Below are positions 1-64,000 of a stretch of DNA of 64,000 nucleotides, piece by piece. Positions within the stretch are counted from its first letter, which is position 1. Each line of letters starts with the position of its first letter. This DNA comes from Fusobacterium varium (lineage in GTDB: Bacteria; Fusobacteriota; Fusobacteriia; Fusobacteriales; Fusobacteriaceae). The translations under genes were made by a program, and so were the position numbers. The notes beneath the pieces were generated by a model. The model was not told the DNA's origin, did no database searches, and saw nothing but the letters and a program-made list of their open reading frames with translations. The stretch spans positions 558,001-622,000 of the forward strand of contig AP017968.1 in the NCBI GenBank assembly GCA_002356455.1, read 5' to 3'.

Positions 1-1
1 T

Positions 2-394
2 GGAGAAAAGTATGCTGAATTTTCTGCAATGGGAGAATTTTATATGAAAAGAATGACATCAACAAATAATCTTCCTTTAAGCACAAGCAAACATTCACCA
101 GCAGATAAAGAAATGGAAGGAAGTATACAAGTAACAGATGAATTGGAAAATATAGTTAATTCATTAAAATGTTCTCCATATGTAGAAAAATTAAAAGTTG
201 TATACTATAATCCTGATAGAAATATAGCCTTTTCTAAATTTTCGCTAGCACAAAATTACCATGAACAGATGATTGTAAGTTTAGAGTATAAATGCAGAAA
301 AGGAGTAGCAGGAATAGATTTATATACAGTAGGAGGTACAGAAAAAGTAATGAAGTCATTACTTGCTTATTTTAATGAGAACTTTTTAGACTAA
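2..394 (+). CDS. Unrecognised protein, 5' end outside window
   Basis: The reading frame is open from base 2, so the gene probably begins upstream of the window. The first internal ATG (position 29) has no ribosome binding site in front of it. The visible part is about 130 residues, soluble in character, with no signal peptide or membrane segment. It contains a stretch rich in Thr/Ser/Asn, then an alternating beta-like region ending in a short helical tail. I do not recognise the family. It is followed by a clear hairpin terminator, so it ends its own transcription unit before coaE. Confidence 0.6.
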   Translation, partial: GEKYAEFSAMGEFYMKRMTSTNNLPLSTSKHSPADKEMEGSIQVTDELENIVNSLKCSPYVEKLKVVYYNPDRNIAFSKFSLAQNYHEQMIVSLEYKCRKGVAGIDLYTVGGTEKVMKSLLAYFNENFLD

Positions 395-417
395 ATATTA
401 TTAATATATTGTTTATA

Positions 418-446
418 TAAAGGCTGACATAGTTCAGCCTTTTTAT
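418..446 (+). terminator. Rho-independent terminator
   Basis: The inverted repeat AGGCTGA / TCAGCCT (421-427 and 434-440) has a 6-nt loop and is followed by TTTTT. It closes the partial gene that ends at 394. Confidence 0.8.
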
Positions 447-560
447 AATTTATAAAATGTAGTATAATAAACAGAAGGACGTTTTGAAAATAATTAATAT
501 TCAATTAAATTCAAAAGAAAAATATGGTATTATTTACATAGAAATTTAAAAGAGGTGGAC

Positions 561-1160
561 ATGATGATTGTCGGTCTGACAGGTGGGATAGCAAGTGGAA
601 AATCCACAGTAAGTAATTTTTTTAAAAAATTAGGTTTGGAAGTATTAGATGCTGATGGAATAGTAAAAGAGGTAAGTCAAAAGGAAGATACTATAAAAAA
701 AATAGTAAAAGTTTTTGGAAAAAATATTCTTGATGGTAATGGAAAAATAATAAGAGAAAAATTAAGAAAAGAGGCTTTTGAAAATAGGGAATTATTAAAT
801 AAATTAAATGAGATAATACATCCACAAGTAATAGAGATATTTGTGAAAAAGAAAAAAGAAACATCAGAAGACTCTATTGTTATTTTTGATATTCCACTTT
901 TATATGAAGCTAAAATGGAAAATTTATGTGATAAGATAATTGTGGTATATATTAAAAGAGAGCAGCAAATAAAAAGAGTAATAGAAAGAGATAAAAATAC
1001 TAGAGAATTGGCAGAAAAAATAATAGATGCCCAAATGTCTTTAGAGGAAAAATCAAAAAGAGCAGATATTGTAATAAATAATAATAGTACATTGGAAGAT
1101 TTAAAAAATCAGGTAAATATGATATACTGTAATCTGCAAAAAATAAAAAATGTGAGGTAA
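561..1160 (+). CDS. coaE: Dephospho-CoA kinase
   Basis: Catalyses the last step of coenzyme A synthesis, phosphorylating the 3'-hydroxyl of dephospho-CoA with ATP in the cytosol. The P-loop GLTGGIASGKST sits at the extreme N-terminus and the 'DADGIVKEV' acceptor-site region follows, as in the family. At about 200 residues the length is normal. A GTG at 555 is also in frame, but it is part of the ribosome binding site GAGGTG (552-557), so ATG 561 or 564 is the likely start. It heads a same-strand run reaching 8162 with gaps of only 3 to about 40 bases. Confidence 0.93.
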   Translation: MMIVGLTGGIASGKSTVSNFFKKLGLEVLDADGIVKEVSQKEDTIKKIVKVFGKNILDGNGKIIREKLRKEAFENRELLNKLNEIIHPQVIEIFVKKKKETSEDSIVIFDIPLLYEAKMENLCDKIIVVYIKREQQIKRVIERDKNTRELAEKIIDAQMSLEEKSKRADIVINNNSTLEDLKNQVNMIYCNLQKIKNVR

Positions 1161-1163
1161 GTT

Positions 1164-3326
1164 ATGAAAATAGTAGCTCCAGCAGGAAATATGGAGAGGT
1201 TTTATGCTGCTGTAAAAGCAGGAGCCCAAGAAATATATATGGGATTAAAGGGATTTGGAGCAAGAAGAAATGCTGAAAATTTTACATTAGAAGAATACAA
1301 GGAAGCTCTCGATTATGCTCATAAAAGAGGAGTAAGAATATTTCTTACACTTAATACAATAATGATGGAAAAGGAAATGGATTTTCTTTATGAGAATTTG
1401 AAAGTGTTGTATGAACATGGTCTTGACGCTGTTATTGTTCAGGATTTAGGCTATTTTAGATATATGAAAGAAAATTTTCCAGATATGGAATATCATGGAA
1501 GTACTCAGATGACAGTAGGGAATCATGTAGAAGCTGAATATTTGAGAAAAATAGGATTTAAAAGAGTAGTTCTTCCTAGGGAAATGACATTTGAAGAGAT
1601 AAAAAAAATTAGAGAAAATACAAGCATAGAATTGGAAATATTTGTATCAGGGGCATTGTGTATATGTTATTCTGGAAACTGCTACATGAGTAGTTTTATA
1701 GGGAGCAGAAGTGGTAATAGGGGCATGTGTGCACAGCCTTGCAGAAAAGAATACGTTGACAGTAAGGGAAATAAAGGATATTTTTTAAGTCCTAAAGATC
1801 AGTTATTAGAATATGATGAAATTCAAAAGTTAAAAGATATAGGAATAGAAAGTATAAAAATAGAAGGAAGAATGAAAGATCCTAATTATGTATTTGAAAC
1901 TGTTGAATATTATTATCAAATGATAAATGAAAAAAAAGTAAAAGAAAGAGTATCTGAGATATTTAATAGAGGTTATGGTAAAGGATACTTTAATGGAGCT
2001 GATTCATCTCTTATTAATAAAAATTATTCATATAATTTAGGTAAAGAAATAGGGTTAATATTTGGAAGAGAATTAAAACTTAAAGATAGAGTTGTGCTAG
2101 GAGATGGAATAATATATCTATCTAAGGATTTTGAAAAACTTGGTGGGGGATATTTGAATAAAATAGAGGTAAAAGGTTCAAAAGAAGTTAGAAAAACAGC
2201 TGAATCTGGAGAAACTATTCTTTTAAAAGATGTTCCAAGGGGAAGTAAATATATATTCAGAAGTTTTGCTAAAGAAATAAATGATGATGTTGAAACTAAA
2301 TTGAAAAAATATGACCAAAAACTCAATATAACAGGAGAATTTTTTGGAAATTTAGGAGAACCTCCCATATTAATACTCGAAGCTGTAAATAGTTATGGGA
2401 AAAAAATAAAAGTGGAAAAATTTGGAGAAAATAAAATTGAGGCAGCAGCTAAAAGAGCAGCAACAGCAGAGGAAATAATAGAAAAATTAAAAGAAACTGG
2501 TGATAGCACATTTAATATAACTAATATTATTTGTCATATATCAGATGGAATATTTCTTCCTGTATCTGTAATAAAATCTTTAAGAAGAGCGGCGTCAATG
2601 GAATTAGAAGAACTTATTACAGAGAGTTATAGAAGAAAAGCAGGAATTAAATATCAACTTCCTTATGAAGAAGATATAGAAAGAGAAATTATTTTATCTG
2701 CGATAGTATCAAATACTGCACAAGAAAAAGCAGTAAAAGAATATGGAATAGAGAAAATATATAAAAGAGGATATGATATAGCTAGAGAAGAAATACTAAA
2801 TGAGCAGAATTTGAATAGTAAACTTGCTGCAAACCTTTATCAGCTTATTGAAAATAAAAATAATAATGTAACTGTGAATTGGAATTTGAATATATCTAAT
2901 AGATATACTATTGAAGAATTAGCTAAATTAGGAAAAGCTGAAACTGTAATACTTTCTCCAGAAATAAGTTTTGAAAAAATAAAGGAAATAGGAAAAACAA
3001 GTTTAAGAAAAGCTATATTAGGATATTCAAAATTAAAGGGAATGTATGTTGAAATCGCACTTTTTGATAAAAATAGAGAAATAATAGAAAACAGTGAAGG
3101 AGATAGATTTACTGTTGTACAGAATAGTATAGGAAATAGTGAAATATTCTTTGAAAGACCTTTAAATATTTTGAATGATATGAGTAAAATGAAAAAACTG
3201 TGTATAGATGAAATAGTTATAGAATTTACTATTGAAACACCAGAAGAAGTTAGAGAAGTTCTTAATAACATAAAAACAAGAACAGGAATATACAGAGCAT
3301 TTAATTATGAAAGAGGGGTGTATTAA
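1164..3326 (+). CDS. Peptidase U32 family protein (long form)
   Basis: A U32-family protein of 720 residues. U32 members include collagenase-like proteases and the tRNA/rRNA hydroxylation proteins TrhP and RlhA. The N-terminal half has the family start 'MKIVAPAGNMERFYAAVKAG'. The conserved cysteine cluster is present (C166, C168, C173, C189, C193), which in hydroxylase members is thought to hold an Fe-S centre. The C-terminal ~350 residues match the extended form of the family (DUF3656-like collagenase region), by length and position only. It starts 3 nt after coaE, so the two are probably co-transcribed. Protease versus RNA hydroxylation cannot be settled from sequence. Confidence 0.85.
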   Translation: MKIVAPAGNMERFYAAVKAGAQEIYMGLKGFGARRNAENFTLEEYKEALDYAHKRGVRIFLTLNTIMMEKEMDFLYENLKVLYEHGLDAVIVQDLGYFRYMKENFPDMEYHGSTQMTVGNHVEAEYLRKIGFKRVVLPREMTFEEIKKIRENTSIELEIFVSGALCICYSGNCYMSSFIGSRSGNRGMCAQPCRKEYVDSKGNKGYFLSPKDQLLEYDEIQKLKDIGIESIKIEGRMKDPNYVFETVEYYYQMINEKKVKERVSEIFNRGYGKGYFNGADSSLINKNYSYNLGKEIGLIFGRELKLKDRVVLGDGIIYLSKDFEKLGGGYLNKIEVKGSKEVRKTAESGETILLKDVPRGSKYIFRSFAKEINDDVETKLKKYDQKLNITGEFFGNLGEPPILILEAVNSYGKKIKVEKFGENKIEAAAKRAATAEEIIEKLKETGDSTFNITNIICHISDGIFLPVSVIKSLRRAASMELEELITESYRRKAGIKYQLPYEEDIEREIILSAIVSNTAQEKAVKEYGIEKIYKRGYDIAREEILNEQNLNSKLAANLYQLIENKNNNVTVNWNLNISNRYTIEELAKLGKAETVILSPEISFEKIKEIGKTSLRKAILGYSKLKGMYVEIALFDKNREIIENSEGDRFTVVQNSIGNSEIFFERPLNILNDMSKMKKLCIDEIVIEFTIETPEEVREVLNNIKTRTGIYRAFNYERGVY

Positions 3327-3330
3327 TTTT

Positions 3331-3834
3331 ATGAATAAAAATAAAAAATGGGTAAGAGATTTAGGAACATGGTTTGGACTTGGAGATATGCCTAAAGCAC
3401 CAGGAACATTTGGAACATTAGGTGGAGTACCAGTATTTATGCTTCTTTCTTATATAAGAAAATTTTTTCCAAATAACATGGTGTATAATTCTTTTTATTT
3501 TATGTTTTTAATAACTTTTTTTGCAGTAGCGGTTTATGTCAGTGATATATGTGAAAGAGAAATATTTAAAAAGAAAGATCCACAAAATGTAGTCATAGAT
3601 GAAGTACTTGGATATTTGACTACTCTTTTTCTTATAAATCCAGTAGGAGTATCTCAAAATATAAAAGCTATGGTAATTGCATTTGTTATATTTAGATTTT
3701 TTGATATAACAAAATTAGGACCTATTGACAAATCACAAAATTTTGAAAGAGGTATAGGTGTAGTACTTGATGATTTTTTAGCTGGTATAATTGGAAATTT
3801 TCTAATGGTATGTATCTGGAGTATATTTTTTTAA
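3331..3834 (+). CDS. pgpA: Phosphatidylglycerophosphatase A
   Basis: Dephosphorylates phosphatidylglycerophosphate to phosphatidylglycerol in the inner membrane. The N-terminal motif 'GLGDMPKAPGTFGTLGG' and the later 'DPQNVVIDEVLGY' and 'FFDITKLGPI' blocks are characteristic of PgpA, and 3-4 hydrophobic segments are visible. An in-frame ATG at 3307 overlaps the U32 gene, but AAGAGGGG (3311-3317) precedes ATG 3331, so I chose 3331 (about 167 residues, the usual length). Confidence 0.9.
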   Translation: MNKNKKWVRDLGTWFGLGDMPKAPGTFGTLGGVPVFMLLSYIRKFFPNNMVYNSFYFMFLITFFAVAVYVSDICEREIFKKKDPQNVVIDEVLGYLTTLFLINPVGVSQNIKAMVIAFVIFRFFDITKLGPIDKSQNFERGIGVVLDDFLAGIIGNFLMVCIWSIFF

Positions 3835-3852
3835 AAACAGGGGGCATTATAA

Positions 3853-5067
3853 ATGAAGGCAGGTTTGATTCTTGTAGGTACTGAACTTTTAAATGGGGGA
3901 ATGCTGGATACTAACAGTCTTTATATAGCAGAAGAGTTAAATAAATACGGGATAGAGATAGAATTTAAAGTGACAATCAGAGATTTTATGGATGAAATAA
4001 TAAAAACGGTAGATTATGGGAAGAAAAATGTAGATCTTATTATAATGTCAGGTGGTCTCGGACCTACAATAGATGACATAACAAAGGAAGCTATTGCAAA
4101 ATACCTGAACAGACCGCTTATAGTTGAAGAAAATGAATTAAAAGAATTAAAAGAAAAATTTGAAAGAGCAAAAATAAATTTTGTAGATATAAATGTAAAA
4201 GAGGTTGAAAAACCAAAAGGTGCTATAAGTTTTAGAAATGATGCAGGTATGGCTCCAGCAATATATATAGATGGAATAGCAGCATTTCCAGGAGTTCCTA
4301 AAGAATTGTATGATATGCTTCCAAAATTTTTAAAGTGGTATAGCAAAGAAAAAAATATTAATACTGATGGTATTTATATAAGAGATATACTTACTTTTGG
4401 ATTGGCAGAATCTCTGCTGGATCAGGAAATAAGAGACTTTTTTACTGAAGATGGAATATATTATGAATTTCTTGTAAAAAATTATGGAACAATAGTAAGA
4501 CTTCAAAGTAAAGAGAGTAATAAAAATAAAGTAGAAAAAATAGTAGAAAAGATATATAATAAAATAGGTAAATATGTATTTGGTGAGAATGCAGACAGAT
4601 TAGAGAAGAAAGCAGTGGAACTTGTAAAAAAACTTGGAATGAATATTTCAACAGCAGAATCATGTACAGGTGGTATGATTGCCAGTCGTTTAATAGATGT
4701 ACCAGGAGTGTCAGAGGTATTCAAAGAAGGAATAGTTTCATATAGTAATGATGCTAAGATAAAAAGACTTGGAGTAAAAAAAGAAACATTGAAAAAATAT
4801 GGAGCAGTAAGTGAAGAAACTGCTAGGGAGATGGTCATGGGACTTGATTCTGATATAGCTATTGCTACTACAGGAATAGCAGGTCCAGATGGTGGAACAC
4901 CTGAAAAACCTGTTGGTCTTGTTTATATAGGAATAAGAGTCAAAGATGATATCTATATAGAAAAAAGATTTTTCAATGGGGACAGAATGAAAATTAGAGA
5001 AAGAGCAGTTTCTCAAAGTCTTTTTAGTCTGATAAAAATATTAGATAAAGGAGAGTACAATGAGTAG
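3853..5067 (+). CDS. cinA: CinA family protein (nicotinamide-nucleotide amidase)
   Basis: A two-domain protein of 404 residues. The N-terminal ~170 residues form a molybdopterin-binding-like (MoCF) domain with 'GTELLNG' and 'SGGLGPTIDD'. The C-terminal ~150 residues form the CinA amidase domain with 'STAESCTGGMIASRL' and 'ATTGIAGPDGGT'. The C-terminal domain deamidates nicotinamide mononucleotide in pyridine nucleotide recycling. The N-terminal domain acts on ADP-ribose or NAD derivatives in some homologues. The stop overlaps the start of the next regulator gene by 8 bases, which suggests translational coupling. Confidence 0.93.
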   Translation: MKAGLILVGTELLNGGMLDTNSLYIAEELNKYGIEIEFKVTIRDFMDEIIKTVDYGKKNVDLIIMSGGLGPTIDDITKEAIAKYLNRPLIVEENELKELKEKFERAKINFVDINVKEVEKPKGAISFRNDAGMAPAIYIDGIAAFPGVPKELYDMLPKFLKWYSKEKNINTDGIYIRDILTFGLAESLLDQEIRDFFTEDGIYYEFLVKNYGTIVRLQSKESNKNKVEKIVEKIYNKIGKYVFGENADRLEKKAVELVKKLGMNISTAESCTGGMIASRLIDVPGVSEVFKEGIVSYSNDAKIKRLGVKKETLKKYGAVSEETAREMVMGLDSDIAIATTGIAGPDGGTPEKPVGLVYIGIRVKDDIYIEKRFFNGDRMKIRERAVSQSLFSLIKILDKGEYNE

Positions 5068-5611
5068 TATAGGAGAAAGAATAAAGAAAAGTAGAAACGA
5101 GAGAGGTCTGTCTTTAAGAGAATTAGCTTCCAAAGTGGACTTATCTGCTAGTTTTTTATCTCAAATAGAGCAGGGAAAAGCTTCTCCTTCTATTGAAAAT
5201 TTAAAAAAAATAGCTACTTCATTAGATGTAAAAGTAAGCTATCTTATTGAAGATGAAGAAGAAGCTAGAAATATGGAAGTTGTTAAAAAAGATGAGAGAA
5301 AATATATAGAAAGTATAGATTCTAATACTAAAATGGCTCTTCTTACAACATCAAATATTGATAAGACAATGGAGCCTATTCTTTATGAAATAGGACCAAA
5401 TGGAGAAAGTGGAAGAAGTTTCTATACTCATAATGGAGAAGAATTCATCTTTATTATTGAAGGAAAACTGGATGTATATATAGATGAGACGGTATATAGT
5501 TTAAATGAGGGAGATAGCCTGTATTTTAAATCTAGTCAAAAGCATAGATTTAAAAATACTACTGACAAACTTACAAAGGCTATATGGGTTGTAAATCCTC
5601 CAACATTTTAA
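5060..5611 (+). CDS. XRE-family regulator with C-terminal cupin
   Basis: A 183-residue transcription regulator. Residues ~6-60 form a helix-turn-helix ('LSLRELASKVDLSASFLSQIE'), and residues ~105-180 form a single cupin barrel ('THNGEEFIFIIEGKLDVYID') expected to bind a small ligand. This XRE-cupin class often controls amino acid, polyamine or redox genes. No ligand can be read from the sequence. It overlaps cinA and lies 37 bases before the fatty acid kinase fusion, so it may control its own operon. Confidence 0.88.
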   Translation: MSSIGERIKKSRNERGLSLRELASKVDLSASFLSQIEQGKASPSIENLKKIATSLDVKVSYLIEDEEEARNMEVVKKDERKYIESIDSNTKMALLTTSNIDKTMEPILYEIGPNGESGRSFYTHNGEEFIFIIEGKLDVYIDETVYSLNEGDSLYFKSSQKHRFKNTTDKLTKAIWVVNPPTF

Positions 5612-5648
5612 TGAAAAATAAAAAGAAGATTTCGGAGGTAAATTACAT

Positions 5649-8162
5649 ATGAAAATAGAGGTAAAAGTACTTAACTCTATAAGATTAACTAAACTTTTGA
5701 TAGCTGCCAGCAGATGGCTTTCAAAGTATGCAGATGTTTTAAATGATTTGAATGTTTATCCAGTACCAGATGGTGACACAGGGACAAATATGTCTATGAC
5801 ACTTCAGGCAGTGGAAAATGAATTGATAAAAATGAATCATGAACCAAGTATGAAAGAACTTGCTGATAGAGTTTCTGAAGCAGTATTGCTGGGAGCAAGA
5901 GGGAATTCAGGGACTATTCTGTCTCAAATCATACAAGGATTTTTAAATGGAGTAAGAAATAAAGAGGAAATTACAGTAGATGATACAATTAATGCTTTTG
6001 TTTTGGCAAAAGAAAAGGCATATCAAGCTGTTTCTGAACCTGTAGAAGGAACAATGCTTACTGTAATCAGAAGAGTGGCAGAAGAAGCAGTAGCTTATAA
6101 AGGAGATAAAGATGACTTTATCCTTTTTCTTGTACATTTAAAAAATGTAGCTTATGAAGCAGTGGAAAATACTCCTAACCAACTTCCTAAATTAAAAGAA
6201 GCAGGAGTGGTAGATGCTGGAGGAAAGGGAATATTCTATGTTCTTGAAGGATTTGAGAAATCTGTAACTGATCCAGAAATGTTAAAAGATTTAGAAAGAA
6301 TAGTTCAATCAAGAGCAAAAAGAAAAGAAAGACTTGAAAATACAACTCAAGTATTAGAAGATATAAAATTTAAATATTGTACAGAATTTATAATTGAATC
6401 AGGAAATTTTAATTTAGATGAATATAAAGCAAAGATAAGTCCACTGGGAGATTCACTTGTGTGTGCACAAACTGCTAAAAAAACAAAAACACATATACAT
6501 ACAAATCATCCAGGACAAGTTTTGGAAATTGCAGGGGTACTTGGGAATCTTAACAACATAAAGATAGAAAATATGGAGATACAACATCAAAATCTCCTTA
6601 TTTCTGAAAATGCAAATTATCAAGTAGAATCTACAGAAAAGGTATTTATTAGAAGCGAAAACGCAGAGCCAATTGCATATTATGCTATTGTGGATAATAA
6701 AGAACTTGGAAATTTATTTCTTGATGATGGAGCAGCAGCTGTACTTATAGGAGGACAGACACAAAATCCCAGTGTTGCAGATATAGAAGATGGATTAAAA
6801 AGAATAACTGCTGAAAGAATAGTAATCCTTCCAAATAACAAAAATATTATATCAGCAGCTAAAATGGCAGCGGAAAGATCTAAAAAAGAAATTATGGTCC
6901 TTGAAACAAAGTCGATGTTGGAAGGACATTATATTATAAAGAACAAAGATGAAAAGATCGAAGATATTTTAAAGCAGACATCTAGAAATTCTTCTATTGA
7001 GATAACAAAAGCTGTAAGAAATACAAAAGTTGATGATATTCAAATAGAAGAAGGAAATTATATTGCTCTTGTAAATGGGAAAATAAAAATAAAATCAGAA
7101 AGTTTAACTTCTCTGATAAAAGAAGTTTATAGTACATATATAAATGAAAATACATTAAATATATTTGCTGTAATTGGAGATGGAGCAACTAAAGAAGCTG
7201 ATGAAATATTAAAAGAAACTAATGGTATAAGATATAATGAATTTAAGGCAAATCAAGGAAATTATCCATATTATATATATATAGAAAATAGAGATCCTAA
7301 TATGCCAGAAGTTGCAATAGTTACGGATTCTACATCAGATTTAACTAAAGAATTTATAGGAGATTTATCTATAAATATTATTCCACTTAAAATAAAATTA
7401 AATGATAATTATTATAAAGATGGAGTAGATATTTCTAAAAGAGAATTTTGGAAAAGGTTGCTTACAGAAAATGTATCACCAAAAACTTCACAACCTTCAC
7501 CAGCAGAATTTAAGGAATTATATGAAAAACTTTTTAATAAAGGATATAAAAAAATCATATCTATCCATATTTCAAGCAGGTTAAGTGGTACACAACAGGC
7601 TGCCAGAGTGGCAAAAGGTATGCTGAACAGAGCTGAGGATATAACTATTGTAGATTCAAAAGCTGTTACTCTTGTTTTAGGACATCAAGTTTTAGAGGCA
7701 GCAAGAATGGTACAAGCTGGAGCTACTTATGATAAAATCCTTGAAAGACTTGATGAAATGCAGGAAAAAATGAAATTGTACTTTATAGTTAATGACCTTT
7801 CATTTTTAGAAAAAGGTGGAAGAATAGGCAGAGCATCATCTGTTATAGGAGGACTTTTAAAGGTAAAACCTATATTGAAATTAGAGAATGGTGAAGTAAC
7901 TATTGAAACAAAGACTTTTGGAGACAGAGGTGCATTTTCATATATAGAAAAATTAATAAAAGCAGAAAGTAAGAAAAATAGCATAATCCTGTATACAGCT
8001 TGGGGAGGAACAAATAAAGAACTTTCAAAAGCTGATGCAATAAAAAATATGAGTGATAATTTCAAAAAAGTAGAATATAAGGGAAGATTTGAAATAGGTG
8101 CTACTATTGGTTCACATTCAGGTCCTGTATTTGGTTTTGGAATGATGTCAAAAATAAGATAA
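5649..8162 (+). CDS. Fatty acid kinase FakA fused to DegV/FakB domain
   Basis: 837 residues made of two proteins that are usually separate. Residues ~1-550 match FakA: the DAK2-type kinase domain carries 'NVYPVPDGDTGTNMSM' (Asp41, Asp43), and the middle domain carries C244 and H282-x-H284, the positions I recall as the FakA zinc site. Residues ~552-837 are a DegV/FakB lipid-binding domain with 'VTDSTSDL', 'SQPSPAEF' and 'ISSRLSGTQQAA'. Together these would bind exogenous fatty acid and phosphorylate it to acyl-phosphate for phospholipid synthesis. GGAGGT lies 8 nt before the ATG. pgpA in the same gene run also serves phospholipid synthesis. Confidence 0.88.
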   Translation: MKIEVKVLNSIRLTKLLIAASRWLSKYADVLNDLNVYPVPDGDTGTNMSMTLQAVENELIKMNHEPSMKELADRVSEAVLLGARGNSGTILSQIIQGFLNGVRNKEEITVDDTINAFVLAKEKAYQAVSEPVEGTMLTVIRRVAEEAVAYKGDKDDFILFLVHLKNVAYEAVENTPNQLPKLKEAGVVDAGGKGIFYVLEGFEKSVTDPEMLKDLERIVQSRAKRKERLENTTQVLEDIKFKYCTEFIIESGNFNLDEYKAKISPLGDSLVCAQTAKKTKTHIHTNHPGQVLEIAGVLGNLNNIKIENMEIQHQNLLISENANYQVESTEKVFIRSENAEPIAYYAIVDNKELGNLFLDDGAAAVLIGGQTQNPSVADIEDGLKRITAERIVILPNNKNIISAAKMAAERSKKEIMVLETKSMLEGHYIIKNKDEKIEDILKQTSRNSSIEITKAVRNTKVDDIQIEEGNYIALVNGKIKIKSESLTSLIKEVYSTYINENTLNIFAVIGDGATKEADEILKETNGIRYNEFKANQGNYPYYIYIENRDPNMPEVAIVTDSTSDLTKEFIGDLSINIIPLKIKLNDNYYKDGVDISKREFWKRLLTENVSPKTSQPSPAEFKELYEKLFNKGYKKIISIHISSRLSGTQQAARVAKGMLNRAEDITIVDSKAVTLVLGHQVLEAARMVQAGATYDKILERLDEMQEKMKLYFIVNDLSFLEKGGRIGRASSVIGGLLKVKPILKLENGEVTIETKTFGDRGAFSYIEKLIKAESKKNSIILYTAWGGTNKELSKADAIKNMSDNFKKVEYKGRFEIGATIGSHSGPVFGFGMMSKIR

Positions 8163-8173
8163 TTGAAAGCAGG

Positions 8174-8225
8174 GGATTCTTTATTAGGTTGGTATATCTA
8201 TATAGAGAATCCTTCCTTCTTTTTA
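8174..8225 (+). terminator. Probable terminator after FakA-DegV gene
   Basis: GGATTCT (8174-8180) and AGAATCC (8206-8212) form a stem with a loop of about 25 nt, followed by a pyrimidine-rich TTCCTTCTTTTT tract. The long loop lowers confidence. Confidence 0.5.
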
Positions 8226-8306
8226 TAAAATATTTCTATTATTGGAAATGGTAAAATAAACCATGTAAAAAGTTTTTAAAATTTTTTATATATAAGGGGG
8301 CATAAG

Positions 8307-9584
8307 GTGATAAACATCAAACTTGTTGCAGGTTTATTGATTTTTGTGGTATCTTTTTATTTTATTCTTTTTGGAAAACAGCCAAAATCACTTACAGCTA
8401 TTATTGGAGGAAGTCTAATGGTACTTGTAGGAGTAATGAATCAAGAGGAGGCTTTAGAATCCATAGGAAGAAATTTAGAGATTTTATTACTTTTAATGGG
8501 ACTTATGATGGTAGTAGAAATAATGTCTGAAACAGGGATTTTTCAGTGGGCAGCAATAAAAGTTGCTCAACAGGCAAAAGGGGATCCTATGAAGATATTG
8601 ATGATGTTGTCAGCAGTGACAGCTCTATGTTCAGCTTTTTTGGACAATGTAACAACTATTCTTCTAATAGTACCAGTAACTATATTATTAGCTAAAAAAC
8701 TAAAAATAGATCCATTTCCATTTATAATGGTGCAGATATTTGCTTGTAATATAGGAGGAACAGCTACAATGATAGGAGACCCACCAAATCTTATCATAGC
8801 AAGTCTTGGTAATTTAGATTTTAATGATTTTTTACTAAATTTGACACCAATTGTAATAGTAAACATGGTAGTTCTTTTATTTACAGCAAAGTTACTTTTT
8901 GGGAAAAGATTTACTGTATCAAGAGAACTAAGAGCAAGTATAATGGATTTAGAGCCAAACAGAAGTATAAAAAATAAGAAACTTCTGATACAATCATGTG
9001 TTTTATTCACTATAATTCTCATTGGATTTTTAACAAATATGGTTACAAATATAGGACTTGCAGTTATATCTATAACCGGATCAGTTATTTTACTTACAAT
9101 AAGTAAAAAAAGTCCAGAAGAGATATATAAAAAAGTAGAATGGGAAACATTGTTTTTCTTTGGAGGCTTATTTGTTTTAGTTGAAGGAGTAGATAAACTT
9201 GGAGTAATTGCACAAATTGGAAAGATGATAGTTCAATTTACTGAGGGAAATTTAGAAAAGACTGGAACAGTAATAGTATTAATCTCGTCATTCTTATCTC
9301 CAATACTTGGATCGGTACCATATACTTTATCTTTTTCAAAAATTATAGCAAATATTGTACCAAATTTTACAGGACATACAGATGTTTTATGGTGGGCATT
9401 ATCTCTAGGAGCTTGTCTTGGCGGAAATATGACATTAGTGGGAGCTCCAGCTAATATAGTAGGAGTATCTATTGCAGAGAAAGCAGGAGTAAAGATAAGT
9501 TTTATGGATTTCTTCAAATTGGGGATATTGGTTGTTGCTCAATCAATGATTTTAAGTATTATTTATATTAACCTAAGGTATTAA
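8307..9584 (+). CDS. SLC13/ArsB-NhaD-type permease (first copy)
   Basis: A 425-residue membrane protein with about 11 hydrophobic segments and the ion transporter superfamily signature 'NIGGTATMIGDPPNLIIAS' near residue 150. A second half-repeat 'GGNMTLVGAPANIVGVSI' lies near residue 375. Family members move dicarboxylates, arsenite or Na+/H+, and the substrate cannot be assigned here. The GTG start follows AAGGGGG at a normal distance. The gene forms a tight set with an EIIA-CBS protein and a second permease. The paralogue at 10575 shares its length and topology. Confidence 0.85.
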   Translation: MINIKLVAGLLIFVVSFYFILFGKQPKSLTAIIGGSLMVLVGVMNQEEALESIGRNLEILLLLMGLMMVVEIMSETGIFQWAAIKVAQQAKGDPMKILMMLSAVTALCSAFLDNVTTILLIVPVTILLAKKLKIDPFPFIMVQIFACNIGGTATMIGDPPNLIIASLGNLDFNDFLLNLTPIVIVNMVVLLFTAKLLFGKRFTVSRELRASIMDLEPNRSIKNKKLLIQSCVLFTIILIGFLTNMVTNIGLAVISITGSVILLTISKKSPEEIYKKVEWETLFFFGGLFVLVEGVDKLGVIAQIGKMIVQFTEGNLEKTGTVIVLISSFLSPILGSVPYTLSFSKIIANIVPNFTGHTDVLWWALSLGACLGGNMTLVGAPANIVGVSIAEKAGVKISFMDFFKLGILVVAQSMILSIIYINLRY

Positions 9585-9603
9585 AGTTTTAAAGGAGGAA
9601 TAT

Positions 9604-10530
9604 ATGAAGTTTTCAAGTTATTTAGACCCGCAGTTTATCTTTACTGATTTAAAAGGAAAAACTCCTGAGGAAATTATCACAGAGATGATAGAAAGATTAT
9701 CTTTGAAAGATAAAAAGATAAATGAGTTAAAAGATGTAATTGTGAAGTCAGTAATAAAAAGGGAGGAAGAGATATCAACTGGAATGGGAAACGGGATAGC
9801 AATACCCCATGCCAGAATAGAAAATTTCAATGATTTTATTGTTTCTATTGGTATATTGGAAGAACCTATTGAAGTTGAAATTGCAGCAACACGTAAGACT
9901 GATAAAGTAAAACTTGTATTTTTAATTATTTCAGATGTACTGAAAAATAAAAATATACTGAAAGTAATGAGTGCTGTTTCAAAAATGGCTCTAAAAAGAA
10001 AAAATCTTTTAGAGAAGATAAAAGAGGAAAAAAATCCAAATAAAATAGTTGAATATATACAAGAATCTAATATTGAGATAGATCATAGAATAATAGCAGA
10101 AGATGTGCTAAGTCCAGATATAGAACCTGCTACTCCAGAAAATACTTTGGAAGAGATAGCAAAAAGACTTATACTTGAACAAATAAGTGGTCTTCCAGTT
10201 GTGGATAAAGATGGAATGTTTTTAGGAGAAATAACTGAGAGAGAACTTATTGATTTTGGTATGCCTGATTATCTTTCTTTGATGGGGGATCTTAACTTTT
10301 TGACAGTGGGAGAGCCTTTTGAAGAATACTTAGTAAATGAAACTACAACAACAATTGAAAAATTATACAGAGTAGATGAAAGAGTCAAAATAGATAGAAA
10401 AACTCCTATTATGGAAATATGTTTTATTATGGTTAATAAAGGACTTACAAGATTATATGTACTAGATGAAGGAAAATATTATGGAATGATAAGAAGATCA
10501 GATATAATCAAAAAAGTACTTCATATTTAA
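9604..10530 (+). CDS. PTS EIIA (fructose/Ntr type) domain fused to CBS pair
   Basis: 308 residues. The N-terminal ~150 residues are an EIIA-2 domain with the phosphorylatable histidine H69 in 'GIAIPHARI'. Residues ~160-308 hold two CBS modules ('ISGLPVVDKDGMFLGEI' and 'GLTRLYVLDEGKYYGMI'). No IIB or IIC domain lies nearby, so this is unlikely to move sugar. The phosphorylation state plus nucleotide binding by the CBS pair could instead gate the two permeases encoded on either side. The gene lies 19 bases after the first permease and 44 bases before the second, with a good AAAGGAGG site. Confidence 0.87.
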   Translation: MKFSSYLDPQFIFTDLKGKTPEEIITEMIERLSLKDKKINELKDVIVKSVIKREEEISTGMGNGIAIPHARIENFNDFIVSIGILEEPIEVEIAATRKTDKVKLVFLIISDVLKNKNILKVMSAVSKMALKRKNLLEKIKEEKNPNKIVEYIQESNIEIDHRIIAEDVLSPDIEPATPENTLEEIAKRLILEQISGLPVVDKDGMFLGEITERELIDFGMPDYLSLMGDLNFLTVGEPFEEYLVNETTTTIEKLYRVDERVKIDRKTPIMEICFIMVNKGLTRLYVLDEGKYYGMIRRSDIIKKVLHI

Positions 10531-10574
10531 ACTTTCAGTCTTAGGGGAAAGAATTAAAATAAGGAGGAAAAATT

Positions 10575-11855
10575 ATGATATATATGCTGATAGGATTAAT
10601 TGTATTTTTTACAGTATTCTATTTGATGATAACAGAAAAAGTACCAGGACCATGGGCAACAATGATAGGTGGGCTTATAATGGCTCTTATTGGAATAATA
10701 AATGAAGAGGATGCTTTAACTGCTATTTCTGAAAGACTAGAAATATTATTCCTTTTAATAGGGATGATGATAATTGTTTTACTTGTATCTGAAACAGGTG
10801 TATTTCAGTGGTTTGCTATAAAGGTAGCTCAGTTAGTAAGAGGAGAGCCTTTTAGACTGATAGTTTTACTGGCAATAGTAACAGCTCTATGTTCAGCATT
10901 TTTAGATAATGTTACTACAATTCTTTTGATGGCACCAGTATCAATACTGTTGGCAAAACAATTAAAATTAGATCCTTTCCCTTTCATAATAACAGAAGTT
11001 ATGTCTGCCAATATAGGTGGACTTGCTACACTAATTGGTGACCCAACACAATTGATTATAGGAGCTGAAGGAAATCTAGGGTTTAATGAATTTCTTTTCA
11101 ACACAGCACCAGTAGCAGTACTTTCTATGGCTTTGCTTATAGTAAATGTTTATTTTATGTATGGAAGACACATGGTAGTACCAAATGAATTAAAAGCCAG
11201 AATAATGGAATTGGATTCTTCCAGAAGTTTGAAAGATCCTAAACTTTTAAAACAGGCAGCTATAATATTTTCTCTAGTACTGATTGGATTTGTTTTAAAT
11301 AATTTTATCAATAAAGGACTTGCAATTATCTCATTGTCTGGAGCAATATTTCTTGTAGTTATAGCTAAAAGAAAACCAAAAGAGATATTTGAAAATGTAG
11401 AATGGGAAACTTTATTCTTTTTTATAGGATTGTTTATGATGATAAAAGGAATAGAAAACTTAAATATAATTAATATAATTGGAGATAAGCTTATAAAAAT
11501 AACTTCTGGTAAATTTGATCTTGCTGTAATAGCTGTTACTTGGCTTTCTGCTGGATTTACTTCTATAATAGGAAATGTTGCCAATGCAGCAACTGTTTCT
11601 AAAATACTTGGAGTTATGGTTCCAACATTTGATAAGATAGGAGATCCTAAAGCTTTTTGGTGGGCTCTGTCATTTGGATCATGTTTAGGAGGAAATATTA
11701 CTATGTTGGGATCAGCTACAAATGTTGTTGCTGTAGGAGCTGCTGCTAAAGCTGGATGTAAAATAGATTTTTTAAAGTTTTTTAAATTTGGAGGACTTAT
11801 AGCATTTCAGACATTGTTATTAGCAACTGTTTATCTTTATGTAAGATATATGTAG
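10575..11855 (+). CDS. SLC13/ArsB-NhaD-type permease (second copy)
   Basis: A 426-residue paralogue of the permease at 8307, with the same two half-signatures: 'NIGGLATLIGDPTQLIIG' near residue 155 and 'GGNITMLGSATNVVAVGA' near residue 375. The first reads DPTQ where the paralogue reads DPPN, so substrate choice may differ between copies. It has about 11 membrane segments. AAGGAGG precedes the ATG. It is followed by birA after 17 bases with no terminator, so the transcript probably continues. Confidence 0.85.
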   Translation: MIYMLIGLIVFFTVFYLMITEKVPGPWATMIGGLIMALIGIINEEDALTAISERLEILFLLIGMMIIVLLVSETGVFQWFAIKVAQLVRGEPFRLIVLLAIVTALCSAFLDNVTTILLMAPVSILLAKQLKLDPFPFIITEVMSANIGGLATLIGDPTQLIIGAEGNLGFNEFLFNTAPVAVLSMALLIVNVYFMYGRHMVVPNELKARIMELDSSRSLKDPKLLKQAAIIFSLVLIGFVLNNFINKGLAIISLSGAIFLVVIAKRKPKEIFENVEWETLFFFIGLFMMIKGIENLNIINIIGDKLIKITSGKFDLAVIAVTWLSAGFTSIIGNVANAATVSKILGVMVPTFDKIGDPKAFWWALSFGSCLGGNITMLGSATNVVAVGAAAKAGCKIDFLKFFKFGGLIAFQTLLLATVYLYVRYM

Positions 11856-11872
11856 AAGAAAAGGGAGGAAAT

Positions 11873-12595
11873 ATGCGAATATTCCGATTTGAAAATATAG
11901 ATTCTACAAGTGACTATCTTAAAAATAAAGATGATATTCAAGAATTTGATACAGTAATAGCCGAAATTCAGACTAAAGGAAGAGGAAGACGGGGAAACAG
12001 TTGGTTTTCCAGTAAAGGAATGGCTCTTTTTAGTTTTTCATTAAAAATTGATAAAAATATTTCAATAGAAGAATATTCTAAACTGCCTCTTGTTTTAGGA
12101 ATTTCTGTACTAAGGGGAATTAAAAGGATAGAAGAACTGGACTTAAAATTTAAATGGACAAATGATGTTTATTTAGATGATAAAAAACTTTCAGGAATAC
12201 TTGTAGAAAAAGTAAATAACTTTTTTATCATAGGAATAGGAATAAATGTAAATAATAAAGAATTAGGAACAGCTGATGAAGTGGCCATATCTCTAAAAAA
12301 TAAAACAGGAAAAAATTATATAATAGAAGATGTCATATTTACTGTAATGGATGAATTTAAAAAATATTATAAGAGATTTTATGATGGAGAATGGAAATAT
12401 ATATTGAATGAAATAAATAGTAAAAATTATCTTAAAGAAAAATTTGTAAATATTGTAAGTATAAATGAAACTGTTACTGGAAAAGTTAATGAGATAGCTC
12501 AAGATGGAAAGTTAGAAGTAGAAGTATCAGGAAAAAAAAGATTTTTTGATGTAGGAGAAGTACATATAAATAGGATGAAAAATGAAACTGAATAA
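11873..12595 (+). CDS. birA: Biotin--protein ligase (no DNA-binding domain)
   Basis: Attaches biotin to the lysine of carboxylase carrier domains through biotinyl-5'-AMP. The biotin-binding loop 'KGRGRRGNSWFSSKG' and the catalytic 'KWTNDVYLDDKKLSGILVE' are intact, and a short C-terminal domain follows. At 240 residues it is the monofunctional form without the N-terminal repressor helix-turn-helix. GGGAGG lies 5 nt before the ATG. The last bases overlap the start of the channel gene. Confidence 0.92.
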   Translation: MRIFRFENIDSTSDYLKNKDDIQEFDTVIAEIQTKGRGRRGNSWFSSKGMALFSFSLKIDKNISIEEYSKLPLVLGISVLRGIKRIEELDLKFKWTNDVYLDDKKLSGILVEKVNNFFIIGIGINVNNKELGTADEVAISLKNKTGKNYIIEDVIFTVMDEFKKYYKRFYDGEWKYILNEINSKNYLKEKFVNIVSINETVTGKVNEIAQDGKLEVEVSGKKRFFDVGEVHINRMKNETE

Positions 12596-13520
12596 TATAA
12601 AAGAGAAATTATTTAGGATGCTTACTGAAGATTTAGATCTTGGATATGTAGTAGATATTGTAAAGAAAAATCTTGATTTCAAATCCAAAATGAAAATGAT
12701 AATAGACATAGCTCGGAAAAGTGAAAATTATGACTTTATAATTTTTCTTATAAAAATGACAGCAGCTATATCTGTTTTTCTTCCTATAATATCTCAGTTA
12801 TGCAGTATGAAATCCATAAATATATTTAAATTAAACTTCCAAACTTTCAAACAAATTCCAGTACTTTTTGTGAGTATATTTCCAATAATTGTTATTGGAA
12901 GAAAAAATCTTATTTTTAAAGATGGAGCATTAAAAGCAATAATTTTGATACTTTACTACATTGTGTGTATTCCTATTACTATAATTATTTTTGGACTTAA
13001 TATAGGAAAAATAGGTAATGAATATGAGGATGTATATTTTTTAGTTTTTGCTGTAAATATAATGCTTCTTTTTACCAGCCATATTGTACTTATAAAATAT
13101 TGTGTAACTGATATAATTCTTAGAAAAAGAAAAGTAAAAAGCAGTGATGTAATAATTACTTTAATGACATATATTACTTTAGGCATAAGTTTTGGAGCAC
13201 TTTATTCTGTGATAAATATCTATTATGATGGACAAGCTTTTCATGGGATGGAAGGTGTAAATACCACTTTATATTTTTATTTTAAACATATATATTTCAG
13301 TTTTGTGACATTGACAACTTTAGGGTATGGAGACATATATCCATTGAAATTTTTAGGACAATTTTTTGTTATTATAGAAGCATTGACAGGAATATTCCTT
13401 TTAAATTTTTCTCTGGGAATAACTTTAAGTTCAGGAATATTAAGTTTTCAAATAAATCAAAAGGATGATGAAACTAAAACAAAAGATACAAATGATTCAG
13501 GAGAAAAAAGTAATGAATAG
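12582..13520 (+). CDS. Ion channel protein with K+ selectivity filter
   Basis: 312 residues with about five hydrophobic segments before the pore region, then a pore helix and the selectivity filter 'TLTTLGYGD' (GYGD at 248-251), then a last membrane helix and a short charged tail. The filter is that of potassium channels. No RCK/TrkA nucleotide-binding domain follows, so gating is unexplained. The gene overlaps birA by 14 bases and mnmA by 8 bases, with AGGAT before its ATG, which points to one translationally coupled mRNA. Confidence 0.82.
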   Translation: MKLNNIKEKLFRMLTEDLDLGYVVDIVKKNLDFKSKMKMIIDIARKSENYDFIIFLIKMTAAISVFLPIISQLCSMKSINIFKLNFQTFKQIPVLFVSIFPIIVIGRKNLIFKDGALKAIILILYYIVCIPITIIIFGLNIGKIGNEYEDVYFLVFAVNIMLLFTSHIVLIKYCVTDIILRKRKVKSSDVIITLMTYITLGISFGALYSVINIYYDGQAFHGMEGVNTTLYFYFKHIYFSFVTLTTLGYGDIYPLKFLGQFFVIIEALTGIFLLNFSLGITLSSGILSFQINQKDDETKTKDTNDSGEKSNE

Positions 13521-14553
13521 GAAAAAAGTAATAATAGGTATGAGCGGAGGAGTAGATTCTTCTGTAGCAGCATATCTTTTGAAAGAAGAAGGATATAGAG
13601 TTATAGGTGTAACATTAAATCATAAAAAAGAAGAATCTCTTAAAAGAGAGATAAAATCTGCTCAAAGGGTATGTCATTTTCTTGACATTGAACACAAAAT
13701 AGTAGATATAGAAGAGTTATTTCAAAAAGAAGTCATTGATGATTTTTTGGAAGGATACTCTCAAGGGATAACTCCTTCTCCATGTGTTATTTGTGATGAA
13801 AGGGTAAAAATGAGAATTCTTTTTGAAATAGCAGATAAAGAGAAAGCAAATTTTGTAGCTACTGGGCATTACAGTTCTGTGGAATATTCAGAAGAATTTA
13901 AAACCAATCTCTTGAAAGTTTCCTATGACTTAAGAAAAGATCAAAGCTATATGCTCTATAGAATTGATAGTAATAAGATATCAAGACTTTTATTTCCGCT
14001 TCATTCCTATGAAAAAAAGCAGATAAGGGATATAGCTAAAAATATTGGTTTGGAAGTTTATGATAAAAAAGATAGCCAAGGAATATGTTTTGCTAAAGAA
14101 GGATATATAGAATTTCTTAGAAAAAACTTAGGAGATAGTATAAAAAAAGGAAGGTTTGTAGATAAAACTGGAAAGACTATTGGAGAACATGAAGGATATC
14201 AGCTATATACAATTGGACAGAGAAGAGGATTAGGATTAAAACTTCCAAGAGCATATTTCATAACAAAAATTGATAAAGAAAAAAATGAAATAACTATTGG
14301 AGAATATGAGGAATTATATAAAAAAAAAGTGGAACTAAAAAAATATAAATTAGCTGTAAAAATAGCTGACGTTTTAAATAAAAATATTATTGGAAGACCT
14401 AGATTTTCAAGTTTTGGAACAAGTGGAAAAGTTTTATTTGAAAATGAAAAACTTTTTTTTGAATTTGATGAAGAAACTCCGCAAACTGCTCCTGGACAGC
14501 ATTTAGTCTTATATTATAAAAATTTAGTACTAGGTGGTGGAATAATATCATAA
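13513..14553 (+). CDS. mnmA: tRNA-specific 2-thiouridylase
   Basis: Thiolates U34 of tRNA-Lys, -Glu and -Gln in the cytosol. The PP-loop 'GMSGGVDSSVAAYLL' is at the N-terminus. The catalytic cysteines appear in 'PSPCVICDERVK' and 'SQGICFAKEG', with 'YTIGQRRGLGLKLP' in the C-terminal half. An in-frame ATG exists at 13465 inside the channel gene. I chose 13513 because the protein then begins 'MNRKKVIIGMSGG' as is usual, and AGGA lies before it. The length is about 346 residues. Confidence 0.92.
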   Translation: MNRKKVIIGMSGGVDSSVAAYLLKEEGYRVIGVTLNHKKEESLKREIKSAQRVCHFLDIEHKIVDIEELFQKEVIDDFLEGYSQGITPSPCVICDERVKMRILFEIADKEKANFVATGHYSSVEYSEEFKTNLLKVSYDLRKDQSYMLYRIDSNKISRLLFPLHSYEKKQIRDIAKNIGLEVYDKKDSQGICFAKEGYIEFLRKNLGDSIKKGRFVDKTGKTIGEHEGYQLYTIGQRRGLGLKLPRAYFITKIDKEKNEITIGEYEELYKKKVELKKYKLAVKIADVLNKNIIGRPRFSSFGTSGKVLFENEKLFFEFDEETPQTAPGQHLVLYYKNLVLGGGIIS

Positions 14554-14554
14554 C

Positions 14555-14583
14555 TTGACAACTTTTATTAAAATCGTTATATT
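14555..14583 (+). promoter_or_regulatory. Sigma-70 type promoter for the EIIB-domain gene
   Basis: TTGACA (14555-14560), 17-bp spacer, TATATT (14578-14583), beginning 2 bases after the mnmA stop. It gives the short EIIB gene its own strong promoter. Confidence 0.7.
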
Positions 14584-14616
14584 ATAGGTGATGATAAATT
14601 AATAAGGGAGGGAGTT

Positions 14617-15006
14617 ATGGAGTCGACCAAGTGGTTATATTGGATAATTGGGATAATTATAGTAATTATAGCAGCAATAATTATCAGAAAATATAAACTA
14701 ATCACTAAAGTAAAAAGAGTAAATTGTGTTGATTTAGATAAACTTGAAGAAAAGAAATTTTCAGGAATGGGGAAACTGTATATCAAAGCTTTAGGTGGAG
14801 AAAAAAATATAGTAAGTGTAGATCCATGTATGACAAGAATAAGAGTAATAATGAAAGATGGTTCTCTATTAGATGAAAAAAGAATAACTGTTTTAGGTGC
14901 TCATAAAGTTATAAAACTCACTGATAAAAAAATTCATATTATAATTGGATTAAAAGCTGAAAAACTAGCTGAAGAAATAAATGATATAAGAGAAAAAAAT
15001 AAATAA
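14617..15006 (+). CDS. Membrane-anchored stand-alone PTS EIIB (glucose-type) domain
   Basis: 129 residues. Residues ~7-24 form one membrane helix followed by a positive stretch (RKYK), which predicts a cytosolic C-terminus. Residues ~52-125 match the glucose-family EIIB fold: 'ALGGEKNI', the phospho-cysteine C71 in 'VDPCMTRIRV', and the 'IIGLKAEKLAEEI' tail. The same motif set occurs in the EIIB part of MalX in this window. It has no IIC partner next to it, which suggests a regulatory or cross-phosphorylation role rather than transport. GGGAGGG precedes the ATG. Its own promoter and terminator bracket it. Confidence 0.85.
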   Translation: MESTKWLYWIIGIIIVIIAAIIIRKYKLITKVKRVNCVDLDKLEEKKFSGMGKLYIKALGGEKNIVSVDPCMTRIRVIMKDGSLLDEKRITVLGAHKVIKLTDKKIHIIIGLKAEKLAEEINDIREKNK

Positions 15007-15029
15007 GGCGGAATATCCGCCTTTTTTAT
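15007..15029 (+). terminator. Rho-independent terminator
   Basis: GGCGGA (15007-15012) and TCCGCC (15016-15021) with a 3-nt loop, followed by TTTTTT. It closes the EIIB-domain gene. Confidence 0.85.
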
Positions 15030-15135
15030 TTCTTAGGAAATTATAATTTGATAAATTTGTTAAAAAAATAAAAAATGTTAATTATTTTGTATTCATATTA
15101 GATATATTAATCGAATAAGATTAAAATTGACAGCA

Positions 15136-15160
15136 CAAAAAAGCTGATTGTTAATCAGCT
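15136..15160 (-). terminator. Terminator of the IS91-like transposase
   Basis: AGCTGATT / AATCAGCT (15142-15149 and 15153-15160), followed on the minus strand by TTTTTT. It lies just past the transposase stop. Confidence 0.7.
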
Positions 15161-15162
15161 GT

Positions 15163-16371
15163 TTAGCGATATTCTTTCCAGCAAATGGAGCCTGTATGTA
15201 TATTAAAATATGATATTTTTTTAACTTTCATTCTGGCATTACATTTAAAACAATAAAAAGGATTTACTCCAAAAGCTTTCCATATTTCAAGTTGATAAAA
15301 AGTAGAATTGGAATATTTAGAGACATATTTTCTCATGAATTTCATGATATTTTTAAGTTCTGATTTAATATTTCTAGAATAGATTCCAAAGCGCCTAATC
15401 ATTTTGAAATGTTTAGGGGGAATGTGAATAATTAATTTAGAAAGAAATGTTTCTGCATCTAAAGTAAGCTCAATTCTTTGTTTATCATCAGCAAGACTTT
15501 CATAATAGAAAGTAACCTTATTATCATAGAAATCAATAATTTTATATTCTGCGATAGGAGCTCTTGACAGGTATCTGCCAATATATTTAATTGCATAAAT
15601 ATTATTATTTAAATCATTTTTTGCAACATTGAAAAAGAATCTTGTATTTTTGCGATAAAGGGAGTTAGCAGCAGCATAAGCTTTAGCTTTAATTTCAGGC
15701 TTGTCATAATTTCCAGATTTAACAATATCAATAACCATTTTTTTCCATTGTCCAGCAATGGAATTGACATGAAAATATTTTTTTTCAAGAAATTGGTAGT
15801 TTTTATTGAATCCACCTAAAGTAACAATAGCATGAATATGAGGATTCCATTTAAGATCGCGTCCAAAGGTATGAATAACAGTAATCAATCCATAATGAAT
15901 GATATCTGAGTTAGTAAAGTATTTAGAGGAATATTTTGAAATTTTATGAATTCTTTGATTTTTTGCTTTAATGTTATGAAATTGATATTTAAAAACATCA
16001 TTAACAGCATAAGCAAGCTTAGTTAAAAGGTCTCTATCATAGAAGAAAAACATTCTAAGTTCTTCAGGAATAGTAAAAAGGACACTTCTATGTTTAACAT
16101 CAATAAGAGAAGTGGAAGTTTTTTCAGTTCAAACAGCAGAATAACGTTTACCGCAGGAAGGACAAAATCTAGATTTACAAGTAACTTTAATTTTATGCGC
16201 CTCATGACAATTAGGGCATTGAAGAGAGAGAAAAGATTTATCAATAGAACAGGCTAAGAATTTTTGAATAGTCTGTTTAACATCCTCAAAATGCTCATTT
16301 TTAAAATATTTTTTGATTTTACCTAAAAGATTTGTTATATTGATTTTAGAGATAATATGTTTGATTTGCAT
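15163..16371 (-). pseudogene. IS91-family transposase with one in-frame stop
   Basis: The N-terminal part (16371 to 16132) holds the zinc-binding domain with CPNCHEAH and 'CKSRFCPSCGKRYSAV'. The C-terminal part (from about 16125 to 15163) holds the rolling-circle transposase domain with 'WNPHIHAIVTLGG' and 'YIGRYLSRAPIAEY'. The two are in the same frame, separated by a single TGA at 16129-16131. The expected residue after 'RYSAV' is Trp (TGG), so one G-to-A change explains the break. The rest of the frame is intact, which suggests recent inactivation. Read-through or a sequencing error is possible but less likely. Confidence 0.82.
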
Positions 16372-16422
16372 GAATGTCTCCTTTGCATAATTAGGGTGGT
16401 AACTATATTATACAAAAAAGAG

Positions 16423-16465
16423 AGCTGAGTAAAACATTTTTTTTAAATGTTACTCAGCTTTTTTT
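16423..16465. terminator. Hairpin with T-run at the right side of the IS91-like element
   Basis: AGCTGAGT (16423-16430) pairs with ACTCAGCT (16452-16459). The inner parts AAAACATTT and AAATGT also pair, leaving a 2-nt bulge, and T7 follows. It insulates the exporter gene at 16541 from transcription coming from the left. It may be part of the element or native. Confidence 0.6.
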
Positions 16466-16540
16466 ATTTGAAAAAATATGGTAAACTATAAAAAAGAAAA
16501 GTAAGTTCTAAAATGTATAAAAAGTGAAAGGAGGTATATT

Positions 16541-17518
16541 TTGAATTATTTTGACCATAGAGTTATAAAAACTGCACTTGGAACATTTTTATCTATATAT
16601 CTCGCTCAAGTTATGGGAATAAGTTATGGGGTAACTGCTGGTATAGTTACAATAATAAGTATACAGACAACAAAAAAAGAATCAGTAAAAATAGCTATAG
16701 AAAGATTTATCGCCTCTCTTATAGGACTTTTTATAGCAGCGATATTTTTTTATTTTTGGGGGTACACACCTTTTGTGTTTGGGCTTTTTATTTTGATATT
16801 TATGCCAATATGTTTAAGATTTAATCTATTTCAAGGATTTTTAGTGACAGTGGTACTTGCAACACATATTCTTACAGAAAAAAATCTTTCTTTAAAGATT
16901 TTATCAAATGAAATATTAATATTAATCCTTGGAGCATTAATAGCTATAATTTTAAATTTATATATGCCTGATGTAACCAAAAAAATAAAATATACTCAAG
17001 AAAATGTAGACAATCTTATGAAAAAAATTCTTAGTTATATGAGCGATGAATTAATAACTGGAGCAATATTTGTTGATGAAGATAAAGTATTTAAAGATTT
17101 GAGAAAAGAGCTGGATACAGGAAGAGATTTAGCATATAAAGATTATAATAATGCTCTGTTTTATGGTTCAAGATATGAAATAGAGGTTTTTAATATGAAG
17201 AGAGCTCAATATAAAATTTTAGTAAGAATGAGAAGACATTTTTATAACTTTTTTATAAGCAGTGAACATACATTTATAATTTCAGAATTTACGAGAAAAG
17301 TAGGAAGTTCAATTGGAGTAGATAAACTTTATATTGAAGCATTAGATGAATTGGAGCTTTTAAGAGAAAAATTTAAAAATATGCCTCTCCCAAAAAGTAG
17401 AGTGGAATTTGAAAGCAGAGCTGTACTGTTACAATTTTTCAATGACATAGAAGAATTTCTTGAAATTAAGAAAGATTTTATGAAAAAGTATACACTGGAT
17501 GGAGAAAAGAAAATATAA
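16541..17518 (+). CDS. Aromatic acid exporter (ArAE) family membrane protein
   Basis: 325 residues. The first ~145 residues hold about six hydrophobic segments, beginning with the family start 'RVIKTALGTFLSIYLAQ' and including 'ITIISIQTTKKESVK'-like residues. The remaining ~180 residues are a cytosolic alpha-helical domain ('VDNLMKKIL', 'YIEALDELELLREKF') as in the ArAE_1 C-terminal domain. Related proteins export aromatic carboxylates, but the substrate here is unknown. The start is TTG, with AAAGGAGGT 6 nt before it. Confidence 0.82.
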   Translation: MNYFDHRVIKTALGTFLSIYLAQVMGISYGVTAGIVTIISIQTTKKESVKIAIERFIASLIGLFIAAIFFYFWGYTPFVFGLFILIFMPICLRFNLFQGFLVTVVLATHILTEKNLSLKILSNEILILILGALIAIILNLYMPDVTKKIKYTQENVDNLMKKILSYMSDELITGAIFVDEDKVFKDLRKELDTGRDLAYKDYNNALFYGSRYEIEVFNMKRAQYKILVRMRRHFYNFFISSEHTFIISEFTRKVGSSIGVDKLYIEALDELELLREKFKNMPLPKSRVEFESRAVLLQFFNDIEEFLEIKKDFMKKYTLDGEKKI

Positions 17519-17544
17519 GAGCGGTAAATAAACCGCTCTTTTTT
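17519..17544. terminator. Terminator between convergent genes
   Basis: GAGCGGT (17519-17525) and ACCGCTC (17532-17538) followed by TTTTTT. It lies between the 3' ends of the exporter gene and the minus-strand pyrophosphatase. The T-run favours the + strand. Confidence 0.85.
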
Positions 17545-17550
17545 GATAAA

Positions 17551-19167
17551 TTAATCCAAACTTTGACTTGCAGCCATGAGGAAAGGAACTATTTGTTTCT
17601 TTCTTGAAACTACGCCTTCCAGCCATGCAAGATTGTTTTCCAGATGAACATTGAAAGCTCTTTCTATAAGTTCTGGGAAATTCCCTGCTACCATAGCATA
17701 TGAACCAGATTTTATTATATCTGTAATAATAAGAATAAACATTGAAAATCCAGAATTTTTATTTATTTCATTCATAACTCTTTCTAAATCTGATTGTTTA
17801 TTCAGAAGTCCAGCTACATCAACAGTATTTACTTGAGCTATTCCCATATTTATTCCATTCATTGAGAATTCCTTCATATCAGTAGTAAGTATTTCATATG
17901 AAGATCTATTGGCAAGAGAAGTTCCTGCTATTAACATATTCATTCCATATTCTTCATAATCAACTTCTTCACAGATAAGAGCAAGTTCTTTAACTGTATC
18001 TATGTCTTTTTGAGTACAAGTAGGTGATTTAAACATAAGAGTATCTGAAAGAATAGCACTCATCATAAGGCCAGCAGCTTTTTTAGATGGAGTAATTCTT
18101 GCATCTTTAAATAATTCATAGATTATAGTACAAGTACATCCAACTATTTCAGCATTTATTTTTACAGGTTCATCTGTAATAAAATTTCCAAATTTATGAT
18201 GATCTATAACTTGCAATATCTTCGCATCCTGTAACCCTTCTACTGAATGAGCTCTTTCATTATGGTCAACTAAAATAACCTGTTTTCTTGTGAAATTAAT
18301 AAGATTTTTCGTTCTGATAGTTCCATATACAGTACCATCTTTTTCAGTAACAGGGAAATTAGTTTGTGTTGCTTCTTTCATTATGTCTTTTATATCATGC
18401 AAAAAATCATCTTTTTTAAAGGAATAAAATTTTGTATTATTCATTATAGATGATAATGAAAGTGACTGACTTACAAGACTTATTGTTTTGAAAAGATTAG
18501 CATGGACCCTCATAATCGCACAATCAGAAGTTACTCTTGGGCTGATAAAATCATCTTCATCACAAGCAACTATTATGACCTTTGCTCCAGCTTTGATAGA
18601 CCTGTCAATCCCATCTACCATAGATGTAGTAACAACTATATCCCCATAAGTAACATTTTCAAGTTCAGATACAGCTTTTAAATTTCCTGTGATAACTCCG
18701 CTTGGATAAGTACCGCTTACAATTATTCCATCAAGAACATCTTTTAGATTTTCATATGTTGTTTTATATTTGCCAAAAAGATCTGAATGTTCTAGATTAA
18801 GATAAGTATTAGCAATATCAGAGATATGGATCATACCTTTAAGTTGTTTTTTATCATCTACTACTGGTAAACTTGAAAAGTTTTCCACAGTCATTATATC
18901 TAAAGCTGATCTTAAGGAATCATCAATAGATAAAGTCTTTTTTTCTACTCTGGTTAAATCAGATATTTGAGCACTCACTGTTTTTAAAAGTTTAGGAACT
19001 TTTACACCAAAATATTTTAACACATATTCTGTTTCCTTATTTATATCACCAAGTCTGTAGGGAATAGCATTTATTCCCATTTCTTTTTTTAGTTCAGCTA
19101 AGGCAATTGAAGAACAGATAGAATCTGTATCTGGATGTCTATGTCCAAAAATTAAAATAGGCTCCAT
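17551..19167 (-). CDS. ppaC: Manganese-dependent inorganic pyrophosphatase with CBS and DRTGG domains
   Basis: A family II pyrophosphatase that hydrolyses PPi to phosphate. The catalytic DHH part carries 'GHRHPDTDS' near residue 8, 'VIDHH' near 335, and the substrate-binding 'SRKKQIVP' near the C-terminus. At 538 residues it is longer than the ~310-residue simple form because a CBS pair and a DRTGG domain are inserted between the two parts of the DHH domain (about residues 65-310). In characterised CBS-PPases, AMP and ADP inhibit and ATP or diadenosine polyphosphates activate. AAGGAGG precedes the ATG. Confidence 0.93.
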   Translation of the reverse strand: MEPILIFGHRHPDTDSICSSIALAELKKEMGINAIPYRLGDINKETEYVLKYFGVKVPKLLKTVSAQISDLTRVEKKTLSIDDSLRSALDIMTVENFSSLPVVDDKKQLKGMIHISDIANTYLNLEHSDLFGKYKTTYENLKDVLDGIIVSGTYPSGVITGNLKAVSELENVTYGDIVVTTSMVDGIDRSIKAGAKVIIVACDEDDFISPRVTSDCAIMRVHANLFKTISLVSQSLSLSSIMNNTKFYSFKKDDFLHDIKDIMKEATQTNFPVTEKDGTVYGTIRTKNLINFTRKQVILVDHNERAHSVEGLQDAKILQVIDHHKFGNFITDEPVKINAEIVGCTCTIIYELFKDARITPSKKAAGLMMSAILSDTLMFKSPTCTQKDIDTVKELALICEEVDYEEYGMNMLIAGTSLANRSSYEILTTDMKEFSMNGINMGIAQVNTVDVAGLLNKQSDLERVMNEINKNSGFSMFILIITDIIKSGSYAMVAGNFPELIERAFNVHLENNLAWLEGVVSRKKQIVPFLMAASQSLD

Positions 19168-19247
19168 TTGAAAAAACCTCCTTATTTTTCTTAAATTGCT
19201 GTTTCAAATATATTAACATTTTTTTATCATATGAACAAATAATATTT

Positions 19248-21391
<2,144 letters not shown>

Positions 21392-21412
21392 TATAAAAAC
21401 AGGTACCTTTAA

Positions 21413-21441
21413 TTGACTATCGAGAAGATTTATGGTAGCAT
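21413..21441 (+). promoter_or_regulatory. Candidate promoter for secA
   Basis: TTGACT (21413-21418), 17-bp spacer, TAGCAT (21436-21441), in the 100-base gap between ligA and secA. Confidence 0.5.
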
Positions 21442-21491
21442 ATATCTTGATAAAGTGTCAGAATAATAATTTAAAGAGAGGAAAATTGTAG

Positions 21492-24179
21492 ATGATAGGA
21501 GAATTGTTAAAAAAGATATTTGGTACTAAAAATGATAGAGAAGTAAAGAGGATAAGGAAGATAGTAGATGTTATCAATCAGCTTGAACCTGATTTTGAAA
21601 AACTTACTGATGAGCAGCTGAGAGAAAAAACTGCTTATTTTAAAGAAAGATTAGCTAAAGGAGAAACTTTAGATGATATTTTACCAGAAGCATTTGCTAC
21701 TGTAAGAGAAACATCTAAGAGAGTATTAGGACTTAGACACTATGATGTTCAGCTTATTGGGGGAATAGTACTTCATGAGGGGAAAATCACTGAAATGAAG
21801 ACAGGAGAAGGAAAAACTCTTGTGGCTACATGTCCTGTATATTTAAATGCTCTTACTGGAAAAGGTGTACATATAATAACAGTAAACGATTATCTTGCTT
21901 CCAGAGACAGAGATATGATGGGAAGAGTTTACGATTTTCTTGGACTTTCTTCTGGAGTAATATTAAATGGTATATCAACTGATCAAAGAAAACAAGCATA
22001 TAATAGTGACATTACATATGGTACAAATTCTGAGTTTGGATTTGATTATTTAAGAGATAATATGGTGGGGAGTATAGAAGAAAGAGTTCAGAGAGAACTG
22101 AATTATTGTATAGTGGATGAGGTTGACTCTATTTTAATTGATGAGGCAAGAACACCACTTATTATATCAGGAGCTGCTACTGAGTCTATCAAATGGTATA
22201 AAATATTCTATCAGATAGTTTCAATGTTAAGCAGAAGTTATGAAACTGAAGGTATCAAAGATATAAAAGCTAAAAAAGAAATGGATATTCCTGCTGAAAA
22301 ATGGGGAGATTACGAAGTTGATGAGAAAGCTAAAAATATTGTTCTTACTGAAAAAGGAGTAACAAAAGTTGAAAAACTATTGAAAATAGATAACCTTTAT
22401 TCACCAGAAAATGTAGAACTTACTCATTATTTGAATCAGGCTTTAAAAGCTAAGGAACTTTTCAAAAGAGACAGAGATTATCTGGTAAGAGAAGGACAGG
22501 TAATAATAATAGATGAATTTACTGGAAGAGCTATGGAAGGAAGAAGATATTCAGATGGTCTTCATCAGGCTATTGAAGCAAAAGAAGGAGTAAATATAGC
22601 TGGAGAAAATCAAACTCTTGCATCAATAACACTTCAAAACTATTTCAGAATGTATGAAAAATTATCAGGAATGACTGGTACTGCTGAAACAGAAGCAGCA
22701 GAATTTGTACATACATATGGATTGGAAGTAGTTGTTATTCCTACAAATAAACCAGTAATGAGAAATGATCATCCAGATTTGGTTTTTAAAACACACAAAG
22801 AAAAAATAGATGCAATAATAAACAGAATAGAGGAATTACATAAAAAAGGACAGCCAGTACTTGTAGGAACAATTTCGATAAAAAGTTCTGAGGATCTTTC
22901 TGAACTTCTTAAAGCAAGAAAAATACCTCATAATGTACTGAATGCTAAATTCCATGCTCAAGAAGCAGAAATAGTAGCACAGGCTGGAAGATTTGGAACT
23001 GTAACTATTGCTACTAATATGGCAGGTAGAGGTACTGACATCATGCTTGGAGGAAATCCAGAATTCCTTGCAGTAGAAGAAGTAGGCAGCAGAGATGCAG
23101 AAAATTATAATGAAGTGCTGGAAAAATATAAAACACAATGTGAAGATGAAAGAGAAAAAGTTATGGAACAGGGAGGATTATTTATCCTTGGAACTGAAAG
23201 ACACGAATCTAGAAGAATTGATAATCAATTGAGAGGAAGATCAGGTAGACAGGGAGACCCTGGAGAATCAGAATTCTATCTGTCTCTTGAAGATGACTTG
23301 ATGAGACTATTTGGTTCAGATAGAGTGAAAACTGTTATGGAAAAATTAGGACTTCCTGAAGGAGAGCCTATTACTCATTCAATGATTAACAAAGCAATAG
23401 CAAATGCACAAAATAAGATTGAATCTAGAAACTTTGGAATCAGAAAAAATCTTCTTGAGTTTGATGATGTTATGAATAAGCAAAGAACAGCTATTTATGC
23501 AAGCAGAAATGAAGCTATGGTAAAAGAGGATCTCAAAGAAACAGTTTTACATATGCTTAAAGATACTATTTATTCGCAGGTAATAACAAGATTTGTCGGA
23601 GAATTTAAAGATGATTGGGATATTACTGGACTTGCAGAGTTTTTACATGAAAAATATGGATGTGAGATAAAAGATTTAACTGAATATAAATCTATGAGTA
23701 TAGAAAATTATGCTGAAAAATTGTATAATGATATTGTAAGAGAATATGATGAAAAAGAAAATAGAATAGGTTCTGATCTAATGAGAAGACTTGAAAAATA
23801 CATATTATTTGAAGTGGTTGACTCAAGATGGAGGGAACATTTAAAATCATTGGATGGATTGAGAGAAGGAATTTATCTAAGAGCATATGGACAAAGAGAT
23901 CCAATAGTGGAGTATAAACTTCTTTCTGGAGAACTTTATGAAAAAATGTTGGAAACAATAAAAGAACAAACAACTTCATTCCTGTTTAAAGTAATAATAA
24001 AAAGTCCAGAAGAGGAAGAATTAAAAGTGAAAGAAGAATCACTTGATGAAGTAAATTATAATACTGAGGAGGAAGAAGAGGACAGTAATCAACCAAGAAC
24101 TTCTGACAAAGTAGGAAGAAATGATCCTTGTACTTGTGGAAGTGGAAAAAAATATAAAAACTGCTGTGGAAGAGTGTAA
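21492..24179 (+). CDS. secA: Protein translocase ATPase SecA
   Basis: The ATPase motor that drives preproteins through SecYEG. It is 895 residues. Walker A GEGKT is at 105-109, and the DEAD-like '[17 protein letters not shown]' follows. The second nucleotide-binding fold carries '[14 protein letters not shown]' and '[19 protein letters not shown]'. A C-terminal SEC-C zinc tail ([13 protein letters not shown]) is present, the SecB and lipid-binding element. AGAGAGGA lies about 10 nt before the ATG. A lipoprotein gene follows after 21 bases, so the two may share a transcript. Confidence 0.96.
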
Positions 24180-24200
24180 TCAAAAATTAGGAGGAACTAA

Positions 24201-24941
24201 ATGAAAAAGTTATTTTTAGGTTTATTGATTTCAATGCTTTTTATTTCTTGTAGCTCTATGGAGAAAGGGAGTTCTTTAGAACAGAAGTATAACATAACAA
24301 AAGCTTCAGCTAAAGAATGGGATAAGACTATAATCAATGTTATTGAGGGAGAAGCACTTATTGAAGACTGGTATGGAGATGAAAATCCTATTATGTATCT
24401 GAGAAAGACTGGAAAAATGAGTGAAAAAGATTTTCAATTTCTATTATCTTTAGAGAAAAAGGATGTAACTGAAATAACAGATGATGAGTATAACCAATTT
24501 TTAGGTTTAGTAACAAAATATAATAAAAAAATGCCTAGAAAGTTTTTCTTAGATAATGAAAATATCAAAGATCCTAAAGGACTAGTTGATAAAATGGTAA
24601 GAGAGTCATTTGTCAGAATGGAAAATCCATCTAATCATATTAAAAATGTAGTTGCTACTGAAGATGAATGGAATAAAATAGTTGAATATTCAAAACAAAC
24701 AGATCTTAGTGAAAAAGATACTAAACAGTTGAGAAAACTTCTTAATAAATTTATAAAAAGAGATGAGTTTTTCTCTACAGAAGTATGGTACAATAGAGAA
24801 GTTTCTGCAAGAATGATAAAGATAGCTAACATCAATGCAAAAGATAATAAAACAGCTATAGAAAAAAATAATATAAATGCAAAAGCATTATATATTGCTT
24901 ATCCTGAATATTTTTCAAAACTAGAGAAATGGGATAACTAA
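24201..24941 (+). CDS. Putative lipoprotein of unknown function
   Basis: 246 residues with a lipoprotein signal peptide: Lys-Lys, a hydrophobic core, and a lipobox ending in 'LFISC' with the modified cysteine near residue 17. The mature part is helical and charged. Two stretches look like a weak internal repeat: 'KEWDKTI...MSEKDFQFL' and 'DEWNKIV...LSEKDTKQL'. I do not recognise the family. AGGAGG precedes the ATG and secA is 21 bases upstream. Confidence 0.75.
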   Translation: MKKLFLGLLISMLFISCSSMEKGSSLEQKYNITKASAKEWDKTIINVIEGEALIEDWYGDENPIMYLRKTGKMSEKDFQFLLSLEKKDVTEITDDEYNQFLGLVTKYNKKMPRKFFLDNENIKDPKGLVDKMVRESFVRMENPSNHIKNVVATEDEWNKIVEYSKQTDLSEKDTKQLRKLLNKFIKRDEFFSTEVWYNREVSARMIKIANINAKDNKTAIEKNNINAKALYIAYPEYFSKLEKWDN

Positions 24942-24972
24942 TAAATAAAAGAATAATATAACAAAAAGGTGG

Positions 24973-25000
24973 GGCGTCTGTGGGAAATAGACGCCTTTCT
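24973..25000 (+). terminator. Probable terminator after the lipoprotein gene
   Basis: GGCGTCT (24973-24979) and AGACGCC (24989-24995), with loop GTGGGAAAT, followed by TTTCTTT. The short, broken T-tract makes it weaker than the others. Confidence 0.65.
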
Positions 25001-25028
25001 TTGCTGAAAGATATAGAGGTGAGAGTTT

Positions 25029-25859
25029 ATGGAAGTGGATATGCACATACATACTATAGCTTCTGATGGAACTTTCACACCAGAAGAAGTAGTAAGAAGA
25101 GCAAAATTTCTTGGCATGAAAAGTATAGCTATAACAGATCATGATACAGTTGATGGATTAGAAAAAGGAAAAAAAATAGCTGCTGAAATAGGAATAGAGT
25201 TCATACAAGGAATAGAGATATCATGTAACATTGATAATTTAGAAGTACACATATTAGGATATTTTCTTAATCTTAATGATGAAAAATTTCTTGCTGAACT
25301 TGAAGAATTAAAAAGGGCAAGAGAAAATAGAAATAAAAAAGTAGTGGAAAAACTAGAAAAATGTGGTATAGTGGTTGATATAGAAAAAGTTAAAGATATG
25401 GCTCCTGGAAATATTATCAGTAGAGTTCATATAGCAAATTATCTTGTGGAAGTAGGAGCAGCTACTTCTAAAAATGATGCTTTTGAGAAATATCTTGGAA
25501 AAACAGGTGCTGCATATGTACCAAAAGAAAATTTTCCACCAGAAAGAGCAGTAAAAATGCTTCATGCAAATGGAGCTTTTATATCTATAGCTCATCCTAA
25601 ACTAATTACACAAAATGATGGATTATTAGAAAATATGATATTAGAGTTAAAAAAAATTGGACTTGGAGGATTAGAAGCGATATATAGTACTTTTACTCCT
25701 TCAGAAAAAAGAAAATATAAAAAAATGGCAAAAAGACATTCTCTTTTAGTAACTGGAGGTTCAGATTTTCATGGAGCTAATAGAGAAGGAATAGATATAG
25801 GAGATACAGGATTAGAATATTCACAATTCAGATTAATAAAAGAGAGAAATAGCAGATAA
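25029..25859 (+). CDS. PHP-domain phosphoesterase (RNase AM / nucleoside bisphosphate phosphatase type)
   Basis: 276 residues with the PHP metal-binding motifs in order: 'DMHIHTIASDGT' at the start, 'AITDHDTVDG' near 37, a conserved Glu in 'QGIEISC' near 60, histidine in 'ISRVHIANYL' near 138, and 'GSDFHG' near 242. The order and spacing fit the YciV/TrpH group, which removes phosphate from 3',5'-nucleoside bisphosphates and trims RNA 5' ends. AGAGGTGAG lies before the ATG. The gene ends 25 bases before hldD. Confidence 0.85.
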   Translation: MEVDMHIHTIASDGTFTPEEVVRRAKFLGMKSIAITDHDTVDGLEKGKKIAAEIGIEFIQGIEISCNIDNLEVHILGYFLNLNDEKFLAELEELKRARENRNKKVVEKLEKCGIVVDIEKVKDMAPGNIISRVHIANYLVEVGAATSKNDAFEKYLGKTGAAYVPKENFPPERAVKMLHANGAFISIAHPKLITQNDGLLENMILELKKIGLGGLEAIYSTFTPSEKRKYKKMAKRHSLLVTGGSDFHGANREGIDIGDTGLEYSQFRLIKERNSR

Positions 25860-25884
25860 TTTTTAAAATATACAGGAGGAAATT

Positions 25885-26883
25885 ATGATTATAGTAACTG
25901 GAGCAGCTGGAATGATAGGAAGTGCATTCGTTTGGAAATTAAACGAAATGGGAATTAATGATATCATAGTAGTTGATAAATTCAGAACAGAAGAAAAATG
26001 GCTTAATTTAAGAAAAAGAGACTATGCTGACTGGGTAGACAGAGATGATCTCTTTGAGTGGCTTTCAAATCCAGCAAATGCTGAAAAAATAACAGGAGTT
26101 TTACATATGGGAGCTTGTTCTGCAACTACAGAGAAAGACGGAGACTACCTTATGTCAAATAATTATGGATATAGTAAAAAATTATGGGAGTTTTGTGCAG
26201 CAAGGCAGATAAATTATGTATATGCTTCATCAGCAGCAACATATGGAGCTGGAGAGCTTGGATATAATGATGATGTAACACCTGAAGAATTAAAAAAACT
26301 TATGCCTTTAAATAAATATGGATATTCTAAAAAAATATTTGATGATTGGGCATTTAAGCAGAAAATAGCTCCAAAACAATGGGCAGGAACTAAGTTTTTT
26401 AATGTGTATGGACCACAAGAATATCATAAAGGAAGAATGGCTTCAATGGTATTTCATACATTTAATCAATATAAAGAAAACGGAGGAGTAAAACTTTTTA
26501 AGTCTCATAAAGAGGGCTATAAAGATGGAGAACAGTTAAGAGACTTTGTTTATTTAAAGGATGTAGTCGATGTTCTATACTTCTTATTGACAGAGAAAGT
26601 GGAATCAGGAATATATAATATAGGAACAGGAGAGGCTAGAAGTTTCTTAGATTTATCTATGGCAACAATGAGAGCAGCTTCTAACAATCCTGAACTTGCT
26701 CAGCAAGATGTAATTGAATTTGTTCCTATGCCAGAAGATTTGAGAGGAAGATACCAATATTTCACTCAAGCAACTATGGAAAAATTAAAAAGAGCAGGAT
26801 ATACAAAAAAATTCCATTCATTAGAAGATGGAGTTAAAGATTATGTTCAAAACTATATGGCAAAAGAAGATCCATACTTATAG
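25885..26883 (+). CDS. hldD: ADP-glyceromanno-heptose 6-epimerase
   Basis: Converts ADP-D-glycero- to ADP-L-glycero-manno-heptose for the LPS inner core. It is a short-chain dehydrogenase/reductase with the NADP-binding 'GAAGMIGSAF' at the N-terminus, catalytic 'YGYSKK' (Tyr-x-x-x-Lys) near residue 140, and the HldD-specific 'HMGACSATTE' and 'TKFFNVYGPQEYHKGRMAS'. At 332 residues the length is usual. The gene implies heptose-containing LPS and so an outer membrane. AGGAGG precedes the ATG and uppP follows after 14 bases. Confidence 0.94.
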   Translation: MIIVTGAAGMIGSAFVWKLNEMGINDIIVVDKFRTEEKWLNLRKRDYADWVDRDDLFEWLSNPANAEKITGVLHMGACSATTEKDGDYLMSNNYGYSKKLWEFCAARQINYVYASSAATYGAGELGYNDDVTPEELKKLMPLNKYGYSKKIFDDWAFKQKIAPKQWAGTKFFNVYGPQEYHKGRMASMVFHTFNQYKENGGVKLFKSHKEGYKDGEQLRDFVYLKDVVDVLYFLLTEKVESGIYNIGTGEARSFLDLSMATMRAASNNPELAQQDVIEFVPMPEDLRGRYQYFTQATMEKLKRAGYTKKFHSLEDGVKDYVQNYMAKEDPYL

Positions 26884-26897
26884 GAGGAAAAAATTAG

Positions 26898-27707
26898 ATG
26901 AACCCATTTTTGATTGTCATAATTTTAGGAATAGTAGAAGGTATGACAGAATTTCTTCCTGTGAGCAGTACAGGACATATGATATTAGTTGAGAAATTTA
27001 TAAACAGCAGTTTTTTTTCTAAAAATTTTATGGATAGCTTTTTAATAATAGTCCAACTTGGGGCAATACTTGCAGTAGTTATATATTTTTGGAAAGATAT
27101 AAATCCTTTTGTGAGAGAAAAAGAAGTATTTATACAAAGATTCAGACTTTGGGCAAAAGTAGTTGTAGGTGTATTTCCAGCAGCTGTTATAGGACTTCTT
27201 TTGGATGATTATATTTCTGAATATTTTATGGGAAATGTAGTTGTTGTAGCCATGACATTAATATTTTATGGAATTGTTCTTATAATTGTAGAAAAATGCT
27301 ATGATGGTGAAGCACATATAGATTCATTTCAAAAATTAGGTTATAAGACAGCTTTTACAGTTGGGTTATTTCAATGTCTTGCTATGATTCCAGGAACTTC
27401 AAGATCAGGTGCCACTATTATAGGAAGTTTACTTTTAGGGCTTTCAAGAGGGTTAGCAACAGAATTTTCTTTTTTTCTTGCAATACCAACTATGTTTGGA
27501 GCTACATTACTGAAGCTTATGAAGAATGGACTTAAATTTTCTCCTATTGAATGGCAGCTTTTAGGAGTAGGGTCAGTAGTTTCTTTCGTTGTGGCATATC
27601 TTGTTATTAGATGGTTTATGCAATATATAAAGAAAAGAGACTTTGTTTCTTTTGGAATATATAGAATAATATTAGGAATAATAGTCTTATTCTTTGTTTT
27701 TGCGTGA
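26898..27707 (+). CDS. uppP: Undecaprenyl-diphosphate phosphatase
   Basis: A membrane enzyme that recycles the undecaprenyl carrier used for peptidoglycan and LPS O-chain synthesis. The two active-site motifs are intact: 'EGMTEFLPVSSTGHM' near residue 14 and 'PGTSRSGATI' near 170. It is 269 residues with about eight hydrophobic segments. AGGAGG lies just upstream. Pairing with hldD groups cell-envelope functions. Confidence 0.95.
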   Translation: MNPFLIVIILGIVEGMTEFLPVSSTGHMILVEKFINSSFFSKNFMDSFLIIVQLGAILAVVIYFWKDINPFVREKEVFIQRFRLWAKVVVGVFPAAVIGLLLDDYISEYFMGNVVVVAMTLIFYGIVLIIVEKCYDGEAHIDSFQKLGYKTAFTVGLFQCLAMIPGTSRSGATIIGSLLLGLSRGLATEFSFFLAIPTMFGATLLKLMKNGLKFSPIEWQLLGVGSVVSFVVAYLVIRWFMQYIKKRDFVSFGIYRIILGIIVLFFVFA

Positions 27708-27717
27708 GTGTGATTTG

Positions 27718-28107
27718 ATGAAAAAAATAATCTCTGTACTGTCTTTTGCCTTTATAGCAGCAGCTATGGTTAATTTTATAGGAGTATCATATTTTAAACA
27801 GACAAATATAGCTTCATTTAAAAATTATTCTATATTTTATGGAAATAATATAAATAAATTTGATGCTCTTTTAAATAATGAAAAAACATCAAAAGAAACT
27901 AAAGAAAAAATAATAGAATTAACAGAAATGTATAAAACTTTTGAATCCAATGGTATGAAGAACCCCAAGGAAATGATAGAGTTTCATGTAGGGAGTATAA
28001 GAAAAGGAACACCTACCATTGGAACTTATTACCAGCTTTATAAGTTTGGAAAACATCTTGATGAACAGGTAAAGACTGGGGAAAATATACTTAGAGATGA
28101 TAAATAG
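27718..28107 (+). CDS. Small exported or membrane-anchored protein, unknown
   Basis: About 129 residues. An N-terminal hydrophobic stretch ('IISVLSFAFIAAAMVNFIGV') after Lys-Lys-Lys acts as a signal anchor or signal peptide. The rest is a charged helical domain ('KFDALLNNEKTSKETKEKI'). I do not recognise it. ATG 27718 lies 10 bases after the uppP stop. An in-frame start at 27694 would overlap uppP and read poorly. The ribosome binding site is weak, so it may depend on coupling to uppP. Confidence 0.65.
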   Translation: MKKIISVLSFAFIAAAMVNFIGVSYFKQTNIASFKNYSIFYGNNINKFDALLNNEKTSKETKEKIIELTEMYKTFESNGMKNPKEMIEFHVGSIRKGTPTIGTYYQLYKFGKHLDEQVKTGENILRDDK

Positions 28108-28115
28108 TATAAATC

Positions 28116-28158
28116 AAGGAAATCAAGCATATTATATGTAGATTGGTTTCCTTTTTTC
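28116..28158 (+). terminator. Probable terminator after the small protein gene
   Basis: AAGGAAA (28116-28122) pairs with TTTCCTT (28147-28153), with further partial pairing in the loop, and TTTT follows. Confidence 0.6.
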
Positions 28159-28211
28159 TTTTATTGTATTTGTAATATGTATATAAAAATGATAAAATTT
28201 AAATACAGTGC

Positions 28212-28241
28212 TTGAAAATAATATGGAATAATTTCTATCAT
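28212..28241 (+). promoter_or_regulatory. Candidate promoter for the SIMPL-domain gene
   Basis: TTGAAA (28212-28217), 18-bp spacer, TATCAT (28236-28241). A TTG codon within the -35 is in frame with the gene but cannot be the start if this promoter is used. Confidence 0.5.
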
Positions 28242-28265
28242 ATTTTAACTCTTACAGGAGGTAGT

Positions 28266-29366
28266 ATGTATAAAAAAACTTTAATATTAGTGTTTGTTTT
28301 TCTTTTAACTGGAACAGTTTATTCTATTCCAGCAGAAAATAATATTTTAGAGAGAGAAAGACTGCAATATGGAAAAGAATATATTGTAACTGGGAAAATA
28401 AATGATATTTCTGGAATAGGAGAGATAACAGTAAAACCAGATGTAATAATAACTAATTTTGAACTTATGACAGAAGCAGCTACTTTAGAAAAAGCGTCAG
28501 AAGAAAATGCAAAGTCTATGAATGAATTGAAAAAATACCTTCTTTCAACAGGAGTTAAAGAAAATGACATTGAAACTTCAAGGTATTCTAAAGGGGAAAA
28601 GGTAGAAGAAAAATTTAAAGATGAAAAATCAAATATATATAAAACAGCTTTTCAAGTGATTATTACTATGGAAAATGATAAGTTTTATTCTGTAACAGAT
28701 ATATTAAATAAAGAAAATATTATAGAATTAAAAAACATAAATAGTGATTACAGAAAGAATTTTTATTTTGCAATAGAATCATTTGATAAAAACAGGGAAA
28801 CTTCAAGAAAACTAGCAAAAGAAAAATATGACAGAATAGAATCAGCGTTAAAAAAATTAGGTGTTCAGGATGTATCTATTTTTAACTACAATGTACAGGA
28901 AACAAAGGAAACTGAAAAGAAGAAAACTTATACAATAACTCATGCTTTTAAAGTAAAAATGAAGTCATCAGTGGATATGGGAAAATTATTAAAAAAATGT
29001 GAAACTTTGAGAATAAAAAATCCAGGAAGTATGATCTATGATATTTCAGAAGAATTAAGAACTAAAGCTACAATGGAAGCATATGAAAAAGCGATGAATA
29101 ATTTATATGAAAAAGCAAGGATTATAATAAAAAACAGAGGATATGAACTTGGGGATGTGACTATCTGGGATAGAACTCAAAGTGGAAGAGATTATATGCC
29201 GCTTCCAGCACCAGCAGTTATGATGAACCAAAGAGGAATCAATGCTTCATATTATATTGAAGAAACAGAAGCTGAGTCTGCAGATATACCATTTTCTGCT
29301 GCACAGGAAATGAAAATAACAGCGAGAGTATCAGGTAGTTTTGATATAATAAATAAAATTAAATAA
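28266..29366 (+). CDS. SIMPL (DUF541) domain periplasmic protein
   Basis: About 366 residues. A signal peptide ('LILVFVFLLTGTVYS') is followed by a SIMPL-type domain: 'GIGEITVKPDVIITNFEL', a long pairing region, and a C-terminal section with 'ARVSGSFDI'. SIMPL proteins are exported and of poorly known role (for example oxidative stress in E. coli YggE, outer-membrane chaperoning of BP26). I chose ATG 28266 because AGGAGG lies about 6 nt before it, and the protein then begins with its signal peptide. Confidence 0.8.
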   Translation: MYKKTLILVFVFLLTGTVYSIPAENNILERERLQYGKEYIVTGKINDISGIGEITVKPDVIITNFELMTEAATLEKASEENAKSMNELKKYLLSTGVKENDIETSRYSKGEKVEEKFKDEKSNIYKTAFQVIITMENDKFYSVTDILNKENIIELKNINSDYRKNFYFAIESFDKNRETSRKLAKEKYDRIESALKKLGVQDVSIFNYNVQETKETEKKKTYTITHAFKVKMKSSVDMGKLLKKCETLRIKNPGSMIYDISEELRTKATMEAYEKAMNNLYEKARIIIKNRGYELGDVTIWDRTQSGRDYMPLPAPAVMMNQRGINASYYIEETEAESADIPFSAAQEMKITARVSGSFDIINKIK

Positions 29367-29372
29367 TTTCTA

Positions 29373-29391
29373 AAAGGGGCTGTTGCAAATT
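29373..29391. repeat. Left terminal inverted repeat of the IS1182-like element
   Basis: AAAGGGGCTGTTGCAAATT. It matches the reverse complement of 31088-31106 at 18 of 19 bases, the one difference being G/A at the fifth base. Confidence 0.85.
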
Positions 29392-29430
29392 AGTGATTGA
29401 TAAACTAATTTGTGCAGCCTCTCTTATTTT
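29378..29430 (+). terminator. Hairpin at the left end of the IS1182-like element
   Basis: The left end GGCTG...GCAAATTAG (from 29378) pairs with CTAATTTG...CAGCC (to 29419), and a CTCTTATTTT tract follows. It can end transcription from the SIMPL gene as it enters the element. Confidence 0.65.
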
Positions 29431-29487
29431 ATATTTTTATATTTATTTTTAAGTATCAAAAAAAGAAGTAGATGATTTTTTATTTAT

Positions 29488-30966
29488 CTAAGCTACTTTT
29501 AATGAGTGAAGTGTTGTTCCTAAGCGATTATTTATATTTCTGCTTAGATATCTGTTGAAGTTGTAAGCGATACAAAACAAACATATTTCTCTTAAAACAC
29601 TTTTTTTACTTCGAACTTTTAATTTTCGCAATTTCATATCTTCTTTCAAAACTGCAAAAGCACCTTCTACTTGAATACTTCTGTTCATTCTTAATTGTTT
29701 TCCATAATTGCTTGATACATTCTCTTTTGATTTATTTGATAAAATTCTAAATCTCGCATTGTACTTAATTTTTTTGTTAGTTTCAGGATTCCAAAAATAT
29801 TGAACTGTATTATTTTTGTTAGAGTATAGAAATTCTAATTCTAATCCATCTTTTCTAAATAGCTTATTTTCAGAATTATTATATATTAAATTTTCTACTC
29901 TGTTTAAATCATTTTTAAACTTTCTGATTTTAGATTTTTCAAAATATATTGGTTTTATGTATGAAGTATAGTCCATTTTTTCCAAATATTCATAATTTGA
30001 AATACTTTCATATCCTGCATCAGCTACAATATTTTTAATTTCTAAATTTTGAGATGAAATTTTCTCTAAAAATGGAATCAAAGTTTTAGAATCAGAAGGG
30101 TTAGAAAAAATTTCATATGAAGAAATATATTCACTAATCACTCCTATTTGTAGATTATATCCAGGTTTTAATTGACCATTTCTCATATGGTCATCTTTCA
30201 TTCTCATAAAAGTAGCATCTATATCAGTTTTTGAATAGCTATTTCTACCATTAAGATTTTTAAAATGATTAGAATATTTTTGATACTTTTCTAAGTATTC
30301 TGCGCATAATTCTAAATACTTTTGCTCTTTAGATTTTCTCTTTCCTCTACCTTTGACTATTTGAAAATTCAAATTAGAAAGATATGAATATATTTCAAGG
30401 AAGTTGTCATATTGTAAGTTGAAATCATCATTAAAATTTGAAATTAATTCAAGAATTTTTTCATCTAATCTAGTTCTATATTTCTCAATAGATTTTTTCC
30501 AAACAAATGTATATTTATTAGCATATGCTTCAATTTTAGTGCCATCAATATATATTGTTTCAGTGGAAATATTTTCCATTTCAAAAATTTTTTCAACGAA
30601 TTGTTCAAATAGATCTGGAAGAATATCTTCAGTTTTTACTAAGAATCTAGAAATAGTAGAGTGATCAGGAATTTTAGAATCTTGTAAAAGAAACCTAAAT
30701 TTAATATTTTCATGGCAAGCCATTTCTATATCTCTAGTAGAAGTTAAATTGCGCGAATAGGCATAAACAATGATAGAAAACATTCTGATAGGATGTACCT
30801 TTGTTTTGTAAGAAAATACTTGCATTAAACTACTAAAATCTAATCCCTCCAATATTGAGCTAAGTTTTCTTACAGGATCATTATCAGAAATTTCATATTG
30901 TAAAAAGTTAAAAAGTTTAGGTTGATTTAATTGAAAAAAAATGTTATTATTAGTTGGTTTTTGCAT
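29488..30966 (-). CDS. IS1182-family transposase (DDE type)
   Basis: 492 residues, full length. The N-terminal DUF772-like domain includes 'HPIRMFSIIVYAYSRNL' and 'DHSTISRF'. The catalytic core shows the DDE order: Asp141 in 'TIYIDGTKIEAYANK', a second Asp in 'NIVADAGYES', and a Glu in 'IQVEGAFAVLKEDM'. A C-terminal 'IAYNFNRYLSRN' follows. No frameshift or stop is seen, so the element may be mobile. The region before the ATG lacks a good ribosome binding site, as is common for transposases. Confidence 0.93.
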   Translation of the reverse strand: MQKPTNNNIFFQLNQPKLFNFLQYEISDNDPVRKLSSILEGLDFSSLMQVFSYKTKVHPIRMFSIIVYAYSRNLTSTRDIEMACHENIKFRFLLQDSKIPDHSTISRFLVKTEDILPDLFEQFVEKIFEMENISTETIYIDGTKIEAYANKYTFVWKKSIEKYRTRLDEKILELISNFNDDFNLQYDNFLEIYSYLSNLNFQIVKGRGKRKSKEQKYLELCAEYLEKYQKYSNHFKNLNGRNSYSKTDIDATFMRMKDDHMRNGQLKPGYNLQIGVISEYISSYEIFSNPSDSKTLIPFLEKISSQNLEIKNIVADAGYESISNYEYLEKMDYTSYIKPIYFEKSKIRKFKNDLNRVENLIYNNSENKLFRKDGLELEFLYSNKNNTVQYFWNPETNKKIKYNARFRILSNKSKENVSSNYGKQLRMNRSIQVEGAFAVLKEDMKLRKLKVRSKKSVLREICLFCIAYNFNRYLSRNINNRLGTTLHSLKVA

Positions 30967-31030
30967 AGGTATATTATATTAGAAATTTGAAAAAATTTTT
31001 AGTATTTTATACCTTTTTTTATTTAAAAAG

Positions 31031-31068
31031 AAAAAGCTGACAAGAAGAAAACTTCAAGTCAGCTTTTT
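31031..31068. terminator. Perfect hairpin inside the right end of the IS1182-like element
   Basis: AAAAAGCTGAC (31031-31041) and GTCAGCTTTTT (31058-31068) pair perfectly and carry T-runs on both strands. The hairpin lies between the transposase start and the right inverted repeat, where it would block transcription entering the element. Confidence 0.7.
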
Positions 31069-31087
31069 GGGTAATTGGGCTATTTTG

Positions 31088-31106
31088 AATTTGCAACAGC
31101 CTCTTT
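31088..31106. repeat. Right terminal inverted repeat of the IS1182-like element
   Basis: AATTTGCAACAGCCTCTTT. It is the inverted partner of 29373-29391 (18 of 19 bases). Confidence 0.85.
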
Positions 31107-31117
31107 CTTTTTTTAAC

Positions 31118-31146
31118 TTGATAAGTTCAGAAAAATGCTTTAATAT
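31118..31146 (+). promoter_or_regulatory. Promoter of the PRD-type regulator
   Basis: TTGATA (31118-31123), 17-bp spacer, TAATAT (31141-31146). It begins 12 bases outside the IS1182-like right end, so the insertion left the core promoter but removed anything further upstream. Confidence 0.65.
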
Positions 31147-31178
31147 ATAAATATATATTATATAATGGAGGGAAAAAT

Positions 31179-32954
31179 ATGAGTTTAAATAGAAGAGATA
31201 TGAAACTTTTAGAAGAGATAAATAATAATGTTTCCCCCATAAGTTCTCTGGCTGAAAAATATAATGTTAGTGAAAGAAATATTAGATATAGCATAGATAA
31301 TATAAATTTTTATTTAAAAAAAATGGGATTATCAGAGATAATAATAAAAAAGGGTAATCTTGAGTTTTCAATAAGTGATAAAGAACTTGATAGTTTTATT
31401 GAAACTTTAAATATGAATATGTATGTTTTTTCTCAGGAGGAAAGAGAAGAGTATATTCTTATAAACTATCTTTTTAGAGAAAATGTAAAAATTTCAGAAA
31501 TGGAAGATGACTTAAAAGTAAGCAGAACTACTATAAAGAAAGATTTAAAAGATTTAGAGAAATATCTTATGGAATTTGAACTTTTTTTTTATCGTGATGA
31601 AAACAGAATGTATATAACTGGAAAAGAAAAAAAATTGAGACATTTAAAGTTATTAAAAATGCTTGATTATATAGAAATAAAGAATAAAAATATAATTTAT
31701 ATAAAGAAAAAGTATTTTAGTGAAAAAGAAGAACAAAAAATAATTGCTGAATACATAAAGGAATATGATATAAAAAAAATAATAGATATAATTGATCAAA
31801 TTGAAGAAAAACTTAATGCCCATTTTACAGGAGAGTTTAAAAATATAATGGGAATATATTTTATAGCCACATTCGAAAGAATAAAAAATGGTTATATAAT
31901 CATTCAAAAAAATAATAGTGATTTTTTGAGAAAACTTGAAGAATATAGAAAAATAAAGGATATTTTGAAAAAAGTAATAGATGAAACTCAAGAATATGAG
32001 ATACTCCATCTTACTGAATATTTTTTAAGTGGATATTATAATGATACTTTTTCTGAAAATATTCTCATATTAGAAAGGTTTATTTCTAAAATATTAGAAA
32101 ATATGGATATAGAAATGGAAACTCATTTACTAAAAGATAGAGAATTAGTAGAAAAACTTATGAAATATCTACTTCCAGCTATTTATAGGATAAAGAATAA
32201 TTTCTATTTAAATAAAAATCTTGATTTTACTGAAATAAATTTAGAGTTATTCAATAAAGTAAAAGAAATAATAGATAAAAATAATCATTATCTTAAAGAG
32301 CCTTTAAGAGATGAAGAGATATTTTATGTTTCAAAATATATCGAGGAATACATAGAACAGAAAAAAAATAAAAAAATTTCTTTGAAAGAATTACTGAAAC
32401 TAGTGCAGCAAAATGCAAGGGATGTAGATAGTGAACTTTTAGCAGAAGATATAAAAGAAAAGTTTGGAATGTTTATAGATGATGACAGAGAAAAGGAAAC
32501 TGATTATGGATTAATAAGATTATTAGGAAAAAATCGTATATTTATTTCAGAGAAAAGAATAAATTTTGGAAATGCTTTAGAAATTGGATTGAATATTCTT
32601 TTAAAAGAAAAATGTATAAAAGAAAAAAGTATATATAATTTAAAGGATATGGTAGAAAAATTTGGAAGATATCTTTTTATAGATAAAAGAATATTATTTT
32701 GTTATGACAAAGAAAAAGAAAATTGTATAAAACCTGGAATAACTCTTATTGTTTCAAAAGAAGGAATAAAAGTGGATGAGGAAGAAGATGCTGATGTCCT
32801 GTTTCTTTTGGCTGCTCGAAATAAGATAGAGCATTTAAAAGTTATATCTGAGCTTATAAGATTGATAGAAAAGAAAAATTTTCTTAATGAAATAATTGAA
32901 TTAAAAAAATCTGAAGATATAAAAAATAAAATAAAGAACCTTTTAAAAGAATAG
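31179..32954 (+). CDS. PRD-domain regulator (MtlR/BglG-like) lacking phospho-histidines
   Basis: 591 residues. Two helix-turn-helix regions lie at ~10-45 and ~88-120, then PRD1 (~200-290), PRD2 (~305-400) and a C-terminal EIIA-like domain (~445-560). There is no EIIB domain. In such regulators PTS phosphorylation of PRD and EIIA histidines sets activity. By eye alignment those positions read Tyr here: Y227 and Y281 in PRD1, Y330 and Y387 in PRD2, and Y509 in 'ILFCYDKEK', where EIIA normally has 'ALPH'. The regulator may thus be blind to the PTS. The target is unknown. malX-malY lies 2.2 kb downstream. GGAGGG precedes the ATG. Confidence 0.82.
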   Translation: MSLNRRDMKLLEEINNNVSPISSLAEKYNVSERNIRYSIDNINFYLKKMGLSEIIIKKGNLEFSISDKELDSFIETLNMNMYVFSQEEREEYILINYLFRENVKISEMEDDLKVSRTTIKKDLKDLEKYLMEFELFFYRDENRMYITGKEKKLRHLKLLKMLDYIEIKNKNIIYIKKKYFSEKEEQKIIAEYIKEYDIKKIIDIIDQIEEKLNAHFTGEFKNIMGIYFIATFERIKNGYIIIQKNNSDFLRKLEEYRKIKDILKKVIDETQEYEILHLTEYFLSGYYNDTFSENILILERFISKILENMDIEMETHLLKDRELVEKLMKYLLPAIYRIKNNFYLNKNLDFTEINLELFNKVKEIIDKNNHYLKEPLRDEEIFYVSKYIEEYIEQKKNKKISLKELLKLVQQNARDVDSELLAEDIKEKFGMFIDDDREKETDYGLIRLLGKNRIFISEKRINFGNALEIGLNILLKEKCIKEKSIYNLKDMVEKFGRYLFIDKRILFCYDKEKENCIKPGITLIVSKEGIKVDEEEDADVLFLLAARNKIEHLKVISELIRLIEKKNFLNEIIELKKSEDIKNKIKNLLKE

Positions 32955-33002
32955 AATACTGACTCCTGAAGTTGAATATTATCTTTAAAACAAAATTATT
33001 TG

Positions 33003-33032
33003 TTGGACTTTTATTAGATTGTTTGTTATAAT
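33003..33032 (+). promoter_or_regulatory. Promoter of the diguanylate cyclase gene
   Basis: TTGGAC (33003-33008), 18-bp spacer, TATAAT (33027-33032). An ATG at 33019 lies inside this promoter and so cannot be the translation start. Confidence 0.65.
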
Positions 33033-33090
33033 AAATAGTTATAAGAGGCAAATATTTTTAGGGATGATATTAAAAGGGGGAGTAAATATT

Positions 33091-34986
33091 TTGAAAAACA
33101 ATAAACTGTTTAAAACTAATATATTGGTCAGTCTTATTTTAGTAGTTGGTTTTGTACTTACAGCAATGTTTAGTTATCAAGCCAATTATAAAGCATCTCT
33201 AAATAACATAGAAGAGGTTACTTCCCTTACAGCAGAAGGAATTTATTATCAATTAACAACTATGTTTACAAAGCCAGTAAATATATCCTTGACTATGGCA
33301 CATGACAGTTTATTAGTTGAGCATCTAAAAAATGAAAAGGAATATTCAAAAAATAAAGAGTATATTCAAGCAACTAAGAAATATTTAGAAACTTATCAAA
33401 AAAAATATGGATTTGATTCAGTATTTTTAGCTTCTGCAACTACAAAACATTATTATAACTTTAATGGATTAGATCGTTTATTAAATGAAAATGATTCTGA
33501 AAATACATGGTTTTTTAATCTTTTGAATAGTAAGGAGAATTATTCTTTAAACATAGATAATGATGAAGTAAAAGGAGCAAACAACGCAATTACAATATTT
33601 GTTAATTGTAAAGTAAAAGATCAAAATGAAAAAATATTAGGAATTGTTGGAGTTGGAGTTCGTATAGAGAATTTAAAAGAACTTCTGATAAGTTATGAAA
33701 AGAAGTTTAATTTAGAAACTTGTTTGATTGATGAAAATGGAATTATTGAAATATCTAATAATTATACAGGATATGAAGAGAAAAATTGGTTTGAAATTTA
33801 TAATCAAAATAATATAAAAGAAAAAATATTATCTCATAAAGAAGATTCAGCAAATTTGGAAATGTGGGCATCTTCAGATTTGAGTGTTAATGAAAAAAAG
33901 TATATAGTGACACGATATATTCCAGAGCTATCTTGGTATCTCATTGTTAAACAAGATACAGCACAACTTATATCAGAGATGAAACAAAATCTTTTTCAAA
34001 TATGTCTTATAATTATAGCTATTGTATTGACAGTACTTTTTGTAATTACTGCTGTAATCAGAAATTTTAATAAGCAGATTACAAAATTGGTGGAAGAAAG
34101 AGAAACTATTTTTAGAAAATCAACAGAGCAGCTATATGATAAGATAAATGAATTAAATATTACTAAAAATACATATGTTGGAAAACATACAGTACATTAT
34201 TTTGAAACTATTGGAGCTAAAGGGCTCCCATTTGATCAAGGTTTACGTGTGATTGCAAATAAACAGATAAAAGAGGAATATAGAGAAGGATATATAAATA
34301 TTTTTTCACCAGAAAATGTAATTAAAGAATATAAAAAAGGCAATAAATCTTTAAGATATGAATTTATGATAACAGAAGATGGAATAAATTATTCTTGGAT
34401 GAGAGTTGATGCTTATATTTTTTATTCTCCAGAAGATAGCTCAATCCATATGTTTGCATATAGAAAAAATATTGATGAGGAAAAGAAAAAAGAACAAAAG
34501 GCTGAAATAGATGAAATGACTGGCTTTTATAATAAAAAAGCTACAGAAAGAATGATTGAAAAAATGCTGTTAGAATTACCAAGTCAAAAATATGCTTTTT
34601 TTATTTTTGATATTGATAATTTTAAACAGGCGAATGATAATTTTGGGCATTTATTTGGAGACTTGTGTATTAAAGAATTTACTCGGATAATTAAAGAAAG
34701 TTTTAAAGAAAATAACACTATACTTGGACGAATTGGAGGAGATGAATTTGTTGTATTTACTCCAGTTTTAAATATAGAATGGGTGAATAGAAAAGCTGGA
34801 GAGGTTTCTAAAGCTTTAAACATTGTATGTGAAAATAATTTATCCAGTTGGAAAATGACAGGAAGTATTGGAATTGCTGTTACTCCAAAAGATGGAAAAA
34901 CATTTGAAGACATTTATAAAAATGCAGATATAGCATTATATCAAACAAAAGAAAAAGGAAAAAATGGATATACAATTCATAAATAA
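33091..34986 (+). CDS. Membrane diguanylate cyclase with extracytoplasmic sensor
   Basis: Makes cyclic di-GMP from two GTP. Membrane helix 1 (~10-30), an extracytoplasmic dCache-like sensor (~35-300) with 'WFFNLLNSKENYSLNIDND', helix 2 (~305-330), a PAS-like region, then a GGDEF domain (~475-630). The active site reads GGDEF at 549-553 and 'FDIDNFKQANDNFGH' is intact. The RxxD inhibitory site expected a few residues before GGDEF is absent ('NNTILGRI'). The start is TTG 33091, with AAGGGGGAG before it. Upstream ATGs lie in the promoter or lack a binding site. Confidence 0.87.
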   Translation: MKNNKLFKTNILVSLILVVGFVLTAMFSYQANYKASLNNIEEVTSLTAEGIYYQLTTMFTKPVNISLTMAHDSLLVEHLKNEKEYSKNKEYIQATKKYLETYQKKYGFDSVFLASATTKHYYNFNGLDRLLNENDSENTWFFNLLNSKENYSLNIDNDEVKGANNAITIFVNCKVKDQNEKILGIVGVGVRIENLKELLISYEKKFNLETCLIDENGIIEISNNYTGYEEKNWFEIYNQNNIKEKILSHKEDSANLEMWASSDLSVNEKKYIVTRYIPELSWYLIVKQDTAQLISEMKQNLFQICLIIIAIVLTVLFVITAVIRNFNKQITKLVEERETIFRKSTEQLYDKINELNITKNTYVGKHTVHYFETIGAKGLPFDQGLRVIANKQIKEEYREGYINIFSPENVIKEYKKGNKSLRYEFMITEDGINYSWMRVDAYIFYSPEDSSIHMFAYRKNIDEEKKKEQKAEIDEMTGFYNKKATERMIEKMLLELPSQKYAFFIFDIDNFKQANDNFGHLFGDLCIKEFTRIIKESFKENNTILGRIGGDEFVVFTPVLNIEWVNRKAGEVSKALNIVCENNLSSWKMTGSIGIAVTPKDGKTFEDIYKNADIALYQTKEKGKNGYTIHK

Positions 34987-35024
34987 ATATAATTTTAATT
35001 TTGAAGAATAGAATTATTACAAAA

Positions 35025-35067
35025 GACAGATGAAATAAATTGAAAAGTTTATAGCATCTGTTTTTTT
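35025..35067 (+). terminator. Terminator after the diguanylate cyclase gene
   Basis: ACAGATG (35026-35032) and CATCTGT (35055-35061) followed by T7. It separates the cyclase gene from malX. Confidence 0.75.
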
Positions 35068-35194
35068 ATTTATAGCAGGTTTTTTATACTAAAACTTTTT
35101 TTCAAAAAAATATGAAAAAGTATGCATATTAACTTTAATATTTTCTTGATATATAATAACTTTAGAATAAAATAAAAATATTTCGGAGGAAAAG

Positions 35195-36730
35195 ATGAAT
35201 AAAAAAGTTAGTTTTTGGGAATTTTTTCAAGGATTAGGGAAAACGTTTATGCTGCCAGTGTCACTATTAGCAGCTTGTGGAATTATGCTTGGAATAGGAA
35301 GTTCATTTGCAAGTTCAGTAACTGCAGAAATACTTCCATTTTTAAAGAATCCTGTTTTAAAAATATTCTTTGAATTTATGGCAACAATAGGATCATTTGC
35401 ATTTTCAAATCTACCAGTTATGTTTGCAATGGCTATACCTTTAGGACTTGCAAGACAAGATAAAGGAGTAGCAGCATTTTCTGGATATGTTGGTTTTGCT
35501 ATGTCAAGTTTATCAGTTAATTTCTTTTTAAAAGCTACAGGAACTCTAGCTACGCCTGAAAATATGAAGGCAGCAGGACAATCTATGGTTCTTGGTATCC
35601 AAAGTATTGATATTGGAGTTCTTGGTGGAGTTTTAATTGGTATAATTGTTTATAAGATACATGACAGATACTGCGAAATTAAACTTCCTGATGCACTTGC
35701 ATTCTTTGGTGGAGCAAGATTTGTACCTATTGCAACAGCTGTAATAGTTGGAGTAGTAAGTTTGTTAATCCCATTTATCTGGCCTTTCTTCAATAATATG
35801 ATTATGGGTGTTGGGAAGATGATAGGGAAAGCAGGAGCATTTGGACCATTTTTGTTTGGAGCTGGAGAAGGATTATTAAGACCATTCGGACTGCATCATA
35901 TATTGGTTGCTATGATAAGATTTACACCAGCTGGAGGAGAAGCAATAGTAAATGGGGAAACGGTTTCGGGAGCTCTTACAATATTTTATAAACAATTTGC
36001 TGATGGAATTCTTGATCCTAATGTGACAAAATTTCTTTCTCAAGGAAAAATGCCATCATATATGTTTGGACTTCCAGCAATAGCTTTAGCAATATATAAT
36101 ACTGCAAGACCTGAAAATAGAAAAAAAATAAAAGGACTTCTTGCATCTGGACTTGTAGCTTGTGTAATTGGTGGAATAACAGAACCATTAGAATTTATAT
36201 TTCTTTTCTTATCACCAGTTTTATATATATTCCATTGTATCATGGTTGGACTTGGATTTATGATGATGGGAATATTAAAAGTGACTATTGGAAATACTGA
36301 TGGAAACCTTATAGATTTTATAGTATTTGGAGTGTTACAAGGAACAAGAACAAAATGGTACTTAGTTCTTTTAGTAGGGGCTGTTTGGTTTGCAGTTTAT
36401 TACACAGTATTTAAGTATGCAATATTGAAATTTAATTTAAAAACTCCAGGAAGAGAAGTGATTACTGAAGGGGATAATGTAAAATTAGGTGGATATGATG
36501 AAGAAAGAATGCTGCAGGCTTTAGGAGGAAAGGATAATATTGTTTCTCTAGATAACTGTATAACTAGACTTAGAATGGTTGTGAAAGATATGTCTATTGT
36601 TGACTCAGATGAAATAAAAGCAACTGGAGCAATAGCAGTAGTAAAATTGGATGATACAAATCTTCAAGTTGTAATAGGACCTCAAGTTCATGTTGTAAAA
36701 AATAAATTAGAAAAATTAATAAAGAAATAA
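35195..36730 (+). CDS. malX: PTS EIICB, maltose/glucose type
   Basis: 511 residues. The EIIC membrane part spans ~1-420, with 'MLPVSLLAACGIMLGIG', 'GLLRPFGLHHILVAM' and the sugar-site 'GGITEPLEFIFLF'. The EIIB domain spans ~435-511, with phospho-cysteine near C455 in 'SLDNCITRLRM'. It is closest to the MalX/PtsG group of alpha-glucoside and glucose transporters. EIIA must come from elsewhere. CGGAGG precedes the ATG. A candidate TTGATA/TAAAAT promoter with 16-bp spacing lies at 35146-35173. malY follows after 17 bases, as in the E. coli malXY operon. Confidence 0.88.
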   Translation: MNKKVSFWEFFQGLGKTFMLPVSLLAACGIMLGIGSSFASSVTAEILPFLKNPVLKIFFEFMATIGSFAFSNLPVMFAMAIPLGLARQDKGVAAFSGYVGFAMSSLSVNFFLKATGTLATPENMKAAGQSMVLGIQSIDIGVLGGVLIGIIVYKIHDRYCEIKLPDALAFFGGARFVPIATAVIVGVVSLLIPFIWPFFNNMIMGVGKMIGKAGAFGPFLFGAGEGLLRPFGLHHILVAMIRFTPAGGEAIVNGETVSGALTIFYKQFADGILDPNVTKFLSQGKMPSYMFGLPAIALAIYNTARPENRKKIKGLLASGLVACVIGGITEPLEFIFLFLSPVLYIFHCIMVGLGFMMMGILKVTIGNTDGNLIDFIVFGVLQGTRTKWYLVLLVGAVWFAVYYTVFKYAILKFNLKTPGREVITEGDNVKLGGYDEERMLQALGGKDNIVSLDNCITRLRMVVKDMSIVDSDEIKATGAIAVVKLDDTNLQVVIGPQVHVVKNKLEKLIKK

Positions 36731-36747
36731 TTAAAATGGTGAGAAGG

Positions 36748-37929
36748 ATGAAATTTGATGAAGTAAAGGATAGAAGAGGTACTTACTGTACTCAATGGGA
36801 TTATGTAAAAGATAGGTTCGGAAAGGATGATCTTCTTCCTTTCACTATATCAGACATGGATTTAGAATCTCCAAAAGAAATAGTAGAGGCTCTTATAAAA
36901 AGAATAAATCATAAAATATTTGGATATAGCAGATGGAATCATGATGACTTTAAAAATTCTATTGAGGGATGGTATAACAGAAGATTCGATTTTCAAATAA
37001 ATAAAGAATGGATAGTATATAGTCCAAGTGTAATTTATGCAATATCAAAGTTTATTGAAATGAAATCAAAAAAAGGAGATGGTATACTAATCCATACTCC
37101 AGGATATGATGGATTTTTTAAAGTAATAGTAGACAATGATAGAAAATTGTTAACTTCACCATTAAAAAAAGTTAAAGAGAGTTATGAAATAGATTTTGAT
37201 GACTTTGAATTAAAGTGTAAAAAAGCAAAAATATTTCTTTTGTGCAGTCCTCATAATCCTACTGGAAGAGTATGGACTGAAAAAGAATTAGAAAAAATGA
37301 TAAAAATATGTAAAAAATATAATGTATTTATAATTTCAGACGAAATACATATGGATATAATTTATAGAGGGAAACATCATCCTGTTTTATCACAAAGTGG
37401 TGATTATATAGAAAATATAGTTTTATGTACATCAGCTTCAAAGACTTTTAATATTCCAGCACTATGTGGTTCATATCTTTTTGTCACAAATCAAAAAGAT
37501 AGGGATGAATTTTTGAGAATATTAAAGAATAGAGATGCACTTTCATCACCTTCAATACTTGCTGTAATAGCAACAATCACAGCTTATAATAAATGTGAGT
37601 ATTGGGTAAATGAGTTAGTAAAATATACAGAAAGCAATATAAAATATGTGAAAGAATATTTAGAAAAAAATATTCCAGTTCTAAAATGTGAAGTTCCACA
37701 AGGCTCATATTTCGCATGGATAGATTTTTCAAAATTGGGTATTTCCAATGAGGAATTCCAGAGGAATCTTATTGATATTGGGGGAGTAGCAATAATGCCG
37801 GGACTGACTTACGGAGAAGAGGGAAGATACTTCTTAAGGCTTAATGTAGGATGCTCTATTAAAAAAGTAGAAGGTGGGTTACAGAGAATAGAAAAGGCAG
37901 TAAATCACATACTGAGTATAAAAAAATAA
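36748..37929 (+). CDS. malY: MalY/PatB-type aminotransferase (cystathionine beta-lyase)
   Basis: A PLP-dependent fold-type I enzyme of about 393 residues. It has the MalY start 'MKFDEVKDRRGTYCTQWD', 'LCSPHNPTGRVW', 'ISDEIHMDII' (Asp that binds PLP), the PLP-lysine region 'CTSASKTFNIPAL', and an Arg near the end ('FLRLNVGC'). The PatB/MalY group has C-S lyase activity, and in E. coli MalY also inhibits MalT. An in-frame ATG at 36736 exists, but 36748 follows GGTGAGAAGG and gives the usual N-terminus. Next to malX, this pair mirrors E. coli malXY. No malI-like repressor is present. Confidence 0.9.
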   Translation: MKFDEVKDRRGTYCTQWDYVKDRFGKDDLLPFTISDMDLESPKEIVEALIKRINHKIFGYSRWNHDDFKNSIEGWYNRRFDFQINKEWIVYSPSVIYAISKFIEMKSKKGDGILIHTPGYDGFFKVIVDNDRKLLTSPLKKVKESYEIDFDDFELKCKKAKIFLLCSPHNPTGRVWTEKELEKMIKICKKYNVFIISDEIHMDIIYRGKHHPVLSQSGDYIENIVLCTSASKTFNIPALCGSYLFVTNQKDRDEFLRILKNRDALSSPSILAVIATITAYNKCEYWVNELVKYTESNIKYVKEYLEKNIPVLKCEVPQGSYFAWIDFSKLGISNEEFQRNLIDIGGVAIMPGLTYGEEGRYFLRLNVGCSIKKVEGGLQRIEKAVNHILSIKK

Positions 37930-37944
37930 TTTTTTTGTATATTG

Positions 37945-37971
37945 AAAAAAGGGTTTAAGCCCTTTTTTCTT
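37945..37971. terminator. Terminator after malY
   Basis: A6-GGG-TTTAAG-CCC-T6 (37945-37968). The A and T runs on both sides make it usable in both directions. Confidence 0.75.
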
Positions 37972-37990
37972 TTACATAAATATAAAATAA

Positions 37991-38038
37991 AAAATGGATG
38001 ACTTCTAAATTATGTTTATATTAGAAGACATCCATTTT
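37991..38038 (-). terminator. Terminator of the alanine symporter gene
   Basis: AAAATGGATG-a-CTTCTAA (37991-38008) pairs with TTAGAAG-a-CATCCATTTT (38021-38038) through one A-A mismatch. Followed on the minus strand by a T-rich tract. Confidence 0.8.
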
Positions 38039-38047
38039 TATTTTTAA

Positions 38048-39409
38048 TTATTTATCTCCTGGATAAAATTTTGGATTTGAGAAATAATCTTTAGTCTGCT
38101 CAACAACTTTAGGGAATAAAACAACCAATGCTATCATGTTAGGAATAACAACTAATCCCATAGCCAAGTCTTGAATAGTCCAAACAAGACTGATTTTAGT
38201 TATTGAGCCAATAATGCATAAGAAAGGGAATACATATCTGCATTTTTCAGTTACTTTAGGTCCAAAAGCATAAGTAAAACTTTTTGCTGCATTGAACCAT
38301 TGTCCCATTAAAGTAGTGAAGCAGAATACTAATAATGAAAGAGTAGCAGCATGCTTCAATGGAGACCATACAGTACCAAATGCTTCAATGGCCATTACTG
38401 AACCAGGAGTATTTGTTTTATATAGACCAGTAACTCCAACAATAAGAGCAGTAATTATACAAACTATGATAGTATCTAAAAAAACTTCTGTAACTCCAGC
38501 AATTCCTTCTCTGCAGGGATGTTCAACTATTGCAGAACCATGAGCAAAAGGAGCAGTACCTTCTCCAGCTTCATTGGAATACATACCACGAGTGATACCA
38601 TATTGCAGAGCTCTTGCCATAACATATCCTCCAGTTCCTCCAGCAGCAGCTTTTAAAGAAAATGCTTCTTTGAAGATAGTTGCAAATATGATTGGAATCT
38701 GATGAGCATTTAATAAAATAACTAAAACTCCAGCACAGATATAAAAGATTGACATTATAGGAACAAGAGCAGTTGCAATATTAGCAACTCTTTTAAGTCC
38801 TCCAAGTGTAATAGCCATAAGAAGGCATATTAAAATTATTCCAGTGACATATGTTGGAATATTATAATTAGAATTTAGTATACCAGCAATAGTATTTGAT
38901 TGAACAAGATTTGCTCCCATCATTTTTGTACACATAAGTACTGCAATAACAACACCAAGCCAAGGCATTTTTAAACCATCTCTGATATAATACATGGGTC
39001 CACTTAATATGTTCCCTTCTGAATCTTTTCCACGATATAATTGAGAAAGAACTATTTCACCATATTTCAATGCCATTCCAAAAAATGCAGCTACCCACAT
39101 CCAAAATACAGAACCCATACCACCAGCAGTAATAGCTGTAGCTATTCCAACAACATTTCCTCCACCTACATTTCCAGCAAGAGTTACCATCATTGCTTTG
39201 AAAGAAGGAATAGATCCTTCACCTTTTTCATCATTTCTAGATTTAAAAGATTCTATAAGTGTTTTTCTCATTATAAATCCAAAATATCTTACTTGAATAA
39301 ATCCATTTGTGAAAGTATAAAGTATTCCAAGTCCTAGTAAGATAAAAACAAGCCATCTCCCCCATATTATTCCATTGATTCCTTCTAATAGAAATTCAAA
39401 TTGGTCCAT
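38048..39409 (-). CDS. Sodium:alanine symporter (AGCS family)
   Basis: 453 residues with about ten membrane segments. The family motifs 'AGNVGGGNVVGIATAITAGG' near residue 78 and 'ITRGMYSNEAGEGTAPFAHG' near 273 are intact. Family members import alanine or glycine with Na+. GGGAGGAG lies before the ATG on the minus strand. It follows the glycerophosphodiesterase gene after 31 bases, so the two are probably one transcript ending at the hairpin at 37991-38038. Confidence 0.92.
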   Translation of the reverse strand: MDQFEFLLEGINGIIWGRWLVFILLGLGILYTFTNGFIQVRYFGFIMRKTLIESFKSRNDEKGEGSIPSFKAMMVTLAGNVGGGNVVGIATAITAGGMGSVFWMWVAAFFGMALKYGEIVLSQLYRGKDSEGNILSGPMYYIRDGLKMPWLGVVIAVLMCTKMMGANLVQSNTIAGILNSNYNIPTYVTGIILICLLMAITLGGLKRVANIATALVPIMSIFYICAGVLVILLNAHQIPIIFATIFKEAFSLKAAAGGTGGYVMARALQYGITRGMYSNEAGEGTAPFAHGSAIVEHPCREGIAGVTEVFLDTIIVCIITALIVGVTGLYKTNTPGSVMAIEAFGTVWSPLKHAATLSLLVFCFTTLMGQWFNAAKSFTYAFGPKVTEKCRYVFPFLCIIGSITKISLVWTIQDLAMGLVVIPNMIALVVLFPKVVEQTKDYFSNPKFYPGDK

Positions 39410-39440
39410 ATTAACTCCTCCCAGTATTTTTATATAAAAT

Positions 39441-40169
39441 TTATTTATATTCTTTAATTAATTCTCCAGTTAAATCTGGAAAATTTCCAATAATAATATC
39501 TATACCTTTTTCAATTAAATAACGAATATCACTTTCTTTATTTACTGTATATGTATTTATTTCTATTCCATATTTTTTAATTTCATTTATGATTTCAGGT
39601 GTTAAATTATAATGTATGGGATGATAACATTGAATACCTAAATCATGTGTGTATTTACCAGCATTAATAAGCCAGCTTTCAGATAAAAGACCATATTTTA
39701 AATCTGGAGCCAACTCTTTCATACGAAGTATACTATAATGATTGAAACTTGAAATTATTACCTTTTTTTCTATTTTATATTCCTGTATAAGTTCCCATAC
39801 TTTTTCTTCAATACCAATGTATTCAAGAATTCCTGTTTTAAGTTCAATGTTAGTTACAATGTTTTTATCTTTTACAAGTTCTAAATATTCTCTTAATGTT
39901 GGAATTTTATTGAATCCCATTTGACCATGATAGATAAATGAAGCATCAAATTTACATAATTCTTCATAAGTATAATCAGATACTAATCCTTTTCCATTAG
40001 TAGTACGATCTATTGTTTCATCATGAATGATAACTATTTCTTCATCTTTTGTAAGTTGGACATCAAGTTCTATTCCATCAGCACCAAATTCTATGGCTTT
40101 TTTAAAGGCAAGCATGGTATTTTCAGGATATTTTCCACTAAATCCTCTATGAGCAAAATTTTTTATCAT
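39441..40169 (-). CDS. Glycerophosphodiester phosphodiesterase
   Basis: Splits glycerophosphodiesters into glycerol-3-phosphate and alcohol. It is about 242 residues. The GDPD motifs are present: 'HRGFSGKYPENTM' near the N-terminus, 'IELDVQLTKD', and 'IHDETIDRTTNGKG' with the catalytic His. No signal peptide is seen, so it is cytosolic (UgpQ type). A TTG at 40184 is in frame but belongs to the ribosome binding site region TTGGAGGAAG, so ATG 40169 is the start. Confidence 0.9.
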   Translation of the reverse strand: MIKNFAHRGFSGKYPENTMLAFKKAIEFGADGIELDVQLTKDEEIVIIHDETIDRTTNGKGLVSDYTYEELCKFDASFIYHGQMGFNKIPTLREYLELVKDKNIVTNIELKTGILEYIGIEEKVWELIQEYKIEKKVIISSFNHYSILRMKELAPDLKYGLLSESWLINAGKYTHDLGIQCYHPIHYNLTPEIINEIKKYGIEINTYTVNKESDIRYLIEKGIDIIIGNFPDLTGELIKEYK

Positions 40170-40544
40170 TTTTTCTTCCTCCAATTCTCAAAAATCATAC
40201 TTTAGATAATAATATATTTTTCATACTTTTACTAGTTTTTTTACAATATTTTTACAAAAAAATAAACTAAAATAAATCTATGACCTTTCATAGAGATATT
40301 TTAGCCTTCACTTTTCTCCGCTAATATATTAAATTAATGCTTAACGATTGAAATTATATCAAAAAGAACTAATTTTGTCAAATGCGAAAATGAATTTTAT
40401 AGAATTCTTTGAAATAAAAGCAAAATTTTGATTTTAAATAAAAATTTAATGAAAAATAAAAAAATAAGAGGATAATAACAAAAAATTTCAAATAATCAAT
40501 ATAGAATAATTATAATAAAATATTTGATTTTTTTAGAAGTTAAT
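40170..40544. other. AT-rich intergenic region, no gene seen
   Basis: About 375 bases between the divergent glycerophosphodiesterase and copper operons. It has no reading frame with a ribosome binding site and no T-run hairpin. One small stem, CTATGA/TCATAG near 40278-40293, is visible. It presumably holds the minus-strand promoter of the glycerophosphodiesterase, which I could not place with confidence. Confidence 0.5.
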
Positions 40545-40560
40545 ATAGGGGTATATGGTT
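40545..40560. promoter_or_regulatory. Candidate second (upstream) CsoR-type half site
   Basis: ATAGGGGTATATGGTT repeats the left arm of the operator at 40611-40627, about 66 bases upstream and ahead of the -35. Confidence 0.45.
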
Positions 40561-40578
40561 AAAGTTCATTAAAATATA

Positions 40579-40607
40579 TTGACTTTTATAGAAAAGTGAG
40601 TTACTAT
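40579..40607 (+). promoter_or_regulatory. Promoter of the copper operon
   Basis: TTGACT (40579-40584), 17-bp spacer, TACTAT (40602-40607). The predicted start point near 40614 falls inside the palindrome at 40611-40627, a position suited to repression. Confidence 0.75.
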
Positions 40608-40610
40608 TAT

Positions 40611-40627
40611 ATAGGGGTATACCCTAT
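40611..40627. promoter_or_regulatory. Candidate CsoR-type operator
   Basis: ATAGGGGTATACCCTAT is a near-perfect G/C-arm, AT-centre palindrome (one base short of symmetric), the form bound by CsoR-family repressors. A CsoR-domain protein is encoded in the same operon. It overlaps the predicted transcription start. Confidence 0.7.
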
Positions 40628-40652
40628 AATTTAAAATTAGGAGGTATTATTT

Positions 40653-40850
40653 ATGAAAAGAATAATAAAAATAGATGGTATGGGTTGTCAAAAATGTGTG
40701 GCACATGTAAAAGAGGCTTTAGAAGGGTTAGATGAAATTAAATTATTAGATGTAAAAATTGGAGAGGCATCTGTTGATATTCCAGAAGGATATGATTTTA
40801 AAAAAATAATTGAAGCATTAGATGATGCAGGATACGAGGTTGAGGAATAA
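40653..40850 (+). CDS. copZ: Copper chaperone (HMA domain)
   Basis: 65 residues forming a single heavy-metal-associated domain. The metal-binding motif is G-M-G-C-Q-K-C near residues 10-16. Copper chaperones of this kind bind Cu(I) and deliver it to a CopA ATPase or a CsoR repressor. AGGAGGT lies before the ATG. The last base is shared with the start of copA (ATGA-type overlap), showing tight coupling. Confidence 0.92.
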   Translation: MKRIIKIDGMGCQKCVAHVKEALEGLDEIKLLDVKIGEASVDIPEGYDFKKIIEALDDAGYEVEE

Positions 40851-43321
40851 TGAAAAAGAATTATCAACTTGGCGGCATAAGCTGCCAAGTTTGTGTTAAT
40901 AAAATAGAAAAAAGATTATCTAAATTGGAGGGAATAAAAGAAGCAATTGTTAACCTTTCCACAGAAAAACTTTCAGTTGATTATGATGAAACAATTTTAA
41001 AAGAAGAAATAATAATAAAAACTGTAAAAAAATTAGGATATGAAATAGAGGAAGAATCAGACTTAAAAGATGTAGAATTAGATATTGATGGAATAAGCTG
41101 TCAAGTTTGTGTTAATAAAATAGAAAAGAAAGTTTCAAAACTTAATGGAGTAAAATCAGTAATAGTAAATTTAGCTAACAGCAGAGGAAAAATTGTTTAT
41201 GATTCAGATGTTATTAAACTTTCAGAAATCCTTGAAGTAATGAAAAAAATGGGATATACTGGAACTAAACATGAAGAATCTTCTGAAAACCTAAAAGACA
41301 GAGAAAAGGAAGAACACTTAAAGAGAGAGTTTTTAGAATTTAAAATAGCAATTATTTTTTCTGCTATTGTTTTCTACATAGCTATGGGAACAATGGTAGG
41401 ACTTCCAGTTCCAGCTATTATTTCTCCAGATATTAATCCACTGAATTTTGCAATAGTACAGTTTATCCTTGCACTGCCAGTGGTTTACATAGGAAGAAGA
41501 TTTTATATTGTGGGAATTAGACAGTTATTCATGAAAAGTCCGAGCATGGATTCATTAATAGCTACTGGGACAGGATCTGCCTTGATTTATAGCATATATG
41601 GAACTTTTAAAATAGCAGAAGGAAATTATCACTATGTTCATTCTTTGTATTTTGAATCAGCAGTAGTTATTCTTGCACTTATACTTTTAGGAAAGTATCT
41701 TGAAGGCATGAGTAAAGGGAAAACTTCAGAAGCTATAAAAAAACTTATGAGTTTGAAAAGTAAAAAAGCTAATCTTATAAGAAATGGAGAAATAGTACAG
41801 GTAGATATAGAAGAAGTAGAGAAAGGTGAAATTCTTTTGGTAAAGCCTGGAGAAAGTATCCCAGTTGATGGAAAAGTAATAGATGGAAATAGTACTGTGG
41901 ATGAATCTATGCTGACAGGAGAGAGCATTCCAATAGATAAGGCATCAGGAGATATAGTTTATGGGGCTAGTATCAATAAAAATGGAAGTCTTAAAATAGA
42001 AGCAACAGCAGTTGGAAAGGATACTGTAATATCTAAAATTATAAAATTGGTAGAAAATGCTCAAGGTTCAAAAGCTCCTATTGCTAAAATAGCAGATAAA
42101 GTATCAGCATATTTTGTTCCAATAGTAATGCTCATAGCAACAGCAGCAGGGGTTATTTGGTACTACTTAGGAAGTCAAGGTATTGTAGAAATAAATAATA
42201 CTCCTTCTATTTTTGCACTTACTATATTTATTTCAGTAATGGTAATTGCATGTCCATGTTCATTGGGACTTGCTACACCTACAGCAATAATGGTAGGAAC
42301 AGGGAGAGGGGCAGAATTAGGAATATTAATAAAATCTGGTGAAGCATTAGAAAAAGCTCATAAAATAAATACTGTAGTTTTCGATAAAACAGGAACATTG
42401 ACAGAAGGAAAACCTAAAGTAACAGATATATTAACTATGAAAGAATATAAGGAAAATGATATATTACAAATAGCTGGAGCACTCGAACTTCATTCAGAAC
42501 ATCCATTAGGAGAGGCTATTGTAGAAGAAGCAAAAAATAGAGGACTTGTATTTCCACAAGTAAATGATTTTATTTCTATAACTGGACAGGGAGTTTATGG
42601 TAAAATAGAAGAAAGTGAAGTATTGATAGGAAATATTAAACTCATGAAGGCTAAAAACATAGAAATAACTATGAAAAAAGAATTAGATGAGTTAGCATCT
42701 CAAGGAAAAACTCCAATGTATATGGCAATAGATGGAAAGTTTTTAGGAATAATAGCAGTTGCTGATGTAATGAAAGAAGAAGCTATTGATACTATTAAAG
42801 AACTGAAAACAAGAGGATACAAGATTGGAATGATTACTGGAGATAATAAAATAACAGCTGAAGCTATAGGAAAACAAGTTGGAATAGATATGATATTTGC
42901 TGAAGTTACACCTGAGGATAAATATTTGAAAGTAAAAGAATTACAGGAAGAAGGCTATAATGTAGCTATGGTAGGAGATGGAATAAATGATTCGCCAGCC
43001 CTTGTACAGGCTGATGTAGGAATAGCCATAGGCGGAGGAACAGATATTGCTATGGAAAGTGCAGATATCGTTTTGATGAAAAGAAATTTAAAAGATGTAC
43101 TTACTGCAATGGATTTAAGTAATGCCACTATCAGAAATATAAAACAAAATTTATTCTGGGCTTTTATATATAATACTTTAGGAATACCAATAGCTGCTGG
43201 AGTACTTTATCCTTTCACAGGACATCTTTTGAATCCTATGATAGCTGGAGGAGCAATGGCTATGAGTTCTGTTTCAGTAGTAACTAATGCATTGAGACTT
43301 AAAAAATTTAAAAAGCAGTAA
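40850..43321 (+). CDS. copA: Copper-exporting P1B-type ATPase
   Basis: 823 residues. Two N-terminal HMA domains have the same 'GISCQVCVNKIEK' motif (Cys12/Cys15 and Cys84/Cys87). Then membrane helices, the CPC metal site in 'IACPCSLGLATPT', the phosphorylation site 'VFDKTGTLTEGKP', the HP motif 'LHSEHPLGEAI', and 'VGDGINDSPALVQADVGIAIG'. CPC plus the HMA pair fits Cu(I)/Ag(I) export (CopA type). No terminator separates it from the regulator gene 15 bases later. Confidence 0.95.
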   Translation: MKKNYQLGGISCQVCVNKIEKRLSKLEGIKEAIVNLSTEKLSVDYDETILKEEIIIKTVKKLGYEIEEESDLKDVELDIDGISCQVCVNKIEKKVSKLNGVKSVIVNLANSRGKIVYDSDVIKLSEILEVMKKMGYTGTKHEESSENLKDREKEEHLKREFLEFKIAIIFSAIVFYIAMGTMVGLPVPAIISPDINPLNFAIVQFILALPVVYIGRRFYIVGIRQLFMKSPSMDSLIATGTGSALIYSIYGTFKIAEGNYHYVHSLYFESAVVILALILLGKYLEGMSKGKTSEAIKKLMSLKSKKANLIRNGEIVQVDIEEVEKGEILLVKPGESIPVDGKVIDGNSTVDESMLTGESIPIDKASGDIVYGASINKNGSLKIEATAVGKDTVISKIIKLVENAQGSKAPIAKIADKVSAYFVPIVMLIATAAGVIWYYLGSQGIVEINNTPSIFALTIFISVMVIACPCSLGLATPTAIMVGTGRGAELGILIKSGEALEKAHKINTVVFDKTGTLTEGKPKVTDILTMKEYKENDILQIAGALELHSEHPLGEAIVEEAKNRGLVFPQVNDFISITGQGVYGKIEESEVLIGNIKLMKAKNIEITMKKELDELASQGKTPMYMAIDGKFLGIIAVADVMKEEAIDTIKELKTRGYKIGMITGDNKITAEAIGKQVGIDMIFAEVTPEDKYLKVKELQEEGYNVAMVGDGINDSPALVQADVGIAIGGGTDIAMESADIVLMKRNLKDVLTAMDLSNATIRNIKQNLFWAFIYNTLGIPIAAGVLYPFTGHLLNPMIAGGAMAMSSVSVVTNALRLKKFKKQ

Positions 43322-43336
43322 CAAGGGGGATCAAAG

Positions 43337-43915
43337 ATGGAAAAGCTAAAGAGAACCTGTATATCTGATGAGTGTATGAGTAAGGAATGTCCAGCATTTA
43401 AAAAAAAGCTGGAGGCCAGAATAAATAGAATAGAGGGTCAGATTAGGGGAATAGGAAAAATGCTGGTAAATAAAATTGGCTGTGATGATGTCCTTAATCA
43501 GATATCATCTGTAAAATCTGCTTTGAATGGAGTATCAAAATTGATACTTGAATCACATATAAGAAATTGTGTGGTTAATGATATAAAAGCAGGAGCAGAG
43601 GATGAAATAATTTCTGAACTTGTGCAAACATTAAATAAAATGATTGACAAAACAAGTAAAAAGGTAAAAGAAGATTTACCAGAAATGATAAAAAAAATAG
43701 AAATACAGGTAGGAAAAATAAAAGAACTTGTAGAGGAAGAACACTGTAATGAAGTTCTTAATGAAATATCTCTAGTAAAGGGAGAACTTGATGGAGTATC
43801 AAAGCTGGTACTTGAATCACATATCAAAAATTGTATAGTGAGAGATATAAAATCAGGAAATGAAGACAGGGTCATCACAGAACTTTTATATACATTGAAT
43901 AAAATGATAAAGTAA
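43337..43915 (+). CDS. csoR: Tandem-duplicated CsoR-family metal-sensing repressor
   Basis: 192 residues made of two CsoR domains where one (~90-120) is usual. Repeat 1 (~21-105) has C49, H74 and C78. Repeat 2 (~112-192) has C137, H162 and C166. Both keep the 25- and 4-residue spacing of the CsoR Cu(I) site (C36/H61/C65 in M. tuberculosis). Repeat 1 keeps 'RINRIEGQIRGIGKM', the DNA-contact helix. Repeat 2 reads 'KKIEIQVGKIKEL' and seems to have lost it. Three more cysteines (C8, C13, C18) form an unusual N-terminal cluster. It probably represses this operon from the palindrome at 40611 until copper binds. AAGGGGG precedes the ATG. Confidence 0.88.
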   Translation: MEKLKRTCISDECMSKECPAFKKKLEARINRIEGQIRGIGKMLVNKIGCDDVLNQISSVKSALNGVSKLILESHIRNCVVNDIKAGAEDEIISELVQTLNKMIDKTSKKVKEDLPEMIKKIEIQVGKIKELVEEEHCNEVLNEISLVKGELDGVSKLVLESHIKNCIVRDIKSGNEDRVITELLYTLNKMIK

Positions 43916-43943
43916 GGAAAAGATTTTATGATTAGGGGGCTTT

Positions 43944-44609
43944 ATGAAAAAGATACTCGTAGTAGATGATGAATGGAAAATAAGAAAACTCATAAAGGAT
44001 TATCTTGTGAGAGAAGGATATAGTGTGGATGAAGCTGGAGATGGAGAGGAAGGATTGGAGCTCTTTTTCCAAACTACATATGATATTGTTATTCTGGATA
44101 TAATGATGCCGAAAATAGATGGTTGGAGTGTGTGCAGAAAAATAAGAGAAGAATCACAGGTTCCTATTATTATGCTTACAGCCAGAGCAGATGAGAGTGA
44201 TCAACTATTTGGATTCGAACTTGAAACAGATGAATATATGATAAAGCCTTTTAATCCTAAATTGTTAGTGGCAAAAGTAAAAGCTTTACTGAGAAGAGAT
44301 GGAAAAATAGTAGATAAAACATATCTTGAATTTGGAGATCTTATTATAGATACTTCTAAAAGAGAAGTAAAATTAGGAGATGTAATACTTGAACTTACTC
44401 CAAAAGAATATGATCTTTTATATTTTTTTATAGAAAATAAGGGATTGGCCTTATCTAGAGAAAAGATTTTAAATTCAGTATGGGGTTGGGATTATTTTGG
44501 TGATTCAAGAACTGTAGACACACATATAAAAAGATTAAGAAAAAAAATAGGAGATAATTTTATCCAAACAGTGAGAGGATTTGGATATAAATTCGAGGGA
44601 GACAAATGA
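43944..44609 (+). CDS. OmpR-family response regulator
   Basis: 221 residues. A receiver domain with phospho-acceptor Asp52 in 'VILDIMMPKIDGW' and the acidic pocket 'VVDDE', then an OmpR/PhoB winged helix ending in 'TVDTHIKRLRKKIGDNFI' and 'VRGFGYKFE'. The usual 'GADDY' is replaced by 'ELETDEY' before 'IKPF', a mild variation. It lies 28 bases after the CsoR-family gene and overlaps the kinase gene by 4 bases (ATGA). It could respond to copper or envelope stress caused by it, but that is inference from position. Confidence 0.92.
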   Translation: MKKILVVDDEWKIRKLIKDYLVREGYSVDEAGDGEEGLELFFQTTYDIVILDIMMPKIDGWSVCRKIREESQVPIIMLTARADESDQLFGFELETDEYMIKPFNPKLLVAKVKALLRRDGKIVDKTYLEFGDLIIDTSKREVKLGDVILELTPKEYDLLYFFIENKGLALSREKILNSVWGWDYFGDSRTVDTHIKRLRKKIGDNFIQTVRGFGYKFEGDK

Positions 44610-46042
44610 AGATAAGATGGAAAATATTTTTCCTGATGTTCAGTGTAGTAGTTATGATAATCTTAGGGTTATTAGTAACAAATAGTATATATCTGGAAAA
44701 ATTCTATATAAAAAACAAGAAAGAAAAACTTGTGGAACTAGGAAAAATACTTGTCGATCCTAAATATGTTATAGATTTTCAAAATCTTGAAATGCATTCA
44801 AATGTCGCCATACTTATAAAGAAAAATCAAGAACTATATAAACTTGAAACTGAGTCAATACTTTCTAAAGGAGAGATAGATAGTATAGCACGAAAACTTA
44901 GAGAAAATGAGTATGTTTTTGAAGAAATAACACTACTTGACTATAGAGGAAAAGTTTTAATACTTTTTATGCCTTATAGAAGTGATAGATATATTGAAAT
45001 AATAACTCCTCTCAGTTTTATTCAAGAGGGATTGGAAATATCTACAAGATATCATCTTCTGATAATAATGCTGGCTCTGGTAATAGGATCTTCTATGTCA
45101 TTTATATTTTCTAAAAAAATGACTGATCCTATATTGGAAATAAAAGAGATAACTCAAAAAATTTCAGAACTTGATTTTAACAGAAAATTTGAAAAAGACA
45201 GCAAAGATGAAATTGGAGAATTAGGTTATGCTATTAATAGAATGGGAGAAACACTGGAAAAAAGCATAGATGAGTTAAATAAAGTCAATAAAAAACTTAT
45301 GCTGGATATTGAAAATGAAAAAAGATTAGACAAATTGAGAAAAGAGTTTATAGCAAGTGTCAGTCATGAATTAAAAACACCTATATCAATAATACAAGGA
45401 TATGCACAAGGACTTGTTGAAAATGTTGCAAATGAAGAAGATAAAAACTTCTATTGTGAAGTTATTATGGAAGAAAGTTTAAAAATGGATTCACTAGTTA
45501 AAGAACTTTTATTAATATCACAGATGGAATCAGGATATTTTAAAATGGATATAGAAGAGATAAATTTCTATCCTATAATAAAGGATATAAGAGATAAGTA
45601 TTCTTCTAAATATAAAAGAGTAATTTATAATGGAAGCAAAGAAATTTTTGTTTTGTGTGATGAAAAATATATTGAAAGAGTACTGGATAACTTAGTGGTG
45701 AATGCTTTAAAATATTCTTCTGGTGAAAGAGATATAATTATAACTGCAGAAGATATCGGAAATAAGGAAAGAATAATTGTGAGCAATGAAACAGATAGAC
45801 TAACTGAAGGAGATTTAGATAGTATATGGACGCCATTTTATAGACTGGATAAAGTTAGAGATAGAGACGGACATGGGTTGGGTCTGTCCATTGTAAGAGG
45901 AATATTAGAAAATCATAAAAGTAAATTTGGAGTATATTTTTCAGAAGAAAAGGTTGTAAATTTTTGGTTTGAACTAGCTAAAAGGACAGATGATATAAAA
46001 GATGTCTATGATGACGAAGAATTAGAAGCAGAAGAAGTATAG
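44606..46042 (+). CDS. Sensor histidine kinase
   Basis: 478 residues. Membrane helix 1 is at ~10-30, an extracytoplasmic sensor at ~35-145, helix 2 at ~150-170, HAMP (~172-225), HisKA with His254 in 'SVSHELKTPISI', and HATPase with 'NALKYS', 'FYRLDKVRDRDGHGLGLSI'. The sensor region has few His or Met residues, so direct copper sensing as in CusS is not obvious. It pairs with the response regulator just upstream through a 4-base overlap. Confidence 0.92.
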   Translation: MKIRWKIFFLMFSVVVMIILGLLVTNSIYLEKFYIKNKKEKLVELGKILVDPKYVIDFQNLEMHSNVAILIKKNQELYKLETESILSKGEIDSIARKLRENEYVFEEITLLDYRGKVLILFMPYRSDRYIEIITPLSFIQEGLEISTRYHLLIIMLALVIGSSMSFIFSKKMTDPILEIKEITQKISELDFNRKFEKDSKDEIGELGYAINRMGETLEKSIDELNKVNKKLMLDIENEKRLDKLRKEFIASVSHELKTPISIIQGYAQGLVENVANEEDKNFYCEVIMEESLKMDSLVKELLLISQMESGYFKMDIEEINFYPIIKDIRDKYSSKYKRVIYNGSKEIFVLCDEKYIERVLDNLVVNALKYSSGERDIIITAEDIGNKERIIVSNETDRLTEGDLDSIWTPFYRLDKVRDRDGHGLGLSIVRGILENHKSKFGVYFSEEKVVNFWFELAKRTDDIKDVYDDEELEAEEV

Positions 46043-46104
46043 TTTAGAAATAAAGATGATTTATATATTGTGGAGCATTCATGTCATGTATGTGATTAAA
46101 TATA

Positions 46105-46133
46105 TTGACTTTACATAATGATGAGTATATACT
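46105..46133 (+). promoter_or_regulatory. Promoter of atoE
   Basis: TTGACT (46105-46110), 17-bp spacer, TATACT (46128-46133), 53 bases before the atoE ATG. No hairpin terminator for the upstream kinase gene was found in this gap. Confidence 0.7.
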
Positions 46134-46185
46134 TAGAATAGGAAATTTCGTTTTTCAAATTTAAGGATTATGAGGGAGGAAAGAA

Positions 46186-47565
46186 ATGAACAATCAACAA
46201 ACTAAGCAAGGGGCATTTAAAAGATTCACATCTTTCTGTGTTTCTTTGATGCAAAAGTATTTGCCAGATCCATATATTTTCTGTGCAATGCTGACATTTA
46301 TAGTATTTGCAGGGGCAGTTATTTTTACTAAGCAGTCACCAATGAGAGTTATAGGTCATTGGACAAATGGTTTCTGGTCATTATTATCATTTTCAATGCA
46401 GATGGCATTGGTACTTGTAACAGGGCATACAATGGCTAGTTCAAATGTATTCAAAAAAATATTATCAAGTATGGCATCTAAACTATCTAGTCCTAAACAG
46501 GCTATTGTTGTAGTAACATTAGTTTCTACTATAGCATGTATATTAAACTGGGGATTTGGATTGGTTATAGGAGCTATTTTTGCTAAAGAAATAGCTAAAA
46601 AAGTAAAAGGTGTAGACTATAGGCTTCTTATAGCTTCAGCTTATACAGGATTTTTAGTGTGGCATGGAGGACTGTCTGGTTCTATTCCTTTACAAGTAGC
46701 AAGTGATAGTGTAGCAGCTCTTTCTAAACAAACTGCTGGTGCTGTAACTGAAAATATACCTACAAGTCTGACTTTGTTTTCACCAATGAATTTATTTATT
46801 GTTGGAGCACTTATTATAATGCTTCCATTAATAAATAGGGCTATGTATCCAGCTGATAATGAAGTTGTTACTGTTGATCCAAAATTATTGGAAGAACCTG
46901 AAGAAAAAGTTTTACTTCATAAAAATATGACTCCAGCTGAAAAAATAGAGAATAGTAAAGTTGTTTCTATTATTTTAGGAGTTATGGGTTGGGCTTATAT
47001 TCTTCAATATTTTGTTACTAAAGGATTTAATTTAAATCTTAATCTAGTTAACTTTATATTTTTATTTACAGGAATCATTCTTCATGGGACACCTAGAAAA
47101 TTCATAAATGCTTTTGGTGAAGCAACTAAAGGAGCAGCTGGAATACTTTTACAATTTCCATTCTATGCTGGAATTATGGGGATTATGACAGGAACAAATG
47201 CAGATGGATCATCATTAGCTATATTAATGTCTAATTTCTTCGTGAATATTTCTACACCAAAAACATTCCCATTATTCTCATTCTTAAGTGCAGGAATAGT
47301 AAACTTCTTTGTACCTTCTGGAGGAGGACAATGGGCAGTTCAAGCTCCAATTGTAATGCCAGCAGGAGTTGAGATAGGTGTATCTACAGCTAAATCAGCT
47401 ATGGCTATCGCTTGGGGAGATGCTTGGACAAATATGATACAGCCGTTCTGGGCTTTGCCAGCATTAGGTATTGCAGGATTAGGTGCTAAAGATATTATGG
47501 GATACTGCTTAATAGTACTTTTATGTTCAGGAGTAGTTATTTCAGCAGGATTCTTGTTATTCTAG
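46186..47565 (+). CDS. atoE: Short-chain fatty acid transporter
   Basis: 459 residues with about twelve membrane segments. Matches the AtoE family through 'CILNWGFGLVIGAIFAKEIAKK', 'GFLVWHGGLSGSIPL', 'FVPSGGGQWAVQAPI' and 'AIAWGDAWTNMIQPFWALP'. It is expected to move short-chain fatty acids such as butyrate or acetoacetate. In E. coli atoE sits with atoDA, as here except that a glycosylase gene intervenes. GGGAGG precedes the ATG. Confidence 0.92.
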   Translation: MNNQQTKQGAFKRFTSFCVSLMQKYLPDPYIFCAMLTFIVFAGAVIFTKQSPMRVIGHWTNGFWSLLSFSMQMALVLVTGHTMASSNVFKKILSSMASKLSSPKQAIVVVTLVSTIACILNWGFGLVIGAIFAKEIAKKVKGVDYRLLIASAYTGFLVWHGGLSGSIPLQVASDSVAALSKQTAGAVTENIPTSLTLFSPMNLFIVGALIIMLPLINRAMYPADNEVVTVDPKLLEEPEEKVLLHKNMTPAEKIENSKVVSIILGVMGWAYILQYFVTKGFNLNLNLVNFIFLFTGIILHGTPRKFINAFGEATKGAAGILLQFPFYAGIMGIMTGTNADGSSLAILMSNFFVNISTPKTFPLFSFLSAGIVNFFVPSGGGQWAVQAPIVMPAGVEIGVSTAKSAMAIAWGDAWTNMIQPFWALPALGIAGLGAKDIMGYCLIVLLCSGVVISAGFLLF

Positions 47566-47573
47566 GTAAAAAA

Positions 47574-48230
47574 ATGAAAAAAAATGAATATTTTTATGAA
47601 ATAAAAAAAATATATGAAGAAAAAAAAGATGAGATAGAAAAAAGATTGAAAGATTTTAAAGATATATGGGAGAAAGGAAGCAATGAGGAGATTCATACAG
47701 AGCTTTCTTTCTGTATTCTTACTCCTCAATCTAAAGCAGTAAATGCATGGAAAGCTATTACAACTCTTAGGGATAATGGACTTTTATTCAATGGAACTGC
47801 TGAAGAAATGGTGGAATATCTCAATATAGTAAGATTTAAGAATAATAAAGCAAAATATTTAGTTGCTCTCAGAGAGCAAATGAAAGATAAAGATGGCAAA
47901 ATAATAACAAAGGATTTTTTTGAAAGCATATCTGATATTAATGAAAAAAGAGAATGGATAGTAAAAAATATTAAAGGAATGGCCTATAAAGAAGCCAGTC
48001 ATTTTTTAAGAAACGTCGGATTCGGAAAGAAAATTTCGATTTTAGATAGACATATCCTGAAAAATTTAGTAAAATTAGAAGTAATGGAAGAAGTTCCAAA
48101 ATCTCTGACTCCTAAATTATATTTAGAGATCGAAGAAAAGATGAAAGCTTATTGTGATTATGTAGATATATCTATGGATAGTTTAGATTTACTTCTATGG
48201 TACAAGGAAGCCGGAGAAATATTTAAATAA
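47574..48230 (+). CDS. ogg: 8-oxoguanine DNA glycosylase/lyase (Ogg2 type)
   Basis: About 218 residues. The helix-hairpin-helix and catalytic pair fit Ogg-type glycosylases: K139 in 'GMAYKEASHFLRNVG' and D158 in 'SILDRHILKNL', 19 residues apart like K249 and D268 in human OGG1. It removes 8-oxoguanine and nicks the strand. An in-frame start at 47523 would lie inside atoE, so ATG 47574 is preferred, with only a weak AGG before it. It sits 9 bases after atoE and 22 before atoD with no terminator, an odd place for a repair gene. Confidence 0.85.
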   Translation: MKKNEYFYEIKKIYEEKKDEIEKRLKDFKDIWEKGSNEEIHTELSFCILTPQSKAVNAWKAITTLRDNGLLFNGTAEEMVEYLNIVRFKNNKAKYLVALREQMKDKDGKIITKDFFESISDINEKREWIVKNIKGMAYKEASHFLRNVGFGKKISILDRHILKNLVKLEVMEEVPKSLTPKLYLEIEEKMKAYCDYVDISMDSLDLLLWYKEAGEIFK

Positions 48231-48251
48231 AAAAAGTGTTAGGAGGGCAAA

Positions 48252-48899
48252 ATGAAAAACAAATTAGTTTCAATGGAAGAAGCTGTATCTCATGTAAAAG
48301 ATGGAATGACAGTTTTTATTGGGGGATTCCTAGGAGTAGGAACACCTGAAAAAATAATAGATGCTTTAGTAGCTAAAGGTGTAAAAGACCTTACTGTTAT
48401 AGGTAATGACACAGGATTCCCAGACAAAGGAATTGGAAGACTTGTTGTTAATAATCAAGTTAAAAAAGTAATTGCTTCTCATATCGGAACAAACCCAGAA
48501 ACTGGAAGAAGAATGCAAACTGGTGAAATGGAAGTTGAATTAGCACCTCAAGGAACATTGGCTGAAAGAGTAAGAGCTGGTGGAAATGGACTTGGAGGAA
48601 TCTTAACACCAACAGGAATAGGAACTATTGTTGAAGAAGGAAAAGAAATTATTACAGTAGATGGAAAAAAATATATTTTAGAAAAACCTCTAAGAGCTGA
48701 TGTAGCACTTTTAAACGGTTCTGTGGTTGATGAATTAGGAAATGTTATTTATGCTAAAACAACTAAAAACTTTAACCCAATGATGGCAACAGCAGCAGAT
48801 ACAGTTATAGTTTTTGCAGAAAAATTAGTAAAAGTGGGAGAAATCGACCCAGATCATGTAATGACATCTAGAATATTCGTAGACTACATAGTTAAATAG
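48252..48899 (+). CDS. atoD: CoA-transferase subunit A (acetoacetate/butyrate type)
   Basis: The alpha subunit (215 residues) of a class I CoA-transferase. The N-terminal 'GGFLGVGTPEKIIDAL' is the CoA-binding loop and 'VALLNGSVVDELGNVIY' is typical of the family. With AtoA it moves CoA between acyl groups, likely acetoacetate/acetate/butyrate in butyrate fermentation. AGGAGGG lies before the ATG and atoA begins 17 bases after its stop. Confidence 0.92.
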   Translation: MKNKLVSMEEAVSHVKDGMTVFIGGFLGVGTPEKIIDALVAKGVKDLTVIGNDTGFPDKGIGRLVVNNQVKKVIASHIGTNPETGRRMQTGEMEVELAPQGTLAERVRAGGNGLGGILTPTGIGTIVEEGKEIITVDGKKYILEKPLRADVALLNGSVVDELGNVIYAKTTKNFNPMMATAADTVIVFAEKLVKVGEIDPDHVMTSRIFVDYIVK

Positions 48900-48916
48900 G
48901 AGAGGTGAAACAAGAA

Positions 48917-49582
48917 ATGGAATTAGATAAAAAATTAGTAAGAGAATATATTGCAAAAAGAGTTGCACAAGAATTTAAAGATGGATATGTAGTAAACTTG
49001 GGAATAGGACTTCCTACTTTAGTAGCTAACTATGTACCAGAAGGAATAGAGGTTGTATTTCAATCAGAAAATGGAATTATTGGAGTAGGACCAGCTCCAG
49101 AACCTGGAAAAGAAGATAAAGATATAGTAAATGCAGGAGCAGGATTTGTAACTGTTCTTCCAGGAGCACAATTCTTTGATTCTTGTACTTCATTTGGAAT
49201 CATAAGAGGAGGACATGTAGATGCGACTGTTCTTGGAGCTCTTCAAGTAGATAAAGAAGGAAACCTAGCAAACTGGATGGTTCCTGGAAAAATGGTTCCT
49301 GGAATGGGTGGAGCTATGGATCTTGTAGTTGGAGCTAAAGAAGTTATAGTTGCTATGGAGCACACAGCTAAAGGAGCAGTAAAAATCCTTGATAAATGTG
49401 ATCTTCCATTAACAGCTGCTGGTCAAGTAAACTTGATAATCACTGAAAAAGGTGTTATAAAAGTAACTCCAGAAGGATTACTTCTTATTGAAGTAAGTCC
49501 TTATTCTTCAATTGAAGATATAAAAGCATCTACAGGAGCAGAATTAAAAGTTGCTGACGATGTAAAAATTTTATCACTATAA
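48917..49582 (+). CDS. atoA: CoA-transferase subunit B
   Basis: The beta subunit (about 221 residues), carrying the catalytic glutamate E51 in 'FQSENGIIGVGP'. Family motifs 'NLGIGLPTLVANYVPEG' and 'GGAMDLVVGAKEVIVAMEH' are present. A GTG at 48905 is in frame but belongs to the ribosome binding site AGAGGTG, so ATG 48917 is the start. A strong terminator follows. Confidence 0.93.
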   Translation: MELDKKLVREYIAKRVAQEFKDGYVVNLGIGLPTLVANYVPEGIEVVFQSENGIIGVGPAPEPGKEDKDIVNAGAGFVTVLPGAQFFDSCTSFGIIRGGHVDATVLGALQVDKEGNLANWMVPGKMVPGMGGAMDLVVGAKEVIVAMEHTAKGAVKILDKCDLPLTAAGQVNLIITEKGVIKVTPEGLLLIEVSPYSSIEDIKASTGAELKVADDVKILSL

Positions 49583-49601
49583 TTAAATAAAAATTATTAT
49601 G

Positions 49602-49643
49602 AATCTTCCTTTTAAAAATATTTTTAAAAGGAAGATTTTTTTT
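49602..49643 (+). terminator. Strong terminator after atoDA
   Basis: A 17-bp perfect stem (49602-49618 with 49621-49637) with a 2-nt loop and a T-run. Confidence 0.9.
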
Positions 49644-49774
49644 AAAATAAAAATTTTTGACACACTCAAGTCATAATGAAATGTTAAAATTTAAAAGATT
49701 GTTTTAATATTCTTTTGTTCGGAAAAAATCTGAGTAATTATTATAAAAAGATAATACTTTTTTTATTTTATTGT

Positions 49775-49803
49775 TTGTAAAACTGTAAAAAAATTGTTAT
49801 AAT
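49775..49803 (+). promoter_or_regulatory. Promoter of miaB
   Basis: TTGTAA (49775-49780), 17-bp spacer, TATAAT (49798-49803), 42 bases before the GTG start. Confidence 0.6.
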
Positions 49804-49845
49804 AAAAAAATAGACATAAGCAGCAATAGTTTTAGGAGGAATAGA

Positions 49846-51156
49846 GTGAAAAAAGCATCGATTATAACATATGGATGTCAGATGAATGTAAATGAAAGCG
49901 CTAAAATAAAAAAAATCTTTCAAAATATAGGATATGAAATAACTGAAAATATAGAGGAATCAGACGCAATTTTTCTTAATACATGCACAGTAAGAGAAGG
50001 AGCTGCAACACAAATATATGGGAAATTAGGAGAATTGAAGCATATAAAAGAAAGAAGAGGAAGCATTATAGGAATTACTGGCTGTTTTGCTCAAGAGCAA
50101 GGAAAAGAACTTTTAAAAAAATTTCCTCAAATAGATATAATAATGGGAAATCAAAATATAGGGAGAATACCGCAAGCAATAGATGATATAGAGCATAAAA
50201 CAAATAAACATATAATATATACTGATTGTGAAGATGAATTACCTCCAAGATTAGATGCAGATTTTGATTCTAAAAAAACTGCTTCAATTTCAATAACTTA
50301 TGGATGTAATAATTTTTGTACATATTGCATTGTTCCATATGTAAGAGGCAGGGAGAGATCAGTACCTTTAGATGAAATTATACATGATGTAAAGCAATAT
50401 GCAGAAAAAGGGTATAAAGAAATAATACTTTTAGGGCAGAATGTAAATTCTTATGGAAAAGATTTTAAAAATGGAGATAACTTTGCAAAACTTTTAGATG
50501 AGATATGTAAAGTAGAAGGAGATTTTTTGGTAAGATTTATTTCTCCACATCCAAGAGATTTTTCAGATGAAGTGATAGATGTTATAGCTAAAAATGATAA
50601 AATAGCAAAATCATTACATCTTCCATTGCAATCAGGTTCTACAAGAATCTTAAAAATGATGAATAGAGGATACACAAAAGAGCAATATATAGCCCTTGCA
50701 GAAAAAATAAAAGAAAAAATACCTGGAGTTGCTCTTACTGCTGATATAATAGTTGGATTTCCAGGAGAAACTGAAGAAGATTTTTTAGATACTTTAGATG
50801 TAGTAAAAAGAATACAGTTTGAAAATTCATTTATGTTTATGTATTCAATAAGACAAGGAACAAAAGCAGCAGATATGAAGGAGCAGATAGACCCAGAAAT
50901 AAAAAAAGAGAGACTTCAAAGATTAATAGAAGTTCAGAATAGCTGCTCATTAGCTGAAAGTGAAACTTATAGAGGAAAAACAGTTAGAATATTAGTAGAG
51001 GGAGAAAGTAAAAAGAATAGAGATGTTCTTACTGGAAGAACTTCAACTAATAAAATAGTTCTCTTTAAAGGAGATAAGTCTTTAGAAGGAACTTTTGTAA
51101 ATGTAAAAATAAATGATTGCAAAACATGGACTTTATATGGTGAAATTGTAGATTAA
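49846..51156 (+). CDS. miaB: tRNA-2-methylthio-N6-dimethylallyladenosine synthase
   Basis: Radical-SAM methylthiotransferase that modifies A37 of tRNAs reading UNN codons. It is 436 residues. The N-terminal domain has its three Fe-S cysteines ('TYGCQMN', 'NTCTVRE', 'ITGCFAQ'). The radical SAM cluster is C154, C158, C161 in '[13 protein letters not shown]'. A TRAM domain ends the protein. The start is GTG with AGGAGG before it. rho follows after 17 bases. Confidence 0.94.
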
Positions 51157-51173
51157 AATTAACTGAGGTGGAT

Positions 51174-52430
51174 ATGGATAAGTTGGATAGATTTCTTTTA
51201 AAAGAACTTCAAGAGATAGCGAAGCAATTGGGGATAGAATATAAAAGTGGAATAAAAAAATCTGAACTGAAAGAATTGATAGAAAAAGATATTGAAGAAA
51301 AAGAAGGATTAGATATTGCTTGGGGAAGCCTAGAAGTATTACCTGATGGTTATGGATTTTTAAGAAATACAAGTGTAGAAAAAGATGTCTATGTATCAGC
51401 CTCACAAGTAAGAAAATTTAAGCTAAGAACTGAAGATATAGTAGTTGGAGAAGTAAGAGAACCTTCAGGAGATGAAAAAAACTATGCTCTTAGAAGAGTT
51501 TTATTAGTAAATAGCGGAACACTGGAGGCTGCTGAATCAAGAGTACCTTTTGAAGACCTTGTACCAGCTTATCCAACTGAGAGATTTATTCTGGAGACTG
51601 ACAGAAAAAATGTTTCAGGAAGGATAATAGATCTTATAGCGCCAATAGGAAAAGGACAAAGAGCTTTAATAATAGCTCCACCAAAAGCTGGAAAAACTAT
51701 GCTCATAAGCAGCATAGCAAACTCAATGATAGAACAAAATAAAGAAACAGAAGTATGGATACTTTTAATAGATGAAAGACCTGAAGAAGTTACAGATATA
51801 AAAGAATCAGTAATAGGAGCTCAAGTATTTGCTTCTACATTTGATGAGGATCCAAGAAATCATATAAAAGTTACAGAAATGATACTGGAAAGAGCAAAAA
51901 GAAAAGTTGAAAATGGAGAAAATATAGTTATACTTATGGATTCTCTTACAAGACTTGCAAGAGCATATAATATAGTTATTCCATCAAGTGGGAAACTAAT
52001 ATCTGGAGGAATTGATCCAACAGCTTTATACTATCCCAAAAATTTCTTTGGAACAGCTAGAAATATAAGAGGCGGAGGAAGTTTAACTATTATAGCCACA
52101 GTTCTTGTAGATACAGGAAGTAAAATGGATGATATAATATATGAAGAATTTAAATCAACAGGGAACTGTGATATACATTTAGATAGAAACTTAGCTGAAT
52201 TGAGAATATTTCCAGCTATAGATATACAACGTTCAGGAACTAGAAAAGAGGAACTTTTAATACCTAAAAGTGAATTAGAAAGTATTTGGAGCATAAGAAG
52301 ATATTTATCTCAATATGATAGAGCTACAGCTTCAAGAAAACTTATAGATACTATACTTAATACAGAAAGCAATAAAAAGCTTTTAGAATTTTATGAAAAA
52401 GGGGAGAGGAAGACTAAAAATGAAATCTAA
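51174..52430 (+). CDS. rho: Transcription termination factor Rho
   Basis: A hexameric RNA helicase that ends transcription. It is about 418 residues, the usual length. The RNA-binding CSD region reads '[13 protein letters not shown]', Walker A is 'APPKAGKTM', Walker B '[16 protein letters not shown]' and the Q-loop '[13 protein letters not shown]'. A GTG at 51168 is in frame but part of the TGAGGTG site, so I chose ATG 51174. It overlaps the M23 peptidase gene by 11 bases. Confidence 0.94.
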
Positions 52431-53472
52431 AATAAAAGTTTTTATAATATTAGCAGTTGTTTTTTATTTTGGAATAGAGCTTACCAATCCTTTTAAAGAA
52501 GAAGTGGTAGATCTAAAAAAATTTACAGATTATTATGATACAACTGAAGAAACAAATGGTGGAGTTACTTTACTTAATGACAGTTTCTATACTTTTGAAA
52601 AAGAATATAATTTTGCTAATGAGTATAAGCCAATAGGATTTGATAAAAAAGATGGTGGGAGTACAGGAGCAGATAGAGAAGGAATCAGAGAGACTGCAAT
52701 AAATCAAATTATTACACCTGAAAAAAAATTACCTGTAAAGAGTGAATATGTAGTTAAACAGGGAGATACAATTTCTGAAATAGCTGAAGCAAACGGAATG
52801 ACAATGAATATGCTTCTTGCTAATAATCCAAATGTATCTGTAAAAAATTTAAAAATAGGACAAAAACTAACTATTGTTTCTGAAAATGGAATATTTTATA
52901 AAGTTCAAAAAGGAGATTCTTTATCTAAAATAGCTTCAAAGTTTAAAATGAAACTTGATGATATAACTGCATATAATGATATAGATACAAAAAATCTTAA
53001 AGTTGGACAAGATATATTTTTAAAAAATCCAGATATAAGAGTTCTTGCTAATTCTGGAAAAGGTGGAATAACAGTAGCGAGTGCAGGATTTAGATTTCCA
53101 GTTGAATACAAAGGAGTAAACAGTCCATATGGAAGCAGATTTCATCCAGTTTTGAAAAGATATATATTTCATGCTGGAGTTGATTTAAAAGCTAGATATG
53201 TGCCTTTGCGTGCAGCTCAAAATGGAAAAGTAAGTTATGCTGGATATATGAATGGATATGGAAAAATAATAATATTAAAACATTCTAATGGTTATGAAAC
53301 AAGATATGCTCATCTAGATAAGATTGGTGTAAAAGTTGGACAGAATGTTAATAAGGGTGAATTAATAGGGAAAACAGGAATGTCTGGAAGAGTGACAGGA
53401 CCTCACCTTCATTTTGAAGTTAGAAAAAATGGAAAAACAGAAAACCCTATGAGTCATTTAACAAGAAAATAA
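52420..53472 (+). CDS. M23 metallopeptidase with two LysM domains
   Basis: About 350 residues. An N-terminal membrane helix ('[16 protein letters not shown]') acts as signal anchor. LysM 1 ('[18 protein letters not shown]') and LysM 2 ('[18 protein letters not shown]') bind peptidoglycan. The M23 domain has zinc ligands in 'SRFHPV', 'HAGVDLKA' and 'PHLHFEV', so it should be an active endopeptidase. An in-frame ATG at 52393 lies inside rho. ATG 52420 follows GGGGAGAGGAAG and gives the usual start. Confidence 0.9.
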
Positions 53473-53480
53473 AAATTAAA

Positions 53481-53512
53481 ATAAGTCCTGTTGAGCAACA
53501 GGACTTATTTGT
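53481..53512 (+). terminator. Terminator before ispG
   Basis: ATAAGTCCTGTTG (53481-53493) pairs with CAACAGGACTTAT (53496-53508), followed by a short TTGTTT. The perfect stem supports it and the weak T-run lowers confidence. Confidence 0.65.
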
Positions 53513-53527
53513 TTAGGAGATGAAAAA

Positions 53528-54598
53528 ATGAGAGTAACAAGAGAAGTAAAGGTGGGAAATATAATAATAGGTGGGGATAACAATATTGTTATTCAATCTA
53601 TGACTAATACTATAACAAGTGATACAGAAGCTACTGTGGCTCAAATAAAAAAATTGGAAAATGCAGGATGTCAGCTTGTAAGAATGACTATAAATAACAT
53701 GGAGGCAGCAGAAGCTATAAAGGAGATAAAAAAAAGAGTTTCAATTCCTTTAGCTGCGGATATCCATTTTGACTATAAACTTGCCATAGCTGCTATGGAA
53801 AATGGAATAGATAAGCTTAGAATAAACCCTGGAAATATAGGTACTGATGAAAATGTAACTAAGGTAGTTAAAAAAGCAAAAGAAAAAAATATACCAATAA
53901 GAATAGGAGTAAATTCTGGTTCTTTAGAAAAAGAAATATTAAAAAAATATGGAAGTCCAACTGCAGATGCTATGGTGGAAAGTGCAATGTACCATATTAG
54001 TTTATTGGAAAAAAATAACTTTCATGATATAATTGTGTCTCTAAAGTCAAGTAATGTAAAAATGATGATAGAAGCATACAGAAAAATCAGCAAAAAAGTA
54101 GATTACCCTCTTCATTTAGGAGTTACAGAAGCAGGGACAGCATTTCAGGGAACAATAAAATCATCTATAGGAATAGGAGCATTACTATTAGATGGAATTG
54201 GTAATACAATCAGAGTATCTTTAACAGAGGATCCAGTAGAGGAAATAAAAGTAGCAAAAGAGATTCTCAAAGTATTAGGACTAATGGAAACAGGAATAGA
54301 GATTATTTCATGTCCTACTTGTGGAAGAACTGAAATAGATTTAATTGGCCTTGCCAAAAAAGTAGAAAAGGAATTTGAAAAAGAAAATCGTAAAATAAAG
54401 ATAGCGGTTATGGGATGTGTGGTAAATGGTCCTGGAGAAGCTAGAGAAGCTGATTATGGTGTAGCTGGCGGAAAAGGAGAAGGAGTGCTCTTTAAAAAGG
54501 GACAGATTGTAAAAAAAGTAAAAGAATCTGAAATATTAATAGAATTAAAAAAATTGATAATGGAGGATGAAAAAAATGAAGGTAAAGTATCTGATTAG
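53528..54598 (+). CDS. ispG: 4-hydroxy-3-methylbut-2-en-1-yl diphosphate synthase
   Basis: The sixth enzyme of the MEP isoprenoid pathway, with a [4Fe-4S] cluster held by cysteines in '[10 protein letters not shown]' and '[10 protein letters not shown]'. It is 356 residues with '[19 protein letters not shown]' at the start. This shows the MEP route is used here, supplying ispA at 60990. AGGAGATG precedes the ATG. Its end overlaps the lipoprotein gene by 23 bases. Confidence 0.94.
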
Positions 54599-55007
54599 TT
54601 TATTATTTGTGATGGTTGTGGCAGGATGTACTTCAATAAAAAGCAGTCATGAAATATCTCTTGATAAAATAGAGGGAAGAAAAACACTCATTGTCAATTA
54701 TAACAGAAATGAAATACAAAGTGTGGAAGTAAGGAAAATATTTTTAGATTCAGGGGTTCCTTATTATGTAGAGCCTGGAGAATATAGACTTTCATATACT
54801 GAAACTCCAATGATAAGGGGAATTATGGATTTTTCTTTTAGAAGAGGAAAGGGAGATAATGATAATGGAAGCGGAAGAAGTCATTTAGATAGAAATATAA
54901 CTACTACAAAAATAATAAATGTTCAGGATGATACAGTAGTAGATTTAGTAGGAAATAAATTTGAAATAAGTGTAGGCGGAAGAATAAACAGCAAAAAATC
55001 TTTTTAA
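54576..55007 (+). CDS. Putative lipoprotein of unknown function
   Basis: About 143 residues. A lipoprotein signal ('[13 protein letters not shown]') ends at a Cys near residue 18. The mature part is beta-rich, with an Arg/Gly/Asp/Asn-rich loop ('[13 protein letters not shown]'). I do not recognise the family. ATG 54576 follows GGAGG at 9 nt, while ATG 54567 would abut it. It overlaps ispG by 23 bases. Confidence 0.7.
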
Positions 55008-55011
55008 AACT

Positions 55012-55039
55012 AAACTTTTTTACAACTTATGTCGTCTAA
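55012..55039 (+). promoter_or_regulatory. Candidate ECF-type promoter upstream of the sigma factor gene
   Basis: AAACTT (55012-55017), 16-bp spacer, GTCTAA (55034-55039). This matches the general AACTT...GTC form of RpoE-like promoters. It lies 34 bases before the sigma gene ATG, as expected for autoregulation. Confidence 0.5.
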
Positions 55040-55073
55040 TTAAATATAACAGTTTGTGAGGGATAAAAATATA

Positions 55074-55523
55074 ATGGACTTTGATGAGATTTTTGAACAG
55101 TATTTTGATAGGATATATTACAAAATATTAGGTGTGGTAAAGAATCCTGAAGATGCCGAGGATATATCTCAGGAGGTCTTTATGAGTGTTTATAAGAACC
55201 TGAAAAAATTTAGAGCTGACAGTAATATCTATACATGGATATATAAAATAGCTATTAACAAAATATATGATTTTTTCAGAAAGAGGAAAGTAGAGCTTGA
55301 TATAAATGAAGAGATACTTGCCCTTGAATGTAATTCTGATATAGACACACCTCTGATATTAGAGGAACGGCTAAAAGAACTTTCTCTTCAGGAACGAGAG
55401 ATTGTAGTTTTAAAAGACATATATGGTTATAAGCTTAAGGAAATAGCTGATATGAAGGATATGAATATATCTACAGTAAAATCAGTATATTATAAGGCTA
55501 TTAAAGATATGGGAGGAAATTAG
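55074..55523 (+). CDS. ECF RNA polymerase sigma factor
   Basis: About 149 residues, containing only regions 2 and 4. Region 2 has 'NPEDAEDISQEVFMSVYKNL' and 'TWIYKIAINKIYDFF'. Region 4 has 'LKELSLQEREIVVLKDIYGYKLKEIADMKDMNISTVKSVYYKAIKDM'-type residues in shorter motifs such as 'KEIADMKDMNISTVKS'. It directs transcription of a stress regulon, probably envelope stress given its neighbours. A GTG at 55056 overlaps GAGGG, so ATG 55074 is preferred. The next gene starts 1 base after its stop. Confidence 0.9.
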   Translation: MDFDEIFEQYFDRIYYKILGVVKNPEDAEDISQEVFMSVYKNLKKFRADSNIYTWIYKIAINKIYDFFRKRKVELDINEEILALECNSDIDTPLILEERLKELSLQEREIVVLKDIYGYKLKEIADMKDMNISTVKSVYYKAIKDMGGN

Positions 55524-55524
55524 T

Positions 55525-55842
55525 ATGACGCCTAAAGACAGAGTAAGAGCTAATATATATAAGACTCTTTTAGAAGAGGAAAAAAGGAAAAATAAAAGAA
55601 GGGGGGTATTCTCGCTATCTTTATTTGTATTGGGAATTTTTACAAGTTCTACTTATCAGATGCTTTTTAAAGAAGTGCCGATGACAGGCATAGATAAGTA
55701 TGTAATTAATAGGAGTTTTACTGATAACAAAGCTTTAAAGGAAGATATTACTTTAGATCATATTTTTAATAATTCAATCTTTGATGATAAAAAAATAGAT
55801 TTAAATACAGATGATTTATTTGGATTAGAAGTACAAATTTAG
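55525..55842 (+). CDS. Putative membrane anti-sigma factor
   Basis: 105 residues. A cytosolic N-terminus (1-27, Lys-rich), one membrane helix (~28-46, 'GVFSLSLFVLGIFTSSTYQM'), then an extracytoplasmic tail. This topology, and its position one base after the ECF gene, fit an anti-sigma factor. No ZAS-type His/Cys motif is seen. GGAGG lies before the ATG. The call rests on context and topology, not on a recognised domain. Confidence 0.6.
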   Translation: MTPKDRVRANIYKTLLEEEKRKNKRRGVFSLSLFVLGIFTSSTYQMLFKEVPMTGIDKYVINRSFTDNKALKEDITLDHIFNNSIFDDKKIDLNTDDLFGLEVQI

Positions 55843-55854
55843 TGGAGGACAGGA

Positions 55855-56277
55855 ATGAGAAAATTTTTAAGCAGCATATTTGTAGTTATCTTTTCTTCCC
55901 TAGTGTTTGCAAATAATGACGGATTAGGGATTGTATCTGATGAAGATTTTAAAAAAGTTGGAGTCTCTCAGGAAAATATAGAAAAAGCAAAAGGAATGGT
56001 AGGAAAAGTAAGTACAAATTATAAAATGTTACTATTAGAAAAAAAACAACTTGAATTAGAAGTAAATAAATTTGTATTGGAAGGACCAGAAAGTAATCTT
56101 GAACAAATAGATAAACTTTTTGATAAAATGGGGCAGATAGAAGCTTCTATATTAAAAGATAGAATAAGAAGTCAAATAGAAATGCAGAAATATATAACTC
56201 AGGAACAATATATGAGAGCAAGAGATATAGCTATCAGAAGAATAAATGATGAGCAAAGATTAATAAACAACAAATAA
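55855..56277 (+). CDS. Spy/CpxP-like periplasmic protein
   Basis: 140 residues with a signal peptide ending near 'LVFANN'. The mature part is mostly helical ('NIEKAKGMVGKVSTNYKMLLLE', split by a short turn). The final stretch 'YITQEQYMRARDIAIRR' resembles the LTxxQ-type repeats of Spy/CpxP chaperones. Such proteins sense or buffer envelope stress, which fits a gene 12 bases after a likely anti-sigma factor. The assignment is by resemblance only. Confidence 0.55.
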   Translation: MRKFLSSIFVVIFSSLVFANNDGLGIVSDEDFKKVGVSQENIEKAKGMVGKVSTNYKMLLLEKKQLELEVNKFVLEGPESNLEQIDKLFDKMGQIEASILKDRIRSQIEMQKYITQEQYMRARDIAIRRINDEQRLINNK

Positions 56278-56301
56278 GTAGAATGAATGAGGTGTATTTC
56301 G

Positions 56302-56826
56302 GTGAAAAGGATTATGTGTGCGATACTCATTGCAGCTACATTTGTTATGAGCAGCGTTGTTTTTGGGAAAGAAGCTTATAAAGTCTCGTGGGATAAAACT
56401 ACAGGAGAATATTTTTCATATTATTTAGATGGAAAAATACATGAAAAAGGAATTTATAAGAATAATAAAAAATTAGGGGACTGGTTTATATTTTATAAAA
56501 ATGGAAATATGAAAGAAAAAATTTCATATAAAGAAGATAAAAAAGATGGAGAATATTTCTATTTTTATGAAAATGGTCAGTTAAAATATCGAGTTACATA
56601 TAAAAATGATAAAGAAGAGGGAAATTATATAATTTTTGATGAAAATTCCAAACTTCAGGAATTAGGGCATTTTAATGAAGGAAAGAAGACTGGAGTAGCT
56701 TTTAAGTTTTATGAAAATGGAAGAATAAAAGAAAGAATATTTTATAAAAATAATGGAGATATAGTAAGGTTTCAATATGATAACGATGAAGAAACAACAA
56801 GAGATATTTTTCCAAATAATAATTAA
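56302..56826 (+). CDS. MORN/YwqK-type repeat protein, exported
   Basis: About 174 residues with a signal peptide ('MCAILIAATFVMSSVVFG'). It then has 4-5 repeats of about 22 residues of the YwqK/MORN type, such as 'GDWFIFYKNGNMKEKISYKE' and 'GEYFYFYENGQLKYRVTY'. The repeat family sits in toxin-antitoxin, adhesin and envelope proteins and does not fix function. GTG 56302 follows GAGGTG at 7 nt. An in-frame ATG at 56287 is possible. Confidence 0.75.
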   Translation: MKRIMCAILIAATFVMSSVVFGKEAYKVSWDKTTGEYFSYYLDGKIHEKGIYKNNKKLGDWFIFYKNGNMKEKISYKEDKKDGEYFYFYENGQLKYRVTYKNDKEEGNYIIFDENSKLQELGHFNEGKKTGVAFKFYENGRIKERIFYKNNGDIVRFQYDNDEETTRDIFPNNN

Positions 56827-56838
56827 GTAGAGATTAAT

Positions 56839-56864
56839 GGACTGAGAAAAATCAGTCCTTTTTT
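56839..56864 (+). terminator. Terminator after the ECF cassette
   Basis: GGACTGA (56839-56845) and TCAGTCC (56852-56858) followed by T6. Confidence 0.85.
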
Positions 56865-56884
56865 ATGTTACAGCCTAAGGAAAA

Positions 56885-56913
56885 TTGATTTTTTTATATG
56901 TTTATGATATAAT
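56885..56913 (+). promoter_or_regulatory. Promoter of the prfA operon
   Basis: TTGATT (56885-56890), 17-bp spacer, TATAAT (56908-56913), 37 bases before the prfA GTG start. Confidence 0.65.
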
Positions 56914-56949
56914 TATAAAGTTATAGTGTGAAGAAGGAGATGAGAAATA

Positions 56950-58026
56950 GTGTTCGGAAAATTAGAAGAAGTAGTAAAAAGATTCGATGAATTGAATGAA
57001 TTGCTTGGTTCCCCAGAGGTACTGGCAGACCCTAAAAAAATGATGGAATGTAACAAATCATTAAGTGATATAACTCCAATAGTTGAAAAATATAAAGAAT
57101 ATAAGAGAGTTATAGAAGATTTTGATTTTATCAAAGAAAATCTTAAAATCGAAAAAGATCAAGAAATGAGAGAGATGATGCATGAAGAGTTGAAAGAGCT
57201 TGAAGAATCTATCCCAGAACTTGAAAAAGAATTAAAAGTACTTTTGCTTCCAAAAGATGAAAATGATGATAAGAACGTTATCATAGAAATAAGAGGTGGA
57301 GCAGGAGGAGATGAAGCTGCTCTTTTTGCTGGAAACTTATTTAGAATGTACTCAAGATATGCTGAAAGAAGAAAATGGAAAATGGAAATAATTGAAAAGC
57401 AGGAAATGGGTATAGGAGGAATTAAAGAGGCAGTATTCAGTATAAATGGGTTTGGAGCTTATTCTAGATTAAAATTTGAATCAGGAGTACACAGAGTACA
57501 AAGAGTTCCTGAAACTGAATCTGCTGGAAGAGTACATACTTCCACTGCTACTGTAGCTGTACTTCCAGAAGTTGAAGATGTAAAAGAAGTAAAAATTGAT
57601 CCAAGAGATCTTAAAATAGATACATACAGATCAGGAGGGGCAGGAGGGCAACACGTAAATATGACTGACTCAGCAGTTAGAATTACTCATCTGCCTACTG
57701 GAATTATAGTTCAATGTCAAGATGAAAGATCACAGCTTAAGAATAGAGAAAAAGCAATGAAACATCTGGCTTCTAAACTTTTTGAAATGGAATGTGAGAA
57801 GCAAAGGAGTCAGGTAGAAAGTGAAAGAAGACTTCAGGTAGGAACTGGAGATAGATCTGAAAAAATTAGAACTTACAATTTTCCGCAAGGAAGAATAACA
57901 GACCACAGAATAAAATTTACAGTATATCAGCTTGAAGCATTCTTAGATGGAGACCTTGATGAAATGATTGATGCATTAATTACATTCAGTCAGGCAGAAA
58001 TGCTTTCAAGTGTTTCAGAAGAGTAA
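56950..58026 (+). CDS. prfA: Peptide chain release factor 1
   Basis: Releases the peptide at UAA and UAG. It is 358 residues. The catalytic GGQ is at 232-234 in 'GGAGGQHVNM', and the codon-reading loop 'VPETESAGRVHTSTATVAV' carries the P-x-T type motif of RF1. The start is GTG with GAAGGAGATGAG upstream. prmC, whose product methylates the GGQ glutamine, follows after 2 bases. Confidence 0.95.
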   Translation: MFGKLEEVVKRFDELNELLGSPEVLADPKKMMECNKSLSDITPIVEKYKEYKRVIEDFDFIKENLKIEKDQEMREMMHEELKELEESIPELEKELKVLLLPKDENDDKNVIIEIRGGAGGDEAALFAGNLFRMYSRYAERRKWKMEIIEKQEMGIGGIKEAVFSINGFGAYSRLKFESGVHRVQRVPETESAGRVHTSTATVAVLPEVEDVKEVKIDPRDLKIDTYRSGGAGGQHVNMTDSAVRITHLPTGIIVQCQDERSQLKNREKAMKHLASKLFEMECEKQRSQVESERRLQVGTGDRSEKIRTYNFPQGRITDHRIKFTVYQLEAFLDGDLDEMIDALITFSQAEMLSSVSEE

Positions 58027-58028
58027 TT

Positions 58029-59147
58029 ATGAATTTACTTGAGATATTGAATTTTTCAAAAGAGTATTTGCAAAAATACTCTTTTTCAAAACCGCGTCTT
58101 GAAAGTGAAAAGGTTATATCTAATGTTTTAAAGCTGGATAGGATAACATTATATGCTTATTTTGATATGGAACTTTCTTCTGAGCAGAAAGAAAAGGTAA
58201 AAACTTATCTTAAAGAAATGGCTAGAAAGAGAATAGGATTTGATGAACTTTTAAAAAGTGAAGATATCAAAGTTGAAACTGTAAGTTATAGAGATGAGAA
58301 CTTAGAACTTCTTAATAAGTCAGCAGAATATTTGAAGAAATATGGAGTAGCTAGTCCAAAACTGGATGCTGAGTATATATTTGCCCATATATTAGGCGTG
58401 AATAGATTAACACTAACTCTAAATTTTAATAAAAAAATAGAAGAAAAAGATAAAGAAAAAATAAGAGAATATTTGGTACTTAGAGGTAAAAATAGGAAAC
58501 CTCTTCAGTATCTTCTTGGAGAATGGGAGTTTTATGGATATCCATTTAAAGTAGATGAAAGAGTTTTAATACCTAGAAGTGATACAGAAATATTAGTAGA
58601 GCAATGTAAATTTATTTTAAATGAACTTGAATCTCCTACAGTTTTAGATATAGGAACTGGAAGTGGTGCAATAGCAGTAACTTTAGGAAGAGAATGCCCT
58701 AACAGCACTATAATTGGAGCTGATATAAGTGAAGATGCTTTAGAAGTAGCTGAATTAAATAGAGGATTGAATAAAGTTGAAAATGTAAAATTTATGAAAT
58801 CAGATGTATTTTCTTCATTTAAGGATATGAAGTTTGATTTTATAGTTTCAAATCCACCATATATACCATTGGAAGAGTATAATGAGTTGATGCCTGAAGT
58901 GTTAAAATATGAACCTTCATCAGCTCTTACAGATAATGGAAATGGTTATTATTTTTATTCAAAAATATCTAAAGAGGTTTCTGAATATTTAAATAAAGGT
59001 GGATTTTTAGCTTTTGAAGTTGGATACAATCAAGCTGAAGTTGTTAAAGAATTAATGGAAGAAAATGGATTTGATATTCTTTCTATAGTGAAAGACTATG
59101 GAGGAATAGATAGAGTAGTTATAGGAAAGAAGAGTGGTGACAAATAG
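58029..59147 (+). CDS. prmC: Release factor glutamine methyltransferase with duplicated N-domain
   Basis: Methylates the glutamine of the RF1/RF2 GGQ motif. It is 372 residues where about 280 is usual. Residues ~1-75 ('[16 protein letters not shown]...[12 protein letters not shown]') repeat the layout of ~92-165 ('[16 protein letters not shown]...[12 protein letters not shown]'), the normal substrate-binding N-domain. The extra copy accounts for most of the surplus length. The SAM-binding '[15 protein letters not shown]' and the catalytic NPPY at 275-278 are intact, so it should be active. It lies just after prfA and overlaps queA by 1 base. Confidence 0.9.
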
Positions 59148-60178
59148 TGTCTACATTATTGAGTGATTATGATTATAATCTGCCAGAGGAATTAATTGGT
59201 CAGCAGCCTAGAGAACCTAGAGATCATGCAAGGCTTATGTTGGTAAATAGAAAAAATGAAAGTATTGAGCATAAAAAGTTTTATGATATAATTGATTATC
59301 TAAATGAAGGAGATATCTTAGTAAGAAATTCTACAAAAGTTATACCTGCAAGACTTTTTGGTCATAAAGAAACAGGTGGAGTGCTGGAGATACTTCTCAT
59401 TAAAAGAATAGATCTTGATACATGGGAATGTCTTTTAAAGCCAGCTAAAAAATTAAAGATAGGACAGAAACTTTTTATCGGTCATGGAAATGAAATTATT
59501 GGAGAACTTTTAGAAATAAAAGATGATGGGAATAGAATTATAAAATTTTCATATGAGGGAGCTTTTGAAGAAGTTTTAGATAGGTTAGGAAAAATGCCGC
59601 TTCCTCCATACATAGTGGAGGCATTAAAAGAAAAAGACAGATATCAGACTGTTTATGCTATCAAAGGAGAATCTGTTGCAGCACCTACAGCTGGACTTCA
59701 TTTTACAAAAGAACTTTTAGAAAAAATAGAAAAAAAGGGGATAAAGATAGTAGATATATTTTTAGAAGTAGGGTTAGGAACATTCAGACCTGTACAGACT
59801 GAAAATGTATTGGAGCATAAAATGCATGAAGAAATATTTGAAATACCTCAAGAAGCAGCAGATATAATTAATGAGGGAAAAAGAAATGGAAAAAGAATAA
59901 TTTCAGTGGGAACTACAAGTACAAGAGCTTTAGAATCCGCTGTTGATGAAAATGGAATAGTGAGAGCTCAAAAGGGAAGTACAGAAATATTTATTTATCC
60001 TGGATACAAATTTAAAGTAATAGATGCTCTTATTACTAACTTCCATCTTCCTAAATCAACGCTTCTTATGCTTGTTTCAGCACTTTCATCAAGAGAATTT
60101 ATGTTGAGAGTATATGATATAGCTGTAAAAGAAGAGTACCATTTCTTTAGTTTTGGAGATGCTATGTTTATCTATTAG
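59147..60178 (+). CDS. queA: S-adenosylmethionine:tRNA ribosyltransferase-isomerase
   Basis: Makes epoxyqueuosine from preQ1-modified tRNA using the ribose of SAM. It is 343 residues with '[20 protein letters not shown]' at the start, '[15 protein letters not shown]' and '[14 protein letters not shown]', all family hallmarks. The GTG start shares one base with the prmC stop. rsmD follows after 12 bases. Confidence 0.94.
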
Positions 60179-60190
60179 GAGTTGATATAG

Positions 60191-60739
60191 ATGAAAATAA
60201 TTGCAGGAGATGCAAAAAATAAAAAAATAAAAAGCAGAAAAGGAACAGATACAAGGCCTACTTTAGGAAGTATGAAAGAATCTCTTTTTTCTATCATAGC
60301 ACCATATGTTCCTGACAGTGTATTTTTAGATCTTTTCAGTGGAAGTGGGAGCATATCTCTTGAAGCTTTGAGCAGAGGAGCTAAAAGAGCAGTAATGATA
60401 GAGAAAGATACTGAAGCTTTAAAATATATAATAGAAAATGTAAATACCCTTGGATATGAGGATAGATGCAGAGCATATAAAAATGATGCTTTGAGAGCTA
60501 TTGAAATTTTAGGTAGAAAAGGTGAAAAATTTGATATAATATTCATGGATCCTCCTTATAAAGAAGAAGTATGTGCAAAAGTTATAAAAGCAATAGAAAA
60601 AAATAAAATACTTGCAGATGGCGGACTTATTATCAGTGAACATCATATTTTTGAAGAACTTGAGAATGAAATAGGAGAGTTTAAAAAAGCTGATGAGAGA
60701 AAGTATGGTAAAAAGTGTATAACTTTTTATACAAGATAG
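60191..60739 (+). CDS. rsmD: 16S rRNA (guanine(966)-N2)-methyltransferase
   Basis: 182 residues. The SAM-binding 'FLDLFSGSGSISLEALSRGA' and the catalytic 'IFMDPPY' are typical of RsmD, as is the N-terminal 'RKGTDTRPT'. It methylates G966 of the small-subunit rRNA. It begins 12 bases after queA with a weak AGGAG upstream. Confidence 0.93.
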   Translation: MKIIAGDAKNKKIKSRKGTDTRPTLGSMKESLFSIIAPYVPDSVFLDLFSGSGSISLEALSRGAKRAVMIEKDTEALKYIIENVNTLGYEDRCRAYKNDALRAIEILGRKGEKFDIIFMDPPYKEEVCAKVIKAIEKNKILADGGLIISEHHIFEELENEIGEFKKADERKYGKKCITFYTR

Positions 60740-60769
60740 TTTTAATTATAAAATTTCTGGGGTGATAAG

Positions 60770-60988
60770 ATGGTAAAGAGAAGCGGAAGTTTTGAAGATA
60801 ATCTTTTGGAAGTAGATGAGATAATAGAAAAACTGGAAAATGGGGAACTTACACTGACTGAATCTATAAAAGAATATGAAAATGCTATGAAGCTTTTAAA
60901 AAAATCCTCAGATTTACTGAATAAAGCAGAAGGAAAAATTTTAAAAGTTACAGAAGAAAGTGACAATATTCTAACTGAGGAGGTTTAA
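60770..60988 (+). CDS. xseB: Exodeoxyribonuclease VII small subunit
   Basis: 72 residues with the family's coiled core 'LEVDEIIEKLENGELTLTESI' and 'YENAMKLLKKSSDLLNKAE'. It works with XseA, which is not encoded in this window. The stop lies 1 base before ispA, so the two are coupled. Confidence 0.92.
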   Translation: MVKRSGSFEDNLLEVDEIIEKLENGELTLTESIKEYENAMKLLKKSSDLLNKAEGKILKVTEESDNILTEEV

Positions 60989-60989
60989 A

Positions 60990-61877
60990 ATGTTTTTTAA
61001 AAATTATTTGGATAGTAATAAAAAATTAATAGAATCAAATATGGATATATATTTAAATGAACTTACTTATCCAGAAGTTATAGCTGAAGGAATGAAATAT
61101 GCAGTTTTAAATGGTGGAAAAAGATTAAGACCTATTTTACTTTTTATGGTATTGGATATACTTGATTGTGAAAAAGAAATGGGAGTTGCCTCAGCTGCTG
61201 CTATTGAAATGATACATTCATATTCACTGGTACATGATGATCTTCCAGCTCTTGATAATGATGATTACCGAAGAGGAAAACTTACTACTCATAAAAAGTT
61301 TGGTGAAGCAGAAGGAATACTGATAGGAGATGCTCTTTTAACACATGCATTTTATATTCTTACAGAGAAAAATAAACATCTTCCAGCTGAGAAAATAGTT
61401 GAGATTGTTAGATTAACATCAAGTTACGCTGGCATAAATGGAATGATTGGCGGACAGATGATGGATATAGCAAGTGAAGGGAAAAAAATTGATTTAGAAA
61501 TTTTAAAATATATACATTCTAATAAAACAGGAAAATTGATGAAACTTCCAGTAGAGTTAGCATGTATAATAGGAGATGCAGATAGGGAAGAAAGAGAGAT
61601 TCTTATAAGATTTTCTGACCTCATAGGGCTTGCATTTCAAATAAAAGATGATATTCTTGATATAGAGGGAGATTTTTCCACTTTAGGAAAACCAGTTGGA
61701 AGCGATATTGAGCTTGGAAAATCAACATATCCTGCATTGATTGGAATGGCAGAAAGCAAAGCTCTTTTGAAAGAAACAATAGCTGAAGCTAAGACAATAG
61801 TTGCAGAAAAGTTTGGTGTAGAAAAAAGCAATATTCTTTTAGAGTTAGCTGATTATATTGGAAATAGAAATAAATAA
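60990..61877 (+). CDS. ispA: Polyprenyl (farnesyl/geranylgeranyl) diphosphate synthase
   Basis: 295 residues. Both Asp-rich metal sites are present: 'VHDDLPALDNDDYRRGK' (FARM, DDLPALD) and 'FQIKDDILDIEGD' (SARM). The size fits a short-chain synthase of the FPP type. Chain length is not certain from sequence. It draws on the MEP pathway (ispG, 53528) and feeds the undecaprenyl carrier recycled by UppP. CTGAGGAGG precedes the ATG. Confidence 0.9.
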   Translation: MFFKNYLDSNKKLIESNMDIYLNELTYPEVIAEGMKYAVLNGGKRLRPILLFMVLDILDCEKEMGVASAAAIEMIHSYSLVHDDLPALDNDDYRRGKLTTHKKFGEAEGILIGDALLTHAFYILTEKNKHLPAEKIVEIVRLTSSYAGINGMIGGQMMDIASEGKKIDLEILKYIHSNKTGKLMKLPVELACIIGDADREEREILIRFSDLIGLAFQIKDDILDIEGDFSTLGKPVGSDIELGKSTYPALIGMAESKALLKETIAEAKTIVAEKFGVEKSNILLELADYIGNRNK

Positions 61878-61884
61878 TTAAAAT

Positions 61885-62170
61885 AAAAAGAAGTTGATTT
61901 ATTAGATTGAAATACAGTCTTTGAAATTTTCCAGTAGAAGTATTTATTATTGATTTTGCTCATAAAACATAGAAAAATAGATAAAAGATTACAACAGTTC
62001 TACTGTTGCATTTCAGTAATTATAGCAGTTAAAATTCTAACTGCTTAATTACTGAAACTCGTTTTGCTCAGACAGCACTATTTTTTAAGTTTTACTTGCT
62101 TCATCAATTACATAAATTCTTCTAATTTCCAAATTTCAAAAACTTATTTACTTTTAATCAACTTCTTTTT
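61885..62170. repeat. 286-bp composite imperfect palindrome
   Basis: The ends AAAAAGAAGTTGATT (61885-61899) and AATCAACTTCTTTTT (62156-62170) are exact inverted partners. Inside, the arms stay alignable, with 'GTCTTTGAAATTTTCCAGTAG' on the left matching the complement of 'CTAATTTCCAAATTTCAAAAAC' on the right with mismatches. The left arm carries the small hairpin CAACAG/CTGTTG (61992-62008). The centre is an extra long hairpin. It lies between convergent ispA and uxaA and could form one large folded RNA or cruciform. It holds no gene. The size and outer repeats suggest a MITE-like element, but no target duplication is clear. Confidence 0.6.
62011..62057. repeat. Central hairpin of the composite palindrome
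   Basis: TTTCAGTAATTA (62011-62022) with TAATTACTGAAA (62046-62057), and AGCAGTTA (62024-62031) with TAACTGCT (62038-62045). A single bulged T lies at 62023 and the loop has 6 nt, so 20 base pairs form in all. Confidence 0.8.
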
Positions 62171-62185
62171 TGTTATCCTATAAAA

Positions 62186-63703
62186 TTATGTAATTGGAGC
62201 TGGATTAAAAATACAGAAATCATTGTGAAGTTTATATTTTTCAGCCCAAGGTTGTTTTTTTCCACTTGCAACATCTATTATCATATTAAAAATCTCTGTT
62301 CCTATATCTCTGATAGAAGCATCTCCAGCAGCGATAGGTCCTGCACTTACATCTATCAGATCACTCCACATATCTTTCATATCATTTCTTGAACACACTT
62401 TGATAACAGGTGCAAGAGCCAGTCCATATGGAGTACCTCTTCCTGTCATAAATACCTGAAGTCCAATTCCAGAAGCCAGCTGACAAGGTCCACATACAAT
62501 ATCACTTGCAGGGGTAGCTGCATAGATCAAACCTTTTTTAGTTGGAATTTCAGCTGGCGACAAAACTTCCACTATTGGAGAACTACCAGATTTTGCAATA
62601 GAACCCATAGCTTTTTCCACTATGTTAGAAAGTCCCCCTTTTTTATTTCCTGGAGTAGGGTTGGCACTTCTGTCTACTTGTCCGTTTTCTAAATAATTAT
62701 CATACCATTTCATTTCAGAAGCCAATTTTTTCATAACATCTTCGTTGATACAACGTTCTGCAATCATGTGTACTCCATCACGAACCTCTGTTACTTCAGA
62801 GAACATAACAGTAGCTCCACCTTCAACTAACATATCAGCAGCATATCCAGCACTTGGGTTAGCAGTTACTCCAGAAAAGGCGTCACTTCCACCACACTGC
62901 ATTCCAACAAGAAGCTCAGACAAAGGAAGAGTTTCTCTTTTTCTTACATTTAAATGAGCCAGCTTTTTGTCTGCCATATTCATAATAGCATCTATCATTG
63001 CATTAAAACCTTTAATTTCCTGAAGTGTGATTACATTTTCAGGGGAAATATCAGCTTCATCAATAAGCATTTCTACAGTTAATTTTTCACATCCTAAAGC
63101 TACTACCATAAGTTCACCACCAAAATTTGGATGTTTAGCAAGATTACGCAGTGCACGAATAGGAATGACAGCTTCAGGAGCATTAATGGCAACTCCACAT
63201 CCATATGCATGATTAATAGGAATTACATCATCTACATTAGGATATTTTGGTAAAAGTTCCTCTTTAATTTTTTTTACAGCTACATTTAATACACCAGTTA
63301 CACATTGTACTGTTGTACTTATGCCTAGAATATTTCTAGTACCAGCATAGCCTCCATTTGGATTACGATATCCTTCAAAAGTTCTAGTAGGTGCTTTAGG
63401 AAGAGAAGTTACAATATTAACTCCAAACTTCATTTCATCTAAAGCAGGGGGAGTAGGAAGTTTCAGCATATGTTCATTAATCCATGCTCCTTTTTTTATA
63501 TCATTGATGGCATATCCCAATTCTACACCATAACGAATAATAGGAGAATCTTTTGGAATATTACATAGAGCTATCTTATGACCTTGCGGAATTTCTTCTG
63601 TTGTAAATATTCCATTCATGATTTCTGTACCAGCTGATATTTTATCAACTGCAATTGCTACATTATCTTTTTCATTAATCTTAATGTATAAATTTTTTCC
63701 CAT
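62186..63703 (-). CDS. uxaA: UxaA-family dehydratase (altronate/galactarate type)
   Basis: About 505 residues. The N-terminal SAF-like domain (~1-90, '[19 protein letters not shown]') is followed by the UxaA catalytic region with '[22 protein letters not shown]', '[12 protein letters not shown]', '[18 protein letters not shown]' and the final '[18 protein letters not shown]'. It would dehydrate altronate or a related sugar acid. TTG 63721 is part of the AAAGGAG site region, so ATG 63703 is the start. It has its own promoter, divergent from a LysR gene, a usual arrangement for sugar-acid catabolism. Confidence 0.88.
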
Positions 63704-63748
63704 GAAAACAACTCCTTTCAAATAATTACTTGTATTCTTATTGATTTT

Positions 63749-63777
63749 AGTGTATAAAATAATTACAAATAAGTCAA
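63749..63777 (-). promoter_or_regulatory. Promoter of uxaA
   Basis: On the minus strand, TTGACT (63777-63772), 17-bp spacer, TACACT (63754-63749). It lies in the divergent gap shared with the LysR gene. Confidence 0.65.
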
Positions 63778-63828
63778 ATTCATTATAATTAGATTTCTCT
63801 TAATTTTTTTAAGAGTGATGGAGGAAAG

Positions 63829-64000
63829 ATGGAATTAAAACAGTTGGAGTATATAGTGAAAATAGCAGAGGAGAGAAATATAACAAAGGCAGCAGAAAAA
63901 ATGTATATTACACAATCAGCATTGAACCAGCAGCTTTTAAAACTGGAGAAAGAGCTTGGAAGCCAGTTATTCTATCGTTCGAGAACTAATTGGAAACTTA
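63829..64000 (+). CDS. LysR-family regulator, cut by window end
   Basis: The first 57 residues are visible, an N-terminal winged helix-turn-helix of LysR type: 'LEYIVKIAEERNITKAAEKM' then 'QSALNQQLLKLEKELGSQLF'. GGAGG lies before the ATG. LysR genes often control the divergently transcribed neighbour, here uxaA. The ligand domain lies beyond the window. Confidence 0.88.
   Translation, partial: MELKQLEYIVKIAEERNITKAAEKMYITQSALNQQLLKLEKELGSQLFYRSRTNWKL

Follow-up and report, generated by a model that had tools for sequence, protein, structure and literature searches.

In Escherichia coli, malXY is under the control of MalI, a LacI-type repressor. MtlR of Bacillus subtilis is stimulated by phosphorylation of PRD2 and by the unphosphorylated state of its EIIA- and EIIB-like domains, and its palindrome lies upstream of the -35 box (PMC3217849). 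In the MtlR H342D variant, glucose repression was much, and significantly, reduced (PMC3217849). The PRDs of MafR and AcpA have no His in common with MtlR and have been described as possibly vestigial; from the review on these proteins, PTS-independent PRD proteins have thus already been proposed (PMC8560693).

Here we describe P0001, a PRD regulator of Fusobacterium varium Fv113-g1, encoded within a 64,000-nucleotide stretch of DNA (the window). Its gene adjoins malX-malY, as does that of MalI, and the two protein families are unrelated. P0001 is like Bacillus MtlR in its HTH_11 and Mga HTHs, two PRDs and C-terminal EIIA, in the candidate palindrome upstream of a -35 box and in its linkage to PTS genes. 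It differs in having no phospho-His in the PRDs or in EIIA and neither the domain nor the Cys of EIIB, and in the family of its PTS partner (MalX). Unlike the BglG/LicT antiterminators, it is devoid of a CAT RNA-binding domain. It shares its fold with the PRD virulence regulators (AtxA, MgaSpn and the N-terminal part of AcpB), but in MafR, AcpA, AtxA and Mga the retained C-terminal domain is EIIB-like and EIIA is never present, the opposite of P0001, and these proteins are linked to virulence genes of Firmicutes, whereas P0001 is linked to a malXY operon. The closest relatives found were MtlR-type paralogues of the same genomes (e.g., G000:C1:991846, 262088 and 1868050), which have an identical domain order and, in contrast to P0001, retain the PRD2 His, EIIB Cys and EIIA His. 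P0001 is MtlR-type by descent and fold, and is without the phospho-sites that define the family. A literature search for a PRD regulator of malX in Fusobacterium returned nothing on point; as far as it shows, three findings reported here are new: a clade dedicated to malXY, the stepwise loss of domains within it and its candidate operator.

Results

Domains and fold of P0001

The ORF of P0001 proved genuine. Pfam matches above cut-off were HTH_11, Mga, two PRD stretches and PTS_EIIA_2; the two PF00874 stretches scored 30.8 bits against a cut-off of 23, and both copies were aligned by profile. The gene comprises the following features.

31179..32954, + strand: P0001, PRD regulator, 591 aa, MtlR-type by descent (ORF, Pfam)
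31179..31643, + strand: two N-terminal DNA-binding HTHs, HTH_11 and Mga (Pfam; AlphaFold model; AtxA/Mga/AcpB matches)
31764..32066, + strand: PRD1, aa 196-296 (Pfam, profile alignment, AlphaFold model)
32088..32345, + strand: PRD2, aa 304-389 (Pfam)
32361..32372, + strand: junction without the EIIB domain (~100 aa, with its Cys in 16/16 paralogues; alignment with paralogues)
32520..32939, + strand: EIIA-like domain, aa 448-587, dN/dS 0.07-0.11 (Pfam, selection analysis, structure matches)

The first-pass annotation had reported that the EIIB domain of MtlR-type proteins is missing. Pfam indeed gave no EIIB match in P0001, and the domain is absent from all 21 full orthologues described below. 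Nor did P0001 give a Pfam match to CAT_RBD, which was found in a control protein (L152).

The AlphaFold model of P0001 (mean pLDDT 87, pTM 0.69) had AtxA, MgaSpn and 3sqn as its top full-length Foldseek matches. In the structure search, the N-terminal part of AcpB also matched the HTH-PRD part, and the C-terminus matched EIIA structures. VIA-align returned mostly EIIA matches together with helical look-alikes such as band 3, which were not counted as evidence, and a PDB sequence search with the orthologue profile gave no matches. The four PRD sites lie in predicted helices 218-236, 272-283, 321-339 and 378-396, as they should in PRDs.

Loss of phospho-acceptor sites in a clade of orthologues

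The search for orthologues covered 61 genomes of the family and 98 of the phylum. Early scans of genome contigs had given no match, then only F. mortiferum and one weak match; 22 orthologous loci were found by the search, all in Fusobacteriaceae, and a 23rd (in G048) was found via its operator. On a tree of the HTH-PRD part, the 21 full orthologues formed a single clade relative to the paralogues (support 100/100). The latter were represented by 16 Fusobacteriaceae MtlR-type proteins that keep EIIB, EIIA and the active residues. The codons compared, placed by alignment, were as follows.

31857..31859, + strand: Y227, PRD1 site 1; Tyr/Phe in orthologues, Tyr in 15/16 His-bearing paralogues
32019..32021, + strand: Y281, PRD1 site 2; Tyr in 21/21 orthologues, Tyr/Leu/Phe in paralogues
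32166..32168, + strand: Y330, PRD2 site 1; Tyr in 21/21 orthologues, His in 16/16 paralogues, a true loss
32337..32339, + strand: Y387, PRD2 site 2; Tyr in 3/21 and His in 0/21 orthologues, His in 13/16 paralogues, a true loss
32703..32705, + strand: Y509, position of the EIIA active-site His
32007..32009, + strand: H277, clade-specific invariant His
31641..31643: H155, clade-specific invariant His

Tyr had been read at all five classical phospho-His sites of P0001 (Y227, Y281, Y330, Y387 and Y509), and the alignments upheld this register. The PRD2 His columns of the paralogues fall on the phospho-His of LicT ('vnhikp' on 'tdhinf'/'vthlkf', and 'itihf' on 'ialhi'/'ltihi'; the LicT entry 1h99 carries D instead of the two PRD2 His). 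Profile alignment of PRD1 with PRD2 equates Y227 with Y330 and Y281 with Y387, and sets the Tyr/Phe of paralogue PRD1 on the PRD2 His. Y509 aligned to the EIIA His of 3oxp. The LicT, PRD1/PRD2 and EIIA alignments therefore confirmed the register, and the first two ruled out misalignment or chance as the source of the Tyr sites.

Conservation of the Tyr pattern was partial. Y281 and Y330 are invariant and site 509 is Tyr in 4/4 orthologues that keep this part of the protein (His in 16/16 paralogues; no EIIA residue in the other 17 of 21 orthologues), but site 227 varies between Tyr and Phe, and site 387 holds E, L, K, T, V, I or C where it is not Tyr. Site 281 of the 16 His-bearing paralogues is Tyr in 8, Leu in 5 and Phe in 3. 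Judged from these alignments, Tyr at 227 and 281 is the family norm and not special to the P0001 clade. The earlier argument that five Tyr out of five are unlikely by chance hence does not hold as a statistic of independent replacement, two of the sites being Tyr-rich across the family; what survives of it is the His loss at the other three sites, which, on the same alignments and like that of EIIB, is genuine and clade-wide. Orthologues with His at these sites had been named in the first-pass annotation as a refuting observation; His, looked for at the five sites in the 21 orthologues, was found in none. The EIIB Cys (16/16 paralogues) and a further PRD1 His (14/16 paralogues) were likewise present in 0 orthologues. 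All five Tyr codons of P0001 are TAT, a single C-to-T transition from the His codon CAT; the F. varium Fv113-g1 genome is 29% GC (PMC5720691). Glu occupies PRD2 site 2 in eight orthologues (L088-L095), where it is possibly a natural phospho-mimic.

Two His of P0001, H277 and H155, are shared by all orthologues (21/21) and by no paralogue (0/16). In the AlphaFold model, H277 lies one helical turn before Y281, both within one predicted helix of PRD1; H155 is near the HTH, outside the PRDs. These clade-specific residues could be new phospho-acceptors.

The dN/dS ratio was 0.09-0.11 overall and about 0.1 across all domains, EIIA included, which places the gene, its EIIA remnant included, under purifying selection. 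HTH residues are invariant among the orthologues. Short forms without EIIA require three changes on the tree, which puts the further losses of EIIA at about three. The frame of the G010 copy (L018) is disrupted in the linker-PRD1 region by three deletions of one base each, which may be assembly errors, and the G003 copy has an in-frame stop; the 20 remaining orthologues are open. The EIIA-bearing regulator of a genome of another genus (L084 in G034) is nearest to the F. varium-group form and not to the short form of its own genus, possibly as a result of transfer between genera.

A candidate operator at the malX promoter

The regulator gene and malX-malY are set in the following neighbourhood.

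29488-30966, - strand: DDE transposase (DUF772/DDE_Tnp_1), inserted next to the regulator, with a SIMPL-domain-like gene on its other side
33019-34986, + strand: dCache-GGDEF diguanylate cyclase gene, between the regulator and malX
35100..35117, + strand: candidate operator TTTCAAAAAAATATGAAA, 18-bp palindrome upstream of malX
35129..35134, + strand: -35 box TTAACT of the malX promoter, 11 bp past the palindrome
35152..35157, + strand: -10 box TATAAT, spacer 17
35195..36730, + strand: malX, maltose/glucose-type PTS EIIBC (TIGR02004, 786 bits)
36736..37929, + strand: malY/PatB-family C-S lyase (TIGR04350)

All 23 regulator loci are linked to malX-malY; whether the regulator lies upstream or downstream of them depends on the genus. 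The palindrome, TTTCA-N8-TGAAA, was seen in 23/23 malX promoters with the regulator, always 11 bp ahead of the -35 box, which a 17-bp spacer separates from the -10 box. Three copies, those of G052, G053 and G058, are degenerate, and a few more, L090 and L088 among them, deviate by one base in an arm. The search had assigned the regulator to 22 of 25 genomes with a full-score MalX, and the 23rd emerged after its operator was spotted. Four full-score MalX loci were seemingly without the regulator. Three of these were also without the palindrome (0/3), and the fourth, in G048, had it; the end of the G048 contig encodes the first 43 residues of the regulator, directly after malY. Palindrome and regulator are thus both present at 23 loci and both absent from 3, these loci being related by descent. 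Among the three malXY copies without the regulator, one (L153) is beside a GntR/UTRA gene and another (L152) beside a CAT-PRD antiterminator gene.

Pattern matching was the sole means of searching the genome for a wider regulon. With up to 2 mismatches, the palindrome gave 38 matches, against 38 for the reversed control. Since this count is no higher than the control, only the single exact match is credible, and a regulon beyond malX was rejected. Two malX-operator-like palindromes 78 bp apart were seen near a radical-SAM-like gene (L101, positions 1501 and 1579; G000:C1:2199731-2199826).

The transposase is missing from the same spot in G008, G009 and G010. The proximal promoter region of the regulator is retained. 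The dCache-GGDEF gene is present in G000 and G009 and absent from G008 and G010; its presence in only 2/4 of the closest genomes ruled out c-di-GMP from this neighbour as a general input. The PTS itself is present in F. varium, with two full-score enzyme I (EI) genes (G000:C1:1216835 and 467270).

Discussion

We propose that P0001 is probably an MtlR-derived activator of malXY that has been freed from PTS phospho-control. The first-pass annotation suggested that this regulator may have left PTS control, and this is well supported: none of the orthologues has His at the sites, EIIB is gone and EIIA is either gone or His-less. The clade of P0001 would consist of Fusobacteriaceae transcription activators that derive from MtlR and are dedicated to malXY; its ancestor would have lost EIIB together with all PTS phospho-acceptors. 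With the acceptor sites missing, HPr~P, EIIA~P and EIIB~P would no longer set P0001 activity. Conservation and linkage suggest that a P0001 dimer most likely binds TTTCA-N8-TGAAA, close by the -35 box of malX on its upstream side, and that bound P0001 would activate malXY. The PRDs would act as a fixed, effectively locked scaffold, and the EIIA-like domain of the F. varium group would be a constrained non-catalytic remnant. Any signal might come from an effector or from P0001's own expression level, which is the weakest step of the proposal. The orthologues resemble a naturally occurring counterpart of the decoupling seen with H342D in MtlR.

That Y330 and Y281 alone are invariant fits a structural role as well as signalling, and their strong conservation counts against an account of simple loss, which leaves it unexplained. 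A new input read by remodelled PRDs, either at a relocated acceptor (H277) or in an effector pocket around Y281, Y330 and H277, would replace the PTS phospho-relay; we regard this as unlikely. It also seems decidedly unlikely that PTS control was relocated and not lost, HPr~P now phosphorylating H277 or H155. Both residues are confined to the clade and invariant there, H277 shares its predicted helix with Y281, and some PRD His of PCVR proteins are phosphorylated in vitro although they are not spatially conserved (PMC8560693). On the other hand, EIIB and the EIIA His were lost too, so that input from the cognate transporter is gone, and H155 lies away from the PRDs. As to the idea that another signal is read through Tyr, by Tyr phosphorylation or otherwise, the invariance of Y330 and Y281 speaks for it, but Tyr is rare at site 387 and interchangeable with Phe at 227, His-using paralogues also carry Tyr at 227 and 281, every one of the Tyr codons can arise from a His codon by a single change and the genome is AT-rich, and no Tyr kinase was found among the translated neighbours in the window; functional Tyr sensors are accordingly very improbable in our judgement.

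Decay of the regulator gene, with Tyr reflecting relaxed selection, might be read from the G010 frameshifts, the G003 stop and the repeated loss of EIIA. We give it scarcely any credence: the dN/dS values contradict relaxed selection in every domain including EIIA, 20 orthologues are open with invariant HTH residues and a conserved candidate operator, and the G010 deletions could be artefacts of assembly. The candidate palindrome could also be the site of another regulator, or of both regulators, or act in repression. Its placement alone leaves the sign of regulation unfixed; however, it co-occurs with the regulator gene in both gene orders (23/23 against 0/3) and occupies an activator-like position, as in MtlR-type activators. 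We therefore consider it rather unlikely that the palindrome belongs to a different regulator and that P0001 is a repressor or acts elsewhere.

An activator released from PTS phospho-control would provide a natural, traceable series in which a PTS-controlled regulator sheds its controls one step at a time. The PRD2 His and EIIB would have gone first, and EIIA on some three further occasions, with the gene, the neighbouring genes and the candidate operator all persisting. In gut Fusobacteria, this activator would also define a candidate pair of regulator and operator for malXY. Should a new input prove to be read by the PRDs, P0001 would bring a new sensing chemistry to PRD proteins. The clade offers a test of whether PRDs work without phosphorylation, a question shared with MafR and AcpA.
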